The notes below the pieces were generated by a model, which searched no databases, was not told the origin of the DNA, and saw nothing but the letters and a program-made list of their open reading frames with translations. Below, piece after piece: positions 1-64,000 of a stretch of DNA of 64,000 nt. The position numbers were made by a program, and so were the translations under genes. The stretch is from the NCBI RefSeq assembly GCF_020832045.1, contig NZ_JAFIFK010000031.1:1-64000 (forward strand), given 5' to 3'. How positions within the stretch are numbered: position 1 is the stretch's first letter; every line of letters starts with the position of its first letter. The stretch comes from Halomonas sp. Its GTDB lineage: Bacteria > Pseudomonadota > Gammaproteobacteria > Pseudomonadales > Halomonadaceae.

Positions 1-52
1 AAGACGGCTAAGGCTAGTAAGGCTAAGGCAGCGCATAGTACGGCGCGGGGGG

Positions 53-74
53 GGGGCTGCCAACGGGCAGCCCC
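53..74 (+). terminator. Stem-loop upstream of pth
   Basis: A 9-bp stem (GGGGCTGCC / GGCAGCCCC) with loop AACG follows a G-run. It is not followed by a T-run. It probably ends, or attenuates, transcription of the gene to the left of the window before pth. Confidence 0.5.
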
Positions 75-122
75 ACCAACCCGATCAAGCGCTGCGGCGC
101 TTGTTTTTGTTTGGAGAACCGC

Positions 123-704
123 ATGTCCCAGGTCAAGGCGATCATCGGACTGGGCAATCCCGGTGACAATTACGCTGCCACGCGCCACAACGCCGGCGCC
201 TGGCTGGTGGAGATCCTGGCGCGCCAGGCCGGCACCGAACTGCGCCCCGAGAAGAAGTTTCTCGGCCTGTATGCCAAGGTCATCCTTGACGGCCACGAAC
301 TGCATCTTCTCGAGCCCACCACCTTCATGAACCGCAGCGGTGGCGCCACGGCAGCACTCTGTCAATTCTTCAAGATCGCCCCCGAAGAGCTGCTGGTGGC
401 CCACGACGAGCTGGACCTTCCCGCCGGCACCGCCCGTTACAAGAAAGGCGGTGGGCATGGCGGCCACAACGGTCTGCGCGACATCATCAGCGCGCTTGGC
501 GAAAAGAACTTCAACCGCCTGCGCATCGGCATCGGCCACCCCGGCGACTCCCGACAGGTGACGAACTACGTCCTGGGGCGCCCCGGAAAGGCGGAAATCG
601 AGGCTATCGGCGGCGCACTCAACGAGTGCCTGGCAACGCTGCCCCTGGCCGTTTCGGGCGACTGGGCGCGGGCCATGAGTCGGCTGCACAGTTTCTCAGG
701 CTGA
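123..704 (+). CDS. pth: Peptidyl-tRNA hydrolase
   Basis: A 193-residue cytoplasmic enzyme that cleaves the ester bond of prematurely released peptidyl-tRNA so the tRNA can be reused. Length matches the family. The signature GLGNPG lies at residues 9-14, followed by catalytic His22 in RHNAG, Asn70 in TFMNRSG, Asp95 in AHDELD and the GGGHGGHNGLRD loop. I chose ATG 123 because GGAG sits just upstream (113-116); an in-frame TTG at 111 would place that site inside the gene. The gene is followed 72 bases later by ychF, the usual gammaproteobacterial order. Confidence 0.96.
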   Translation: MSQVKAIIGLGNPGDNYAATRHNAGAWLVEILARQAGTELRPEKKFLGLYAKVILDGHELHLLEPTTFMNRSGGATAALCQFFKIAPEELLVAHDELDLPAGTARYKKGGGHGGHNGLRDIISALGEKNFNRLRIGIGHPGDSRQVTNYVLGRPGKAEIEAIGGALNECLATLPLAVSGDWARAMSRLHSFSG

Positions 705-776
705 ACCGGCTCCCAGGCCGGGCTAGAATAGCGCCCGTTCGCGAGCGCCACTCGCCATCTCATTCAGGACAAGACC

Positions 777-1868
777 ATGGGTTTCAACTGCGGTATCGTC
801 GGCCTTCCCAACGTAGGCAAATCGACTCTTTTCAACGCCCTGACCAAATCCGGCATCGATGCCGAGAACTTCCCCTTCTGCACGATCGAGCCCAATGTCG
901 GTATCGTGCCGATGCCCGACCCGCGACTCGACAAGCTGAGCGAGATCGTGGGTCCGCAGAAGGTGATTCCCACCACCATGGAATTCGTCGACATCGCCGG
1001 CCTGGTGGCAGGCGCTTCCAAGGGCGAAGGGCTCGGCAACAAGTTCCTGGCCAACATCCGCGAGACTCAGGCCATCGCCCACGTGGTGCGCTGCTTCGAC
1101 AATGACAACGTCATTCACGTCGCCAATCAGGTCGACCCGCGGGCGGACATCGAAATCATCAACATGGAGCTGGCGCTGGCCGATCTCGACACCGTTGAGC
1201 GGGCCATCCAGCGCCTGGTACGCGTGGCCAAGGGGGGAGACAAGGAGGCCATCGCCACCAAGGCGATACTGGAACGCATCCAGCCCCACCTGGCCGAAGG
1301 CCAGCCGCTGAGAAGCTTCGGCCTCGAAGATGACGACAAGCGCCAGCTCAAGAGCTTCGGCTTCCTGACGCTGAAGCCGACCATGTACATCGCCAACGTC
1401 AATGAAGACGGCTTCGAGAACAATCCCTATCTCGACATCGTCAACGAAATCGCCGCCGAGGAAGGTGCCGTGGTGGTGCCGGTTTGCAACCAGCTCGAAT
1501 CCGAAATCGCCGAGCTGGACGATGAAGAGCGCGCCATGTTCCTCAGCGAGATGGGCATGGAAGAACCCGGGCTGGATCGCGTGATCCGTGCCGGCTACAA
1601 GCTGCTTGGACTGCAGACCTACTTCACCGCCGGAGTCAAGGAAGTGCGCGCCTGGACGGTCAAGATCGGTGCCACCGCCCCCGAAGCTGCCGGCGTGATC
1701 CACACCGATTTCCAGAAGGGTTTCATCCGTGCCGAAGTGGTCGCCTACGACGACTTCGTCGCACTTGGCGGTGAACAGGGCGCCAAGGATGCCGGCAAGT
1801 GGCGTCTGGAGGGCAAAGAATACGTAGTGAAGGACGGCGACGTCATTCATTTCCGCTTCAATGTGTAA
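777..1868 (+). CDS. ychF: Ribosome-binding ATPase YchF (Obg family)
   Basis: A 363-residue Obg-family P-loop protein that binds the 50S subunit and prefers ATP over GTP. The P-loop GLPNVGKST is at residues 9-17, the switch II region reads [17 protein letters not shown], and the base-recognition motif is NVNED in place of the GTPase NKxD, as expected for the ATP-preferring YchF branch. A helical domain and a C-terminal TGS domain (about residues 280-363, ending [11 protein letters not shown]) complete the normal architecture. It sits downstream of pth and is probably co-transcribed with it. Confidence 0.97.
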
Positions 1869-1921
1869 CCTTCGCTCTTGACCTGACGAGGGTGAATCCG
1901 TAAACTTCGCCCCCGTTGATT

Positions 1922-1998
1922 GGCTACGTAGCTCAGCTGGTTAGAGCACATCACTCATAATGATGGGGTCCCCTGTTCGAATCAGGGCGTAGCCACCA
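1922..1998 (+). tRNA. tRNA-Met (CAT), elongator
   Basis: A 77-nt cloverleaf with encoded CCA. Acceptor arms GGCTACG/CGTAGCC pair fully, the anticodon loop is CTCATAA (CAT at 1956-1958), and the T loop is TTCGAATC. The paired first base and an anticodon stem without the three G:C pairs of initiator tRNA make this the elongator. It closely resembles E. coli elongator tRNA-Met. A near-identical copy lies at 11309-11385 on the other strand. Confidence 0.97.
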
Positions 1999-2006
1999 AA
2001 GATCGA

Positions 2007-2037
2007 AAAAAACCCGGCGCCTTGGCGCCGGGTTTTT
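2007..2037 (+). terminator. Bidirectional intrinsic terminator
   Basis: A strong GC stem (ACCCGGCGCC / GGCGCCGGGT) is flanked by an A-run on the left and a T-run on the right, so it works on both strands. It ends the tRNA-Met transcript on the plus strand and the M18 aminopeptidase transcript on the minus strand. Confidence 0.9.
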
Positions 2038-2048
2038 CGTGGAAGCGA

Positions 2049-3347
2049 TTACGCCAGCTGCGTTCGATTGGCAAAGGCGACCAGCGCCCGGGTCAAGAAC
2101 TCCACATCAAGGCTGCCTGCCGTCTCACGTATGGAGTGCATGGCCCACTGCGGCACGCCCACATCCAGGGTCGGTACGCCGAGCTCTGTGGCAGTAATCG
2201 GCCCAATGGTACTGCCGCAGCCCATATCGGCGCGGGTGACGAAGGTCTGGACCGGCACGTCCGCCTCGCGGCACAGGTCGCGAAACAGCGCCGCTGTCGC
2301 ACTGTTGGTGGCATATCGCTGATTGGCATTGACCTTGATCACCGGCCCACCGTTGAGCGCAGGACCATGGGCAGCGTCATGCTTGTCGGTAAAATTGGGG
2401 TGCAGCGCATGAGCATTGTCGCAGGAGATCATGCGTGATGCCTGGATCAGACGAATGAATCCCTCGTCTCCCGGTTCGCCGAGCTGAGCATTGACTCGTC
2501 TGAGCACGTCACCCAAGAATGGCCCCTGCGCGCCGCAGCCACTGGCACTACCAACCTCCTCGTGATCGTTGGCTACCAGCACCACGCCCTGGCTACCATC
2601 GCTTTCCAGCAGCGCCTCGAGGCCGATGAAACAGGAGAGCAGGTTGTCGAGACGCGCGCTGGCGACCAGTTCGCGCTTGACGCCCACCAGCGCCGGCGGC
2701 TGGACGTCGTGCAGACCGAGTTCGAAGTCGAGAATCTCGCATCCTGCAACACCGTGCTGCTGCTCCAGCCACTCGAGCAGCAAACGCCGGAGGTCACCAT
2801 TTTCACCACCCTGCAGGAAAACGGCCGGCATTTGGGTCTGGGCATTGATCGGCCGACCGTTGTTGACTTCCCTGTCGAGATGAATCGCCAGACTGGGAAC
2901 GATGGCGACAGGCTGGTCCACATGCAGAAGCAAACCCTCGATACGGCCGTCAGGGTGTCGCACATGGACACGGCCGGCCAGGCCCAATTCGCGGTCGAAC
3001 CAAGGTGACAGCAACACGCCACCGTAAAGCTCGACGCCGAGCTGCAACCAGCCCGCCGAAAGCCGTTCCGCATTGGGCTTCAAGCGCAGCCCCGGGCTAT
3101 CGGTGTGGGCCCCGATCATGCGCAGCGCCTCGAGGCCGTCACGGGGGAGCTGGAACGCCACGATCGACGAGTCGTTACGGGTTACGTAGAACCGCTCACC
3201 GGGAGTGAGCTGCCATGTCTGGCTCTCGTCGAGACGACGAAATCCGGCGGCGTCGAGCCGTTCGGACATGGACGCCACAGCGTGCCAGGGAGAGGGGGAA
3301 CGATGCAGAAATTCGAGCAGACGCTCGAGACGGGCTTCCCGAGACAT
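2049..3347 (-). CDS. apeB: M18 family aminopeptidase
   Basis: A 432-residue di-zinc aminopeptidase of family M18, a tetrahedral peptidase that removes N-terminal residues (often Asp/Glu) from peptides in the cytosol. Metal and catalytic motifs are all present: AHTDSPGLRLKP near the N-terminus, NDHEEVGSASG centrally, and the C-terminal segments DMGCGSTIGPITA and HSIRETAG. The ATG at 3347 has AGGA five bases upstream; an in-frame ATG at 3359 has no ribosome-binding site. It diverges from prc and ends at the shared bidirectional terminator. Confidence 0.94.
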   Translation of the reverse strand: MSREARLERLLEFLHRSPSPWHAVASMSERLDAAGFRRLDESQTWQLTPGERFYVTRNDSSIVAFQLPRDGLEALRMIGAHTDSPGLRLKPNAERLSAGWLQLGVELYGGVLLSPWFDRELGLAGRVHVRHPDGRIEGLLLHVDQPVAIVPSLAIHLDREVNNGRPINAQTQMPAVFLQGGENGDLRRLLLEWLEQQHGVAGCEILDFELGLHDVQPPALVGVKRELVASARLDNLLSCFIGLEALLESDGSQGVVLVANDHEEVGSASGCGAQGPFLGDVLRRVNAQLGEPGDEGFIRLIQASRMISCDNAHALHPNFTDKHDAAHGPALNGGPVIKVNANQRYATNSATAALFRDLCREADVPVQTFVTRADMGCGSTIGPITATELGVPTLDVGVPQWAMHSIRETAGSLDVEFLTRALVAFANRTQLA

Positions 3348-3473
3348 GAGGATCCTCATCAGGGGTCGTGGTTGACGCCAGAGCTGCTACAATGCGGTGT
3401 CTGCCTTGGCAACTCATGCGCCATACGCTTGTCTAGGGAAGGAAGTGTACACGAAACCAGGGGTGCTTCATTG

Positions 3474-5528
3474 ATGAGCCTGTTAGTCGTTCTTCGGCAC
3501 ACCGCGTTCCTGACGCTGGTGATGCTGCTGTCGTCCGCTCAACTGGCGCTAGCCCAGATCCAACCCGACGACGCCCAGCGGCAGGCCGCCCTGGAAGTTG
3601 CCGAATCGCTGCGTTACGGCCACTACGCCGAGACTCCTCTCGACGATGACTGGTCGCAGTTGGCCTTCCAGCGCTACCTTGAAATACTCGATGGCCAGCG
3701 TGCTTTTCTGCTCGAGAGCGATGTCGATGAATTCCGGCATCTGGAAACGCGTATTGACGACATCATCTTCGAAGGCGACCTGCTACCGGCTTACGAACTC
3801 TATCAGCGCTATCACGACCGCGCCGAGCACCGCTTCGAGTGGCTGCTCGATGCCCTTGACGATGGGCTCGACTTTACCTACGAAAGCGACATGCGCCTGG
3901 ATCTCGACCGTCGCGAGGCAGAATGGGCCACCAGCGAAGACGAGCTCGACGAGCTGTGGTTCAAGCGACTCAAGAACGCTGCTCTGACGCTGGATATCAG
4001 CGGGCAGGACGATGAGCAGATCGAGGCCAACCTGCGTCAGCGCTATGAAGGCCAGCTCTCTCGCCTGCGCCAGACCAATGGTGAAGACGTCTTCGGACTG
4101 TTCATGGCCGCGGTGACCAGCAGCATCGACCCGCACACCGAGTACCTCTCTCCCCGCCAGGGCGAGTCGTTCGACATTCAGATGCGCCTGTCGCTGGAAG
4201 GCATTGGCGCCATGCTGCAGTCCGATGGCGAATACGTGAAAGTCACCAGCCTGGTGCCCGGCGGTCCGGCAGACCGTGCCGGCGTACTGGAACCTGCCGA
4301 CCGCATCGTTGGCGTAGGCCAGGAAGACGAAGACGTCGTCAACGTGGTGGGCATGCGCCTCGACGAGGTGGTCGATCTCATCCGCGGCCCCAAGGGGACC
4401 GTGGTGCGCCTCGAGGTCGTCCCGGCCGAAGCCGTGGACATGACTCGCTCGAGCACCGTCGAGATCACACGCGACACGGTCGATCTCGAAGATCAAGCGG
4501 CCAAGGGCGAAATCATCAAGGTCGAGCGGGAAGACGGCATTAAGCGCATCGGCGTCATCAACATCCCCACCTTCTATGTCGACTTCGATGCCTGGCAGTC
4601 CGGCGCGGAAGAGTTTCGCAGCACCACGCGAGACGTAGCTCGTGAGGTCGAGCGTCTCAAGGGGGAAGGCATCGACGGCCTGGTGCTCGATCTGCGCAAC
4701 AACGGCGGGGGTGCACTGCAGGAAGCCAACTCCCTGCTCGGCCTCTTCATCGACCGCGGCCCCACCGTCCAGGTCCGCGATGCACGCGGCCGCATCAATC
4801 TTTATGGCGACACCGAAACCGGCACGCTCTACGACGGTCCGCTGGCCGTGCTGGTCAATCGCCTCTCGGCCTCGGCGTCGGAGATACTGGCCGGTGCCAT
4901 CCAGGACTACGGCCGTGGTCTCGTGCTGGGCAGCTCCACCTTCGGCAAGGGTACCGTCCAGACCCTGAACGACCTGAGCCACGGTCAAATCAAGCTGACC
5001 CGCGCCAAGTTCTACCGTATCTCAGGGGAGAGCACCCAGCATCGCGGGGTCGAGCCCGACATCCTTTTCCCCGACATGGTCGATCCTGAGCGTATCGGCG
5101 AGAGCAGCCTGGAAAATGCCCTTGAGTGGGACACCGTGCAAGCCGTGCAGTACCGCCACTACGGCGAGCCTTGGGAGTATCTCGAGACCCTGCGTTCACG
5201 TCATCGTGAGCGGGCCGACTCGCATCCCAACTTCGTCTACCTTCAGGAGCGGGTCGAACTGGCACGCCGCATGCGCGAAGAGCACACCAGTGTCAGTCTC
5301 GACCGCGAGCAGCGTCAGCGTGAAGTGGAAGCGCGTGATGCCGAGCAGTTGTCGGTAGAGAATCGGCGTCGCCAAGCCCTGGGAATGGAGCCGCTTGAAG
5401 AGCTGATCGACGCACGCGGGGAGGATGACGATGAAGAACCGGTGGAGCGCGTCCAGGTAACCGAGGCCGCCGCCATCCTGGCCGATTACGCCGAGCTCAC
5501 CCGGCGGCGCCTGGCCGGACGATTCTAG
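3474..5528 (+). CDS. prc: Tail-specific periplasmic protease Prc (S41A)
   Basis: A 684-residue C-terminal processing peptidase, close to the 682 residues of E. coli Prc. It cleaves proteins with non-polar C-termini in the periplasm and helps control cell-wall hydrolases and lipoproteins. A signal peptide (residues 1 to about 28, ending ALA) precedes an N-terminal helical domain, a PDZ domain (about 235-320) and the S41 core with the Ser-Lys dyad: Ser467 in RLSASASE and Lys492 in TFGKGTVQ, 25 residues apart as in E. coli. The C-terminal region is helical and rich in Arg/Glu. The open frame extends back to 3105, but only the ATG at 3474 gives a signal peptide and it has AGGGG upstream. Confidence 0.95.
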   Translation: MSLLVVLRHTAFLTLVMLLSSAQLALAQIQPDDAQRQAALEVAESLRYGHYAETPLDDDWSQLAFQRYLEILDGQRAFLLESDVDEFRHLETRIDDIIFEGDLLPAYELYQRYHDRAEHRFEWLLDALDDGLDFTYESDMRLDLDRREAEWATSEDELDELWFKRLKNAALTLDISGQDDEQIEANLRQRYEGQLSRLRQTNGEDVFGLFMAAVTSSIDPHTEYLSPRQGESFDIQMRLSLEGIGAMLQSDGEYVKVTSLVPGGPADRAGVLEPADRIVGVGQEDEDVVNVVGMRLDEVVDLIRGPKGTVVRLEVVPAEAVDMTRSSTVEITRDTVDLEDQAAKGEIIKVEREDGIKRIGVINIPTFYVDFDAWQSGAEEFRSTTRDVAREVERLKGEGIDGLVLDLRNNGGGALQEANSLLGLFIDRGPTVQVRDARGRINLYGDTETGTLYDGPLAVLVNRLSASASEILAGAIQDYGRGLVLGSSTFGKGTVQTLNDLSHGQIKLTRAKFYRISGESTQHRGVEPDILFPDMVDPERIGESSLENALEWDTVQAVQYRHYGEPWEYLETLRSRHRERADSHPNFVYLQERVELARRMREEHTSVSLDREQRQREVEARDAEQLSVENRRRQALGMEPLEELIDARGEDDDEEPVERVQVTEAAAILADYAELTRRRLAGRF

Positions 5529-5565
5529 CCGCCGGAGCATCACCCGATTCTCCCCCACCGCAAGA

Positions 5566-5598
5566 GGCGCCCGACGTGATCAAGCACGCTCGGGCGCC
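5566..5598 (+). terminator. Stem-loop downstream of prc
   Basis: A long stem (GGCGCCCGA / TCGGGCGCC, extended by CGTG/CACG with one bulged base) lies 37 bases after the prc stop. There is no clear T-run, so it may act as a weak or Rho-assisted terminator or as an mRNA-stabilising hairpin. Confidence 0.55.
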
Positions 5599-5780
5599 AC
5601 ACCCTGGACACGTCTCGCACACCGTTCCCCTGAAGCTTGACTAGGTTGACGGATCCGTTAAACGGCTCTGTTGTCGTTCTCCCGCGAATGTCTGACGATG
5701 GAACCACAGACGGCGACTCGACAGAGGCGCACGATCCGTTCCGGCGCACGGCGAGTGCGCTACCGGCGTGGGGAAAGCAC

Positions 5781-7940
5781 ATGATCGAATCAAGCGGACT
5801 CGACCCGACCACCACTCCCCTTTCACGACATAGCGCCCCCCAGGCGAACGACCCCATCACGTACGATCAGGGCGTACCCAGCGTCCTTGTCATCGATGAC
5901 GACCCCACCATCCGGCTGCTGATAGCTGCCGGCCTGCAGCGCAAAGGTTATCGTGTCGTGCTCGCCGCCGATGGTCGGCAGGGGCTTGAGGCCTTCAGCC
6001 AGCATGCGCCAGATCTCGTATTGGTGGACGTCGGCATGCCCGGTCTCGACGGTTTCGATACGCTGCGCGCCATTCGCAGCGGCCAAGTAGGTTACATGGG
6101 ACAGCACGTCCCGCTGCTGATGCTGACCGGCCACGACGACGTCGGCTCGATCAATCCCGCCTTCGAGGCGGGGGCAACCGACTTCATGACCAAGCCGATC
6201 AACCTGCCGCTGCTCACCGAGAGAGTTCGCTACGCGCTGAGCGGTGCCGCACGTGAGCGAGCGCTACGCGAAGCACAGCTGGAGCAGGCCAGCGCCTGCA
6301 AGCTGGCTCGATTGGGCTTCTGGCAGATGGATGTGCGTAGCGGCGCCCTGCAATGGTCGGAAGGGGCTGCCGAGCTACTGGGGTGGCCGTCCCTGCCTGC
6401 CTGCGTCGCGGAATTGAAAGCGTTGGTCACCCCAGATTACAGGCAGCGCCTGGAAACCGCTCTCAGCGTCGCCAGCCAGAATCGCGAAGGTCTAGATCTA
6501 GAGCTTACCCTTGGCCAGGGCAACCTGGAGCGTACTCTGCGCCTGCAAAGCGTCGATCAGAGCGGCGCGCATGAGCACTGTCTGGTCGGCGCCTTCCAGG
6601 ACGTCACGTCATTGCGCGCCTTTGAAGACAAGGCGCTTTACCTGGCAGCTCATGACGAGCTCACAGGGCTGCCCAAGCGCCATTGCTTTCTCGGCCTGTT
6701 GGGCGAACGCCTCTCCCAGGCGCCCGACGCACGCTGGCTGGTGGCGGTGTTGGATATCAGCCGTTTGCACCGGATAAACGAAGCCCTGGGCATTCGGGCG
6801 GGAGATCAGGCTCTGGTGCTGTTCTCACGACGCTTGGGACAGTGCATGCCGAGCCAGGCTCTTCTGGGACGCCTGGAGGCCGGCAGCTTCGGCGTGGCGA
6901 TTCCTCTTTCGGATTCGGCAGAACCGCGGCAGCTCTGCCAGCAGTGGCTCTCTTCTCTGGCCAGGACTCAATGGATTGCAGGGGAAGAGGTCTATATCGA
7001 TTTCACTGCTGGCGCCAGCGTATTTCCGGATGATGCACAGGATGCCGAGGCCTTGCTTGGCGCTGCACTGCAGGCACAGCGTCTCGCCCGATCCCAGACG
7101 GGTCACCGAAGGTTGCTTTTCAAGCACGAGATCGGCGATCGCCCACATATCGGCGCACTCAGTCTTGAAGCTCACCTACAGCAGGCCCTGCACAAGGAAG
7201 AATTCTTCCTGGTCTATCAGCCGCAGCAACACCTGGCCACTTGCCATATCAGCGGCGTGGAGGCACTGCTGCGCTGGCGTCATGCCAGGCGCGGCGTGAT
7301 CTCCCCGGTAGAGTTCATACCGCTGCTCGAGGAGACTGGACTGATCGTCGACGTCGGCGACTGGGTGATCAGAGACGCCTGCCGCCAATTGGCCGAGTGG
7401 AACCGCGACGGCTTGCATCTGCGCATGAGCATCAATCTTTCAGCCGTGCAGTTCAATCAGCCGGGCTTCACTCAGCGCATCATGACCCATGTCAATACCT
7501 ATCGCCTGGCACCCAAGCAGCTCGAACTGGAAATCACTGAAAGTGCTGCCATGGGCCATCCCGAGCAGACCTTGAAAATCCTGCTCGAGCTGAAGGATCT
7601 GGGCTTCTCGATCGCCATCGACGACTTCGGCACCGGACACTCCTCCTACAACTACCTGCTACGCTTTCCCATCGATACGCTGAAGATCGATCGCGGCTTC
7701 ACCAACAGCATTACCGAGGATCGCTCCAGCCGAGCAATCGTCCGTTCGCTCACGACGCTGAGCCAGGGGCTAGGGTTCAGAACGATCGCCGAAGGGGTGG
7801 AGAGTCAGCGACAGCGCGACTATCTCGAAGCCCTCGACGTCGATGAGATCCAGGGTTTCTGGCTGGCCAAACCCATGCCGGCAGATCAACTCGGCGCATT
7901 CATCACCCATGCCGGAGATAAACTGAAGCCGCCATGCTGA
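5781..7940 (+). CDS. Response regulator: receiver, degenerate GGDEF and EAL domains
   Basis: A 719-residue cytoplasmic regulator, probably a phosphorylation-controlled cyclic-di-GMP phosphodiesterase. The receiver domain (about 33-150) has the acidic pair in VIDDD, phosphoacceptor Asp83 in VDVGMPG and Lys138 in TKPI. A PAS-like segment (about 170-275) precedes a GGDEF-type domain whose signature is LEAGSFG (365-371), so it should not make cyclic-di-GMP. The EAL domain (about 460-710) keeps EALLRW (494-496 is EAL), INLSAVQF, ELEITES, DDFGTGHSS, LKIDRGF, EGVES and QGFWLAKP, so it looks active. The ATG at 5781 has GGGGA upstream; the frame is open further back to 5637. It is convergent with the hybrid kinase, a plausible partner. 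Confidence 0.9.
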   Translation: MIESSGLDPTTTPLSRHSAPQANDPITYDQGVPSVLVIDDDPTIRLLIAAGLQRKGYRVVLAADGRQGLEAFSQHAPDLVLVDVGMPGLDGFDTLRAIRSGQVGYMGQHVPLLMLTGHDDVGSINPAFEAGATDFMTKPINLPLLTERVRYALSGAARERALREAQLEQASACKLARLGFWQMDVRSGALQWSEGAAELLGWPSLPACVAELKALVTPDYRQRLETALSVASQNREGLDLELTLGQGNLERTLRLQSVDQSGAHEHCLVGAFQDVTSLRAFEDKALYLAAHDELTGLPKRHCFLGLLGERLSQAPDARWLVAVLDISRLHRINEALGIRAGDQALVLFSRRLGQCMPSQALLGRLEAGSFGVAIPLSDSAEPRQLCQQWLSSLARTQWIAGEEVYIDFTAGASVFPDDAQDAEALLGAALQAQRLARSQTGHRRLLFKHEIGDRPHIGALSLEAHLQQALHKEEFFLVYQPQQHLATCHISGVEALLRWRHARRGVISPVEFIPLLEETGLIVDVGDWVIRDACRQLAEWNRDGLHLRMSINLSAVQFNQPGFTQRIMTHVNTYRLAPKQLELEITESAAMGHPEQTLKILLELKDLGFSIAIDDFGTGHSSYNYLLRFPIDTLKIDRGFTNSITEDRSSRAIVRSLTTLSQGLGFRTIAEGVESQRQRDYLEALDVDEIQGFWLAKPMPADQLGAFITHAGDKLKPPC

Positions 7941-7967
7941 AGAGGAGCGAAGCGGCCGGGCTGGCAT

Positions 7968-10253
7968 TCAGCCCTCGACCGGAGAAGCCGGCTCGGCTTC
8001 TGCTGCTCCCTTCGCGCCGGGGTAGCCAAGCCTGGCGAAGGCCGTGACGCTGATACGGCCAAGGCGCACCAGCCGCTCCACCGACACATGAAGCGCGTCC
8101 AGCTCGGCCTCTTCCGCCATGCGTTCGAGATGAGCAGCCGCTTGTGCCAGCTCCGTGCACCCCATGGAAGCCGATGCCCCCTTCAAGGAGTGCGAGGTTT
8201 CCCTGAGTCCCGTCCGATTTTGCTGCTCCAGATACCGCAGCAACGCTTCACGGTCCTCATCGAGGCGTTCGACGAAACGCCGCACGAGACGGCTCAATGC
8301 CACTTCGTCGAGCGCCTCACGCAGCGCGGCTAGAGTGTCGGCATCGATCACCGCATCGTCCCCACGGTCGTACGTGACGACCGACTCACGCTCCCCCATT
8401 GCTGCCCCAACGGTGTGCCTCGCCCCGCTACCCGCCGCCATCCACTGCAGAATGACTCGCTGAAGGTCGCTCCGAGTGTAAGGCTTGCACAGCACATCGT
8501 TCATACCGGCTTCCAGGCAGCGCTGTCTGGCCGAGGAGGTCGCATTGGCAGTGAGTGCCACGATTGGCAGCGGCGAGAGCTGCTCCGATTCCTGGTGGCG
8601 CCAGCATCGGGTGGTTTCCAAGCCATCCAGGGTAGGCATCTGCATATCCATCAGCACGAGGTCGAAGCGATGGTTCGCCATCAGCGCCAGCCCGGCCTTG
8701 CCATCGGCTGCAACCCACACGGCTTGACCCAAACGCTCGAGCATCGCCTTGGCCAGCTCACGGTTGGCCGGCTGGTCCTCCACCACCAGCACGCTTCCCC
8801 TTGGCAGGACCGCAGCTGGCTCCTGGTGCGTCCTTGCATAGCGTTCGACTGCTTCCTGAGCCGGCACGCTCAATGGAAGAAACACGTGGAAGCGGCTGCC
8901 CACGCCAACCTCTGTCGTGAATGCGATTCGGCCTTGCATCGCCTTGACCAGGCGCTCACAGATGGCGAGCCCCAGCCCCGAGCCGCCATAGCGACGCGCG
9001 ATGCTGCTGTCTGCCTGAGTAAATGGCTTGAAAATATGTGCCTGACTCTGCTCGGGAATACCGCAACCGGTATCCTCGACGCTGAAACACAGGCTATCGT
9101 CATCGGCCCGCTGTACGGCCAGTCGGATCTCGCCGTCGCTGGTGAACTTGAACGCATTGTTGAGCAGGTTCATCAACACCTGTCGAATTCGGGTAGCATC
9201 TCCCATCAGCCAGGCGGGCAACGCCTCCTCGACGTCAACACGCATGGCGATGCCTCGGCTCGCGCTCAGCAGGCCATATTGCCGGCTGAGCTGATCCATG
9301 AACCCCTCGAGTTGAAACGGCTTCAACTCGATATCCAGGGCGCCGCAGTCGAATTTTGTATAGTCGATGACATCGTTGATAACGGCCTGAAGGCTCGCGA
9401 GACTGTCGTTCAAAGTGCCCAGCAGCTGGACCCCTTCCTTGCTCAGCGGCTCATAGGCGAGCAGTTCGGACACTCCTACGATACCGTTGAGCGGCGTACG
9501 AATCTCATGGCTCATCACCGCCATGAATTCCGATTTGGCTTGGCTGGCACTCTCCGCTCTCTGCACGGCGGCATCGAGCTCTCTGGCCTGTATCTCGAGG
9601 AGAACACGGCGCGCTCGATTGGACTTGCCTTCCCTGATCAGGGATATCACCAGTACGGATCCTGCCGCCATGAGCAACACGATCAGCACGAGCAGCAACG
9701 TATAGAGGTTCCACAGATTGACGCGCTCCTGGGTGCGCATCAGCGCGACGTGGGCATTGACGTCGAGGATCAGGCGCGACGTCAACTCCTGCAACGCTAA
9801 TAAATCATGCTCCAACTGGCGCAGAGTGGCATCATCGAGAACGGCCTGACCACTCTCCAGGGCACTCATGAGCGGGTCGAGCTCGAACGTCATTGCCAAG
9901 GCCCGCTCGAGGCCCTCTCCAAGGGGTTGCTGATTCAGCGTCTGCTTGAGCTCCCCTCGGCCAAACAGATCGGCGCGACTGAAGAGAATTTCGTAGCGCA
10001 GCAACACGGCATCGAGTCCGCCGCCCAGCGGCGACAGCTCCATCCGCATCTCCCTGACCTCCCGGTCGAACTGATAAGACGACCAGGAAAGATCCTCGAG
10101 CATCCTGTGCTCGATCTGACGTTGACGATCATAAATGAACTTTGCCGTCAGCAGCGCCGAGCAGAACAGCACGATGGCGGCAAAGGCGGCGATGCGGTAA
10201 CGCAAGTCCGAGCCCGCCGACGAGCGCGGCACCTCGTTACTCCGAGCGGACAT
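7968..10253 (-). CDS. Hybrid sensor histidine kinase with receiver and HPt domains
   Basis: A 761-residue BarA/ArcB-style membrane kinase. One transmembrane helix (about 21-40) is followed by a periplasmic helical sensor region (about 41-178), a second helix (about 182-206), and a HisKA domain with His249 in [11 protein letters not shown]. The HATPase domain has N box LLNNAFKF (363-370), DTGCGIP and [10 protein letters not shown] receiver domain (about 487-603) carries Asp536 in LMDMQMP, and a C-terminal HPt domain has His688 in [10 protein letters not shown]. The full phosphorelay chain is therefore present in one protein. Its start overlaps the upstream exported protein gene by 17 bases, so the two are probably co-expressed. 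The signal sensed is unknown. Confidence 0.93.
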
Positions 10254-10737
10254 CGATATGCGCGACCTGCCAGACCGAACGGGTCATCATTTTCTCGTTT
10301 TGCAGCTCAGGATGATCGTCGAAGGGATAAATGATGAATAGCGGGCCCTGGTCGCGCACTCGCAGCGGTGCGCCATTCAGGGTCATGGCGAGAATCACGT
10401 CGTACTCAATGAAATCTTCAACGGGAATGCTGGCACTGTAATCGTTCAAGGCCGTGACACGCAGCATCTGCCCTTTCGCTTCCACGCTTTCCAGCACGTC
10501 ACGCACCAGTGGGCCGGTGAATACGACCTGACCGTCATGCCAGGGCGTATGGGTCCGTGTCGTATGCTGGGGCATTGCCTCCAACATGGTGCGATCGAAA
10601 AGAGCCCCCTGCTCGGCGTTGGTGACGCCAATGCTGCCACTGAGGGTCAGGATCACTGGTCCTGCGGGTGCATCGAGAGCGTGGCCGCTGCCGGCCAGCA
10701 GACACAGCATCAAGCCACATGAAAACGCACTGCGCAT
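10237..10737 (-). CDS. Exported molybdopterin-oxidoreductase-fold-like protein
   Basis: A protein of about 166 residues with a signal peptide ([20 protein letters not shown]). The mature part reads like the small sulfite-oxidase/YedY-type fold: [12 protein letters not shown] at the start, then [55 protein letters not shown] and a C-terminal [10 protein letters not shown]. No cysteine that could ligate molybdenum is present in the mature protein, so a binding or sensory role is more likely than catalysis. I chose ATG 10737; an ATG at 10746 is also possible, and the longer open frame runs into a tRNA. It overlaps the downstream hybrid kinase gene by 17 bases, which suggests it helps the kinase's periplasmic domain. 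Confidence 0.75.
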
Positions 10738-10862
10738 GACGGGCATCCTATCGACTATCCACACGGCGATTATACGGAAGTACCAGTCAGAGCCGACTTT
10801 CCCGCCATCAACGCTGCGCCTGATGCAGCTCGACGAAGGAACCGGCAACGAACGGTATGGAA

Positions 10863-10938
<76 letters not shown>

Positions 10939-10989
10939 ACGACATGCGGCGGAAGTGAAACTTCCAACGTCTTCGAGAGAATAGGCTGA

Positions 10990-11065
<76 letters not shown>

Positions 11066-11095
11066 ATGACGAGCGTCACGATCAGCTGTGTTCGT

Positions 11096-11171
<76 letters not shown>

Positions 11172-11263
11172 ATGGCCTCGAACACGGTGCGTAGTATACG
11201 GATCGCCCACATAAGGTCAAGGGCGTATCGTGCCCGAGCGGAACAGCGGGAAAGGCCCCAAAC

Positions 11264-11302
11264 GCAAGACGCCCGGCTGACCGAAGTCACCGGGCGTCTT
11301 GC
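11264..11302 (-). terminator. Terminator of the second tRNA-Met
   Basis: A 13-bp perfect stem (GCAAGACGCCCGG and its complement) lies seven bases beyond the 3' end of the minus-strand tRNA-Met. A short T-run follows on the minus strand. It should separate tRNA-Met from the tRNA-Asn array. Confidence 0.8.
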
Positions 11303-11308
11303 TGTATC

Positions 11309-11385
11309 TGGTGGCTACGCCCTGATTTGAACAGGGGACCCCATCATTATGAGTGATGTGCTCTAACCAGCTGAGCTACGTAGCC
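11309..11385 (-). tRNA. tRNA-Met (CAT), elongator, second copy
   Basis: A 77-nt cloverleaf with encoded CCA. It is identical to the copy at 1922-1998 except for one base in the T loop (TTCAAATC instead of TTCGAATC). Confidence 0.97.
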
Positions 11386-11477
11386 ATGCTGCGTGGCGGC
11401 AGCGCCACTCAACGCGGCAGAATTATGCACGAACAGAGCTAACCAGGCAAGTCACCGCCGCTCGCCACTTTATATTG

Positions 11478-11491
11478 ATTGAACGTTCAAT
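11478..11491. promoter_or_regulatory. BetI-type operator
   Basis: A perfect 14-bp palindrome, ATTGAACGTTCAAT, lies in an AT-rich patch 70 bases upstream of the betI start. It resembles known operators of the choline-responsive TetR-family repressor BetI. Autorepression of betIBA, relieved by choline, is the expected effect. Confidence 0.8.
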
Positions 11492-11560
11492 AAAAAAATG
11501 CCAGACTTTACCCTACCTATTATCTATGCCATCCGCGCCGAAAGGGTCAAGGAGCCAACA

Positions 11561-12181
11561 TTGCCCAAGACAGGAATGGAGCCCATAAGACGCAGCCAGC
11601 TCATCCAGGCAACCATGGCTGCCATCGATGAAGTCGGCCTGGCAGATGCCACCGTTCTACGCATCGCCCGCCATGCAGGCGTATCGGCCGGTATCATCAG
11701 CCACTATTTCGGCGGCAAGGATGGCCTGCTCGAGGCCACCATGCGCCAGATCCTCACGGACCTCGGACAAGCGGTGGCACAGCGCCGCGGCCAGCTTATC
11801 GATGGCTCCCCACGAGATCATCTCGGCGCCATCATCGACGGCAACTTCGACCGCAGCCAGATCTCCGGGCCGGCTGCCAAGACGTGGCTCGCCTTTTGGG
11901 CCAGCAGCATGCATCAACCTCAGCTGCAACGACTCCAGCAGGTCAATGACCAGCGGCTCTACTCCAATTTGTGCTGCCAGTTTCGTCGCCTGATGCCACT
12001 AAACGAGGCTCGCGATGCCGCCCGGGCTCTGGCCGCCATGATCGACGGCCTGTGGTTGCGTGGCACCCTGAGCCCCGAAGGTCTCGACACCCAGCGCGCG
12101 CGTCGCCTGGCCCATGCCTGCCTCGACAAGCTGCTGGCTGGCCACGATCGCCATCCTGCCTACCCCAAGGAGACAGCGTGA
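11561..12181 (+). CDS. betI: Choline-responsive repressor BetI
   Basis: A 206-residue TetR-family regulator. The N-terminus [18 protein letters not shown] matches the conserved BetI start, and the helix-turn-helix is the segment [28 protein letters not shown]. The start is TTG 11561, because AAGGAG (11549-11554) sits six bases upstream; the upstream ATG at 11498 would add 21 residues foreign to the family. It is the first gene of betIBA, preceded by a palindromic operator. Its stop overlaps the betB start by four bases (GTGA). BetI represses the operon until choline is present. Confidence 0.95.
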
Positions 12182-13647
12182 AAGCTTCCATCATTGAGCA
12201 CCTCTACATCGACGGCCGCCGGACCGAGGCGAGCTCCGGCGAAACCTTCGACGTACTCAACCCCTACGACGGCAGCCTGCTGGCCAAGGTCGACCAGGCC
12301 AGCCAGGCCGATGTAGACCGCGCCGTCGCCTCTGCGCGTGAGGGGCAGCGCCGCTGGGCCGCCATGACCGGCATGCAGCGTGGACGTGTGCTGCAGCGCG
12401 CCGTGACGTTGCTGAGAGAGCGCAACGACGAGCTGGCCGAACTCGAGACGCGCAACACCGGCAAACCGATCAGCGAAACCGCCGCGGTGGATATCGTCAC
12501 CGGCGCCGATGTGCTCGAGTACTACGCCGGCTTGGCCCCGGCAATCGAAGGCGCCCAGATCCCGCTGCGTGAGTCGTCGTTCGTCTATACCCGACGCGAG
12601 CCGCTTGGCGTGATCGGCGCCATCGGCGCCTGGAACTACCCGATCCAGATCGCCTGCTGGAAGGCCGCTCCGGCGCTTGCCGCCGGCAACGCCGTGGTAT
12701 TCAAGCCCAGTGAGGTGACGCCGCTGACCGCCATGAAGCTGGCAGAAATCTTCACCGAGGCCGGGCTGCCGGATGGCGTGTTCAACGTCGTTCACGGCGA
12801 CGCCCGGGTCGGCCAGTTGCTGACCGCGCACGAAGGCATCGCCAAGGTATCGTTTACCGGCGAAGTGGACACCGGCAAGAAAGTCATGTCAGCGGCAGGT
12901 GGCTCGACGCTGAAGGACGTGACCATGGAGCTCGGCGGCAAGTCGCCGCTGATCGTGTTTGCCGATGCCGATCTTGACCGCGCCGCCGATGCGGCGATGA
13001 TGGCCAACTTCTACTCCAGCGGACAGATCTGCACGAATGGTACTCGAGTCTTCGTAGAGCGCTCGGTGAAGACGGCCTTCGAGGAGAAGATCGTCGAGCG
13101 CGTGGCACGCATTCGAGCCGGCGACCCGCTCGATCCGGCTGTGAACTTCGGCCCACTGGTCAGCTTCGAGCATCAGGCCAAGGTGCTGGCCTACCTCGAA
13201 TACGGCAAGCAGGACGGGGCGCGCGTGCTGGCCGGCGGCGAACCACTGGTCGAGGACACTTACGCCAGCGGTGCCTGGGCTCCCGCCACGGTCTTCACCG
13301 ATTGTAGCGACGATATGCGCGTCGTGCGCGAGGAGATCTTCGGCCCGGTGATGTCGATTCTCGCCTTCGACGACGACGAGGAGTTGATCCGCCGCGCCAA
13401 CGACACCCACTACGGCCTCGCCGCCGGGGTGTTCACCGAGAGCCTCACCAGGGCGCATCGCACCATCCACCGCCTGGAAGCAGGTATCTGCTGGATCAAC
13501 ACCTGGGGCGAGTCGCCGGCGGAGATGCCGGTAGGCGGCTACAAGCAGTCCGGCGTCGGCCGCGAGAACGGCATCGAAACCCTGGCCCACTACACCCAGA
13601 CCAAATCGGTGCAGGTGGAGATGGGACCCTTCGAGTCGGTGTTTTAG
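12178..13647 (+). CDS. betB: Betaine aldehyde dehydrogenase
   Basis: A 489-residue NAD(P)-dependent dehydrogenase that oxidises betaine aldehyde to the osmoprotectant glycine betaine. It has the aldehyde dehydrogenase motifs [28 protein letters not shown], Glu251 in MELGGKSP and catalytic Cys285 in GQICTNG. The length equals E. coli BetB (490). The start is GTG 12178 inside the betI stop, with AAGGAG five bases upstream; the longer open frame back to 11971 overlaps betI and should be ignored. Confidence 0.96.
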
Positions 13648-13737
13648 GTATCAGTGAAGAGCCACGTCATCGCCACTCGCATAGGTATGAGTGTCGGCCC
13701 AAGGCAAGCGCGGTCGGCTGTAGCGAGGGGCACCGGG

Positions 13738-13822
13738 GACAAGCCGAAGAGAAGGTCCTACGCCATGGATGGCGTAGGTAGCGCCCAGGGAAGGGTTCAC
13801 AGCGCATCCTCGTAGGCTTGTC
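13738..13822. repeat. Structured intergenic element, possible dispersed repeat
   Basis: Between betB and betA lies a nested hairpin: outer arms GACAAGCC (13738-13745) and GGCTTGTC (13815-13822), inner arms CCTACGCC (13757-13764) and GGCGTAGG (13771-13778). The flanking sequence from about 13711 to 13850 also looks non-coding. The style resembles dispersed palindromic intergenic elements of Halomonas and Pseudomonas chromosomes. Only this copy is in the window, so repeat status is inference. Confidence 0.5.
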
Positions 13823-13887
13823 GACGGATCAGCACCGAGCGACCACGTTAACAGGCCCGCTCCGTCGCGTTATCAGTGAGAGATGTC

Positions 13888-15579
13888 ATGTCCCAGATTC
13901 GTGAATACGACTACGTCATCATAGGTGCCGGCTCCGCCGGTAACGTGCTGGCCACCCGCCTCACCGAGGACAGAGGCGTCAGCGTGCTGTTGCTCGAGGC
14001 GGGCGGACCCGACTACCGCTTCGACTTTCGCACCCAGATGCCGGCGGCGCTGGCCTACCCGCTACAGGGCAAGCGCTACAACTGGGCCTTCGAGACCGAC
14101 CCCGAGCCGCACATGAACGGCCGCCGCATGGAGTGCGGCCGCGGCAAGGGGCTGGGCGGCTCGTCGCTGATCAACGGCATGTGCTATATCCGCGGCAATG
14201 CCCTGGACTATGACAACTGGGCCGGCAGGGACGGCCTTGCCGACTGGCGCTACGCCGACTGCCTGCCCTACTTCAAGAAGGCCGAGTGCCGCGACAGCGG
14301 CGCCAATGCCTATCACGGTGGCGATGGCCCCGTCAGCGTGGCCACCCCCAAGAAGGGCAACAACGAACTCTATCGCGCCTTCGTCGATGCCGGCGTACAG
14401 GCCGGCTACCCCGAAACCGAGGACGTCAACGGTTACCAGCAGGAGGGCTTCGGCCCCATGGACCGTTTCGTAACGCCCAAGGGGCGCCGTTCCTCCACGG
14501 CCCGGGGCTACCTCGACCAGGCCAAGAGCCGCAACACCCTAGCCATCGAGACCCATGCCACCACCGACGTGATCGAATTTGAGGGCAAGCGTGCCGTCGG
14601 CGTGCGCTATCTGCGTCGCGGTCAGCCCCAGCAAGTGCGTGCCCGCCGCGAAGTGCTGCTGTGCGCCGGGGCCATCGCCTCGCCGCAGATCCTGCTGCGC
14701 TCGGGGGTCGGCAACGCCGACCACCTACGCGAGTTCGACATTCCCGTGGTTCACGACTTGCCCGGCGTCGGCGAGAACCTGCAGGACCATCTGGAAATGT
14801 ACATACAGTACGAATGCAAACAGCCGATCACGCTCTACCCGGCGCTGAAATGGTTCAATCAACCGAAGATCGGCGCCGAATGGCTGCTGCTCGGCAGCGG
14901 CGTAGGCGCCAGCAACCAGTTCGAGTCATGCGCTTTCATCCGTACCCACGACGCGGAACCCTGGCCCAATCTGCAGTACCACTTCCTGCCCATCGCCATT
15001 AGCTACAACGGCAAGAGCGCGGTGCAGGCGCACGGTTTTCAAGCCCATGTGGGTTCTATGCGTTCCGAGAGTCGCGGACGTATTCGTCTCACCTCGCGCG
15101 ATCCCGCTGCCGCGCCCAGCATCCTATTCAACTACATGTCTACCGAGAAAGACTGGCAGGAGTTTCGCGACGGAATTCGCCTGACGCGGGAAATCATTGC
15201 CCAGCCGGCCATGGATGCCTACCGCGGCCGGGAGATCTCGCCGGGGCCGGACGTACAGTCCGACGAGCAGCTCGATGCCTTCGTCCGCAAGCACGCCGAA
15301 ACCGCCTATCACCCGTGCGGCAGCTGCCGCATGGGTGAAGGGGATGACGCCGTCGCAGACGGCCAGGGTAGAGTGCATGGCCTCGAGGGGCTGCGCGTGG
15401 TCGACGCCTCGCTGTTCCCGGTGATCCCTACCGGCAACCTCAACGCGCCGACGATCATGTTGGCCGAGAAGATTGCCGATCGTATCCGCGGCCGCGAGCC
15501 GCTGCCCCCTTCCGACGCTCCCTACTACGTGTCCGGCGCCAGTCCCGCCCGGCGCGAGCCTCAGCGTCGCCTGACCTGA
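13888..15579 (+). CDS. betA: Choline dehydrogenase
   Basis: A 563-residue FAD-dependent GMC oxidoreductase that oxidises choline to betaine aldehyde at the membrane. The Rossmann motif [12 protein letters not shown] lies near residues 10-21. The GMC signatures [15 protein letters not shown] and [15 protein letters not shown] are present, and catalytic His475 is in [10 protein letters not shown], with [12 protein letters not shown] near the C-terminus. I chose ATG 13888; an in-frame GTG at 13876 is less well placed. A 240-base gap with a hairpin element separates it from betB, so it may be expressed at a different level. Confidence 0.96.
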
Positions 15580-15600
15580 TCGCCAAGAGCCGTGCCCAGC

Positions 15601-15622
15601 CGCCCCGCCATTGAGCGGGGCG
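15601..15622 (+). terminator. Stem-loop downstream of betA
   Basis: A perfect 8-bp stem CGCCCCGC/GCGGGGCG with a 6-base loop lies 21 bases after the betA stop. The following bases are only moderately T-rich, so it is a probable terminator. Confidence 0.65.
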
Positions 15623-15723
15623 CTTGCGTTGCCCCTCCCCAAGGCTGGCCAGCTGGCATCAGATGGGCTAGGCTGACACATTCAAACAACTGTTCTAAAC
15701 GCTATCCGTAACGGAGACGATGC

Positions 15724-18171
15724 ATGCTCACCCTGATACTGCTCCTCCTCACCATCGTCGGCCTGCTGGTGGTGATGCGGCGCGAGGCCGGCGCCGTGCC
15801 GACCCTGGCGCTGCTTGGCGTGCTTGGCCTGGCTGGCCTGCTGTTGGGTTCTCCCGTACTCGGCGTGTTGCTGCTGATCGGCGCAGCTGGTGTCGCCGTG
15901 GCCGGCCTGCCACCACTGCGAATCCACTGGCTCACACCGCGGCTGTTCGCCATGTTCAAGCGTGTTTCACCCAAGGTCTCGAAAACCGAGCGCATCGCAT
16001 TGGAGGCCGGTACCGTAGCCTGGGACGGTGAGCTGTTCTCGGGCCGCCCGCGGTGGGAAAAGCTCATGGCCTACCATGACGACGGCTTGAGCGAGGAGGA
16101 GCGTCGCTTCATCGATCATCAATGCAGCGTGGCTGCCGGCATGTGCAATGCCTGGGAGATCGCCAAGGAGCGTGCCGACCTGCCTGACGAGCTGTGGCAG
16201 TATCTGAAGAAGGAAGGCTTCTTCGGCATGATCATTCCCAAGGAGTACGGCGGCCTCGGCTTCTCGGCAAAGGCGCAGTCGCTGGTGCTGCAGAAACTCT
16301 CCATCAGCGAGACGCTGATGGTCACCGTAGGCGTGCCCAACTCCCTGGGCCCGGGCGAATTGCTGCTCAAGTACGGCACTCAGGCGCAGAAGGACCATTA
16401 CCTGCCGCGCCTGGCTGACGGCCGCGAGATTCCCTGCTTCGGCCTTACCGGCCCCCGCGCCGGCTCCGATGCCACTTCGCTGCCCGACACTGGGATCGTC
16501 TGCAAGCAGATGATCGATGGTGAAGAAGTCCTGGGCCTGCGCCTCAATTTCGAGAAGCGCTGGATCACCCTGGCGCCCATCGCCTCCGTAGTGGGTCTGG
16601 CGTTCCGTCTATTCGACCCCGAGCATCTGCTGGGTGAGGAAGAGGACCGCGGCATTACCCTGGCGCTGGTGCCACGAAACACCGCGGGCATGGAGATCGG
16701 TCGACGTCACCACCCCATCGGCAGCCCGTTCCTCAATGGCCCGATCAAGGGCAAGGACGTCTTCGTACCGCTGGACACCATCATCGGCGGCAACGAGATG
16801 ATCGGACAGGGCTGGCGCATGCTGGTGGAGTGCCTCTCCATCGGCCGTTGCATCACCCTGCCCTCCGGTGCCAGCGGCACCTCTCGCTATGCGCTGGGCT
16901 GGACAGGCGGCTTCGCTCGCATTCGCCGTCAGTTCAACGTGCCCGTCGCTGAAATGGAAGGCGTCCAGGAGCCGCTCGCCCGTATGGCAGCGCTCGGCTA
17001 TATCGCACAGGCTGCGGTCTATCAGACGGCCAACACCATCGACCGCGGCGAGAAGCCGGCGGTACCTTCGGCGATTCTCAAGAGTCAGCTCACTGAGTTC
17101 CAGCGTATCGCCCTCTCCGATGCCATGGATATCCATGGCGGCAAGGCGGTAACGCTGGGACCGCGCAACTATCTCGGCATCGGTTACAGCGCCAACCCGG
17201 TATCGATCACGGTGGAGGGTGCCAATATCATGACCCGAAATCTGATGATCTTCGGCCAAGGCGCCATTCGCTGCCATCCGTTCGTGCTCGAAGAGCTGGC
17301 CGCTTCCGATACGAACGATCTCAAGGCCTTCGACCGCGCCTTCTTCGGCCACGCCGCGCTGGTCTTCGGCAATGCCGCACGCGCCTTCACCATGGGGTTC
17401 GGCATCGGCAAGCCAAGCGTTCCCTTCGATGCTGTCGCCGCTCCTTATGCTAGTGATATGGCACGCCTCTCCGCAGGCTTCAGCCTGTGCGCCGATGCCG
17501 CCATGGCGAGCCTGGGCGCCGCCCTCAAACAGCGAGAGATGATCTCGGCCCGGCTAGGAGATGTCCTCTCCAACCTTTACCTGGCCTCAATGGTGATAAA
17601 GCACTGGCAGGAGGGCGACAAGGTGGAGGGCGAAGCCGCCCTGTTGCATTACAGCTGCACGCACTTGCTACAGCGCGCCGAACAGGCCTTGGATGAGCTC
17701 TTCGACAACCTGCCCAACCGGGCCCTCGCCGGCATGCTGCGGGCCGTGGTGATGCCGCTGGGCCGCCGCTGGAAGCGCCCTGCCGATCATCTGACCCGAG
17801 AGATCGCTCAGTCGGTATCGCGTGATACCGCGCTGCGCGCCAAGCTCATTCGGGAAACCTGGCAGGAAGACGACGGTGTGAAGGAGAACCCGTTGGCGCA
17901 CTATAACGCCCTGCTGGCCGACTACGACCGTGCCGAGGCGCTCTATCGTACGGTCAACAAGGCCTATGCCAAGGGTGAACTGCCGGCTCAGGCTCTGCAC
18001 CCCGAGGTTCGCTTGGAAGCGGCCCGTGAGAAAGGCCTCGTCAGCGAGGAGGATGCCGAGTTCATGCGCGGCTTCGAAGCCGAAGTGCTGGAACTGCTCA
18101 GCGTCGACGACTTCGAATACGACGAATTCGCCACCGACAAGGCCAATATCCTGCGCCACAACGCTGCCTGA
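15724..18171 (+). CDS. fadE: Acyl-CoA dehydrogenase, long FadE type
   Basis: An 815-residue FAD enzyme of fatty-acid beta-oxidation, the same length as E. coli FadE (814). Two hydrophobic segments at the N-terminus (about 1-20 and 25-65) suggest membrane association. The acyl-CoA dehydrogenase core follows: KKEGFFGMIIPKEYGGLGFS, CFGLTGPRAGSDA, then GSPFLNGPIKGKDVFVPLD and the C-terminal helical domain with IALSDAMDIHGGKAV and VEGANIMTR. A C-terminal DUF1974-like region (about 560-800) is specific to the long form. It stands alone after betA and has its own terminator. Confidence 0.94.
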   Translation: MLTLILLLLTIVGLLVVMRREAGAVPTLALLGVLGLAGLLLGSPVLGVLLLIGAAGVAVAGLPPLRIHWLTPRLFAMFKRVSPKVSKTERIALEAGTVAWDGELFSGRPRWEKLMAYHDDGLSEEERRFIDHQCSVAAGMCNAWEIAKERADLPDELWQYLKKEGFFGMIIPKEYGGLGFSAKAQSLVLQKLSISETLMVTVGVPNSLGPGELLLKYGTQAQKDHYLPRLADGREIPCFGLTGPRAGSDATSLPDTGIVCKQMIDGEEVLGLRLNFEKRWITLAPIASVVGLAFRLFDPEHLLGEEEDRGITLALVPRNTAGMEIGRRHHPIGSPFLNGPIKGKDVFVPLDTIIGGNEMIGQGWRMLVECLSIGRCITLPSGASGTSRYALGWTGGFARIRRQFNVPVAEMEGVQEPLARMAALGYIAQAAVYQTANTIDRGEKPAVPSAILKSQLTEFQRIALSDAMDIHGGKAVTLGPRNYLGIGYSANPVSITVEGANIMTRNLMIFGQGAIRCHPFVLEELAASDTNDLKAFDRAFFGHAALVFGNAARAFTMGFGIGKPSVPFDAVAAPYASDMARLSAGFSLCADAAMASLGAALKQREMISARLGDVLSNLYLASMVIKHWQEGDKVEGEAALLHYSCTHLLQRAEQALDELFDNLPNRALAGMLRAVVMPLGRRWKRPADHLTREIAQSVSRDTALRAKLIRETWQEDDGVKENPLAHYNALLADYDRAEALYRTVNKAYAKGELPAQALHPEVRLEAAREKGLVSEEDAEFMRGFEAEVLELLSVDDFEYDEFATDKANILRHNAA

Positions 18172-18196
18172 CGTTTTCTCGACTGCTGCAACTCCG

Positions 18197-18219
18197 CCCC
18201 GGCCCAGCGCCGGGGTTTT
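18197..18219 (+). terminator. Intrinsic terminator of fadE
   Basis: Stem CCCCGGC/GCCGGGG with loop CCAGC, followed by TTTT, lies 25 bases after the fadE stop. Confidence 0.85.
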
Positions 18220-18237
18220 CATGATCTGACGGCAAGA

Positions 18238-20193
18238 TCAGAGAGGCCAAACCAGAAGAATCATGGGAATTGCCACCGCGAGCACCAGCAGTGAAAGCGG
18301 CAGGCCCATGCGCCAATAATCGCTAAATCGGTAACCACCGGGCCCCATCACCAAGGTGTTGGACTGATGTCCAATGGGCGTGAGGAAGGCGCAGGAGGCG
18401 CTGACGGCCACCACCATCAGAAAGGGATCGACCGAGGCGCCGAACCCTTGCGCCAGGCTGGCGGCAATCGGCGCCATCAGTAGCGCTGCCGCAGCGTTGT
18501 TGATGACGTTGGAAAGCAACATCGAAATCAAGAACAGGCCGACCAATAGCGCTATCACTGGCCACTGTTCGCCGGCGGTGAGCAGCGCTTCCGCCACCAA
18601 CGTGGCGCCTCCGCTGGTTTCCAGCGCCTGCCCCACCGGTATCATCGCCGCCAGCAGGACGATCACCGGGCCGTCGACGGACTGGTAGGCCTCCCGCAGC
18701 GGCAGCACGCCCATCAGCAATGAGACCAGCGCCGCTCCCGACAAGGCAACTGCCGCCGGCAACAGGTCCATCAGCATGGCCACGATGGCCAGGGCGAATA
18801 CCAATATAGAAACCAGCAGCATGCGCGGCTGCCCCAGTGGCAGATTGCGGCGGGCCAAGGGCAAACATCCCAGCGTTGCCAGACTATCGCTTAGATTGCT
18901 CTCGCCGCCCTGCAATAGCAGCACATCACCGGCGCGAAAGCGTATCTCCCGCAAGCGCTGGCGCAGACGGCCCCCATCTCGCGCTACGGCGATAAGGTGC
19001 AGCCCATATTGATTCTGCAACCGCAGTTGGGCTACGGTTCGGTTGATCATCATCGAGTCGTTGCGTACCACCGCCTCGACCAACTCGAGCCCCTCCGTAT
19101 CCGTCGGCTTCTTTTCCGTCTTCTCGTTTCCTTTCCTGTCACCCTTGCCGTTCTTGTTCTTCTGCGCTGTTTCGCCGCTCCCAGCAACCTCACTGCCTTC
19201 CTCGGCGCTTGCGCTACGATGACTCGTTATTTCATCGTGACGGACGACACCAGTTGCAGCCTCCTGCTCGGCCAGTACTTCGTTCTCCAAAGCCTCCTGC
19301 TCTTCTGGTCCCAATCCCAGAGCCAGTCCGGCCTTGTCTTCGAGGAGCTGCATTTCATCGGGACCCGCCTCAACAAGCAGAATGTCCCCACTCCTTAAAG
19401 CACCGAGGAACTCATGCCCAGCCCTGCGCTTATCGTCACGCACTACGGCCAGCACCGGTATGGTTTCCTCCAGCTCCCGCTGCAGCTCACGCAGGGTCCA
19501 GCCTGCCGCCTTGGACTCTTCGCCCACCTTGAGCTCCACCAGATAGTTGGCGGTGTCGAACATTGCCTCCGTCGAGGCGCTACCTGCCCGCTGCGGTACT
19601 AGCCGCCAGCCCAGCAAGACGATGAATACGAACCCCGCCAAGGCAACCGCAGCACCTACGGGAAAGAAGTGGAACATGCCGAAGGTCTCGCCGGTGATCG
19701 AACCGCGATAGCTGGAGATGATGATATTGGGTGGCGTCCCGATCAGCGTCATCAGCCCGCCCAGCAGCGAGCCGAAGGCCAGCGGCATCAATAGCAGCGA
19801 GGGCGAGGTGTTGTGTTCGCGCGCGAGTCGCATCGCCACCGGCAGCAGCAGCGCCAGGGCACCGACGTTGTTCATGAAGCCCGACAGCACCACCACGGTG
19901 CCCGTGAGTGCAACCAATTGCAGCAACAGGCGGTCGCCGGCCTTGAGCACTTGTTCGGCAATAAGGTCCACGACTCCGGAGCGCTCGAAGCCGCGACTGA
20001 GCACCAACACGGCAGCAACGGTAATCACGGCGGGGTGGCCAAACCCGAGGAACGCCTCGTCACCCGGCACCAGGCCCAGCATGACCGAGGCAAGGAGCGC
20101 GGCGAGGGCCACGAGGTCGAAGCGGAAGCGACCCCAGACGAAGGCGGCCAGGGTCAGACCAAGAAGAATGAAAACCAATGTGTGATCTGCCAT
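18238..20193 (-). CDS. SLC13-type permease with central TrkA-C domains
   Basis: A 651-residue membrane protein. The N-terminal half has about five to six hydrophobic helices with the DASS motif SGFMNNVGALALLLP and GTPPNIIIS. The middle holds two RCK/TrkA-C modules (roughly 195-280 and 345-430). The C-terminal half has the repeat motif SMLLSNVINNAAAALLMAPIA and TPIGHQSNTLVMGPGGY. This is the architecture of SLC13 permeases for sulfate, dicarboxylates or similar anions. A Lys/Glu-rich linker (KNKNGKGDRKGNEK) sits between the TrkA-C modules. ATG 20193 has GGAGAGG upstream. The substrate cannot be told from sequence. Confidence 0.88.
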   Translation of the reverse strand: MADHTLVFILLGLTLAAFVWGRFRFDLVALAALLASVMLGLVPGDEAFLGFGHPAVITVAAVLVLSRGFERSGVVDLIAEQVLKAGDRLLLQLVALTGTVVVLSGFMNNVGALALLLPVAMRLAREHNTSPSLLLMPLAFGSLLGGLMTLIGTPPNIIISSYRGSITGETFGMFHFFPVGAAVALAGFVFIVLLGWRLVPQRAGSASTEAMFDTANYLVELKVGEESKAAGWTLRELQRELEETIPVLAVVRDDKRRAGHEFLGALRSGDILLVEAGPDEMQLLEDKAGLALGLGPEEQEALENEVLAEQEAATGVVRHDEITSHRSASAEEGSEVAGSGETAQKNKNGKGDRKGNEKTEKKPTDTEGLELVEAVVRNDSMMINRTVAQLRLQNQYGLHLIAVARDGGRLRQRLREIRFRAGDVLLLQGGESNLSDSLATLGCLPLARRNLPLGQPRMLLVSILVFALAIVAMLMDLLPAAVALSGAALVSLLMGVLPLREAYQSVDGPVIVLLAAMIPVGQALETSGGATLVAEALLTAGEQWPVIALLVGLFLISMLLSNVINNAAAALLMAPIAASLAQGFGASVDPFLMVVAVSASCAFLTPIGHQSNTLVMGPGGYRFSDYWRMGLPLSLLVLAVAIPMILLVWPL

Positions 20194-20280
20194 GCCAACC
20201 TCTCCCTGTGATGGCTCCACGCATCAGCACAACAGCCACCGAGGCAAAGGTCCAGCGCTTTCTATCGCCAACAGCGCATA

Positions 20281-20310
20281 CAAAAGGCGAAACCCGGCCC
20301 GAGCCGGGTT
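20281..20310 (-). terminator. Terminator of the aminotransferase operon
   Basis: An 8-bp stem AACCCGGC/GCCGGGTT with loop CCGA lies downstream of the minus-strand AhpD-like gene. The minus strand continues into CCTTTTG. Confidence 0.65.
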
Positions 20311-20365
20311 CCGTGGGTTTATCACGGCACGATTTTTCCCACGGCAGAGCGCATTGGCTGGAGCG

Positions 20366-20932
20366 TCATGACGGCTCCGCGAACGGCAGGGGCGCATCCG
20401 TGTCGCGGCGCACCTCGAAGACGTTCAGAGTCATGGCCACCAGGGCGTAGTAGCCGAACACCCCTACCAGCTCGACCACTGCGGGTTCGCCGAAGGCCTC
20501 GACGGCTTCGGCATAGAGCGCCGCATCGACACGCCGGGTGGCATAGAGCGTACTGCCCAGGCGATAGATCAGGCGTTCGTCGTCGCGTTCGAAGACCGGC
20601 TCCCGACCCGTGCGCAGCGCCTCGATCACCTCGTCGGTGACCCCTGCCTCGCGGGCGATGGGCGCGTGGATCTGCCACTCGGCCTGGGAGTGCCACCAGG
20701 CGGCGGTAACCAGAATCGCCAGTTCGGTCAGGCGCAGCTCCAGGCGCGTGCCGTAGCGGCAGAAGGCGCCCAACCGCTGGGCGTGATCGGCCAGGCCAGG
20801 GCTGTGCACCCAGGCCAGGAAGGGGCCGTCCAGGTTGCCGCGCGGGCCGCTGAGGATCTCCTCCAGCACGCGGCACTGCTCGGCGTCCAGGCGGGTCTCG
20901 TCGAGTGGGGACAGTCGGGATTCAATGGCCAT
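20366..20932 (-). CDS. Carboxymuconolactone decarboxylase / AhpD-family protein
   Basis: A 188-residue cytoplasmic protein of the CMD/AhpD fold. It has the typical opening ESRLSPLDETRLDAEQCRVLEEILSGPRGN and the central AWVHSPGLADHAQRLGAFCRY, ELAILVTAAWWHSQAEWQIH. The redox CxxC pair of AhpD is absent, with only single cysteines, so a peroxidase role is unlikely. The start is ATG 20932 with TAAGGAGGT five bases upstream; that site overlaps the stop codon of the preceding aminotransferase gene, so the two are translationally linked. The exact reaction is unknown. Confidence 0.82.
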   Translation of the reverse strand: MAIESRLSPLDETRLDAEQCRVLEEILSGPRGNLDGPFLAWVHSPGLADHAQRLGAFCRYGTRLELRLTELAILVTAAWWHSQAEWQIHAPIAREAGVTDEVIEALRTGREPVFERDDERLIYRLGSTLYATRRVDAALYAEAVEAFGEPAVVELVGVFGYYALVAMTLNVFEVRRDTDAPLPFAEPS

Positions 20933-20942
20933 GCCTACCTCC

Positions 20943-22271
20943 TTATGAGCTGCCCAGCGCACTGCGCAGCGCGATATCGAGCTTATCGACGATCTCGTCC
21001 AGATGGCTCTCCTCGAGAATGAAGGGTGGCGCCAGCAGGATGTGATCGCCATGGCGACCGTCGATGGTGCCGCCCATCGGGTAACACATCAGCCCCGCCT
21101 GCATGGCGGCCTGCTTGACGCGTGCATGCACCTTGCGCTCGGGCTCGAACGCCGCCTTGGTGGTGCGATCCGCTACCAGCTCCAAACCCAGGAAGAGCCC
21201 CCGGCCACGAATGTCGCCGACATGAGGATGCTGGCCGAAGCGCTCGGTCAAGCGCCGCTGCAACCCCTCGCCCAGCACATGCACACGGGGCAGCAGGTCG
21301 CGCGCCTGGATGGTCATCTGCACCGCCAGGGCCGCAGCACAGGCCGTCGCATGACCGATATAGGTATGTCCGTGCTGAAAGAAGCCCGAACCGCTGGCGA
21401 TGGCATCGCGGATACGCCCGCTGACCAAGGTGGCGCCGATGGGCTGATAGCCGGCCCCGAGCCCCTTGGCGATGGTGATCAGATCGGCGGTGATGCCCTC
21501 CTGCTCGGCGGCGAACAGGGTGCCGGTGCGCCCCATGCCGCACATCACTTCGTCAAGGATCAGCAGCACACCATGGCGATCACACACCTCGCGGATCCGC
21601 TTGAAGTATCCAGGTACCGCGGGTACCGCACCCATGGTGGCCCCCACCACCGGTTCGGCAACGAAGGCCATTACGTTCTCCGGCCCGAGGCGCAAGATCT
21701 CCCCCTCGAGCTCATCGGCCAGGCGTGCCGCATAGGCCTCGGGGGTTTCTCCCGCCTGCAGACCACGGTAGGCATAGCAGGGGCTGACATGGCTCACGTC
21801 GATCAGTAGCGGCTCGAACTGGCTGCGCCGCCAGGCGTTGCCCCCGGTGGCGAGCGCCCCCAGCGTATTGCCATGGTAGCTCTGACGCCGTGCGATCAAG
21901 TGCCTGCGCTGCGGCTGGCCGATCTCGATGAAGTACTGGCGAGCCAGCTTCAGGGCCGCCTCCATCGCCTCGGAGCCGCCCGAGACGAAGTAGACCGACT
22001 CGAGCCCCGCGGGTGCACGCTCGACCAGGAAGTCGGCCAGGGCCTCCATCGGCTCGGTGGTGAAGAAGGCTGTGTGGGCGTAGGCCACCTTTCCCACCTG
22101 CTCGCGGATGGCTTCGATGACAGCAGCATCGCTATGCCCCAGGCAGGAGACCGCGGCTCCACCGCAGGCATCCAGGTACCGCCGCCCCCGATCGTCGATC
22201 AGGTAAGGGCCTTCGCCTTTGACGGCCGTGGGGTAATCCTGTGTCAGGCTACGATGGAAGACGTGGCTCAT
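20943..22271 (-). CDS. Class III PLP-dependent aminotransferase
   Basis: A 442-residue omega-type aminotransferase. It shows FVSGGSEAMEAALKLARQY for phosphate binding, RRQSYHGNTLGALATGG, the Asp-containing LLILDEVMCGMGRTG, and the Schiff-base lysine in LITIAKGLGAGYQPIG. ATG 22271 follows GGAGGTCCC. It forms a two-gene operon with the AhpD-like gene and diverges from an RpiR-type regulator across an AT-rich region with repeated half sites. This suggests catabolism of an amino compound under RpiR control. The substrate is not identifiable. Confidence 0.9.
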   Translation of the reverse strand: MSHVFHRSLTQDYPTAVKGEGPYLIDDRGRRYLDACGGAAVSCLGHSDAAVIEAIREQVGKVAYAHTAFFTTEPMEALADFLVERAPAGLESVYFVSGGSEAMEAALKLARQYFIEIGQPQRRHLIARRQSYHGNTLGALATGGNAWRRSQFEPLLIDVSHVSPCYAYRGLQAGETPEAYAARLADELEGEILRLGPENVMAFVAEPVVGATMGAVPAVPGYFKRIREVCDRHGVLLILDEVMCGMGRTGTLFAAEQEGITADLITIAKGLGAGYQPIGATLVSGRIRDAIASGSGFFQHGHTYIGHATACAAALAVQMTIQARDLLPRVHVLGEGLQRRLTERFGQHPHVGDIRGRGLFLGLELVADRTTKAAFEPERKVHARVKQAAMQAGLMCYPMGGTIDGRHGDHILLAPPFILEESHLDEIVDKLDIALRSALGSS

Positions 22272-22285
22272 GGGACCTCCGGGCT

Positions 22286-22351
22286 AATAATATGCAAAAT
22301 ATAGATGCTATATTTAAATTTGCAATTAATATTTGCAAATACAGCCCAGCG
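22286..22351. promoter_or_regulatory. AT-rich divergent promoter with repeated operator-like half sites
   Basis: Between the aminotransferase and the RpiR regulator is a markedly AT-rich stretch. It contains three related words: TATGCAAAATA (22291), TTTGCAATTA (22319) and TTTGCAAAT (22332). An internal near-palindrome, TAGATGCTATATTTAAA, is also present. These are candidate binding sites for the adjacent RpiR protein and for the two divergent promoters. Confidence 0.6.
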
Positions 22352-22412
22352 TCCCTTGCAGGACAAAGGCTACAATGCCCTCCCGACGCCCCGATAGAAG
22401 TGAAGCGATGCC

Positions 22413-23321
22413 ATGACGGAACCCCCCACGAGGACACTTCCCGAGACACTTGACGGCCTGAGGCAACGTCTCGGGGATATCGAGGCCGGCAAGGCGGACA
22501 TCCGGCTGGGCAAACGCTCTCGGCACGTGCTGGCACTGCTCATCGGAGCACCGCAACAGGCTGCAGTTTCATCCATCAGCGAGCTTGCGGACCAGCTCGG
22601 CGTGAATGCCTCGACGCTCTCGCGCCTGGCCCAGCGTCTGGGCTATGGGGGATTCGGCCAGTTACAGGCAGTGTTCCGCCGTGAAGTCACCGAAGGCCAG
22701 AGCTTTTACAGCGACCAGGCCTCACGCCTCCTCGAAGCGAGCGGCGACACGGTGGAACGGGCCCGGCTGAGCCGGTTGGCCCGGCAAGAGAGCGCCAATA
22801 TGGCGGGCCTGCTGGAGCGGATCGATCCGCTGGCCTTCGAGCAGACGGTGACGCTGTTGGCAACGGCCCATCGGGTACGCGTTCACGGCATGCGGCAGTT
22901 CCATTCACTGGCGCTGTTTATGGCCTATGGCCTGGGAATGCTACGCCCTGACGTCGCCCCCCTGGACGCAGGCCGGCAGGGGGTCGCCGATGCCCTGGCC
23001 CAGCTCGACCCCGGCGATGTACTGGTAGTGGCAAGCTGTTTCCCCTACACCCCGAGCGTGCTGGCCACGGCCGAGGTCGCGGCCCGCCATGGTATCGAGG
23101 TCATCGCCCTGACCGATTCGGAGAGTTCTCCCCTGGCCCGTGTCGCGCGGCACAGCTTCCCGGTGCCCAATCACAGTCTGTTCTACAGCAACAGCATGTG
23201 TGCCTTCATGCTGCTTGCCGAAGGCCTGTTGAGTGACGTGGCCAGCGTCTTGGGCAAGTCCGGGCTGGCGGCGCTAAAGCATCGCGAGACGATGATTGCC
23301 GAGCTCGGCGCCTCTCTTTGA
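22413..23321 (+). CDS. MurR/RpiR family transcriptional regulator
   Basis: A 302-residue regulator. The N-terminal RpiR helix-turn-helix includes AVSSISELADQLGVNASTLSRLAQRLGYGGFGQLQ (about 48-85). A C-terminal SIS domain (about 135-280) contains VRVHGMRQFHSLALFMAYGL and the LDPGDVLVVASCFPYTPSVLATAE segment that normally binds a phosphosugar or related ligand. It is divergent from the aminotransferase operon and probably controls it. SIS ligands in regulators beside aminotransferases are not always sugars, so the effector remains open. Confidence 0.9.
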   Translation: MTEPPTRTLPETLDGLRQRLGDIEAGKADIRLGKRSRHVLALLIGAPQQAAVSSISELADQLGVNASTLSRLAQRLGYGGFGQLQAVFRREVTEGQSFYSDQASRLLEASGDTVERARLSRLARQESANMAGLLERIDPLAFEQTVTLLATAHRVRVHGMRQFHSLALFMAYGLGMLRPDVAPLDAGRQGVADALAQLDPGDVLVVASCFPYTPSVLATAEVAARHGIEVIALTDSESSPLARVARHSFPVPNHSLFYSNSMCAFMLLAEGLLSDVASVLGKSGLAALKHRETMIAELGASL

Positions 23322-23385
23322 TCTCTGCCGGCCGCCCATGGGGGCGACCGGCAGAATGGTACCGCGGGGGATCAGGGAAGGGCTA

Positions 23386-24363
23386 TCAAGGCAGCAGGAT
23401 GGTGGAACCGGTAGTCTTGCGGCCGGCCAGGGCGTCCTGGGCCTTGCCCGCCTCGGCCAGTGAATAGCGCTGGCCGATATCGACCTTGACCTTGCCGCTG
23501 CCCAGCATCTCGAACAGGTCACGGCACATCTCCTCCAGGCGCTCGCGGGTATCGGCGTAGCCGTTGAGGCTGGGGCGGGTAACGAACAGGGATCCCTTCT
23601 GATTGAGAATGCCGAGATTGACGCCTTCTACCGCCCCCGAAGCGTTACCGAAGCTGACCATCAGCGATCGCGGCTTGAGACAGTCAAGCGAGGTAATCCA
23701 GGTGTCCTTGCCCACTGAGTCGTAGACCACGTCGCACATCTCGCCATCGGTCAGCTCACGTACCCGCTCGACCACGTCCTCACGCGTGTAATCGATGGTT
23801 TCCCAGGCACCATTGGCTTTTGCCAGCTCCGCCTTTTCCGGTGAGCTGACGGTGCCGATAAGTTTGACGCCCAGCGCCCTGGCCCACTGACAGGCGATGG
23901 AACCAACGCCACCGGCAGCGGCGTGCCAAAGGATCGTCTCGCCACCTTCGAGTGGCCGTGTCTGGCGCAGCAGGTACTGCACGGTAAGTCCCTTGAGCAT
24001 GCTGGCCGCGGCGGTGTCGAAGTCGATGGCGTCGGGCAGCACGACCACCTTGTCCGCCGGTAGCACATGATATTCGGCATAGGCACCCAGCGGGCCCTGA
24101 GCATAGGCAACCCGATCGCCCTCCTTCAGATGGCTGACGCCTTCGCCCACGGCATCGACAACACCGGCACCTTCGGTGCCCAGCCCTGAAGGCAGCCCAG
24201 GGGCGGGATAGAGACCGGTACGGAAATAGATATCGATGAAATTGAGTCCGACCGCTTCATTCCTGACGCGAACCTCACCGGGCGCCGGATCCGCCGGCGT
24301 CACGTCGACGAGTTCGAGCACCTCGGAGCCACCGGTGCGAGAAAACTGGATGCGCTTGGCCAT
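23386..24363 (-). CDS. qor: NADPH:quinone oxidoreductase (zeta-crystallin type)
   Basis: A 325-residue zinc-free medium-chain dehydrogenase. It has the QOR hallmarks NEAVGLNFIDIYFRTGLYPAPGLPSGLGTEGAGVV, VAYAQGPLGAYAEY, the cofactor segment LWHAAAGGVGSIACQWARALG (AAGGVG nucleotide loop) and GKDTWITSLDCLKPRSLMVSFGNASG. The length is that of E. coli QorA (327). It reduces quinones with NADPH. It is a single gene on the minus strand facing the RpiR gene tail to tail. Confidence 0.93.
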   Translation of the reverse strand: MAKRIQFSRTGGSEVLELVDVTPADPAPGEVRVRNEAVGLNFIDIYFRTGLYPAPGLPSGLGTEGAGVVDAVGEGVSHLKEGDRVAYAQGPLGAYAEYHVLPADKVVVLPDAIDFDTAAASMLKGLTVQYLLRQTRPLEGGETILWHAAAGGVGSIACQWARALGVKLIGTVSSPEKAELAKANGAWETIDYTREDVVERVRELTDGEMCDVVYDSVGKDTWITSLDCLKPRSLMVSFGNASGAVEGVNLGILNQKGSLFVTRPSLNGYADTRERLEEMCRDLFEMLGSGKVKVDIGQRYSLAEAGKAQDALAGRKTTGSTILLP

Positions 24364-24436
24364 GTCTCACTTCCTATGTACGTCATCAGAGGGTTATCCA
24401 ACCGTTGATCCTGGGCTGGGTCAAGAATAGAGGATG

Positions 24437-24997
24437 TCAGCCCGGAAAGGCCGTCAATCGGTCGACGAAGCGGCTCTTTTCCTGCTCGAAAAAATGCGGA
24501 TCATGCTTGAAGCGACGCAGAATCGCTTCGTCATCGAAACCCAGAGCGGGTTCCAGCTCATCGATGCCGCGAGCGGGATGATGCGGCGAGAGACCGATGC
24601 GCCGCCCGCCTGGTGCGGCAAACCAGCGGTTGATGCCACAGCGACGATAGAAGGCTTCTTCATCCTGGTCTGCCGCATCGACCCTCATCGGAGCCTTCTG
24701 AGCCAACTCGCGAATCATCCGGCGCAGACTCTCACGATCGCCACTAGGCGAGGCGTGATGCCAGAGAATCATGCCGGTTCCAGCAGTGTCCAGCACCAGC
24801 AGAGCCAGCGCGCCAGGACGCCCTTCGGTATCCGTCAGTGCCCACAGTCTGGCCGCTTCCTGGGCGAACAGCACCTGCCGGGTACCGGTGAAGATGACCA
24901 GCGGCGACAGCCCCGCTTCCCTACCATAGATGTCGGCACACAGGCGGGCGAGCCAGGCATCGCGCTGGTCGTCACGCTCGGGGGTCATCACCTTCAT
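24437..24997 (-). CDS. Hypothetical protein, GNAT-like
   Basis: A protein of about 186 residues that I do not recognise with certainty. Internal segments such as ALALLVLDTAGTGMILWHHASPS, a helical RESLRRMIRELAQ and EEAFYRRCGINRWFAAPGGRRIGLSP recall the central strands and last helix-strand unit of GNAT acetyltransferases. The N-terminal half is rich in Arg/Asp. Start ATG 24997 has GAGG six bases upstream; ATG 25009 and TTG 25021 are alternatives. It has its own coding context between qor and a divergent phosphodiesterase gene. Confidence 0.6.
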   Translation of the reverse strand: MKVMTPERDDQRDAWLARLCADIYGREAGLSPLVIFTGTRQVLFAQEAARLWALTDTEGRPGALALLVLDTAGTGMILWHHASPSGDRESLRRMIRELAQKAPMRVDAADQDEEAFYRRCGINRWFAAPGGRRIGLSPHHPARGIDELEPALGFDDEAILRRFKHDPHFFEQEKSRFVDRLTAFPG

Positions 24998-25130
24998 GCC
25001 TTGCCTCATTGCTTTATCCAAAGCTGCAAGCCTAGCATAGTCGCGCCCGAGACCACGCGTGCCACGAGCGGGTCGCTATCCTGTCATCGAGGCCCGATAG
25101 TTTACCTGAAACCTCGAATGGAGCTTTTGC

Positions 25131-25907
25131 ATGACGACCTCCCACCCCCATATCGCGCTCCCCCCTTTGATCGCTCACCGCGGACTCTCCGCTCATGCCC
25201 CAGAGAACACGCTCGCGGCAGTCAAAGCGGCGCACGAGGCGGGTTTCCAGTGGGTGGAGCTCGATGTACAGCTACTCGGTGACGGCACCCCGGTGATCTG
25301 GCACGACGCAACCCTTAAACGCTGCTCCGATGGCCATGGCCGCCTGGCCACGCTGGACCTCGCCATGGTGCGCAAGTTGGATGTCGGAGCCTGGTTCGGC
25401 GACGGCTTTCGCGGCGAGCGCATGGCCACCCTGAGCGAGATGCTCGATTTGTTGGTGTCATTGGAGATGGGCGTCAACATGGAGCTGAAGGTGAGCAGCC
25501 GGCGCAGCGGCACCGAGCTGGCCGAGGCCGTGATACCCCGCCTGCTCGAGGCATTGCCGGCCGAACGGCTGATCGTCTCCTCCTTCGACCAACCCGCCCT
25601 GCGCCAGGCGCGTGCCATTGCCGACGCTTCACTTCTGCCTATCGGGGTGCTCAGCGAGAGCGTGCCGAACAAATGGCAGTCCCGCTGCGAAGCGCTCGAT
25701 GCCTACAGCATTCACACTGACTGGACGCGGCTCACCGCTCGGCGTGCCCGGGAGATCAAGGCAGCGGGCTATCGTTTGCTGTGCTATACCCCCAACGATC
25801 CGGCAGCCTTTGCCAGCCGGTGGTCATGGGGGGTGGACAGCGCCATCAGCGACGATCCCGGCCTGTACGCTGACATTGCGCCGCCGCCAACCACGGCCGT
25901 GCGCTAG
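25131..25907 (+). CDS. ugpQ: Glycerophosphodiester phosphodiesterase
   Basis: A 258-residue TIM-barrel enzyme without a signal peptide, so the cytoplasmic UgpQ type. It hydrolyses glycerophosphodiesters to glycerol-3-phosphate and an alcohol. The catalytic set is present: IAHRGLSAHAPENTLAA (HR...ENT), WVELDVQLLGDGTPVIWHDATLKR (ELD and HD), and VNMELKVS. The C-terminus has CYTPNDPAAFASRWSWGVDSAISDDPGLY. Its stop overlaps the convergent glutaminase stop by a few bases. Its product would feed the glpD-encoded step found at 53.8 kb. Confidence 0.93.
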   Translation: MTTSHPHIALPPLIAHRGLSAHAPENTLAAVKAAHEAGFQWVELDVQLLGDGTPVIWHDATLKRCSDGHGRLATLDLAMVRKLDVGAWFGDGFRGERMATLSEMLDLLVSLEMGVNMELKVSSRRSGTELAEAVIPRLLEALPAERLIVSSFDQPALRQARAIADASLLPIGVLSESVPNKWQSRCEALDAYSIHTDWTRLTARRAREIKAAGYRLLCYTPNDPAAFASRWSWGVDSAISDDPGLYADIAPPPTTAVR

Positions 25908-26836
25908 GCAAAGGCACCCAAATGCCATTGACGGGAGAGTCGCTTCAGCATACGCAGCCCGGCAACGCTGTTGCCATGGTCGTTGAGCGCCGGGCCTATC
26001 ACGCCAATGCCCATGCGACCGGGCACGGCGGAGAGTATGGCACCGGATACGCCGCTCTTCGAGGGCACGCCCACCTCAACGGCAAACCGCCCGGACTGGT
26101 CGTACATGCCGGTAGTGAACATCAGTGTCAGCACGATGCGCACCGTCTCCTCGCCGATCAGCCGCTCCCCGCTTTTCGGGTCTCGCCCACGATTGGCCAG
26201 CACCGCGGCTATCCGCGCCAGGTCACGACAGTCCAACTCGATAGAAGTCTGCTTGAGGTAGGGCACGAGCAGATCTTCCTCGCTGCCTGCGTAAACGTCG
26301 TGGCTACGCATGTAGTAGAAGAGCGCGCGGTTCAAGTCCTGGTCTTCGGCTTCGAACATGGCTTGGTCATAATCGAGAGACGGGTTGCCAGCGAGACGCC
26401 GAAAGAAATCACGCAGCCGGGTAAACCGCTCGTCGCCATCGCGCCCCTTGATCATAGCCGTGGTGACGATGGCACCGGCGTTGATCATGGGATTGGATGG
26501 AACGCCCATTTCGCCCTCTTCGAGGGTGGCAATGGAGTGATAAGGATCGCCTGAGGGCTCCATCCCGACCCGTTCGAACAGTGCCTCGGCGCCCACGTCT
26601 TCAAGCGCCAGTGCCAAGGTCAGCGCCTTGGAAACACTCTCAAGCGGGAAACGCTGGTCGGTATTGCCGGCCTGGGCATTACTCCCCTCGGCTCCCATGA
26701 CGGCGATACCGACCAGTTCCTGATCCTTTTCACCCTCTTCCGTGAATGACGGCATCTCACTTTCGTGGCGATTCTCATTTTCCTCTGTCACGATCTCGTT
26801 CAAAACCCTGGCTTGCGCTTCATCGATGCATTCCAT
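25904..26836 (-). CDS. glsA: Glutaminase (serine-dependent GlsA type)
   Basis: A 310-residue cytoplasmic enzyme that hydrolyses L-glutamine to glutamate and ammonia. The beta-lactamase-like fold motif SxxK is seen in FPLESVSKALTLALALE. Further signatures are GEMGVPSNPMINAGAIVTTAMI, YMRSHDVYAG, a Tyr in TGMYDQSGRFAVEVGVPSKSGVSGAI and VPGRMGIGVIGPALNDHGNSVAG. The first 40 residues are Glu-rich and differ from E. coli glutaminases. ATG 26836 is preceded by AGGAAAGGTGGG. It is divergent from the PncC-NadE gene, whose NAD synthetase half uses ammonia. Confidence 0.93.
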   Translation of the reverse strand: MECIDEAQARVLNEIVTEENENRHESEMPSFTEEGEKDQELVGIAVMGAEGSNAQAGNTDQRFPLESVSKALTLALALEDVGAEALFERVGMEPSGDPYHSIATLEEGEMGVPSNPMINAGAIVTTAMIKGRDGDERFTRLRDFFRRLAGNPSLDYDQAMFEAEDQDLNRALFYYMRSHDVYAGSEEDLLVPYLKQTSIELDCRDLARIAAVLANRGRDPKSGERLIGEETVRIVLTLMFTTGMYDQSGRFAVEVGVPSKSGVSGAILSAVPGRMGIGVIGPALNDHGNSVAGLRMLKRLSRQWHLGAFA

Positions 26837-26955
26837 TGGCAGAGCCCACCTTTCCTGGTGTATTCCGACTTTCCAACTCGCCCCATGCGGCCCTTTTGGC
26901 CTAGGGTTAGAGTGGACCTGTCCATTAGGCTAGTCGGCCCTCAGGAGATGGAGCA

Positions 26956-28296
26956 ATGGAACTGCTGAATCGTATTACTGACTATTTGATCGACAACGAA
27001 CTCAAGCTGGCCACCGCCGAGTCGTGTACTGCCGGGCTGATCGTTTCCGAACTGGCGCGGGTGCCGGGCAGCGGCCAGAGCATCGACTGTGGCCTGGGCG
27101 TCTATTCGCCTCAGTCCAAGAACCGTTACCTCGGCGTCAGTTTCGATACCATAGAGCGCTGCGGGCTGACCAGCGAAGCCGTGGCCATCGAGATGGCCGC
27201 AGGCGCGCTGAACAACAACGATGCCGACGTGGCCCTGGCCAATACCGGCATTGCCGGCCCCAACCCCGGCGATGACGATACCCCCATCGGCACGGTCTGC
27301 TTCGCCTGGGCATTCCGCCACAACGGCGATCACCATCATTATTGCGAAACCCGCCGCTTCGACGGCGAGCGCAACGAAGTCCGCCTGGCTGCGGCCCACT
27401 ACGCACTGGAACGCCTGCCCCATTACCACGAGCTGTGCCTCGCCAGTGACACGGTGAGTGCGGAGGAGACACGCTCACGTCAAGCCATACAGCGCGCTAT
27501 CGGCGTGCAGCTGCAGGCTCGCAGAGGAATCGACGCCCAGCATGAGATAGGCCGGCGGCGCGACTTCCTGTGCAAGATCATGCAGGAGAGCGGACAGACG
27601 ACGCTGGTGCTGGGGATCAGCGGCGGCGTCGACTCAACGGTGGCGGGGCGTCTGGCACAGCTTGCGGTGGAGAAAAGGCGCGAAGAGGGCGAGAAAGCTC
27701 ACTTCGTTGCCATGCGTCTGCCCTACGGCGAGCAGCAGGATGCCGATGATGCCGACAAAGCGCTGGCCTTCATCCAGCCTGACGAGGTCCTCGACGTGAA
27801 CATCAAAAGCGCCAGCGATGCGATACTGGAGTCGCTGGAAAGCGGCGGCATGGGCTTCGAGGATATACATCAGCGCGACTTCGTGCTTGGCAACATCAAG
27901 GCACGCCAGCGCATGATCGCTCAATATGCCATAGCCGGAGCCCGCGGCGGCTTGGTCATCGGTACCGACCAGGCCGCCGAGGCGCTGATGGGATTTTTCA
28001 CCAAGTATGGTGACGGAGCCTGCGACGTCGCTCCCCTAACCGGCCTGACCAAAGGCCAGGTGCGTCTGCTCGGACAATATCTCGGCGCACCGAGCTTATT
28101 GGTGAATAAGGCGCCCACCGCCGACCTCGAGTCGATAGCACCGCAGAAGCTCGACGAAGTGGCCCTCGGCGTCAGCTACGAGGAGATCGATGACTTCCTC
28201 GAGAACCGGGACGTTTCCGAGCAGGCTTTCGAGACCATCGTCACCACCTATCGTCGTACCGAGCACAAGCGGCAGCTGCCCATCGGCCCGGACTGA
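26956..28296 (+). CDS. nadE: Fused NMN deamidase (PncC) and NAD synthetase (NadE)
   Basis: A 446-residue two-domain protein. Residues 1 to about 160 are a CinA C-terminal/PncC domain: TAESCTAGLI with Ser23, GVYSPQSKNRYLGV, ANTGIAGPNPGDDDTPIGTVCFAW. This domain turns NMN into NaMN and releases ammonia. Residues about 180-446 are an ammonia-dependent NAD synthetase: the ATP pyrophosphatase loop SGGVDST (222-228), MRLPYGEQQDADDADKALAF, GNIKARQRM, GTDQAAEALMGFFTKYGDGACD, PTADLE (387-392) and HKRQLPI. Both domains look complete. Position 339 is Gln where GTDHAAEA is usual. ATG 26956 follows AGGAGATGGAG. No amidotransferase domain is fused, so it needs free ammonia. Confidence 0.93.
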   Translation: MELLNRITDYLIDNELKLATAESCTAGLIVSELARVPGSGQSIDCGLGVYSPQSKNRYLGVSFDTIERCGLTSEAVAIEMAAGALNNNDADVALANTGIAGPNPGDDDTPIGTVCFAWAFRHNGDHHHYCETRRFDGERNEVRLAAAHYALERLPHYHELCLASDTVSAEETRSRQAIQRAIGVQLQARRGIDAQHEIGRRRDFLCKIMQESGQTTLVLGISGGVDSTVAGRLAQLAVEKRREEGEKAHFVAMRLPYGEQQDADDADKALAFIQPDEVLDVNIKSASDAILESLESGGMGFEDIHQRDFVLGNIKARQRMIAQYAIAGARGGLVIGTDQAAEALMGFFTKYGDGACDVAPLTGLTKGQVRLLGQYLGAPSLLVNKAPTADLESIAPQKLDEVALGVSYEEIDDFLENRDVSEQAFETIVTTYRRTEHKRQLPIGPD

Positions 28297-28319
28297 ACCT
28301 TACCTCACACCAATGAAAC

Positions 28320-28343
28320 GGGCCGACAACGGAAGGTCGGCCC
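28320..28343. terminator. Convergent terminator
   Basis: An 8-bp stem GGGCCGAC/GTCGGCCC with loop AACGGAAG lies between the nadE fusion and the convergent permease gene. It can serve both strands, although T-runs are short. Confidence 0.7.
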
Positions 28344-28366
28344 GAATCAATTGCTCCGTCTGGCTA

Positions 28367-29788
28367 TCAGCGTGTGGCGGGGTCGGGCCGTGCGGTCTCC
28401 CCATCGTCGCGTTCCACCACCATGTCGTCCTCCACTGCGATGGGCTCCTGCTCCTCCGCCTCGCGGGCACTCCGGGCACGATGCTCGATCAGGAAGTAGA
28501 GAATCAAGCCGATACCCAGGCCCCAGGCTGCGCCATGGGTGGCCAGCACCACGCCCATGATCCCCGCCACACCCATGGCGGTGGCATTCTTGATCTGCTC
28601 TACTGCCACGGCGATGCACAGGTAGCCGGTGATCAGTAGCGTGATCGACAGCGCAATGGGCAGCACCGGACGAAAGAAAGTCACCAATGGCAGCAGGAAC
28701 AGGGCAAAGAAGCCGACGATCCAGAACACCCCGGTACCGGAATAGATGGTATCCATGGCCTTGCGACCATAGCGGTAGCGCTCGGTCACGGTGGCCATGC
28801 CCCCAGTGAACAGCGGCCCGGCCAGCCCCGGATAGGGGGCCAACAGCGAGTGCATCAGGTTACGGATACCGGTGATCAAATGCACCCGGTCGATGTTCAC
28901 CTCGATCTTCTCGTCCGGCCGCAGGTGGTCGACGCGCTTGAGCAATGTCTGGCCCACCACGATGTCACCGAAGGCGATGATGTAGGCAATGATCGCGGTG
29001 GGGATCGCCGCCACCATCAGCTCAATACCCGGCGCTCCGATGGAGAACGGCAGGTAGGCCCAGATACCGGCGAAGTCGGGCACGGCAATGCCCCACTCCA
29101 CCGTGGGCATCGAATACTCGCCGACACCCCAGCCAATCGCCATGGTGATCAGCATGCCCGGCACCATACCGAAGGCGACGATATTGCGCGCCCAGCGATA
29201 CTTCTCGGCCAGATCGCGAAAGGAGAGCGAGAACAGCACGTAGAGGGTGATGAGCCCGCCGATACCCAGTGAGATCGGCGTGTTGTATAGCCGACCGCCC
29301 TCGACGATCTCCCCGCTTATCGCCGCAATACCCGCACCCAGCAGAATCCCTGCCTTGATCGATGCCGGCACGTTGTTGACCAGCTTGCTGCCGAGCCGCG
29401 TAACGGCCATGAACAGGAAGATCGCCGTGACCATCAGCTGCAACGCCACCATGGCGCGCATCGCCTCGGGTCCCGGCTCGAACTGGCCAATGAACAGCAA
29501 TACCACGGGTATCGCCGGAGTGATCCAGCCGGCGATGAAGGGTACGCCCAGCAGCGGCGGCAGGATGAAGCCGATGCCGCACACCACCACGAAGGCCAGG
29601 CCGACCTCGTAGGGCACGCCCAGATACTGCTCCAGCAGCGGGATCATGCCCAGGGAGATGACGAACATCACCATCGCCTGGATGGTCTCGGGAATGGCCC
29701 ACTGGAAATGGATGAAAGGCAGGCGGACCTTGAACGGTCCCAGTGGCCAGTAGGGATGTTCCTGGCCGTATTCACGTTTGAGCAGCAC
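28367..29788 (-). CDS. SLC23-like (nucleobase/anion) membrane permease
   Basis: A 473-residue polytopic membrane protein with about 11-13 hydrophobic helices. It has the amphipathic-half-repeat look of the SLC4/23/26 (UraA-like) fold: AIPETIQAMVMFVISLGMIPLL, AIISGEIVE-like and AYIIAFGDIVVGQTLLKRV segments, then LAPYPGLAGPLFTGGMATVTERYRYGRKAMDTIYSGTG. The C-terminal 40 residues are strongly acidic and soluble. The start is GTG 29788 with GAGGTG six bases upstream. The long upstream gap carries two GntR-like palindromes. I cannot name the substrate, and the family call itself is moderate. Confidence 0.6.
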   Translation of the reverse strand: MLLKREYGQEHPYWPLGPFKVRLPFIHFQWAIPETIQAMVMFVISLGMIPLLEQYLGVPYEVGLAFVVVCGIGFILPPLLGVPFIAGWITPAIPVVLLFIGQFEPGPEAMRAMVALQLMVTAIFLFMAVTRLGSKLVNNVPASIKAGILLGAGIAAISGEIVEGGRLYNTPISLGIGGLITLYVLFSLSFRDLAEKYRWARNIVAFGMVPGMLITMAIGWGVGEYSMPTVEWGIAVPDFAGIWAYLPFSIGAPGIELMVAAIPTAIIAYIIAFGDIVVGQTLLKRVDHLRPDEKIEVNIDRVHLITGIRNLMHSLLAPYPGLAGPLFTGGMATVTERYRYGRKAMDTIYSGTGVFWIVGFFALFLLPLVTFFRPVLPIALSITLLITGYLCIAVAVEQIKNATAMGVAGIMGVVLATHGAAWGLGIGLILYFLIEHRARSAREAEEQEPIAVEDDMVVERDDGETARPDPATR

Positions 29789-30173
29789 GTCGACACCTCA
29801 GCGGTTCTGTTTGTTGAGCGGTCCTCTTGGTCGTTTATTATTATTTTTGGCTGAGCTTGGTTTTACGCATATCTGACGCGGTGCAATATTCGACCAAGTG
29901 AGGAGTCTTCGAGTCGTCGCTACATCGAACTTGTCGACAACATTACAAACAAGTACTCAAAGAGGTCTGCACACAGAGCCTTACGCCCCATCATGGACTG
30001 CCTCATATGCCAGAAGTTGTCGACAAATTCAGAGCAAGATTCAGGAAGTTTACGTTAACGTCAACTAAAGATCAGAAAAGCAGAAAGATGCAGGTGGAGC
30101 CAGCATTTACAGAGCAGAAACACAGCTGGCCGAGTTCCGGTACAACTAAAGAATAACAAGCCTCACGGTAGGC
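29789..30173. other. 385-base non-coding region upstream of the SLC23-like gene
   Basis: This gap is AT-richer than its surroundings and contains no convincing reading frame or tRNA. On the minus strand it is the upstream region of the SLC23-like permease. It contains a TTATTATTATTTTT patch (29837-29849), two TTGTCGACAA palindromes (29931 and 30017) and TTTACGTTAACGTCAA (30050-30065). The right end is the downstream region of cobQ. Confidence 0.6.
29931..30026. promoter_or_regulatory. Twin GntR/FadR-type operators
   Basis: Two identical perfect 10-bp palindromes, TTGTCGACAA, start at 29931 and 30017, exactly 86 bases apart (about eight helical turns). The TTGTnnACAA form is typical of FadR-subfamily GntR regulators. 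No GntR gene is in the window. The likely target is the permease gene at 28367-29788. Confidence 0.6.
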
Positions 30174-31640
30174 TCAGAGCCCAACGAGGCGACCGATTGC
30201 CGCCAGGTCCAGATGCGCTTCCAGGCAGTCGGCCAGCCGATCGAGTTCCTGCTGCCGATGAACCTGATAATCCACCGCAGCACCCTGTGCAGTGAGTCCG
30301 CAGCGGGCCAACAGTGCCGCGCACGCCTCGGAGCGGTCGAACAGTCCATGCAGGTAGGTGCCCATGACCTGGCCATCCGAGCTGATGGCATCATCCGGTC
30401 TACCCCCCAGCTCGGTGAGAGGTCGCGCAAAGGCTGGCCCTTCACTCACCCCGTTATGGATCTCGTAACCGTCAATCGGCACGTCTTCGGGTAACAAGCG
30501 CCCACTCACGTTGCGCAGCTGCTTGCCTGCCACCATTCGCGTCTCGAATTCGAACAGGCCAAGACCCGGCGTCGAGCCGGCGGGTCCTTCCAATCCATCG
30601 GGGTCGTGCACTGCCCGACCCAGCATCTGGAAGCCGCCGCAGATGCCCAGCACCTGACCGCCGTAGCGCAGATGGCGCATTATTGCCGCTTCCCAGCCCT
30701 GCGCGCGCAGCCAGGCGAGATCGCTGCGGGTGCTCTTGCTGCCCGGCAGGATGATCAGGTCCGCCGACGGGATGCCCCGGCCTGGCCCTATCTGATTAGG
30801 CCCAACGAAGGTCAAGTCGACCTGTGGATGCAGGCGCAGCGGGTCGAAGTCGTTGTGATTGCTGATGCGCGGCAGCGCTGGAACGACCACCTTGAGCTTG
30901 GCGCCCTGCCCCTCGCGACCATGGCGGCCTATGCTGTCCTCGGCGTCGAGCAATAATCCCTGCAGATAGGGCAGCGTGCCGTATACCGGTTTGCCGGTCC
31001 GCTCGACCAGCCAGTCGAGACCCGGTTCGAGCAGGGCGATATCGCCGCGGAAGCGGTTGACGATAAAGCCACGGGTACGTGAACGCTCGCTTTCGCTGAG
31101 CAGCTCCAGGGTGCCGACCAGCTGGGCGAAGACGCCCCCGCGGTCGATATCGCCCACCAGCACGACCGGGCAATCCACCATCTCGGCGAAACCCATGTTG
31201 GCGATGTCGTTGGCCCGCAAATTGATCTCCGCCGGGCTGCCCGCGCCCTCGGCGATGATCACGTCAAAGCGCGCCGACAGAGCCTGCCACGCTGCCAGCA
31301 CGCTCTCGCGCGCGGTGCGCTTGTAGGCGTGATAGTCCAGCGCGTCCATATGACCATGCACTTGCCCGCGCAGGATTACCTGAGCGCCACGGTCGCTTTC
31401 CGGCTTGAGCAGCACCGGGTTCATATCGCTGTGGGGCTCCACCCCTGCCGCCAGCGCCTGCAGCGCCGTGGAGCGGCCGATCTCGCCGCCGTCCACCGTC
31501 ACCGCGCTGTTGAGCGCCATGTTCTGCGGCTTGAACGGAGCCACCGACACCCCGCGCCTCGCCAGCACCCGGCACAGCCCGGCCACCACCGTGCTCTTGC
31601 CGGCATCCGAGGTAGTGCCCTGGATCATCAATGTCGCCAT
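30174..31640 (-). CDS. cobQ: Adenosylcobyric acid synthase (glutamine-hydrolysing)
   Basis: A 488-residue enzyme that amidates the b, d, e and g side chains of adenosylcobyrinic acid a,c-diamide using glutamine and ATP. The N-terminal dethiobiotin-synthetase-like domain has the P-loop [15 protein letters not shown] (8-22) and [22 protein letters not shown]. The C-terminal class I amidotransferase-like domain has the nucleophile Cys in [14 protein letters not shown] and His in [12 protein letters not shown] 31640 follows GAGGTTTAC. It is the last cobalamin gene of the minus-strand series; a gap of 176 bases separates it from btuR. Confidence 0.96.
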
Positions 31641-31816
31641 GTAAACCTCATAACAAGCACCTCATGGCCGGCCACGGAAGCTAACGATTTATGTCGCGAG
31701 CGATGAGAGGCTGGCCAACGCCGGAGCGCAGCAAACGGAGTTGACAGTTTGCTCAATGAGGATTGTGAGCACCGCCGATGGCCAGAATGTCGAGCGCAGC
31801 AAGAAATCGATGCTTC

Positions 31817-32428
31817 CTAGAGTTCGATGCCTTTCTGGGCCTTGATCCCCTGATCCTTGAAGGCGTGCTTGACGACGCGCATCTCGGTAACGGTGTCGGC
31901 CAGCTCGATCAGCGCCTCCGGGGCGTGGCGGCCGGTGACCACCACGTGCTGCATCGCGGGGCGGGCCTGAAGGTCGTCGAGTACACGGTCGAGATTCAGA
32001 TATTCATGGCGCAGGGCAATATTGAGTTCATCAAGCAGTACCAGGTCGAAGCTGGTATCGGAGAGCATCCGACTGGCCTCGGCCCAGGCGGACTCGGCGG
32101 CCTGGACATCGCGGTCGCGACTCTGGGTGTCCCAGGTGTAACCCTCGCCCATCACGTGGTACTCCACGCCAGGTTGCCGGCGAAAGAACGCCTCCTCGCC
32201 GGTCTGGAACTTGCCCTTGATGAACTGCACCACGCCCACCTTCATGCCGTGGCCCAGGGCTCGGGCCAGCATGCCGAATCCCGAGCTGCTCTTACCCTTG
32301 CCGGGCCCGGTGAGCACCAGCAATACACCCTGCTCCTTGTCGGCACGGGCGATGCGCTCATTCATGATCTTCTGCTTGTGGGCCATTCGCTCGGCGTGGC
32401 GCTGGGGGTCCTTGGCATTTTCTCGCAT
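31817..32428 (-). CDS. btuR: Corrinoid adenosyltransferase
   Basis: A 203-residue CobA/BtuR-type enzyme that transfers adenosyl from ATP to Co(I) corrinoids. The P-loop GPGKGKSSSGFGMLARALGHG, VVQFIKGKFQTGEE, VMGEGYTWDTQSRDRD and LLDELNIALRHEYLNL motifs are all typical. E. coli BtuR has 196 residues. I chose ATG 32428 because AAGGAG lies upstream; the longer open frame to 32581 overlaps cbiA. Only four bases separate it from the cbiA stop, so it belongs to that operon. Confidence 0.96.
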   Translation of the reverse strand: MRENAKDPQRHAERMAHKQKIMNERIARADKEQGVLLVLTGPGKGKSSSGFGMLARALGHGMKVGVVQFIKGKFQTGEEAFFRRQPGVEYHVMGEGYTWDTQSRDRDVQAAESAWAEASRMLSDTSFDLVLLDELNIALRHEYLNLDRVLDDLQARPAMQHVVVTGRHAPEALIELADTVTEMRVVKHAFKDQGIKAQKGIEL

Positions 32429-32432
32429 GGGG

Positions 32433-33758
32433 TCACTCCTTGCTGAAACGCAGCGGCTCGCCGCGGAAGATGGCCGCGGTAAGCGCCGGGGCCGAGGGGA
32501 AGTAGCCGTGGAAGTAGCTAGCCACCAGCCTGCCCTCGACGTAGACCGGCTCGGCGGGGCTGCCGGCCAGGCGTCGGGCATGGGCGACGGGCTTGCGAGG
32601 AGTTTCTAGCAGCGAGTGGTGGTAGGTGTGGCCACGCAATTCCCCGGCTTCAGTCGTCAGACTCTGCAGTCCAAGCGCACTGAGCTTGCCGGCCATGCGC
32701 GCCGTGCCGGGCATCAGCCCCAGCATGATATGTTCGCCGCCCTCACCGTCCACCAGGGCTTCCATGCACGCCATCAGCCCGCCACACTCAGCTAGGATCG
32801 GCCTGCCGGCAGCGTGATGCTCGCGAATCGAGGCAAGCAACAGCGCGTTGGCTGCAAATTTCGCCGCATGCAGTTCCGGGTAGCCACCGGGCAGCCACAG
32901 GGCATCGCAATCGGGGAGTTCGGTCTCGGCCAACGGCGAAAAGAAACGCAGCTCGGCGCCCATCCGCTCAAGCAGGTCGAGGTTGGCACGATAGAGAAAG
33001 GCGAAGGCATCGTCCCGGGCCACGGCAATGCGCACACCCTCGAGCAGCGGTGGCGGCGGCTCGGGGGCCTCGGCTTCGAGCGTCACCCGTGCCGGCAGGC
33101 GGTCCAAGCCCGCTTCCTTGAGTACTTCTGCTGCGGCATCGAGCTGGGCGTCTAAGCCAGCGAGTTCGCCGGCCTGTACCAAACCCAGGTGACGATCGGG
33201 AATCTTCATCGCTTCGTGGCGCGGAATGGCACCGAGCAGCGAGAGCCCCGCCGGCATGCTCTCCGTCAGCAGCCTGCCGTGACCGATGCTGCCGACACGG
33301 TTAGCGATCACCTCGTGAATGGCGAGCTCGGGATGGTAGTTGGCCAGGCCCTGGGCCACGGCGCCAAAGGTTTGAGCCATGCCCCAGGCATCGATCACCG
33401 GCAGCGCCGGCAGCCCGGCCAAGATCGCCAAGTCGGCGCTGGAAGGATCACCGTCGAACAGGCCCATGGAGCCTTCGACCAGGATCAGATCAGCGTCACG
33501 TGCCGCCTCGGCCAGGCGCCAGCGGCACTCCGCCTCGCCGGTCATCCAGGGATGCAGCTGGTAGACCGGCTGGCCCGAGGCTACCTCCTGCACCATGGGG
33601 TCGAGGTAGTCGGGGCCGTGCTTGAACACCCGCACCTTGCGTCCAGCGTTGCGGTGTAGCCGCGCCAGCGCGGCGGTGACCATGGACTTGCCCTGGCCCG
33701 AGCCGGGGGCGGTTATCAGCGCGGCATGGGCCTTGCCGCGAATCGTTGAAGACGTCAT
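32433..33758 (-). CDS. cbiA: Cobyrinate a,c-diamide synthase
   Basis: A 441-residue enzyme (also called CobB) that amidates the a and c side chains of (hydrogeno)byrinate with glutamine and ATP. The N-terminal P-loop is TAPGSGQGKSMVTAALA; VEGSMGLFDGDPSSADLA follows. The glutaminase-like domain has the nucleophile in ILAECGGLMACMEAL and the late GHTYHHSLLETP and YFHGYFPSAP. ATG 33758 is preceded by GAGGTGAT. It starts one base after the btuD stop, which couples uptake and synthesis genes. Confidence 0.95.
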   Translation of the reverse strand: MTSSTIRGKAHAALITAPGSGQGKSMVTAALARLHRNAGRKVRVFKHGPDYLDPMVQEVASGQPVYQLHPWMTGEAECRWRLAEAARDADLILVEGSMGLFDGDPSSADLAILAGLPALPVIDAWGMAQTFGAVAQGLANYHPELAIHEVIANRVGSIGHGRLLTESMPAGLSLLGAIPRHEAMKIPDRHLGLVQAGELAGLDAQLDAAAEVLKEAGLDRLPARVTLEAEAPEPPPPLLEGVRIAVARDDAFAFLYRANLDLLERMGAELRFFSPLAETELPDCDALWLPGGYPELHAAKFAANALLLASIREHHAAGRPILAECGGLMACMEALVDGEGGEHIMLGLMPGTARMAGKLSALGLQSLTTEAGELRGHTYHHSLLETPRKPVAHARRLAGSPAEPVYVEGRLVASYFHGYFPSAPALTAAIFRGEPLRFSKE

Positions 33759-33759
33759 A

Positions 33760-34527
33760 TCACCTCACGGGTACGAAAACGGGAGCGCCATCAATCTCGG
33801 CGGTGGCCAGGCGCTGGCCGTATAGCGCTTCCAGCGCGGCTGGTACCAGCATGCTTGCCGCAGGCCCCCAGCACGCCTCGCCGTCGGGATAGAGCAGCAG
33901 CAGGTGGTCGCACCAGCGCGCCGCCAGATTGAGATCGTGCAAACACATCATCACCGCGCGGCCCTCGGATGCTTGCTCGGCGAGCAGCGCCATCACCGCG
34001 CTCTGGTGGTGCAAGTCGAGATGGTTGGTGGGCTCGTCGGCGAGCCATATCTGCGGCGCCTGGGTCAGCACCGTGGCGATAGCCAAGCGCTGCCGCTCGC
34101 CGCCCGAGAGCGTGCTGACTAGGCGCTCAGCAAGGTGGTCCACGTCGAGTCGCTCGAGCGCCGCCTCGGCCAGGCGCAGGTCCTCACCGCCCTCCATCTG
34201 CCACGCCGAAAGCCACGGGTGGCGGCCAATCAGCGCGGTCTCACGCACGGTGGCGGGAAAGCCGTCGTGGCGCTCTTGGAACACCAGCCCAAGGGTGCGC
34301 GCCACCTGGCGGCGGCCAAGTGCTAGCAGCGGACGGTCGTCGATAAGCACTTGGCCACTACGCGGTGCGCGCAGACCGGCCAGGGTATGCAGCAGGGTCG
34401 TCTTGCCGGCGCCGTTTGGACCGAGAACACCCCACACCTGCCCCGGCTCGACGCTGAGCGCCAGCGCTCGTCCGTCACGCCGCCCCGGCACGTCGATCAC
34501 CAGCTCGCGGATCTCGAGGCGGTTCAT
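33760..34527 (-). CDS. btuD: Vitamin B12 ABC importer, ATPase BtuD
   Basis: A 255-residue ABC ATPase that powers corrinoid import through BtuC. Walker A is GPNGAGKTT, the Q-loop is LVFQERHDGFPAT, the signature is LSGGERQRLAIA, Walker B is IWLADEPTNHLD, and the switch His is in MCLHDLNLAARWC. The start ATG 34527 shares one base with the btuC stop (TGATG). A misleading longer open frame runs to 35484 through btuC and should be ignored. Its neighbours make the substrate assignment firm. Confidence 0.94.
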   Translation of the reverse strand: MNRLEIRELVIDVPGRRDGRALALSVEPGQVWGVLGPNGAGKTTLLHTLAGLRAPRSGQVLIDDRPLLALGRRQVARTLGLVFQERHDGFPATVRETALIGRHPWLSAWQMEGGEDLRLAEAALERLDVDHLAERLVSTLSGGERQRLAIATVLTQAPQIWLADEPTNHLDLHHQSAVMALLAEQASEGRAVMMCLHDLNLAARWCDHLLLLYPDGEACWGPAASMLVPAALEALYGQRLATAEIDGAPVFVPVR

Positions 34528-35534
34528 CAGCGGCTCCGGTACAGCAGGTAGAGGAAGGTGGGCACGCCGAGCAGCGCTGTGATCACCCCCACCGGCAGCT
34601 GCTCCGGGGCGATCATGGTGCGCGCCAGGGTATCGGCCAGCACCAGCAGGGTGCCGCCGGCCAGGGCACAGGCGGGCAGGATCAGGCGCTGATCGTTGCC
34701 CAGCACCAGACGCAGCATGTGCGGCACCACCAGGCCGACGAAGCCGATGCTGCCGGCGGTGGTCACCGCGGTGGCGGTGAGTACGCTGGCGACGACATAG
34801 ATCGTCCACTCCAGCGGGCGCACGTTGACCCCCAGCGCTGCCGCCTGCAGCGGGCCCCGCGCCATGACGTTGAGGCTGCGGCCCAGCGGCATCAGCAGCA
34901 GGCAGATCAACAACAGCAGCGCCAGCGGCGGCCAGGGAGAGCGTGAATAGGAGAGATCCCCCATCAGCCAGTAGAGCATACCGGGCAGCCGCTCGGCGGG
35001 GCTTATCGCCAGCATCAGGGTGATCACCGCGCCCCAGCCGGCGGCCACCACCACACCGGTGAGCAGCAGCCTCGATGGCGTCCAGCTGCCGGTGCCGTGG
35101 GCCAGACCGAAGACCAGCAGCGTGGAGAGAAAGGCCCCGGCAAAGGCGGAGCCGGTGATCACCGCTCCGCCCAGCCCAGCCAGCATCGCCGCCAGCGCCC
35201 CCACCGAGGCGCCGCCGGAAAGCCCCAGCACGTAGGGGTCGGCCAGGGGATTGCGCAGCAGCACCTGCATCAGCGCGCCGGCCACGGCGAGCAGGCCGCC
35301 CACGGCGAAGGCCGAGAGTGAACGGGGAATGCGCAGATCGAGGATCAGCGTACGCGCCAGGGGGCTGCCCTCGCCGCGCGCCACCGCCCATACGTCGCCA
35401 AGCGACAGCGCGGCACTGCCCACAGTGACCGACAGCAGCAGCGCCGCCATTCCCACCAGGGCCAGCACGGCTAGCGGCGGCCACAGCGAGCGCCTAGGCA
35501 TCGGGCCGCTTGACTCAGCGCTTGTCGCGGGCAC
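34527..35534 (-). CDS. btuC: Vitamin B12 ABC importer, permease BtuC
   Basis: A 335-residue FecCD-family inner-membrane permease with about ten helices. Typical segments are RIPRSLSAFAVGGLLAVAGALMQVLLRNPLADPYVLGLSGGASVGA, GSIGFVGLVVPHMLRLVLGNDQR and the terminal GVITALLGVPTFLYLLYRSR. I list the GTG at 35534, which overlaps the end of btuF by 20 bases; an ATG at 35501 is an alternative. It forms the channel served by BtuF and BtuD. Confidence 0.92.
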   Translation of the reverse strand: MPATSAESSGPMPRRSLWPPLAVLALVGMAALLLSVTVGSAALSLGDVWAVARGEGSPLARTLILDLRIPRSLSAFAVGGLLAVAGALMQVLLRNPLADPYVLGLSGGASVGALAAMLAGLGGAVITGSAFAGAFLSTLLVFGLAHGTGSWTPSRLLLTGVVVAAGWGAVITLMLAISPAERLPGMLYWLMGDLSYSRSPWPPLALLLLICLLLMPLGRSLNVMARGPLQAAALGVNVRPLEWTIYVVASVLTATAVTTAGSIGFVGLVVPHMLRLVLGNDQRLILPACALAGGTLLVLADTLARTMIAPEQLPVGVITALLGVPTFLYLLYRSR

Positions 35535-36450
35535 GGTCGAGCTTCTCGCAGAAAAGGCGGCTGCCCTCGAGCAGCCGCGGTGTGGGCCGCTGGATCAGGG
35601 ACGGCGGCACGAAGTAAAGGTTGTCGCGCTCAACGGCCGTCAGGCTCGGATACTGTTCCCAGTGAGTCAGCCAGCCTCGGTTCTCCTCACCCATGCCGCC
35701 GGCGAGTATTGCCTCGGGATCGGCAGCAAGCACCGATTCGTCGTCGATGCGCGGCACCAGACGCGACAGCTCGCCGAAAACGTTGACGCCGCCGCATAGG
35801 GTCAGCACCTTGCCGATCAGGTGCTCGTCGTTGATGGTCATCAGCGGTTCATCCCACACCTGATAGAACACCGGTACCGGCTCGGCATTCGCGTAACGCT
35901 CGGCCAGCACCGCCATGCCGTCGCGGAAATCAGCGGCGACGCGGCTGCCCTCTTCCCGTGTGTCGGCTAGCAGCGCCAGCCGCTCGATGGTGCTGGATAC
36001 CCCCTCGAAGTCCCGCGGCTCGATATAGAACACCGGCACGCCCAGCGCCTCGATGGTCTCGAGCTGCTCTGGCGGGTTGCCGGTCATCCAGCCGATCACC
36101 AAGTCCGGATTTAGTGTCACCAGGGCTTCCAGGTCCATGCGGGTGTGACTGCCCACCGACTGCACCTCTTGTGCCTCGGGCGGGTAGTCGCTGTAGGCCA
36201 CCACCGCGACGACCTTCTCTCCCGCCCCGGCAGCGTAAACCAGCTCCGTTGCACCCGGCGAGAGCGCGGCGATGCGAGTGGCCGGTGCATCCAGGCACAC
36301 CTCGCGCGAACGGTCGTCGATGGCGCACAGCGATTCAGCGCGTGCCTCCCCGACGCCCAAACCAAGCAGGGCCAGGGCGAACGAGACACCGAAAAATGCG
36401 GCGGGACCAAGGGCCCCGCCGGATCGGCCGCTACTTGCCAAAGTGAACAC
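35515..36450 (-). CDS. btuF: Periplasmic vitamin B12-binding protein BtuF
   Basis: About 311 residues. A signal peptide (hydrophobic FFGVSFALALLGLGVG ending EARA) precedes a class III binding protein fold: RIAALSPGATELVYAAGAGEKVVAV, SDYPPEAQEVQSVGSHTRMDLEALVTLNPDLVIGW and AVERDNLYFVPPSLIQRPTPRLLEG. The start is uncertain: GTG 36450 and TTG 36438 both overlap the btuB 3' end and neither has a clear ribosome-binding site, so translation is probably coupled. It captures corrinoids delivered by BtuB and docks on BtuCD. Confidence 0.9.
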   Translation of the reverse strand: MFTLASSGRSGGALGPAAFFGVSFALALLGLGVGEARAESLCAIDDRSREVCLDAPATRIAALSPGATELVYAAGAGEKVVAVVAYSDYPPEAQEVQSVGSHTRMDLEALVTLNPDLVIGWMTGNPPEQLETIEALGVPVFYIEPRDFEGVSSTIERLALLADTREEGSRVAADFRDGMAVLAERYANAEPVPVFYQVWDEPLMTINDEHLIGKVLTLCGGVNVFGELSRLVPRIDDESVLAADPEAILAGGMGEENRGWLTHWEQYPSLTAVERDNLYFVPPSLIQRPTPRLLEGSRLFCEKLDRARDKR

Positions 36451-38248
36451 TGACAAAGGCCGCACGGCCGGCGTTGAGGTAGTCACGAGCGTTCTCGTAC
36501 TCTTTATCGAAGGCATTCTCCACAGTCAGGCGAGCCGACCACAGCGGGGCGAACTGCCAGCCGGCACGCAGGTTGACCAGTCCGAAGCCGCCGATACGAT
36601 CACTATTGGCGGCATCTTCGTAGCGGTAGCCTTGAAGAAGCCAGGAGCCACCCAAAGACCACTCGCCCAACTCGCGGTCGATATCGAGGCGTGCCATTTG
36701 AGAGGAGCGCCGACGCAGCCGATTACCCGTTTCACGGTCTTCGGGGTCGGTCCAGGTCAGGGCGGCAGCCAAGGTCCAATCCTGGATCTCGGCCCCTGCG
36801 GACAACTCGACGCCGCGAATGCGAGCCTCGGCAATGTTCTGGGGCGCCCAGAGTCCGCTTTCTGTCGGCGCCCAGGCGATCATGTCATCGAGATCAGTCT
36901 GATAGGCCGCGAGATCCCAATACCAGCGCTGGTACTGGCCGCGCACGCCGACTTCAACAGTTTCGGAAGTCTCAGGATTGAGTTCGGGGTTACCTGAGTT
37001 CGGCCAATACAGATCATTGAAAGTCGGTGCTCGGAACGCTGTACCGTAGCTGGCTCGGAGCGTGTGGGAGCCATCCAGATCATAGCCCAACGCCAGGCTG
37101 CCGGTGACCTCGTCACCGTAAGCCTCGTTGTCGTCGTAGCGCAGACCGGCTTGCACAGCGAAAGGCGAGAAGTCGAGCAGGCCCTGGGCAAATACGGCGG
37201 TATTGTCGCGGCTGGACACCTCGAAATCCGCCGTGCCTGAAACCCGGTCTTCACTGTACTCTGCTCCAGCAACCAGCTCATGCAAACCGTAGCTCAGAGT
37301 ATTCTGCCAACGCACGGTCTGGGTCCGGGTATCGATTACCGAGGTGGCAGCCGACCCGGCATGGTTATCCAGCTCATCGCGCGCCTCGCTCAGAGTCAAA
37401 CGACTGCGCCAGTTTCCGGTTACCGGCAGCTCAGCGTAGATGCCTGCAACCTGCTGTGCGAAGTCCATCTCGCCACCGTCATACTCATTGGTTCCCCGCC
37501 CACGCAACGCTAGCCCTCCGACTTCGGCACCGCCATCGAATGTGTGAGCAATGCGCGCCAAGCCCGTGGTGTTATCGTACCCCTTGTCCTCGCCATCGCG
37601 CCGTACCGGGGTTCCGTCGGTGGTGAAATGGCTGCCGGCAAAGCTGTAGCGGGTACCGCCGCTACTACCGGAAAGTCCGGCGCTGTAGCGCTGGGTATTG
37701 AAGGAGCCGCCGCCCAGGGAGACGCTCGGATACGGCCCCTCCTCCGTCGCTTCATGAGTAAAGAGCTGCACTACACCGCCCACGGCATCGGCACCGTACA
37801 GGCTGCCGCGGGGGCCACGCACGATCTCGGCACGTTGGAACATGCGTGGCTCGATATAGTGCCAGGCCGCGCCACCAGACGTTGCCGAGCGCAGGCGGAT
37901 ACCGTCGATCATCAGCACCGCCGACTCGTTGCCGGTACCACGCAGATAGACACTCCCCTCCTTGCCGAAAGACCCACGTGTATTGATGTCCACTCCCGGC
38001 TGGCCGCGCAGCATTTCGGTGATGCTGGCAGGATCCTGCCGACGCAGGGTGGCCTCGTCGAGTACGGTAACCGAGGAGAGTGTCTCGTCGGCGGTGCGCG
38101 GCGCCAGGGTGGCGGTGACCACTATGGGATTGAGGGCGACGGTGTCCGCCGACGCAGCGGCAGCGGTTTGCGCCTGAACGGACAGCGGAAGCGCTGCCAG
38201 ACCGAAGGCGGCCAGGCCCTGCGCGGCCATGTGATATGGGGTTTTCAT
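36431..38248 (-). CDS. btuB: TonB-dependent vitamin B12 receptor BtuB
   Basis: A 605-residue outer-membrane receptor. A signal peptide (ending VQAQ) precedes a TonB box region (ADTVALNPIVVTAT), a plug domain (ITEMLRGQPGVDINTRG, VYLRGTGNESAVLMIDGIRL, EIVRGPRGSLYGADAVGGVVQLFT) and a beta-barrel ending AGRAAFVSVHFGK with a C-terminal aromatic pattern. ATG 38248 has AGGGAA upstream. Its 5' leader contains a cobalamin riboswitch, so uptake should shut off when B12 is plentiful. Confidence 0.95.
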   Translation of the reverse strand: MKTPYHMAAQGLAAFGLAALPLSVQAQTAAAASADTVALNPIVVTATLAPRTADETLSSVTVLDEATLRRQDPASITEMLRGQPGVDINTRGSFGKEGSVYLRGTGNESAVLMIDGIRLRSATSGGAAWHYIEPRMFQRAEIVRGPRGSLYGADAVGGVVQLFTHEATEEGPYPSVSLGGGSFNTQRYSAGLSGSSGGTRYSFAGSHFTTDGTPVRRDGEDKGYDNTTGLARIAHTFDGGAEVGGLALRGRGTNEYDGGEMDFAQQVAGIYAELPVTGNWRSRLTLSEARDELDNHAGSAATSVIDTRTQTVRWQNTLSYGLHELVAGAEYSEDRVSGTADFEVSSRDNTAVFAQGLLDFSPFAVQAGLRYDDNEAYGDEVTGSLALGYDLDGSHTLRASYGTAFRAPTFNDLYWPNSGNPELNPETSETVEVGVRGQYQRWYWDLAAYQTDLDDMIAWAPTESGLWAPQNIAEARIRGVELSAGAEIQDWTLAAALTWTDPEDRETGNRLRRRSSQMARLDIDRELGEWSLGGSWLLQGYRYEDAANSDRIGGFGLVNLRAGWQFAPLWSARLTVENAFDKEYENARDYLNAGRAAFVSVHFGK

Positions 38249-38387
38249 TCTGATTCCCTTGCTCGCCGTGCCTACCCGCACGGTCTTCTATGCGAAGCCG
38301 GGTGGCATGGGAATCGAGAGAGGGAGAGAGGAACGGCGGCGTCTGCCCTGCCTCGAGATTGCCCACCGCAACCCGGCATGTTCTCTC

Positions 38388-38585
38388 GGGCCGGTCTCCG
38401 GGCTGACGAGCGAAGCAGTCAACTGGACGCTTCGAGTCCATCGCCTTCCCATGCAAAGCACAGTGGCGTGATGATGGACCCATACTCGATCACCGTTGCG
38501 GGGGCAGCGTCGGAATACGCACTTTTCGTGGTGAAAAGAGGATCACCGACTTCCCGTTTAACCTCGAAACTGCAGTGAGGCACCT
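38388..38585 (-). ncRNA. Cobalamin (AdoCbl) riboswitch
   Basis: On the minus strand, the btuB leader carries the conserved cobalamin riboswitch elements in order. These are GAGGTTAAACGGGAA with GGTG, then GCTGCCCCCGCAACGG, GCCACTG, ATGGGAAGGCGATGG and the B12 box AGCCCGGAGACCGGCC (38389-38406). The core spans about 200 bases and ends about 140 bases before the btuB ATG. It probably governs the whole btuB-btuF-btuC-btuD-cbiA-btuR unit. Confidence 0.95.
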
Positions 38586-38654
38586 GAGAGTGGGCGTAAC
38601 CTAGCAACCGCAGCTGCGGACGTCAACGCATCGTTGCGCTCAGACTGATATGGA

Positions 38655-39083
38655 TCAACGGCTTAGCTCTTTCACCTGTCCATTCCACACGTACCATGCC
38701 CGCTCGCAGCGCACCGCTGCATCCTGGGCCAGCCAGCCGTTGAGGTCACGCAGGCGCCTTTTGTCGGTACCGAGGGGCACGATGCCACGGCCCATTTCGA
38801 GCAGGATCAGCACTACTTCGCCGCCCTGCTCGGCCTCCCAGTACTGCAGCGCATCGAGCTCCCGCACCATGGCCTGGCGTAGCCGGTCGTCGTCAGGCTC
38901 ACCGGCGAGTCGCTGTCCGATCCAGCGCTCCCACCCCTCCAGCACCAGGCAGCGCGTCTCAGCCAGCGACCGCCAGGCCTCGAGCCGGCACCCCGCATGG
39001 GCGGAGTGCCAATGTGGGGCATCGAAGCGCCGTCTTACTGCGTCACGCTTGCCGGCGCAGGTACCGCCGATGAAGAGTTGCAT
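38655..39083 (-). CDS. CobU-like protein, short and degenerate
   Basis: A 142-residue protein related to adenosylcobinamide kinase/guanylyltransferase CobU. It begins QLFIGGTCAGKRDAVRRR, a P-loop with Arg after the Lys in place of Ser/Thr, and ends with the CobU motif GRGIVPLGTDKRRLRDLNGWLAQDAA. The segment with the guanylylated His (HRxxR) is missing. It overlaps cobC by 49 bases and has a GAGGGA site. A full CobU is encoded at 40386-40943, so this copy may be a modified paralogue or an accessory subunit. Confidence 0.8.
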   Translation of the reverse strand: MQLFIGGTCAGKRDAVRRRFDAPHWHSAHAGCRLEAWRSLAETRCLVLEGWERWIGQRLAGEPDDDRLRQAMVRELDALQYWEAEQGGEVVLILLEMGRGIVPLGTDKRRLRDLNGWLAQDAAVRCERAWYVWNGQVKELSR

Positions 39084-39679
39084 TGCCAGCGTCCCTCTTC
39101 GCTGATGGACAACGTGAACCGGCGTCCCTCCGCCTGTACGACGTCGCCCTGCCAGAAGCCGATGCCCTCGAAGCGGCGACGCAGCTCACGGATCACCCCA
39201 CCGTGGGTCACCACCAGCGCACGATGCAAGCCGTTGGGGGCGCAACCGTTCACGACGTCGGCGAACCAGGCGTCGAGCCGCCGACCCAGGTCGGCGGTGG
39301 ATTCGCCGCCGGGTGGGGCCTGCTTCCCTTCGCTGTCGATCCAGGCGCGATAGAAGGGCTGAGACTTCAGCTCATCGTAGGTACGCCCCTCGTAGTCGCC
39401 GAAGTCGAGCTCGCGCAGGCGCGCATCGAAGTGCGTCGACCAGGCCCGCTCGCGCCCTTCGATCACGTGCGCCAGGGTCTGTCGGCAACGAGTCAGATCG
39501 CTGCAGTGCACGACGTCGAAGGTCTGCTCCTCCAACTCCCCGCGCAGCCGGTCGAGGCCCGGCAAAGCATCGGGCAGCAGCAGCGGAATGTCGCGCTGCC
39601 CCTGATAGCGACGCTCGCGGTTCCACTGCGTCACCCCGTGACGAACGACCACCAGCTCCAGGCGACCAGCAGCAGCCAT
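39035..39679 (-). CDS. cobC: Alpha-ribazole phosphatase family protein
   Basis: A 214-residue histidine phosphatase. The catalytic RHG is in LVVVRHGVTQWNRERRYQGQRDIPL, the second His in VVTHGGVIRELR, and Glu in LRELDFGDYEGRTYDEL. In this cluster it should dephosphorylate alpha-ribazole-5-phosphate (or the cobalamin phosphate) in nucleotide-loop assembly. ATG 39679 with GGAGGAGAGCT upstream overlaps cobS by 49 bases; the open frame to 39793 is not needed. Confidence 0.9.
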   Translation of the reverse strand: MAAAGRLELVVVRHGVTQWNRERRYQGQRDIPLLLPDALPGLDRLRGELEEQTFDVVHCSDLTRCRQTLAHVIEGRERAWSTHFDARLRELDFGDYEGRTYDELKSQPFYRAWIDSEGKQAPPGGESTADLGRRLDAWFADVVNGCAPNGLHRALVVTHGGVIRELRRRFEGIGFWQGDVVQAEGRRFTLSISEEGRWQCNSSSAVPAPASVTQ

Positions 39680-40389
39680 AGCTCTCCTCCCTCGATTGCG
39701 GTTCCAACGATATCGCCATTGATGCCCTTGAAGATGCGCAGCATGCCCCAGGCATAGAGCATCAGGAACGGCACCAGCATAAGGCACAGCCAACCCCCGC
39801 CCGGCACCAGCACGACCAGCGGCAGCAACGGTAGTGCCGCAAGCCAGATATCCCGCAGCGCCAGGTCACGCTTCCAGCTGGCGGCCATGCCCTGCGTGTG
39901 GGCTGCCGGCGCCAGCACCAGCAATGCGACCGCCGCGAGGCGCCCCAGCACCAGAATCATCACTAGCAGGAGCAGGCTCGCGCCCGACTCCATCAGCGCG
40001 TACAGCAGCGCGGCCTTCCACAGCAGCAGGAACACCAGCGCCAGGATGCCGAAGCTGCCGACGTGGGGATCCTTCATGATTGCCCACTTGCGCTCCAGCG
40101 GCGCATTGCTACCCAGGGCATCGGCCACGTCCATCAGGCCATCCAGGTGTAGTCCACCGGTCAGCGCCACCCACAGCGTAAGCAGCGCCAGCGCCAGCAG
40201 TGGCGTGGGTAGCAGGTTCTCGAACAGCGCGGCTGCCGCCACCAGCAAACCACCGAGCAGCATGCCTACCAATGGGTAGCAGCGCACCGCCCAGCGTCGC
40301 GTCGCAGTGTTCCAGGGGCAGGCGAGCGGCAGCGGTAGGCGAGTCAGGAACTGCAGCGCCAGTACCAGGCCAAAGGCGGCGTTTCTCAT
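39631..40389 (-). CDS. cobS: Adenosylcobinamide-GDP ribazoletransferase (cobalamin synthase)
   Basis: A 252-residue integral membrane enzyme that joins AdoCbi-GDP with alpha-ribazole. Typical motifs are ALQFLTRLPLPL, FYPL-like CYPLVGMLLGGLL, GGLHLDGLMDVADALGSN and RKWAIMKDPHVGSFG. About six to seven hydrophobic helices are present. It starts inside the cobU stop (ATGA overlap) with a GAGGAGAGGT site. It shares its last 49 bases with cobC. Confidence 0.95.
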   Translation of the reverse strand: MRNAAFGLVLALQFLTRLPLPLACPWNTATRRWAVRCYPLVGMLLGGLLVAAAALFENLLPTPLLALALLTLWVALTGGLHLDGLMDVADALGSNAPLERKWAIMKDPHVGSFGILALVFLLLWKAALLYALMESGASLLLLVMILVLGRLAAVALLVLAPAAHTQGMAASWKRDLALRDIWLAALPLLPLVVLVPGGGWLCLMLVPFLMLYAWGMLRIFKGINGDIVGTAIEGGELWLLLVAWSWWSFVTG

Positions 40390-40943
40390 GACCTCTCCTC
40401 ACCACGGCGTTTCCACACCTGAGGCAGCCCGGCCATCACCTGGATCACCTCGTCCGCCTCCTGCACCACCAGGCGATGAACGCGCTGCAGAAAGGCCAGG
40501 TAGCGCCACACCTCGGCGTCCTCGGGGGGCATGCCTTCGTTGACGTCGTTGGAGACGATCACCAGGGTCACGTTGCGCTGCCTGGCCTCGGCCAGCAGGC
40601 GCTCGATCATGGCCACGCCCTGAGCTTCGTCGAGCTCGCTGGCATACTCGCTGGAATAGAGAAGCTGGCTGGCCCACAGCGTCAGGCAGTCGAGCAGCAG
40701 TGTGCCGCCGGACTCCACCCGCTCGAGGGCGGCGCAAAGGTCGACCGGTTCTTCCAGAGTGATCCAGCCTTCGCCCCGGGCTTGCCGATGGCGGCCGATC
40801 CGGGCTTGCCATTCATCATTGCCGCCGCTGGAAGTCGCCAGATAGTAGCGCGCTCCGCCCCGCTCGGCCTGCCAGCGTCGCGCCAGGGCTTCGGCATGGG
40901 CGCTCTTGCCGGAGCGCGCCCCGCCGCTGATGAAGGCGATCAT
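40386..40943 (-). CDS. cobU: Adenosylcobinamide kinase / guanylyltransferase CobU
   Basis: A 185-residue bifunctional enzyme that phosphorylates adenosylcobinamide and adds GMP. The P-loop is SGGARSGKSAHAEALARRW, the active His is in RIGRHRQARGEGWITLEEPVDL (HRxxR), and LLLDCLTLWASQLL is typical. The region after VSNDVNEGM is divergent from E. coli (usual GIVP...RRFRDxxG replaced by PPEDAEVWRYL). It overlaps the upstream gene and cobS by ATGA junctions and has its own GGAGG site. Confidence 0.93.
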   Translation of the reverse strand: MIAFISGGARSGKSAHAEALARRWQAERGGARYYLATSSGGNDEWQARIGRHRQARGEGWITLEEPVDLCAALERVESGGTLLLDCLTLWASQLLYSSEYASELDEAQGVAMIERLLAEARQRNVTLVIVSNDVNEGMPPEDAEVWRYLAFLQRVHRLVVQEADEVIQVMAGLPQVWKRRGEERS

Positions 40944-42046
40944 GTCGACCTCCAGCGGTCGACGGCCTCGACCAGGGCCCGGTTTTCCGGCCGCGAACGC
41001 ACCGCGACCCGCAGCCAGCTGCCATCGAGGCCGACGAAATTATGGGTATGGCGGGCGAGGATGCCGCAGCGCGCCAGGTGCTCCAGCAGTGCCGACATCG
41101 ACTCGCCGTGAGAATCCTTGAACAGCAGAAAGTTGGCGTGAGATGGCACGACGCTCAACCCCAGCGCCTCGAGCTCACTTTGCAGCCAGGGCCGCTCGGC
41201 GTCGAGCCAGGCGCGAGTTCGTGCCAGGTAGACCCGGTCCGCGAGCAGCGGCGCCACCAGCCCCGCCGCCAGGGCATTGACGCTCCACGGCGGTTGCAGC
41301 TCGGCAATGTGTCCTACCGCTGCCGCAGAACCCAGCAAATAGCCCAGCCGCAGGCCGGGAATGGCGTAGAGCTTGGTCATTGAGCGCAGCAGCAGCAGAT
41401 TGTCGAAGTGGGCCAGCAGCGGCGTGAGCCGCTCGTCCGGCGTGACGAAATCGACGAAGGCCTCGTCCACCACCAACGTGGTGCCGTGGCGTTGGCCCGC
41501 CACCAGCAGGCGTTCGATGCGCTCGCGTGCGATCAGCGTCCCGGTGGGGTTGTTGGGGCGGCACAGAAACAGCGCGCCGGCATCGCGCATGGCCTTATCG
41601 GCACCTGCCTGGTCCAGCTCGAAGCTCCCGGCCTCCAGCGCGAGATGTGCCACCTCGATGCCGTAGTGGCGACAGGCTCGCTCGTATTCGCCGAAGGTGG
41701 GTTGCACGATGGCGACCCGGCTCACACCGCGTCTGGCCAGCAGTGCCGCGACGAGGAAGATCGCCTCGGCGCCACCGTTGGTGAGCCGTACCTGTTCGGG
41801 CGCTAGCCCCTCGGCCAGGGCAATGGCCGCTCGGGCCGCTCCGTAGTCGGGGTCGGGATAGACGGTGAGCTCCGCCAGGCAGGCGGCGAGCCGCTCTGCT
41901 AGCCATGGCGGCGGCCCCAGCGGATTGAGATTGGCGCTGAAGTCGATGACACGGCTTTCAGGAGCCAGGCCGAAGCGCGGCAATACCCGCTCGGGGCGGC
42001 CCCCGTGGCTCGGCCAGTCGTGCCTGCCCTTACCCGGCTCGCTCAT
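40940..42046 (-). CDS. cobD: Threonine-phosphate decarboxylase
   Basis: A 368-residue PLP enzyme of the aminotransferase I/II fold, which makes (R)-1-amino-2-propanol O-2-phosphate, the linker of the nucleotide loop. It has VIDFSANLNPLGPP, LTNGGAEAIFLVAALL, LCRPNNPTGTLI, VVDEAFVDF and the Schiff-base Lys in LLRSMTKLYAIPGLRLGYLLG. ATG 42046 forms an ATGA overlap with the stop of cbiB. The open frame upstream to 42355 is a shadow over cbiB. Confidence 0.94.
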   Translation of the reverse strand: MSEPGKGRHDWPSHGGRPERVLPRFGLAPESRVIDFSANLNPLGPPPWLAERLAACLAELTVYPDPDYGAARAAIALAEGLAPEQVRLTNGGAEAIFLVAALLARRGVSRVAIVQPTFGEYERACRHYGIEVAHLALEAGSFELDQAGADKAMRDAGALFLCRPNNPTGTLIARERIERLLVAGQRHGTTLVVDEAFVDFVTPDERLTPLLAHFDNLLLLRSMTKLYAIPGLRLGYLLGSAAAVGHIAELQPPWSVNALAAGLVAPLLADRVYLARTRAWLDAERPWLQSELEALGLSVVPSHANFLLFKDSHGESMSALLEHLARCGILARHTHNFVGLDGSWLRVAVRSRPENRALVEAVDRWRST

Positions 42047-43023
42047 GCCCAGGCCCTCCAGGCCATCGTGAGGCCAGCCAGCAGCAGGAAAAAGACGCCC
42101 CAGGCCCCATGCATATGACGCACGGCGGCCTCGATGTGGACGACTGCCAACGGCTCGTGCGGTTCGCCCATCCGCACCCGTTCGGAAACTTTCCCGGCGT
42201 AAGTGTTGGTGCCGCCCAGTTGCACGCCGAGCAGGTGCGCCATCATCGCCTCGGGCCAGCCGGCGTTGGGGCTGGGGTGGCCCGGCGCATCGCGCCAGGT
42301 GCCGGCCAGGGCAACGTTCGTGCGCGCCCCTGGTATCAGGTGGGCAGCCAGCCACATGGCAAGCGCGGTCAACCGGGCCGGCACCCAGTTGGCCAGGTCG
42401 TCGAGTTTGGCCGAGGCGTAGCCGAAATCGGCGTAGCGCTCATTTCGATAACCAACCATGGAGTCCAGCGTGTTCACCGCCCTGTAGGCCAGCGCCAGTG
42501 GCGCGCCGCCGAGCAGCGCCCAGAACAGCGGTGCGGTAATGCCGTCGACCGTGTTCTCGGCCACGGTCTCCACCGTGGCTCGGGTGATACCGGCCTCGTC
42601 GAGTGCTGCAGTGTCGCGCCCCACGATCATCGCAACGGCCCGGCGCGCCGCGTCGAGATCGCCCCGCACCAAAGGCATCGCCACGGCCATGGCGGCATCG
42701 CGCAATCCTTTGATGGCGAGAGCACTGGCCAGCAGCAGGAGCTCGCCGGCAAGCCCCAGCCACGGGTGCAGCCAGGCGAGCCCGGCCAGCACGACCCAGG
42801 TCACCGTAAAGACCGAGACCACCACGCAGCCGGTCAGCAGGAAGCCCCTGAGACGCCGGGCTCGCGGCGCGCCGTGATTCCAGCGGCGCTCCAGGGCGCC
42901 GATCAGCCGCCCCATGGCGACCACCGGATGCGGCAAGCCGCGCGGGTCGCCGATGAGTAGATCCAGTGCAATGGCCCCCAGCAGCAGCACCAGCAGGGCC
43001 AGGCTCAGCGGCTCGGCGCTCAT
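42043..43023 (-). CDS. cbiB: Adenosylcobinamide-phosphate synthase CbiB
   Basis: A 326-residue membrane enzyme (also called CobD) that attaches the aminopropanol linker to cobyric acid. Its hallmarks are DLLIGDPRGLPHPVVAMGRLIGALER, ETVAENTVDGITAPLFWALLGGAPLALAYRAVNTLDSMVGYRNERYADFGYASAKLDDLANWVPARLTA and the late HPSPNAGWPEAMMAHLLGVQLGG. It starts in the cobT stop (ATGA), with the next gene overlapping the same way. Confidence 0.95.
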   Translation of the reverse strand: MSAEPLSLALLVLLLGAIALDLLIGDPRGLPHPVVAMGRLIGALERRWNHGAPRARRLRGFLLTGCVVVSVFTVTWVVLAGLAWLHPWLGLAGELLLLASALAIKGLRDAAMAVAMPLVRGDLDAARRAVAMIVGRDTAALDEAGITRATVETVAENTVDGITAPLFWALLGGAPLALAYRAVNTLDSMVGYRNERYADFGYASAKLDDLANWVPARLTALAMWLAAHLIPGARTNVALAGTWRDAPGHPSPNAGWPEAMMAHLLGVQLGGTNTYAGKVSERVRMGEPHEPLAVVHIEAAVRHMHGAWGVFFLLLAGLTMAWRAWA

Positions 43024-44075
43024 GCTTCGGCGGCACCGGCGGCCACCCCGGCCGAATCGAAGGTGGCCATCTCACTCAGCATGCGGCAGGCGGCTTCGAG
43101 CAGCGGGAAGGCGAGCGCCGCCCCGGTGCCTTCGCCCAGGCGCAGCTGCATGTCGAGCAGCGGCTCGGCGTCGAGCAATTCCAGCGCCACGTCGTGCCCC
43201 GGCTCGCAGGAGCGATGGCCGAAGATCAGGTAGCCACGCAGGGCTGGCTGGAGCCGACAGGCCACCAGCACCGCCACCGTGGCGATGAAGCCGTCGACCA
43301 GGATCGGCATGCGCCGGGCCGCCGCGCCCAGGTAGGCGCCGGCCATGGCGGCGATTTCCAGCCCGCCGAGCTTGGCCAACAGCTCCAGCGGTTGGGCCGG
43401 GTCCGGCTGGCGCGCCGCCAGGGCACCTTCAATCACCCCGGCCTTGTGGGCCAGGCGTGAGATATCGATGCCCGTCCCCTGACCCACCAGGCGGCTCACC
43501 GGCCGACCGCTCAGCGCCGCCAGCAGGGCGCTACTGGCAGTGGTATTGGCGATGCCCATTTCTCCGACGATCAGGCAGCGGCAGCCGGCGTCGTGGCTGC
43601 GCCCAGCGGCGCGGATTCCCACCTCAATGGCCCGCTCGGCCTCGGCCTGGCTCATGGCGTCCTCGCGGGCGAAGTTGGCCGTTCCGGGGCGCACCTTGTC
43701 GATAACGACACCTTCGCCCTCGACGTCTCCCTTCACGCCGACGTCGACGACTTCGAGGCGCGCGCCTATCTGCCGGGCAAACACGTTGATGGCAGCCCCA
43801 CCGGCAGCGAAGTTGGCGACCATCTGCGCCGTGACTTCTTGAGGAAAGGCCGACACACCCTCTTCCGCCACGCCATGGTCGGCGGCAAACACGATCACGC
43901 CAGGCGGACTCACCGCCGGAACGACCTGGCCACTGATGCTGGCCAGCTCCCTGGACAGACTCTCGAGACGCCCAAGGCTGCCGGGCGGCTTGGTTAGGCT
44001 GTCCAGACGTGCCTGCACGGCGGATTCGAGAGAGTCTTCGACCGGCACGATGGCGGCCAGGGTAACGGCAAGCAT
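43020..44075 (-). CDS. cobT: Nicotinate-nucleotide:DMB phosphoribosyltransferase
   Basis: A 351-residue enzyme that makes alpha-ribazole-5-phosphate from nicotinate mononucleotide and a lower base such as dimethylbenzimidazole. Signatures are LDSLTKPPGSLGRLE, VFAADHGVAEEGVSAFPQEVTAQMVANFAAGGAAINVFAR, GEMGIANTT and HRSCEPGHDVALELLDAEPLLDMQLRLGEGTGAALAFP. ATG 44075 has AGGA upstream and fits the family length; a GTG at 44135 that overlaps the P-type ATPase stop is an alternative. It consumes a product of the NAD pathway. Confidence 0.95.
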   Translation of the reverse strand: MLAVTLAAIVPVEDSLESAVQARLDSLTKPPGSLGRLESLSRELASISGQVVPAVSPPGVIVFAADHGVAEEGVSAFPQEVTAQMVANFAAGGAAINVFARQIGARLEVVDVGVKGDVEGEGVVIDKVRPGTANFAREDAMSQAEAERAIEVGIRAAGRSHDAGCRCLIVGEMGIANTTASSALLAALSGRPVSRLVGQGTGIDISRLAHKAGVIEGALAARQPDPAQPLELLAKLGGLEIAAMAGAYLGAAARRMPILVDGFIATVAVLVACRLQPALRGYLIFGHRSCEPGHDVALELLDAEPLLDMQLRLGEGTGAALAFPLLEAACRMLSEMATFDSAGVAAGAAEA

Positions 44076-44131
44076 GCGATTGTCCTGATATGACGAGAGC
44101 TGCCGCCATCTTAACAGGCTGATTCGGTCTG

Positions 44132-46372
44132 TCACGGTGCCGCGCCGAGAGGGTCGGACCGCGTGCTTACGGGCCGCTCCCTTGGCGCTTCGTCATCGCT
44201 CCAGGCCAGGCGCGCCGAGTTCGCCACCACGCTGAGTGAACTGGCCACCATTGCCAGCACCGCCACCAACGGCGGAATCGGCATGGCGACCGCCAGCCCC
44301 AGCGCCAGCAGGTTGTAGACTCCGGAAAGGATCAAGTTCTGACGCATCACCCTTCGGGTGAGGCGCGCCAGATGCCAGGCAACCTCGATGCCGGCCACTC
44401 CCGGCTTGAGCAACGCCACGCTGGCCCCCTCCTGCGCGGTGGCACTGGCACCCAGTGGCGCCACGCCCACGCTTGCCGTGGCTAGGCCCAGAACATCGTT
44501 CAGCCCATCACCCACATAGAGCGACGGCTGCGGCATGGCTGCCAGCAGCTTCGCCTTGGCTTCCGGGCTGCGTCCGGCGAAACACTCCTCCGGCCTCATT
44601 CCTACCTGGTTACCGAGATTTCTTACCGCCTGGGCCCTGTCACCGCTGATCAGGGCCAGCGTGACCCCCTGTCGACGCAGACCGGCCAGCGTCTCAGCGG
44701 TGCCTGGCAGTGCCTCTTCACCCAGGGTGAAACGGGCTAACAGCAAGCCGTCGCAGGCCAACAAAACTTCGCTTCCTCCCGAGTCATCGACTCGGTCGGT
44801 TGCAACACCCTGTTCGGCGAGCCAGCCGCGGCTACCCATCAGCAACTGACGTCCATCACCCAGCAATACTCGTCGACCGAGCCCACCCACCTCTTCGGCT
44901 TCGACAACGTCCAGGTCATGCGCAGGACTGGCGTCCCGAGCATACCTGCGTACGGCTCGGGCCAGTGGGTGTTCGCTGCCGCGTGCCGCCAACGAAGCCA
45001 ATGAAAGAAGCTCCGCTTCGCCATAGCCCGCAATCGATTTAAAGGCCTGGACATGAGGTTCTCCGGCCGTGAGCGTTCCGGTCTTGTCGAACGCCGCGCT
45101 GCGAATACGCGCCAGCACCTCGAAGGTGCTCGGGTCACGTATCGCCACACCGCGCTCAAGCGCCTGCCCACTCCCTGCCAGGCCAGCCAGCGGAATGGCT
45201 AGCCCAACGGCACAGGGGCATGCCACTACCAGTACCGACAGTGCTCTTACCCAGGCCTCCTCGGCCGGCACGCCGGCGATCCAGGCCGCGGCCAGGGTAA
45301 ACAGCGCCAACACCGCAGCCAGGGGACTGAGCCAGCCGGCGAAACGATCGGCCAGCCGCTGTAGCTCACCCTTACGGGCCTGCTGCCACCACATCTGCTC
45401 ACGCAGCCGATCCAGCCGGCACTGACCGACAGGTGCGGTGACTTCCAACACTAGTGCAGCACCGAAGTTTCGGCACCCGGCAGCTATCGCATCGCCCGGC
45501 AGGCTACGCCGCGGCGCGCTTTCACCCGTCAGTGGGGACAGATCGAGCAGCGCTTCGGCGTCGAGCAGGATGCCATCCAGCGGCAGGGTTTCGTCCCGCT
45601 CCACCCAGAGCCGGTCGCCTACTCGTACCCTTTCTAGCGCACAGGGCTGCCATCCGGCTCCTTCCCAGCGCTGAACGTTTCCAGGCGGCTGATGCAACGC
45701 CTTTAGCGCACGCAAACCGCGATGCCGACACAGCGTCTCCACCAGTCGGCCCACCAGAAGCAATGCGACAAGCATCACGGCGGTATCGAAATAGACCTCC
45801 GCCGAGCCGCGCACGAGGAGCCACAGCGACACGCCCACCGCCGTGAGCGTGCCAAGCGACACTAGGGCATCCATACCGGGCCGCCGTGCGCGTGCCGTGC
45901 GCCACCCGGCGCGGTAGAACGGCAGCGCCACATAAGTGACGACGGGAATTGAGAAGGCGCCCGATACCCAGGCCATGATCAGGTCCAACTCGGAGCTAGG
46001 CATGGCGCCGGCATAAATCAGCAGCGAGGCGAGCATGGTCCACATGCCAAAGGCCACGGCCAAAAGCAGACGCAGGGTGAGATAGCGACTCTCGGCATCC
46101 AGCCGGGCTTCGGCATCACCTATCGCTTCCGGAGGGCCCAAGCGATAGCCGAGTCGGTTTACGGCGGCGGCCATGCGACTCTCGTCGAGGGCTTCCGGCC
46201 GGCCTTGCACCAGCAAAGTGGCACTAGGGTAGTGCACGCTGGCGGACTCAACGCCGCGTAAGCGCATCAACTGGGCTTCGACGGCAAGCGCGCAGCTGGT
46301 GCACCACAGCCCGTGTACCGAATAGAGCTTTTCGTCGAGGCGTTGGGATTTACTGTCGGGAGCGGACGTCAT
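44132..46372 (-). CDS. Heavy-metal P1B-type ATPase (probably Cu+)
   Basis: A 746-residue membrane ATPase. An N-terminal metal-binding domain has CTSC in VHGLWCTSCALAVE. Eight transmembrane helices follow the P1B plan. The core has TGES, the metal-site CPC in VVACPCAVGLAIP, DKTGT, SEHPLA and GDGLNDV. In the last helices YN (SGVYNLLALG) and MVASSLSVVANSARL match the Cu+-type consensus (YN and MxxSS). Start ATG 46372; the frame is open to 46441. It lies 56 bases upstream of cobT on the same strand and may share the transcript. CcoI-like assembly roles are also possible. Confidence 0.88.
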   Translation of the reverse strand: MTSAPDSKSQRLDEKLYSVHGLWCTSCALAVEAQLMRLRGVESASVHYPSATLLVQGRPEALDESRMAAAVNRLGYRLGPPEAIGDAEARLDAESRYLTLRLLLAVAFGMWTMLASLLIYAGAMPSSELDLIMAWVSGAFSIPVVTYVALPFYRAGWRTARARRPGMDALVSLGTLTAVGVSLWLLVRGSAEVYFDTAVMLVALLLVGRLVETLCRHRGLRALKALHQPPGNVQRWEGAGWQPCALERVRVGDRLWVERDETLPLDGILLDAEALLDLSPLTGESAPRRSLPGDAIAAGCRNFGAALVLEVTAPVGQCRLDRLREQMWWQQARKGELQRLADRFAGWLSPLAAVLALFTLAAAWIAGVPAEEAWVRALSVLVVACPCAVGLAIPLAGLAGSGQALERGVAIRDPSTFEVLARIRSAAFDKTGTLTAGEPHVQAFKSIAGYGEAELLSLASLAARGSEHPLARAVRRYARDASPAHDLDVVEAEEVGGLGRRVLLGDGRQLLMGSRGWLAEQGVATDRVDDSGGSEVLLACDGLLLARFTLGEEALPGTAETLAGLRRQGVTLALISGDRAQAVRNLGNQVGMRPEECFAGRSPEAKAKLLAAMPQPSLYVGDGLNDVLGLATASVGVAPLGASATAQEGASVALLKPGVAGIEVAWHLARLTRRVMRQNLILSGVYNLLALGLAVAMPIPPLVAVLAMVASSLSVVANSARLAWSDDEAPRERPVSTRSDPLGAAP

Positions 46373-46488
46373 AGTTCGAAGCGTAAAGGAAACCCGCCGC
46401 GAATGCCTGCCTGTCCTTGCACCCGCCCCTTTGCACTGCAATCAAGTTGCACTAAGCTGTACATAATTACAGTTAAAATAGGCCGCAT

Positions 46489-47571
46489 ATGCCTCAGTTC
46501 GACCGGATACAGCCGCGCAAAGGGCGCGGTGCCACCTATAACCCCGTCAATCGTTTCAGTCCCACTCACAGCGAAACGCAGGATGACGGCTGGTGGCAGG
46601 AGGAGATGCCAACGCGCCTGGCCACGGTCGTCAGTGAAGAACAGGCACGCAGCGCATTGTCGTGGAACAATTCGCCCGACCTGCCTTTCGACCGTTCGCT
46701 AAATCCCTATCGCGGCTGCGAGCATGGCTGTATCTACTGTTATGCGCGCCCCAGCCACGCCTATTGGGACCTCTCCCCCGGCATAGACTTCGAAACTCGC
46801 CTGATCGCTCGCAGCGGGCTGGTCGATCGACTGCGGGAGGAGTTCTGCAAGAAGAGTTATGTTTGCCGGCCGATCGCTCTTTCAGGCAATACGGACTGCT
46901 ATCAGCCGCTGGAATCGGAGCGCGGCACCACTCGTGAGCTCCTCGCCTTTCTGCTCGAGTGTCGCCATCCGGTTTCGATCATCACCAAGAGCGCGCTGGT
47001 CCTGCGTGACCTCGACCTCCTGAGCGAGCTGGCCAAGCATCGCCTGACCCGAGTATCGATCAGCCTGACCAGCCTCGACAGCGACCTGAAGCGGACGCTG
47101 GAGCCGCGCACGGCGTCTCCCAGCGCACGGCTGCGCACCGTAGCACGATTGAGTGAAGCCGATATACCCGTCGGCGTCATGATCGCACCGGTGATACCAG
47201 GGCTGACCGACCATGAGCTGGAACGAATGCTGGAGTACGCTCGGGATGCCGGGGCCCAGTGGGCCGGTTGGACGCTGCTGAGGCTGCCGCGGGAAGTGGC
47301 ACCGCTGTTCGACGAGTGGCTTCAGGTCCACTATCCGGAGCGAGCGGGTAAAGTGATGAGCTTGATCCGCCAGTGCCGCAGCGGTGCCGATTACGACAGT
47401 CGTTTCGGCAAGCGGATGCGTGGCGAGGGGGTTTTTGCCGACCTGATCGGTCAGCGCTTCGACAAGGCGTGCCGGCGCCTCGGCCTCAACGACCCCGATA
47501 GAAGCGAGGCGCGCCAACTCGACGTCACCGCGTTCCGCCCGCCGCGAGCGCAGGGCGACCTGTTCGAGTGA
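46489..47571 (+). CDS. PA0069 family radical SAM protein
   Basis: A 360-residue radical SAM protein related to spore photoproduct lyase-like SplB proteins. The cluster motif is CEHGCIYCYARPSHAYW (CxxxCxxC). Preceding it is SWNNSPDLPFDRSLNPYRG, and then ALSGNTDCYQPLE, SIITKSALVLRDLDLL, RVSISLTSLD, EPRTASPSARL and GVMIAPVIPGLTD. The substrate of the family is unknown. It is divergent from the metal ATPase across a 116-base AT-rich region. Confidence 0.92.
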   Translation: MPQFDRIQPRKGRGATYNPVNRFSPTHSETQDDGWWQEEMPTRLATVVSEEQARSALSWNNSPDLPFDRSLNPYRGCEHGCIYCYARPSHAYWDLSPGIDFETRLIARSGLVDRLREEFCKKSYVCRPIALSGNTDCYQPLESERGTTRELLAFLLECRHPVSIITKSALVLRDLDLLSELAKHRLTRVSISLTSLDSDLKRTLEPRTASPSARLRTVARLSEADIPVGVMIAPVIPGLTDHELERMLEYARDAGAQWAGWTLLRLPREVAPLFDEWLQVHYPERAGKVMSLIRQCRSGADYDSRFGKRMRGEGVFADLIGQRFDKACRRLGLNDPDRSEARQLDVTAFRPPRAQGDLFE

Positions 47572-47575
47572 CGGC

Positions 47576-48571
47576 TCAAGGCACGATGACGGCAGCTCCC
47601 GTCAGCCGGCCCTCGCGCAGGTCGCTCAGCGCCTGGTTGGCCCGTTCCAGCGGGTAGGCGTGCGTCTCGGTGCGAATCGGCACCGTAGGTGCCAAGGCCA
47701 GGAACTCCTCGCCGTCCTGCCGGGTGAGATTGGCCACCGACTTGACGCTGCGCTCCTGCCACAGCAGGCGATAGGGGAAGGTGGGAATATCTGACATGTG
47801 GATACCGCCGGATACCACCGTGCCGCCAGGCCGCACCTGCGCCAGGGCCAGGGGCACCAACTCCCCCACCGGGGCGAACAGCAGCGCGGCATCGAGGGGC
47901 TCCGGCGGCGTCTGGTCGGCATTGCCGGCCCACACGGCGCCGAGCCGCCGGGCGAAGGCCTGGGCCGCGTCGTCGCCCGGCCGGGTGAAGGCATAGACTC
48001 GCTGCCCACGCGCCACGGCGAGCTGCACAAGGATATGCGCCGCGGCGCCGAAGCCGTAGATCCCGAGGCGCCGGTTCTGCTCGCCTCCGGCCAGGCGCCA
48101 GGTGCGATAACCGATCAACCCCGCGCATAGCAGCGGTGCTGCGGCCTGGGCGTCCTCGACGATCAAAGGGAAACAGTAGCGGGTATCGGCCACGCCGTAC
48201 TCGGCGTAGCCGCCATCGAGGGTATAGCCGGTGAAGCGCGCGTGGGGGCAGAGATTCTCGCGACCGGCCAGACAGGCCTCGCACTCGCCGCAGGTCCACC
48301 CCAGCCAGGGCACGCCGATGCGCATGCCCACATCCAGGTGCTGGACGCCCGCCCCCACCACGGTGACCTCACCGACGATCTCGTGACCGGGAACCAAGGG
48401 CAGTACGGGCGAAAGCAGCTCGCCGTCCACTACATGCAGGTCGGTGCGGCACACGCCACAGGCCAGCACGCGATACTGCACCTGCCCCGCCTCGGGTTCG
48501 GGGCGGGGCACCTGTTCCAGCCGCAGCGGCTGACCGGGGGCATGCATACGCATCGCGCGCATCGTGCTCAT
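47576..48571 (-). CDS. Zinc-dependent alcohol dehydrogenase family protein
   Basis: A 331-residue medium-chain dehydrogenase. The catalytic zinc ligands are in LACGVCRTDLHVVDGEL and PGHEIVGEV, and the structural zinc site has four Cys in GWTCGECEACLAGRENLC. The Rossmann region IYGFGAAAHILVQLAVARG departs from the usual GxGxxG (GFGAAA). The final strand is GAAVIVP. It resembles single-domain bacterial alcohol dehydrogenases of the AdhA/AdhP type. ATG 48571 has GAGGGAG upstream. It ends five bases from the convergent radical SAM gene. Confidence 0.9.
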   Translation of the reverse strand: MSTMRAMRMHAPGQPLRLEQVPRPEPEAGQVQYRVLACGVCRTDLHVVDGELLSPVLPLVPGHEIVGEVTVVGAGVQHLDVGMRIGVPWLGWTCGECEACLAGRENLCPHARFTGYTLDGGYAEYGVADTRYCFPLIVEDAQAAAPLLCAGLIGYRTWRLAGGEQNRRLGIYGFGAAAHILVQLAVARGQRVYAFTRPGDDAAQAFARRLGAVWAGNADQTPPEPLDAALLFAPVGELVPLALAQVRPGGTVVSGGIHMSDIPTFPYRLLWQERSVKSVANLTRQDGEEFLALAPTVPIRTETHAYPLERANQALSDLREGRLTGAAVIVP

Positions 48572-48646
48572 GACGGCTCCCTCGCAATGAAGTCTCTTCG
48601 GGGAGCATAGCGCAGCCTCTCGGCTGCGCTCAGTTCCGTGCTCAGT

Positions 48647-49501
48647 TCAGCTCACCGCCACCTCGTAGCCGGTGAACTTGCGCAGGTTGATCACGCCGGT
48701 GTCGAGAATCAGGTACTGGCCCTTGAGGCCCATCAGCGTTCCGGACACCTCGGGCTGCTTGTCGAAGTTGTGCGATACGATCTTGCGGGGAAACTCCAGC
48801 ACCGGATAGTCGAAAGTGACCGGCGGCTCGTCGAGCACCTGGATGCTGTCGACTCCGAAGCGCTCACGCAGGGAGCCGAGCCCGCTTTCCAAACGCGCCA
48901 GAAGGCGATCGCGCTCGGCGAGGAGGTCCAGCGGCTCGACTTCACCCTTGAGCATGGCGCGCCAGTTGGTACGGTCCGCCACCTCTTCCTTGAACAGCAT
49001 TTCGACCAGGCCGGACTGCAGACGTGTCTGGACAGACAAGACCGGCAGCGCCTGAATCGCACCCTGATCGAGCCAGCGCGTCGGCACCTGAGTTCCGCGT
49101 GTAATACCGACCTTGAGACCCGACGAATTGGCCAGGTAGACCACATGAGGCTGGAAGCAGAAGCGCTCGGCCCACGTCGGCTCGCGGCAGGTACCAGCAT
49201 CGAAGTGACAGGTCTCGGGCTTGACGATGCAGGTATCGCACTGGGCCAGTTTCTTGAAGCAGGGGTAGCAGTAACCTTGAGCGAAGCTCTTCTTCGTCGC
49301 CCGGCCGCAGTGGGTACAGGCAATCGCCCCGGTCCACTGCAGCCGCAGCGGCTGGCCGAGCCGCGCGTTCAAGTCGAGGCGGTGCTCACCGGCACGCAGC
49401 GTGTAGATCACCGCGCCCCCCTGCTCGCCCGGCGCAACGGCCATCTTGCTGAGGCAGCCCTGTACGATCGGGGCGACCTCGATAATGCTGTCCTCAATCA
49501 C
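48647..49501 (-). CDS. DUF2797 family protein
   Basis: A 284-residue protein of unknown function. The Cys-rich part (CTHCGRATKKSFAQGYCYPCFKKLAQCDTC then CHFDAGTC) probably binds zinc. It is followed by VVYLANSSGLKVGITRGTQVPTRWLDQGA, which recalls a GIY-YIG-like core, and the C-terminal LKGQYLILDTGVINLRKFTGYEVAV typical of DUF2797. The start is GTG 49501, which overlaps the 3' end of the DUF1315 gene by 8 bases; ATG 49444 is an alternative. The two genes are often paired. Confidence 0.86.
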   Translation of the reverse strand: MIEDSIIEVAPIVQGCLSKMAVAPGEQGGAVIYTLRAGEHRLDLNARLGQPLRLQWTGAIACTHCGRATKKSFAQGYCYPCFKKLAQCDTCIVKPETCHFDAGTCREPTWAERFCFQPHVVYLANSSGLKVGITRGTQVPTRWLDQGAIQALPVLSVQTRLQSGLVEMLFKEEVADRTNWRAMLKGEVEPLDLLAERDRLLARLESGLGSLRERFGVDSIQVLDEPPVTFDYPVLEFPRKIVSHNFDKQPEVSGTLMGLKGQYLILDTGVINLRKFTGYEVAVS

Positions 49502-49778
49502 GCGATGCGTCCCGAGCCAACCCAGCCAACTCCGGAGGCACGTCGGTACCGCTGCTGGCACTGCCGCAGGTGCGTTGGTGCAGGTAGCCGACCCTCAGCT
49601 CCTCCGGCACGTTGTTTTCGTGCTCGTAGCGGATCACCGCCTCGAGGCAAAGCTCGGTCTGCTCTGCGCTCAGCAGGCGCCCATCGGGCCACTTGCGCAG
49701 CGCCACCGCCTGCTTGAGGCTCTCGTAGATGGTCGGGGTCATCTGGCGGATCATGCGCTCGAAGGTCATATCGCTCAT
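49494..49778 (-). CDS. DUF1315 (YeaC-like) protein
   Basis: A 94-residue protein of the YeaC/DUF1315 family: MTFERMIRQMTPTIYESLKQAVALRKWPDGRLLSAEQTELCLEAVIRYE, a small helical domain. ATG 49778 fits the family start; the frame is open to 49868. It precedes and overlaps the DUF2797 gene. Function is unknown. Confidence 0.88.
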   Translation of the reverse strand: MSDMTFERMIRQMTPTIYESLKQAVALRKWPDGRLLSAEQTELCLEAVIRYEHENNVPEELRVGYLHQRTCGSASSGTDVPPELAGLARDASRD

Positions 49779-49806
49779 TGGGAACTCTCTCGGGGAACTC
49801 TCTCGA

Positions 49807-50655
49807 TCAAAGGCGGCGTGCACGTCCGGAATAATACCATCCGAGAAGCAGACCCACGACCAGCCCACCCAGGTGGGCCTCGTTGGCCACGTTGCCGAAA
49901 CCCACTGCCGCGGCCATGTCGGTCATGGTGAAGACCATCCAGCCAAGCATGAACACCACCAGCATCTGAGGCACGAAGAAGCCGCTCTGCGGGGCGCGTC
50001 GCGACATCAGCCAGACGTAGCCGAGCAGGGCGAAGTCCACCCCCGACATGCCGCCGAACAGCACGGTGCCGGTGGCGTACTGGGCCAGGTTGGCGCCGAT
50101 ACCGGCAACCAGCAGGATAGCGAGCATGCGCCCGCTGCCCTGGAGCGACTCGACCTGGCGGCCGAAGTACCACAGCCACATCATGTTGAAGATGAGGTGC
50201 ATCCAGCCGAAATGCAGGAAGGCCGGCGACAGCAGCCGCCATACCTGGCCCGAGGTCAGCGCATCCGTCAGGCTACCGAAGGCCAGCCCGCCGCCTACGA
50301 CGCCAATCGGCACGATGGTCAGCATGGCCACCACGATATCGCCGAGCACATACATCAGGGCGAATACCAGCAGTGAAATACCCACTGCCGTGGCCGTGAC
50401 CGGCGCCTGGCGAAAAGGCACGGCCAGAGAGCCACCGCCTACCGCAGGGCGTTTGCGTCGCTCGGGCATGATCCGCTCACCGCGCTGCCAGCGGGTCAGC
50501 AGCTGCATCATGGCATCGTGTTGGCCGGGATCGGCTAGCCAGAGCGCCTGCCCCTCCGTTTCCTCGGTGAAGCGATGACCGATCCGGTGCGCCCAAAGGG
50601 CTCGGCGCAGCTCGCGGGTGTCCGTTTCGTGGGGGAACAGCATGACGCGATACAT
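49807..50655 (-). CDS. Rhomboid family intramembrane serine protease
   Basis: A 282-residue membrane protease. An N-terminal soluble domain (about 1-85) precedes six to seven helices. The catalytic dyad is Ser204 in GGMSGVDFALLGY (GxSG) and His261 in NEAHLGGLVVGLLLG, with the His-Asn helix motif HFGWMHLIFNMMWLW (152-156 region). It resembles GlpG-like rhomboids. The ATG at 50655 has AGGAAG upstream; a TTG at 50673 is an alternative. The substrate is unknown. Confidence 0.93.
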   Translation of the reverse strand: MYRVMLFPHETDTRELRRALWAHRIGHRFTEETEGQALWLADPGQHDAMMQLLTRWQRGERIMPERRKRPAVGGGSLAVPFRQAPVTATAVGISLLVFALMYVLGDIVVAMLTIVPIGVVGGGLAFGSLTDALTSGQVWRLLSPAFLHFGWMHLIFNMMWLWYFGRQVESLQGSGRMLAILLVAGIGANLAQYATGTVLFGGMSGVDFALLGYVWLMSRRAPQSGFFVPQMLVVFMLGWMVFTMTDMAAAVGFGNVANEAHLGGLVVGLLLGWYYSGRARRL

Positions 50656-50730
50656 GAACGCTTCCTGAACCAATGTGTTATGAGCATCTTGCGCTGCGCC
50701 GAATCATTTCTCAAATTTGCCAAAGGACAC

Positions 50731-50765
50731 AAAGAAAAAGTCCGGCGGAAGGGGGGCCGCCGGAC
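50731..50765 (-). terminator. Intrinsic terminator of the metallophosphoesterase operon
   Basis: On the minus strand, a 9-bp stem (GTCCGGCGG/CCGCCGGAC, 50740-50765) with an 8-base loop is followed by TTTTTCTTT. It lies about 100 bases after the metallophosphoesterase stop. Confidence 0.85.
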
Positions 50766-50864
50766 AAGAGCAAGGGATCATTCAAGGGAACACCTATTCA
50801 GATGAGCTTTACGAAAGGAAGTTCATGGCCGTGATAAAAAAAAATGTAAAACTTTGTATCGACC

Positions 50865-51866
50865 TCAATCGAAATCGATTTCCCAGGGGCGCGGCCTGGC
50901 CTCCTCCTCTTGTGGCACCCTGACCCAGACGAAGTGATTGGCATCCAGGCGTCGTTCGCCGCTCCAGCGGTAGGCGACAAGGCGCCCGAATTTAACCGCG
51001 CTGTAGTCGAGGCAGGCGATATTGGCGGTCGGCAAAGCGGGAACGCCTTCACACCAGTAGTGGCCAATGAACAGGGGCGGCTGATCGAGGCCATAGTGAG
51101 GCAGACTTGCCCGCTCATCGGCACTGAGCTCACGCTCCTCGAGATCGTCGGGCAGGTTATCCGGCTGAAAGATCACATCGCCCCAGGTTGCAGGCTGCCG
51201 GGCCCAGAAATGAGCGCGAAAACTGCGTCGGGTAAAGCCGTCACCGGAATGGATCTCCACCCCTTTGGGAAGCGTTAGGTGCACACCACGTGTCAAGCGG
51301 TCCAGCACCCTGAAGGCGAGCGTGTCGGGTGACACAGACTGCTGCAGGAACGTTTCGTCAATGATGCCGCCGGGGCACTCCCGCTTCAGCGCGTCGATCA
51401 GCGACTGGTCCCAGCAGGCATGCACGACCCGAAACTCACCGAAATCCAGATAGAGTGGAATTTCCATGAACCAGGCCAGGGTCTCGTCCCATTCCGCCGG
51501 GTAGTCGCGGTACTGCTCGAGAGTTTCCTTGATGATGCGGTTGTGCCGGGGAGAGTGCGGGCGCAGCCACTCGCCACCGTGATGGCTCGGTGCGCGATGG
51601 CTGTAAGCGAGCGCATTGTACTCGTGGTTGCCCATGACGATATGGGCTTCGCCCTCTTCCACCATGCGACGGGCAATGCTCACCGCCAGGCGAATGCGCG
51701 GACCGCGATCGATAAGGTCACCTAGAAAGATCACCTTGCGCCGGGGGTGACGATAGACACCGCCACGCTGGTGGTAGCCGAGCTTCTCGAGCAGGGCTCC
51801 CAGGGTGGCGCCGCAGCCATGCACGTCGCCAATCAGGTCGTAGCCTTCCAGTGCCGCCTGCCTCAC
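50865..51866 (-). CDS. Metallophosphoesterase (calcineurin-like)
   Basis: A 333-residue protein phosphatase-like enzyme with the metal motifs GDVHG, GDLIDRGPRIRLAV, GNHEYNAL and the later His in VVHACWD and GHYW. This is the PrpA/ApaH-like phosphodiesterase family, with a C-terminal tail rich in acidic residues. The start is GTG 51866 with GGGAG upstream, one base after the nadK stop; the frame is open to 51917. The physiological substrate is unclear. Confidence 0.88.
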   Translation of the reverse strand: MRQAALEGYDLIGDVHGCGATLGALLEKLGYHQRGGVYRHPRRKVIFLGDLIDRGPRIRLAVSIARRMVEEGEAHIVMGNHEYNALAYSHRAPSHHGGEWLRPHSPRHNRIIKETLEQYRDYPAEWDETLAWFMEIPLYLDFGEFRVVHACWDQSLIDALKRECPGGIIDETFLQQSVSPDTLAFRVLDRLTRGVHLTLPKGVEIHSGDGFTRRSFRAHFWARQPATWGDVIFQPDNLPDDLEERELSADERASLPHYGLDQPPLFIGHYWCEGVPALPTANIACLDYSAVKFGRLVAYRWSGERRLDANHFVWVRVPQEEEARPRPWEIDFD

Positions 51867-51867
51867 C

Positions 51868-52761
51868 TCAGTCTCCCAGCCGATTGCTCCAGCCCAGCTT
51901 GCTGCGCAGGACCTCATAGAAGTTATGACCGATGGGATGCACCAGTTGCACCCGCTGCGGCTTGCGCTTTACTACCAGCACGTCATCGGGCTTGGCCACA
52001 GCCCGGGTCTGCCCGTCACAGCTGATATGGGGATATGTCTGGTTGGTTTCGCCGATATGCACACGGATTTCACTGGCGGCATCGATGACGATGGGCCGGC
52101 TGGAGAGCGTGTGGGGAAACATCGGCACCAATTCGATGACGTCGAGCTTGGGATGCATGATCGAGCCGCCCCCGGATAGGGCATAGGCGGTAGAACCGGT
52201 GGGAGTGGCCATGATCAGGCCGTCGCTGCGCTGGCTGTAGACGAACTGGTTGTCGATGAACAGCTCGAATTCGATCATGCGCACCGCCTTGCCCGGGTGC
52301 AGCACCACTTCGTTCAAGGCATCGCCGCTACCTACCAGCGTGCCGTCACGGTACAGCTCCGCATCGAGCAGAAAACGCTCCTCGACCTCGTACTGTCCGG
52401 CCAATACCTGGCCTACCCGCTCTTCGACCTCGTCCGGCGAGATATCGGTAAGAAAGCCCAGTCGGCCGCGATTCACGCCCAGCATCAGGGTGCCGCTGAG
52501 GCACAGCGTACGCGCAGCACCCAACAGGCTGCCATCGCCGCCAACCACGATGACGAGGTCGCAGAGTTCGCCCAGGGTCCGCCGGCTGGCCTCGGGACAA
52601 CCGTGGTCAGGCATGACGGTCGCCGTGCGATCCTCGATGACGACGTGATAACCGCCCCTCTCGAGGTAGTGCATCAGTCGCGTCAGGGTGTCCACCACCT
52701 TGGAGCTGCCCAGGCGGCCGATCAAACCGATGCTTTTGAACCCGTCGCGCTGCTCGTGCAT
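51868..52761 (-). CDS. nadK: NAD kinase
   Basis: A 297-residue enzyme that makes NADP from NAD and ATP; E. coli NadK has 292. The motif GGDGSLLGAAR is followed by LGVNRGRLGFLTD, LNEVVLHPGKAVRMIEFELFI, RSDGLIMATPTGSTAYALSGGGSI and TLSSRPIVI. ATG 52761 has GAGGCGAGG upstream; an ATG at 52791 and the open frame beyond are less likely. It is transcribed with the metallophosphoesterase and is the second NAD-pathway gene in the window. Confidence 0.95.
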   Translation of the reverse strand: MHEQRDGFKSIGLIGRLGSSKVVDTLTRLMHYLERGGYHVVIEDRTATVMPDHGCPEASRRTLGELCDLVIVVGGDGSLLGAARTLCLSGTLMLGVNRGRLGFLTDISPDEVEERVGQVLAGQYEVEERFLLDAELYRDGTLVGSGDALNEVVLHPGKAVRMIEFELFIDNQFVYSQRSDGLIMATPTGSTAYALSGGGSIMHPKLDVIELVPMFPHTLSSRPIVIDAASEIRVHIGETNQTYPHISCDGQTRAVAKPDDVLVVKRKPQRVQLVHPIGHNFYEVLRSKLGWSNRLGD

Positions 52762-52825
52762 GCCCTCGCCTCTCGAATCATGACCATTCATTATGAGGAC
52801 TGGGGACAGCCCGGGCAAACGCGAC

Positions 52826-53695
52826 TCAAGCGACGGCCGGAGCCCGGCGCCGCAGCCACCATTCGTTGAGCACCAGTGAGCCGACGATGATCGCTCCGCC
52901 CAACCCCAGCCGCACGAGGTCGGCATCGCGATTCCAGATCACAAGATTGACCGCCAGCCCAGCGGGTATGAGCGCGTTGTTCATGATCGCCAGGGCCCCG
53001 GCATCTACGCGGGTAGCGCCTAGATTCCAGAAGAAGTAGCCGAGCCCCGAGGCCACCAGACCCAGCCAGGCCAGCACGCCCCACTGCACATTGGTGGTCG
53101 GCATAGCTGCCGTGGTACCAAGCAAAGCGAAGGCCGGCAGCGCAACCACCAGAGCCCCTAAATAGAACCAGGCAAAGACACTGTGTCGTGGCAGCTCGGC
53201 GGGCAGCGTTACGGAGAGGCGCCGATAACCCACCTGGCCCAGCGCAAAGCAGAAGTTCGCCCCCTGCACGACCAGAAAACCGAGCCAAAAGCCGCTGTCG
53301 ATACCGTCGTAGCGAATCACTGCAGCCCCCAGCACGGCCAAGGCGGCGGTAAGCAGATAGAAAGGGGTGAAGCGTCCGAACAGTGCATCGTCGAGCAGCG
53401 TCACGTAGAGCGGCGTGAAAATGGTGAAGAGCAGCACTTCCGGTACCGAGAGCAGCATGAAGGACTGGTAGAAGAAGATGTACATCACCCCGAGCTGTAC
53501 GGCGCCCAAGGCCATCAGCGCCAGGCGCTGGCGACCCAGCAACAGCTTCGGACGCAGGAACGGCAGGAAGATCAGGGCGGCCAAGGCCACTCGCACCAGT
53601 ACCGCAAAATAGCTGTCCACCTGGCCGGCCAGATAGACGCCGATCAGCGAGAACGAGAAGGCCCAAAGCGCTGTGACGCCAATCAAGTAGCCCAC
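52826..53695 (-). CDS. DMT (EamA-like) family transporter
   Basis: A 289-residue inner-membrane protein with ten hydrophobic helices in two EamA-type halves. These include LIGVTALWAFSFSLIGVYLAG, the PEVLLFTIFTPLYVTLLDDAL loop and WGVLAWLGLVASGLGYFFWNLGA. It probably exports or imports a small metabolite. GTG 53695 has GAGG six bases upstream; the in-frame TTG at 53701 has no good site. It is followed by nadK after 64 bases on the same strand. Confidence 0.85.
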   Translation of the reverse strand: MGYLIGVTALWAFSFSLIGVYLAGQVDSYFAVLVRVALAALIFLPFLRPKLLLGRQRLALMALGAVQLGVMYIFFYQSFMLLSVPEVLLFTIFTPLYVTLLDDALFGRFTPFYLLTAALAVLGAAVIRYDGIDSGFWLGFLVVQGANFCFALGQVGYRRLSVTLPAELPRHSVFAWFYLGALVVALPAFALLGTTAAMPTTNVQWGVLAWLGLVASGLGYFFWNLGATRVDAGALAIMNNALIPAGLAVNLVIWNRDADLVRLGLGGAIIVGSLVLNEWWLRRRAPAVA

Positions 53696-53753
53696 GGTCA
53701 ACCTCGCATTCCGTTTAGAGTTGACGCGGATTATACCGCCAACCTGCCACTCT

Positions 53754-55460
53754 TCAATGTGACTGTTGTCGCCCTGGCTCAGCCACTTCAGGCCCTGGCG
53801 GTTCGAACGGGCCGGCCTGCGCGACTGCGACTGCAGCTGCCTCGCTACGCTCGCGCCGTGTCGTGGCGAAGTATTCTTCCAGGCGGGCGTCCGCCTCCTC
53901 GCCGAAAAGGATTACACAGGCCTCGCGCAGTCCGGGTGAGCGGCGCATCGCCTCCTCATGCACTACCAGCGCGATCTTTGAGCGCCGCCGCAAAAAGTCT
54001 TCCAGGCGTGTGATCATCTCGCGCCGCTTGGCGTAATGCAGCTCGCAGCGCAGGTACTCGGTCCCCTCGATCAACACCTCGGCCTGGCGCGGATCCTCAC
54101 GAATCTCCTCGAGCATCTCCAGTGCATGGGTACCGTAGCGGCGCCACAGTCGCGTCGAAAGCGGCTCGGAGGCGTCACTGGCGGTCATGTCGTCGAGGCG
54201 CATCAGCCTGGCCTGATGCAGAAACTCACGCCGCATCTGATCGGGCGGCTCACCGTACCAGCGGTGCTTGGGATAGGGCACCTCAACGCCCATTCGGGCG
54301 ACGGCACCGACGATCTCCTCGCCCACATTGAGACAGTCGGTGAGCTTGCCGCCGAAGATACTCAGGTGAGCATCGTACTGGTTGATATCGATGGCGTGTT
54401 TGCGCGAAAGCTGTAGAAAGTCGCGCCCGCTGCCACCTTCGGCCTTAACCGCCAAGGGGCGAACCCCGCAGCGAATGGAGATGATGTCCTTCTTGCCCAG
54501 CGGCGAGTCGAGCTTCAGTCGTTTGTTGATATTGTCGAGCACGAAGCGGATGTCCTCTTCGGTGGCCGTCACCTCGGGCCGCTCGACGCGGGTATCGGTG
54601 GTGCCGATACAGGTTCTCGGCCCCATGGGTATGACGAAGAACAGCCTGCCATCGTCGGCGAAGAACGCCAGCACCCGCTGACTGTCGGTCAGCCGCGGTA
54701 CGATCAGATGGATGCCCTTGGAATAGACATGACGGTGGTCGGTGGCCTGGCCGGTAAGGGTATTGTGCTCGTCGACCCAAGGGCCGGCAGCATTGATCAG
54801 CACCCGGGAACGGACTTCCGTCTCTCGGCCCGTGATGACATCGCGAACGCAGGTCGTCCAACCACCCTCGTCGCGCCTCGCTCCCAGTGACTCGACGTAA
54901 TTGGCCGCCACGGCACCGTAATTGAGCGCACCGCGCACGAAATTGAAGACGAAACGGGCATCGTTGTCGTGCAGGTAGGCATCCGAATACTCGAACCCGC
55001 CAATGGCGCTGGCGGTATCGATGATCGCTTCGCTGTCCCGAATGGCCGTCGGGGACAGAAAGCGCGGAATGCGCGTAAAGCCGTTGCCGATCAGCCAATA
55101 GAGCCAGGCACCGGCCCAGAGGTGGCGCGGGTGATAGCGAAACCCTTGGGTGATGGTAGTGAGAAATCGGATCTCCTGCACCGTAGCGGGATAGCTCTTG
55201 ATCAGATGATTGCGGCTCTTGCACAGCTTTCGCACCAGCGCAAAGTCGCGGCTTTCCATGTACTTGATGCCACCCCACACCAGATTGGATGAATGCATGC
55301 TGGTGCTGCCGGCAAAGTCACCACGCTCGATCAGTGCGACTCTCACCCCCTTTCCGGCCAGGGCCGCAGCCGCTGAAGCCCCATTGATGCCGGCGCCCAC
55401 GATCAAGACGTCGAAAACCTCATTGCCCAGCTTGTCGATATTGCTGCTACGCAATTCCAT
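53754..55460 (-). CDS. glpD: Aerobic glycerol-3-phosphate dehydrogenase
   Basis: A 568-residue FAD enzyme that oxidises glycerol-3-phosphate to dihydroxyacetone phosphate and passes electrons to quinone at the membrane. The FAD motif DVLIVGAGINGASAAAALAGKG opens the protein; then MHSSNLVWGGIKYMESRDFALVRKL, NAAGPWVDEHN, FFVIPMGPRTCIGTTDTRVE, GVRPL and SIFGGKLTDCLNVGEE. The C-terminal 20 residues look disordered. It is the last gene of the glycerol locus, separated from glpV by a hairpin terminator. Confidence 0.96.
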   Translation of the reverse strand: MELRSSNIDKLGNEVFDVLIVGAGINGASAAAALAGKGVRVALIERGDFAGSTSMHSSNLVWGGIKYMESRDFALVRKLCKSRNHLIKSYPATVQEIRFLTTITQGFRYHPRHLWAGAWLYWLIGNGFTRIPRFLSPTAIRDSEAIIDTASAIGGFEYSDAYLHDNDARFVFNFVRGALNYGAVAANYVESLGARRDEGGWTTCVRDVITGRETEVRSRVLINAAGPWVDEHNTLTGQATDHRHVYSKGIHLIVPRLTDSQRVLAFFADDGRLFFVIPMGPRTCIGTTDTRVERPEVTATEEDIRFVLDNINKRLKLDSPLGKKDIISIRCGVRPLAVKAEGGSGRDFLQLSRKHAIDINQYDAHLSIFGGKLTDCLNVGEEIVGAVARMGVEVPYPKHRWYGEPPDQMRREFLHQARLMRLDDMTASDASEPLSTRLWRRYGTHALEMLEEIREDPRQAEVLIEGTEYLRCELHYAKRREMITRLEDFLRRRSKIALVVHEEAMRRSPGLREACVILFGEEADARLEEYFATTRRERSEAAAVAVAQAGPFEPPGPEVAEPGRQQSH

Positions 55461-55480
55461 GTGCGGACCTTTTCAAGACA

Positions 55481-55511
55481 AAAGCCCCGTTCGGCGAGCG
55501 CCGAACGGGGC
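55481..55511 (-). terminator. Terminator/attenuator between glpV and glpD
   Basis: An 11-bp stem GCCCCGTTCGG/CCGAACGGGGC with loop CGAGCG is followed by TTTTGTC on the minus strand. It lies just 21 bases before the glpD start, so it should reduce read-through into glpD or process the transcript. Confidence 0.85.
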
Positions 55512-55620
55512 CTGTGATGACCCGGACGGGCTACCGGAAACACGAATCGGTTGCTGATCCGACGCCCCTCCAGGGGCGCCGGTCTAGGATGTCGAGCCAG
55601 GCGATGCCTGGCATCGAACG

Positions 55621-57360
<1,740 letters not shown>

Positions 57361-57424
57361 GTTGACCTCGTTATGCGTGTTGTTAGTCATCCGTGACACC
57401 ATTTGTCGTCCGTACTGCCTTGGT

Positions 57425-57697
57425 TCAGCCCCAGCGCATCAGTACCAGCAACCAGAGGACGGAAGTCCCCAGGGCAAACCAAATCGAGATATCGGTGAAG
57501 CCGACCACGGCCAGGTGGATATAGGCAGCGGAAAGCAGTCCGATGAAGAGTCTGTCGCCGCGGGTGGTGGCGATCGGCAGGAAGCCGCGCCGCTCCACGC
57601 TGGGCGACGCCAGTTCCCAGGCCGTCATGCCGAGCAGGATCGCGGCGATACCGGAGAAGAAGATTGCCGTGGGCAACGTCCAGACCATCCATTCCAT
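57425..57697 (-). CDS. glpU: Glycerol ABC importer, small membrane protein GlpU-like (DUF2160)
   Basis: A 90-residue protein with three hydrophobic helices: MVWTLPTAIFFSGIAAILLGMTAW, FIGLLSAAYIHLAVVG and ISIWFALGTSVLWLLVLMRWG. The central RGFLPIATTRGDRLFIGLL matches DUF2160. ATG 57697 has GAGGAGGAAA upstream. It lies between glpQ and glpV as in the Rhizobium glp operon; its role in the importer is not known. Confidence 0.9.
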   Translation of the reverse strand: MEWMVWTLPTAIFFSGIAAILLGMTAWELASPSVERRGFLPIATTRGDRLFIGLLSAAYIHLAVVGFTDISIWFALGTSVLWLLVLMRWG

Positions 57698-57712
57698 CGT
57701 GATTTCCTCCTC

Positions 57713-58606
<894 letters not shown>

Positions 58607-58607
58607 G

Positions 58608-59488
<881 letters not shown>

Positions 59489-59492
<4 letters not shown>

Positions 59493-60586
59493 TGCCCCAC
59501 CTCCACGCGGAATTCGTCGATGTAAAGGCTCAGCCACGCTTCGGGGAAACGGATGTATGCCTTGCGCTCGGGTAGCCGTTGATCCTCCTCCAGGCGAGCA
59601 CGGAACGGCACACCGGCGAACTCGAACGACACGATGCGGTAGGTGCCCAGGTCCTGGACGTTGTCGATCTCGACGGGATAGGTGCCCTCGCCGGGCTCCG
59701 CCAGTACCTTCACGAACTCAGGTCGAATTCCCAGCTTGATGTTGCGCGAGCGGGACTGATGAATGGCATTCAACAGGGGTGGAGCAAGCACAAGATCGAC
59801 GGTGCCGGCACGCACGCCCTTTTCGGTGCGCACTACCTCGACAAGGTTCATGCCGGGGCTGCCGATGAAATAGCCGACGAAGGTATGGGCCGGTACCTCG
59901 AACAGTTCACGTGGCGTGCCGAACTGCACCACCTGCCCCTCGTACATCACCGCGATCTTGTCGGCGAAGGTCGACGCCTCGAGCTGGTCGTGGGTCACAT
60001 AGATCATGGTGATATTGAAACGCTCGTGGATCTCCTTGAGCTTGCGCCTGAGCTTCCATTTCAGCTGAGGGTCGATCACCGTGAGCGGTTCGTCGAAAAG
60101 AATCGCCGCCACGTCGTCGCGAACCAAGCCACGGCCCATGGAAACTTTCTGCTTCTCGTCGGCGGTGAGATTGCGCGCCTTTCGCTTAAGCAGCGAGGTG
60201 AGCTCGAGCACGTCGGCTACCTCGGCGACCCGCTCGCGCACCTTGGCCTCGGAAGTACCCACGTTACGCAACGGAAAGGCCAGGTTGTCGTACACGGTCA
60301 TGGTGTCGTAGACCACCGGGAACTGGAACACCTGAGCGATGTTGCGCTCTTCAGGGGCCAGCTCATTCATCACCTGATCATCGAACAGTACCTGACCGTC
60401 GGATGGCGTGAGCAGACCGGAAATGATATTGAGCAGCGTCGACTTGCCGCAGCCGGAGGGCCCAAGCAGCGCATAGGCACCGCCCTGATGCCAGACATGC
60501 TCCATTTCGCGGATGGCATAATCCTCGGGCCCCGAGGGATTGGGCGAATAGCTGTGGGCCAGCGCCTTGAGGGTTATCTGAGCCAT
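59489..60586 (-). CDS. glpT: Glycerol ABC importer, ATPase GlpT-like (degenerate signature)
   Basis: A 365-residue ATPase with a C-terminal regulatory OB-type domain. Walker A is GPSGCGKST and the Walker B region is AILFDEPLTVIDPQL. The switch His is in YVTHDQLEAS. The ABC signature is replaced by LTADEKQK in place of LSGGQ, so one of the two composite ATP sites should be weak. ATG 60586 overlaps the glpS stop by one base. It pairs with GlpS, which has the opposite defect. Confidence 0.92.
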
Positions 60587-61674
60587 CAGTGCGCTCCTGG
60601 GCGTGCGGGGATGTGCACGACGTCGCCATGCCGGTCGAAGGCATAGATCTTGTGAGTCGGGAAATACACCTTGAGCGGCTGATCCACGGCGAACTCATGA
60701 ACCCCCGTCAAATGCAGCACCAGGTGAAACAGCTCGTTGCGCACATGCAGAAAGGTTTCCGAGCCGCTGATCTCGGCAATGTCCACCCTGACCTCGAGCT
60801 CCAGATCGTCCTTTGCCTGCCTTTCCAGCCCGATGTGGGAAGCCCGTACGCCGAACTGGTACTGGCCCGGCGAGAGCTTGGCGAGCTCCTGATTGAGAGG
60901 GAAATGGACGTTGCGATCGAAGGTCACCTCCGAGCCCGAAACGATTGCCGGAACCACGTTGATCGGCGGCTCGGAGAACATTTCGGCGGTCAGTACGTCG
61001 CGAGGCCGGTGATAGACATCCTCGGTGGGGCCGTACTGCAGCAGGCGACCCTGATGCAACACCGCCGTATGCCCCCCCAGTGCCAGCGCCTCGTTGGGTT
61101 CGGTGGTGGCATAGACGGCGATGCAATTGCGTGCCTTGAACAGCTCGCGCAGCTCCTCGCGGAACTCCTCACGCAGCTTGTAATCGAGGTTGACCAACGG
61201 CTCGTCGAACAGGATCAGGTCGGCGTCCTTTACCAGCGCCCGACCCATGGCAGTGCGCTGCTGCTGACCGCCGGAGAGTTCCGCCGGATAGCGATCCAGC
61301 AGATGCTCGATATGCAACATGCTGGCCGTCTCGTGGACCCGCCGGCGTATTTCCGCCCGCGGTACGCGGGCCAGCTTGAGCGGCGAGGCGATGTTGTCGT
61401 AGACCGTGAGCGCCGGGTAGTTGATGAACTGCTGATAGACCATCGAGACGTTGCGCTTGCGAACCGACTTGCGCGTCACGTCTTCGCCATGCATCAGCAC
61501 TCTACCCCGAGTGGGCGGCTCGAGGCCGGCCATGATGCGCATCAGCGTCGTCTTGCCGGCCAGGGTGCGCCCCAGCAGGACGTTGAAGGAGCCAGGTGCC
61601 AACTCGAGGTTGACACCCTCGATATGGGTGGCTCCGTTGACTACATGATCGATGTTTTCAAGTATCAAGGACAT
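60586..61674 (-). CDS. glpS: Glycerol ABC importer, ATPase GlpS-like (canonical signature)
   Basis: A 362-residue ATPase. Walker A is the unusual GRTLAGKTT, the Q-loop MVYQQFINYPALTVYDN, the signature the canonical LSGGQQQRTAMGRAL, and Walker B LILFDEPLVNLDYKL. The switch position is ATTEPNEAL, where the usual His is missing. A C-terminal regulatory domain (about 240-362) follows. ATG 61674; the frame is open to 61722. It pairs with GlpT. Confidence 0.92.
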   Translation of the reverse strand: MSLILENIDHVVNGATHIEGVNLELAPGSFNVLLGRTLAGKTTLMRIMAGLEPPTRGRVLMHGEDVTRKSVRKRNVSMVYQQFINYPALTVYDNIASPLKLARVPRAEIRRRVHETASMLHIEHLLDRYPAELSGGQQQRTAMGRALVKDADLILFDEPLVNLDYKLREEFREELRELFKARNCIAVYATTEPNEALALGGHTAVLHQGRLLQYGPTEDVYHRPRDVLTAEMFSEPPINVVPAIVSGSEVTFDRNVHFPLNQELAKLSPGQYQFGVRASHIGLERQAKDDLELEVRVDIAEISGSETFLHVRNELFHLVLHLTGVHEFAVDQPLKVYFPTHKIYAFDRHGDVVHIPARPGAH

Positions 61675-61733
61675 GCTGAACTCTTTGTCATCGTTATTGA
61701 GTCGTTGGTGAGGGCTCGCCACGGTATGACGTG

Positions 61734-63266
61734 CTAGCCGGCAAGCGGTAGCGCTTGCTTGACCGCCTGTTCGTCACTCGAGCCTCGCTCGCTCTTGACC
61801 CGCTCCACGGCAATCTGCCAGCCGGCATAGAGCGACTCTCGGGTTTTCTCCGGCATGACCGGAAAGAAGGTGCATTCGCACTGCCAGCGAGCGGCCAGCT
61901 CGTCCAGCGAGCGATACCAGCCGCAGCCCAGCGCCGCCAGATAGGCCGCACCCAGAGCGGTAGTCTCACGCACTAACGGGCGGTCGACCTCCTGGCCCAG
62001 AACATCGGCCAAGCATTGCAGCAACCAGGCGTTGGCCACCATGCCGCCGTCGACCCGAAGCCTGCCCCGGCCCAGCCCGACGTCCTGTTCCATACAGCGG
62101 TAGAGGTCACGCGATTGAAAGCACACCGAACGCAACCCGGCAGCCACCAGCTCGGCAATGCCGGTATCGCGGGTGAGACCAAAGATCGCCCCGCGTGCTC
62201 GCGGATCCCAATGAGGGGCGCCCAGACCGGTGAAGGCCGGCACCAGATAGACTCTGTTGCCCTCCCGGGTCTGCTCGGCCAGGCGTTCGGACTCCGCGGC
62301 ATCTTCGAACAGCTTGAGTCCGTCACGCAGCCACTGCACCGTGGCCCCGGCGACGAAGATGCTACCCTCCAGCGCATAGGTGGGAACGCCATTGAGTCGA
62401 TACGCCAGTGTGGTCAGTAAGCGGTTGTTCGAGGTCACGGCCTGGCCGCCGGTATTGAGCATCATGAAGCAGCCGGTGCCGTAGGTACTCTTCATCATGC
62501 CGGGCTCGAAACAGGCCTGGCCCACCAGCGCAGCGTGCTGGTCGCCGGCCACGCCGATGATGGGAATGGAATGGCCAAACAGGCGCTGATCGGTAACCCC
62601 GTAATCGTCACTGGAGTCGAGCACTTCGGGAAGCAAGGCCGCGGGGATATCGAATAGCGCCAGAAGCTCCGGGTCCCACTGCTGGGTCTGGATATTGAAC
62701 AGCAGTGTGCGTGAAGCGTTGGTGGCATCGGTCAGGTGCTGCCGCCCCCCGGTAAGGCGCCAGATCAGAAAGCTGTCGATGGTGCCGAAAGCCAACTCAC
62801 CGCGCTCGGCGCGATCGCGTGCCCCGGCTACGTTATCGAGCAGCCACGCCAGCTTGGTGGCAGAGAAATAGGGATCGATGAGTAGCCCGGTACGTTTGCG
62901 CACCGTTTCGGCATGACCGGCAGCAGTGAGAGCATCGCACTGCAACACCGTACGCCGATCCTGCCATACGATGACGGGGTGAATCGGCTCGCCGGTGGCC
63001 CGATCCCACACGACGGTGGACTCACGCTGGTTGGTAAGGCCGATCGCAGCGATGTCTTGCGCGGCGATATCGCCATGGGCCAATGCCCGTTGGCACACCT
63101 CGACCACGGATCGCCATATTGCCTCGGCATCGTGCTCCACCCAGCCATCGAGAGGAAAGGACTGGGCCAATTCGAGTTGAGCGCTCGCCTGCGGCTGCAA
63201 TGATCTATCGAAAAGAATGGCGCGTGAACTGGTGGTGCCTTGATCGATGGAGAGTAGGTAAGACAT
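61734..63266 (-). CDS. glpK: Glycerol kinase
   Basis: A 510-residue FGGY-family kinase that phosphorylates glycerol to glycerol-3-phosphate, trapping it inside the cell. [16 protein letters not shown] opens the protein, followed by [45 protein letters not shown] [75 protein letters not shown] and [22 protein letters not shown] 63266 is the family start; the frame is open to 63461. It is the first gene of the locus. Confidence 0.96.
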
Positions 63267-63338
63267 AGCCTCGCCCCGGTTGTTATTGTCGCTGTGGCGA
63301 TGAGATGCGCCATGCTCGAACGAACGAGGCATTTCACA

Positions 63339-63392
63339 CCAATGTTCGATTACAATCAAAAATATCGCGCAAATGTTCGTTTTCGATAACGA
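63339..63392. promoter_or_regulatory. GlpR-like operator half sites upstream of glpK
   Basis: The word AATGTTCG occurs at 63341 and 63372, with TTCGATAACGA at 63382. These closely match half sites of the DeoR-family repressor GlpR (consensus WATKTTCGWTAWCGAACATW). They lie about 75-125 bases upstream of the glpK ATG. No glpR gene is in the window; it may be just beyond the right edge. Confidence 0.75.
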
Positions 63393-63568
63393 GACTAGCG
63401 TAGAGAAAAGTAGAGAGCAACGACGGGGTTTGAAACCGCACCTATACATTAGTCTAAGCACGTATACGAGGCGCGTGGAATCAGGCTCGAGAGATCAAAA
63501 GGCGGGCTGCCGACCGCTATATTTTCGCTTTTTCCTTTTTTGTTCGTTTCCGAATATTGCTCTCCAAC

Positions 63569-64000
63569 TCAGCGTACTTTATGACGGCGCTGCACCCAGG
63601 ACCAGGCGTAGAGACTTCCCGGCACCCAGCCGAGCAAAGTCAGTGCCAGACAGGTCACCACTCGCCGAGCGCCACCCCGAGCAAGACCGACGGCCAAGGG
63701 TGGTAGCAGAATGGCAAGGGCCGCATAAGCGAAGCGCAGCGCGTGCGAATCGTTTCGCCCCGGCCGGGGAGACGAACTGGACGATGCCGAGGATGGCAGC
63801 ATGGTGGAGCTCTGCGACTCGGTCACCCCGACGTCAGTGACAGACGCGGGATCGAACAGCTGAACTGAGGGGGGCGTCTCGGTCTCGCCTTGGGCTTGCT
63901 CCTCGTCACGGTGATGCGACTCGTGAGCGATCTTCTGCTCGATGGCCTCGGCACCATCGGCCAGTTCGTCGTGGTAGCGCTCCCAATCCTCCCAATCATG
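63569..64000 (-). CDS. YqaE/Pmp3-like membrane protein with acidic N-terminal extension (partial)
   Basis: The C-terminal part matches YqaE/Pmp3: FAYAALAILLPPLAVGLARGG and LALTLLGWVPGSLYAWSWV, two hydrophobic helices. The frame stays open upstream to the window edge and reads ...HDWEDWERYHDELADG, IEQKIAHESHHRDEEQ, ETETPPSVQLFDPASV, then a serine-rich linker. The acidic, charged extension is not usual in the family, whose members are about 52-60 residues. A GTG at 63826 would give an 85-residue form. The gene's true start lies outside the window. Confidence 0.75.
   Translation of the reverse strand, partial: HDWEDWERYHDELADGAEAIEQKIAHESHHRDEEQAQGETETPPSVQLFDPASVTDVGVTESQSSTMLPSSASSSSSPRPGRNDSHALRFAYAALAILLPPLAVGLARGGARRVVTCLALTLLGWVPGSLYAWSWVQRRHKVR

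Follow-up and report, generated by a model that had tools for sequence, protein, structure and literature searches.

Why would a single Halomonas gene encode both a CinA/PncC-type amidohydrolase and an NAD synthetase? The window analyzed here (64,000 nucleotides, positions 1 to 64,000 of Halomonas sp. contig NZ_JAFIFK010000031.1) contains a reading frame at 26956..28296 on the plus strand, as are all of the parts of it described below, that runs for 446 codons with no internal stop and whose ATG is preceded, 8 nucleotides away, by a Shine-Dalgarno-like AGGAG (26943..26947). A first-pass annotation of this DNA had taken the frame for PncC fused to NadE, two enzymes of one NMN-to-NAD route, and its translation and its Pfam and NCBIfam matches bear out the presence of both domains; the motifs on which that annotation relied (TAESCTAGL, NTGIAGP, SGGVDS, PTADLE and HKRQLP) are all where it placed them.

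Domain structure of the fusion protein

Residues 3–155 (26962..27420) match Pfam CinA (model positions 4–152 of 155, E = 2.6e-41, 141.3 bits with a cut-off of 23.5) and pass the NCBIfam PncC_domain model TIGR00199 (110.5 bits, cut-off 68.9). Residues 200–442 (27553..28281) match Pfam NAD_synthase (model positions 4–242 of 242, E = 9.5e-64) and pass the NCBIfam NH3-type NAD(+) synthase model NF001979 (364 bits, cut-off 250), so the domain search that the annotation had proposed finds both domains nearly full-length. These two are the only Pfam domains in the protein; there is no nitrilase (glutaminase-like) domain by Pfam or NCBIfam, nor any N-terminal MocF/COG1058 domain in the Pfam search. 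In theory such a frame could be a chance one or a product of sequencing or assembly error, but both are ruled out by full-length fusions in named species, with identities of up to 90% across 100% of the length (the nearest are in Billgrantia and Halomonas). Both domains are present in 49 of the best 120 matches listed, and 45 of these cover at least 99% of the query. The union of a complete CinA/PncC domain and a complete NH3-dependent NadE domain in one frame is thus real. The named homologues among the matches listed are annotated solely as NAD synthetase or synthase, and some public entries comprise the NadE half alone of such a frame (e.g., P0003, 446 aa, and P0050, 287 aa, Halomonas sp. 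LR3S48).

An AlphaFold2 model of the monomer (pLDDT 88.9, with a middling pTM of 0.64) predicts the expected fold for each half; in Foldseek comparisons it matches the CinA protein AtCinA (2a9s) with a TM score of 0.84 and the Bacillus subtilis NAD synthetase (1nsy) with one of 0.92, both by target length. In the model the last helix of the PncC domain, the linker and the first helix of the NadE domain merge into one predicted continuous helix, residues 139–185 (27370..27510), that bridges the domains. The placing of the two domains relative to each other in this monomer model is tentative.

The PncC half is complete, as the first-pass annotation had said, but it is not a canonical PncC; it belongs to a divergent subfamily, distinct from the canonical PncC encoded next to recA, which we call "PncC2".

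PncC2 and NadE in the Halomonadaceae

We searched 275 genomes of the family with the fusion protein (scoring at most six candidates per genome); 87 matched at E ≤ 1e-25, and 83 loci were fetched, 81 of which have a PncC-type or NadE match. PncC2 is counted at this threshold in 70 of the 275 genomes, and in 67 of the 70 it occurs with an NH3-type NadE. The two are fused in 20 genomes (17 of the window's genus, its own genome included, and 3 of genus g67), adjacent on the same strand in 46 (of which G266, G295 and G310 have an interrupted NadE frame) and present as a frameshifted pair in one, G032 (locus L041); three genomes (G037, G226 and G213) have PncC2 without an adjacent NadE. Matches of 37–40% in G188 and G201 were judged canonical-like and left out of the PncC2 count. 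Type N (NH3-dependent) NadE without PncC2 beside it is found in 17 genomes of the family (10 from fetched loci and 7 from the match table); G213, whose PncC2 and NadE are on different contigs, is counted in both groups, and the NadE of G219 is partial. As a control, none of 31 canonical PncC loci has a NadE within flanks of about 1.5 kb.

The PncC2-NadE pair sits in three different gene neighborhoods, and a number of the unfused neighbors share a frame and are separated by a stop codon. Frames of 473–530 aa in G240, G248, G293, G315, G186, G171, G228, G229 and G270 were considered as fusions with long linkers and rejected, since each has a stop after its PncC2 part and so represents adjacent genes. 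In G037 PncC2 is intact (L034) and the NadE half is gone save for a short C-terminal remnant (L127), through fission or decay of a fusion; this loss and the frameshift in G032 indicate that the unit is dispensable. The NadE or PncC2-NadE frames of L041, L093, L103 and L107 (in G032, G295, G266 and G310, respectively, each assembled in few contigs) are interrupted, which may reflect genuine decay or errors in sequencing.

Relatives outside the family and probable repeated fusion

The survey of its spread suggested by the first-pass annotation finds the fusion to be rare: full-length matches occur in 2 of 398 genomes of a phylum-wide sample (the window's own and G284), and type N NadE without PncC2 is common in that sample. 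Within the same order, G092, G368, G500 and G607 of family f21 have both genes apart, and G661 of that family has them next to each other. PncC2 is thus a partner of NadE in some lineages and not of type N NadE generally. A wider contig scan took the best 80 of 347 PncC2 relatives, many from the same species as the family set; 14 of these 80 are fused to NadE, 43 are adjacent to it, 1 has a NadE remnant, 1 has NadE on the opposite strand and 21 have no NadE within 4 kb. Outside the family, adjacent pairs are found in Aliidiomarina, Salinisphaera, "Proteobacteria bacterium 005FR1" and Caballeronia/Burkholderia, and fused genes in Marinobacter denitrificans, a gammaproteobacterial MAG and Caballeronia arvi (a 3.5 kb contig from one genome).

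On a tree of 61 pairs the fused rows require two changes of state, and a single fused clade is rejected (AU test, p = 2e-103). Adding 21 rows (13 loci from the best 80 of 347 and 8 proteins, with L181, whose NadE is on the opposite strand, and the loci without NadE excluded) gives an 82-row tree with five state changes, at least four of which are forced by well-supported branches. Loci with interrupted frames (L041, L093, L103, L107), no NadE (L034, L108, L112) or no SGG match (L068, L106) were left out of both trees, and the first 36 residues of L116 were set to X. The metagenomic fusions P0054 and P0055 lie on long branches that meet, and so are not counted as two events. The state changes may be gains or losses. 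Since the fused groups are embedded in a largely unfused background, the more economical interpretation is that the fusion was gained repeatedly, and the fusion of PncC2 to NadE likely arose more than once.

Among 16 fusions of the window's genus (L116, with its out-of-frame N-terminus, was excluded) the median dN/dS is 0.077 for PncC2 (116 of 120 pairs usable), 0.167 for NadE (120 of 120) and 0.33 for the linker (93 of 120). Purifying selection acts on both domains; the PncC half has the lower value and is therefore the more constrained of the two, and a decaying PncC domain is ruled out. The relatively fast evolution of the linker would fit an explanation in which co-transcribed neighbors simply lost the intervening stop and each domain goes on working by itself, the fusion being a neutral by-product. 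Adjacency eases fusion, and the unfused relatives are neighboring genes, a number of them in frame with each other. We nevertheless think this explanation unlikely, since the stop was probably lost repeatedly and the fused state has been held in 17 genomes of the window's genus and 3 of g67, and since the pair has stayed together in three different gene neighborhoods.

Active site of PncC2

We compared 70 PncC2 proteins (20 fused and 50 unfused) with 31 canonical PncCs (the genome's own copy and those of 30 fetched loci); two of the original 72 PncC2 rows were dropped, L039 (no NadE, and part of its AGP block missing) and L056 (canonical-like and near recA). According to the alignment with AtCinA 2a9s, the fusion protein has the whole set of NMN-site residues: Ser23 (27022..27024), the predicted nucleophile, Lys55 (27118..27120), the predicted general base, Tyr50 (27103..27105) and Arg139 (27370..27372), which correspond to phosphate contacts, and Thr97. 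Across the subfamily these positions (in AtCinA numbering) are nearly invariant, with K63, Y58 and T105 in 70 of 70 proteins and R145 and S31 in 69 of 70; the one protein without S31 is L116, which has an out-of-frame N-terminus. In AtCinA the S31A, K63A, Y58A and R145A mutants were reported to be inactive, T105A to lose 94% of its efficiency and S48A to retain full kcat (PMC5384747); kcat/Km values given for NMN with known PncC enzymes range from 2.1 to 362.5 per mM per s (PMC5384747 among the sources).

Other positions, in blocks lining the NMN pocket, have changed in a fixed manner. PncC2 has A for G34 (69/70), G for S48 (70/70) and P for N60 (70/70), positions at which all 31 canonical PncCs have G, S and N. 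Unlike single-domain PncCs such as AtCinA and E. coli YgaD, which have the same predicted fold and with which it shares the AtCinA Ser/Lys/Tyr/Arg/Thr set, the fusion protein has TAG for TGG, GSG for GSS, YSP (in YSPQSK) for YxN (in YxNxxK), GLTS for GAVS and TPIG for KPVG. The genome's own canonical PncC differs from it in the last two of these blocks, and the published blocks GSS, YxNxxK, GAVS and KPVG of active enzymes are all unmatched. The consensus of active enzymes as given in PMC3855486 lacks the PncC2 set of changes, and in the account there of the inactive E. coli protein YdeJ, N60D is one of the two changes held responsible. The YdeJ pattern as a whole (Y58F, N60D, and loss of R145 and of the G46/S48 block) is absent from the fusion protein, which keeps Tyr50, Arg139 and Gly38 and has P rather than D at the N60 position. 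In our alignment the E. coli chain 5kol (ECK1530), which we take to be YdeJ, has F and C at the places of the Tyr and the Arg.

With its catalytic residues kept and its pocket blocks changed, PncC2 is predicted to be an active amidohydrolase, for which NMN is the likeliest candidate substrate; the literature searched, in the parts that were available, yielded no assay of a member of this subfamily. A rival explanation, to which we give a substantial minority chance, is that PncC2 is active on something else, either another amide whose ammonia feeds NadE or a different pyridine compound. This would account for the retention of the Ser/Lys dyad under strong selection alongside departures from canonical PncC at G34, S48 and N60 and in the blocks GAVS and KPVG, for the 21 PncC2 loci above (of the best 80 of 347) without a nearby NadE, and for the fusion of a PncC2-type domain to a MobA/MocA-like NTP transferase in P0122. 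It is less easily reconciled with the survival of all of the mutagenesis-tested NMN contacts save the side chain of S48, whose removal from AtCinA left kcat intact, or with the pairing with an NAD enzyme, which points to a pyridine nucleotide. NMN stays the preferred candidate.

P0122 is one of a group of proteins of 382–385 aa (P0122–P0127) in which a CinA domain is fused to a MobA/MocA-like NTP transferase (PF12804); its CinA part, with the TAG/GSG/YSP signature, is C-terminal to the nucleotidyltransferase. L039 and L167–L196 (from Pseudomonas, Cupriavidus, Caballeronia and others) have the PncC2 signature, many of them with no NadE within 4 kb, and in many the AGP block is altered (NTGVAD, TTGLCG); functions may therefore differ among members of the subfamily. 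Seven Caballeronia/Burkholderia PncC2-NadE pairs likewise have VAD in place of AGP.

The NadE half and Gln339

The NadE half is of type N, as shown by its NF001979 match, an SGGxDS ATP-binding P-loop (SGGVDS, residues 222–227, 27619..27636, aligned with solved NadE structures) and the absence of a nitrilase domain. Its nearest solved chains by Foldseek are NAD synthetases, with up to 54% identity (53–54% over the domain for type N enzymes such as B. subtilis 1nsy and B. pseudomallei 3dpi, with the signature motifs aligned); the Francisella tularensis NMN synthetase 3fiu ranks 42nd, with 36% identity. The fusion differs from these type N enzymes in having an amidohydrolase partner and Gln in place of His at residue 339 (27970..27972), where the five solved NadE chains in our structural alignment all have His. 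The first-pass annotation had remarked on this Gln as a further oddity of the fusion, and it is indeed a Gln where His is usual, but it is not specific to fused proteins: across 82 PncC2-NadE pairs, both fused and unfused, the equivalent residue is Q in 68 and H in 14, so Gln339 is a clade trait. All 10 fetched NadE loci without PncC2 have H at this position, as do the paired NadEs of Caballeronia, 005FR1, g53, g64 and P0054.

Other NAD metabolism genes in the genome

The same genome encodes a canonical PncC of 170 aa directly upstream of recA (which was recognized by eye), a glutamine-dependent NadE of 573 aa (NF010588, 760.9 bits, cut-off 479; amidase-family match at 46–259, synthetase at 305–548), a NadM-Nudix protein (NF003786, 555.5 bits, cut-off 397), NadD and an NAD-dependent DNA ligase (LigA). 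No enzyme of the NAPRTase family (PncB or NadV) was found in it, so a supply of NMN through nicotinamide salvage is rejected for this genome; in the family NAMPT_N is present in 3 of the 275 genomes, none of them among the 87 that match the fusion query. NMN can form by DNA ligation, and would have three predicted exits: canonical PncC, the fusion and NadM directly. Canonical PncC, the glutamine-dependent NadE and NadM-Nudix provide other routes, which makes the fusion accessory. In G044 (a single contig, 99% complete, with an intact fusion) the canonical PncC gene by recA matches residues 83–170 only, leaving a remnant (L226:1726-1989) without the N-terminal half that carries the catalytic Ser and Lys; this one case hints that the fused domain can stand in for canonical PncC.

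The placing of both domains on one NMN-to-NAD route, proposed from the letters of the sequence, fits what is found here: the families agree, the catalytic residues are kept, and NadD and an NMN-releasing DNA ligase are present. Of the wider interpretation offered at that stage the shared route stands, with the conserved pairing of the two in its favor, ammonia channelling is a candidate idea, and Gln339 proves not to be peculiar to the fusion.

Proposed function

In the scheme that we favor, which we regard as about evenly balanced between right and wrong, the protein would be a bifunctional enzyme combining NMN deamidation with NaAD amidation, a two-step, nitrogen-neutral NMN recycler. NMN released by the NAD-dependent DNA ligase would be turned by the PncC2 half into NaMN and NH3; NaMN would leave and be adenylated to NaAD by the separate NadD, and the NadE half would then convert NaAD, NH3 and ATP to NAD. 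We infer the activity of both halves, NMN as the substrate and the nitrogen balance. Because NaMN must leave for NadD the pyridine would not be channelled; direct transfer of ammonia between the two sites is possible, as a candidate mechanism only. The amide lost at the start is the amide needed at the end, so NMN would be recycled without a cost in glutamine or a net loss of ammonia. With a glutamine-type NadE, each NMN passing through this loop would cost one glutamine and set free one ammonia, where the NH3-type would be nitrogen-neutral. The known reactions imply this balance, which would be the reason for the pairing of PncC2 with NadE.

A bolder and rather doubtful extension would make PncC2 the missing, non-orthologous ammonia source within a third class of NAD synthetase: an amidotransferase, built repeatedly from an operon pair, that draws its amide from spent NMN instead of glutamine and passes the ammonia to NaAD within the one enzyme. 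In the opposite direction, PncC2 might have no turnover at all and serve as a sensor or scaffold, binding NMN (or NaMN) and regulating or stabilizing NadE. NadE is dimeric. Given that the CinA active site is described as made from two subunits (PMC3855486), the fusion could tie two dimers together, and the predicted bridging helix is continuous. We consider this very improbable, since the catalytic Ser and Lys are kept almost without exception and a pure binder would not need both.

Relationship to known systems

Type F (glutamine-dependent) NAD synthetases resemble the fusion in having an amide-hydrolyzing domain N-terminal to the synthetase, the order in the genome's own copy (PMC3376133 gives the reverse order for type F, but the domain matches in this genome put the amidase first). 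They differ from it in that the amidase of the fusion is of the CinA/PncC type and not a nitrilase, and that its synthetase is of the NH3-dependent branch (NF001979). The COG1058-PncC proteins (Shewanella oneidensis PncC, Thermus thermophilus CinA) likewise join PncC to a second NAD-recycling enzyme (PMC3680494, PMC4246079), but there an ADP-ribose pyrophosphatase domain is N-terminal to PncC, whereas in the fusion PncC comes first in the chain and is joined to NadE. NadM-Nudix, of which this genome has a copy, also carries two NAD-recycling activities per chain, with different enzymes and steps. PncC joined to COG1058 and NadM joined to Nudix are already on record (PMC3680494), and none of the titles and abstract openings in the literature listings searched describes a PncC-NadE fusion or operon.

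The source of ammonia for single-domain NAD synthetases is an old question. A 2012 survey of more than 800 genomes reported that genome context revealed no non-orthologous glutaminase that might partner type N NadE, and favored free ammonia (PMC3376133). In nearly all of the Halomonadaceae genomes counted with PncC2 an amidohydrolase is fused to or beside such a synthetase, and PncC2 is next to NadE in Aliidiomarina, Salinisphaera and Caballeronia loci also, so that in this lineage the question is directly testable on one protein. Through the fusion, the nitrogen given up by a used NAD fragment would become available for completing a new NAD, and the analysis defines a PncC subfamily recognizable by a clear signature.

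Neighboring genes and variation at the locus

A glutaminase A gene (25904-26836, minus strand) lies divergently 119 bp upstream of the fusion, with a phosphodiesterase gene on its other side, and was considered as a conserved partner and ammonia source. Among 13 fused loci (L042–L054) it is intact in one (L047), a remnant or fragment in one (L052) and not found in 11, and it is present in 2 (L034 and L041) of 10 other loci, of which L039, L040, L055 and L056 have no PncC2-NadE unit. As it occurs in so few related loci it is rejected as a conserved partner; its presence here represents a recent insertion or repeated loss elsewhere. Downstream, a hydrophobic-looking protein of 473 aa (28367-29788, minus strand) has no Pfam or NCBIfam match; it is not found in most of the 23 loci L034–L056, and is 90–97% identical in the 7 that have it. 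Two Vreelandella aquamarina records differ, P0042 being fused and L156 having PncC2 and NadE separate, so either names or the fusion state vary within this group.
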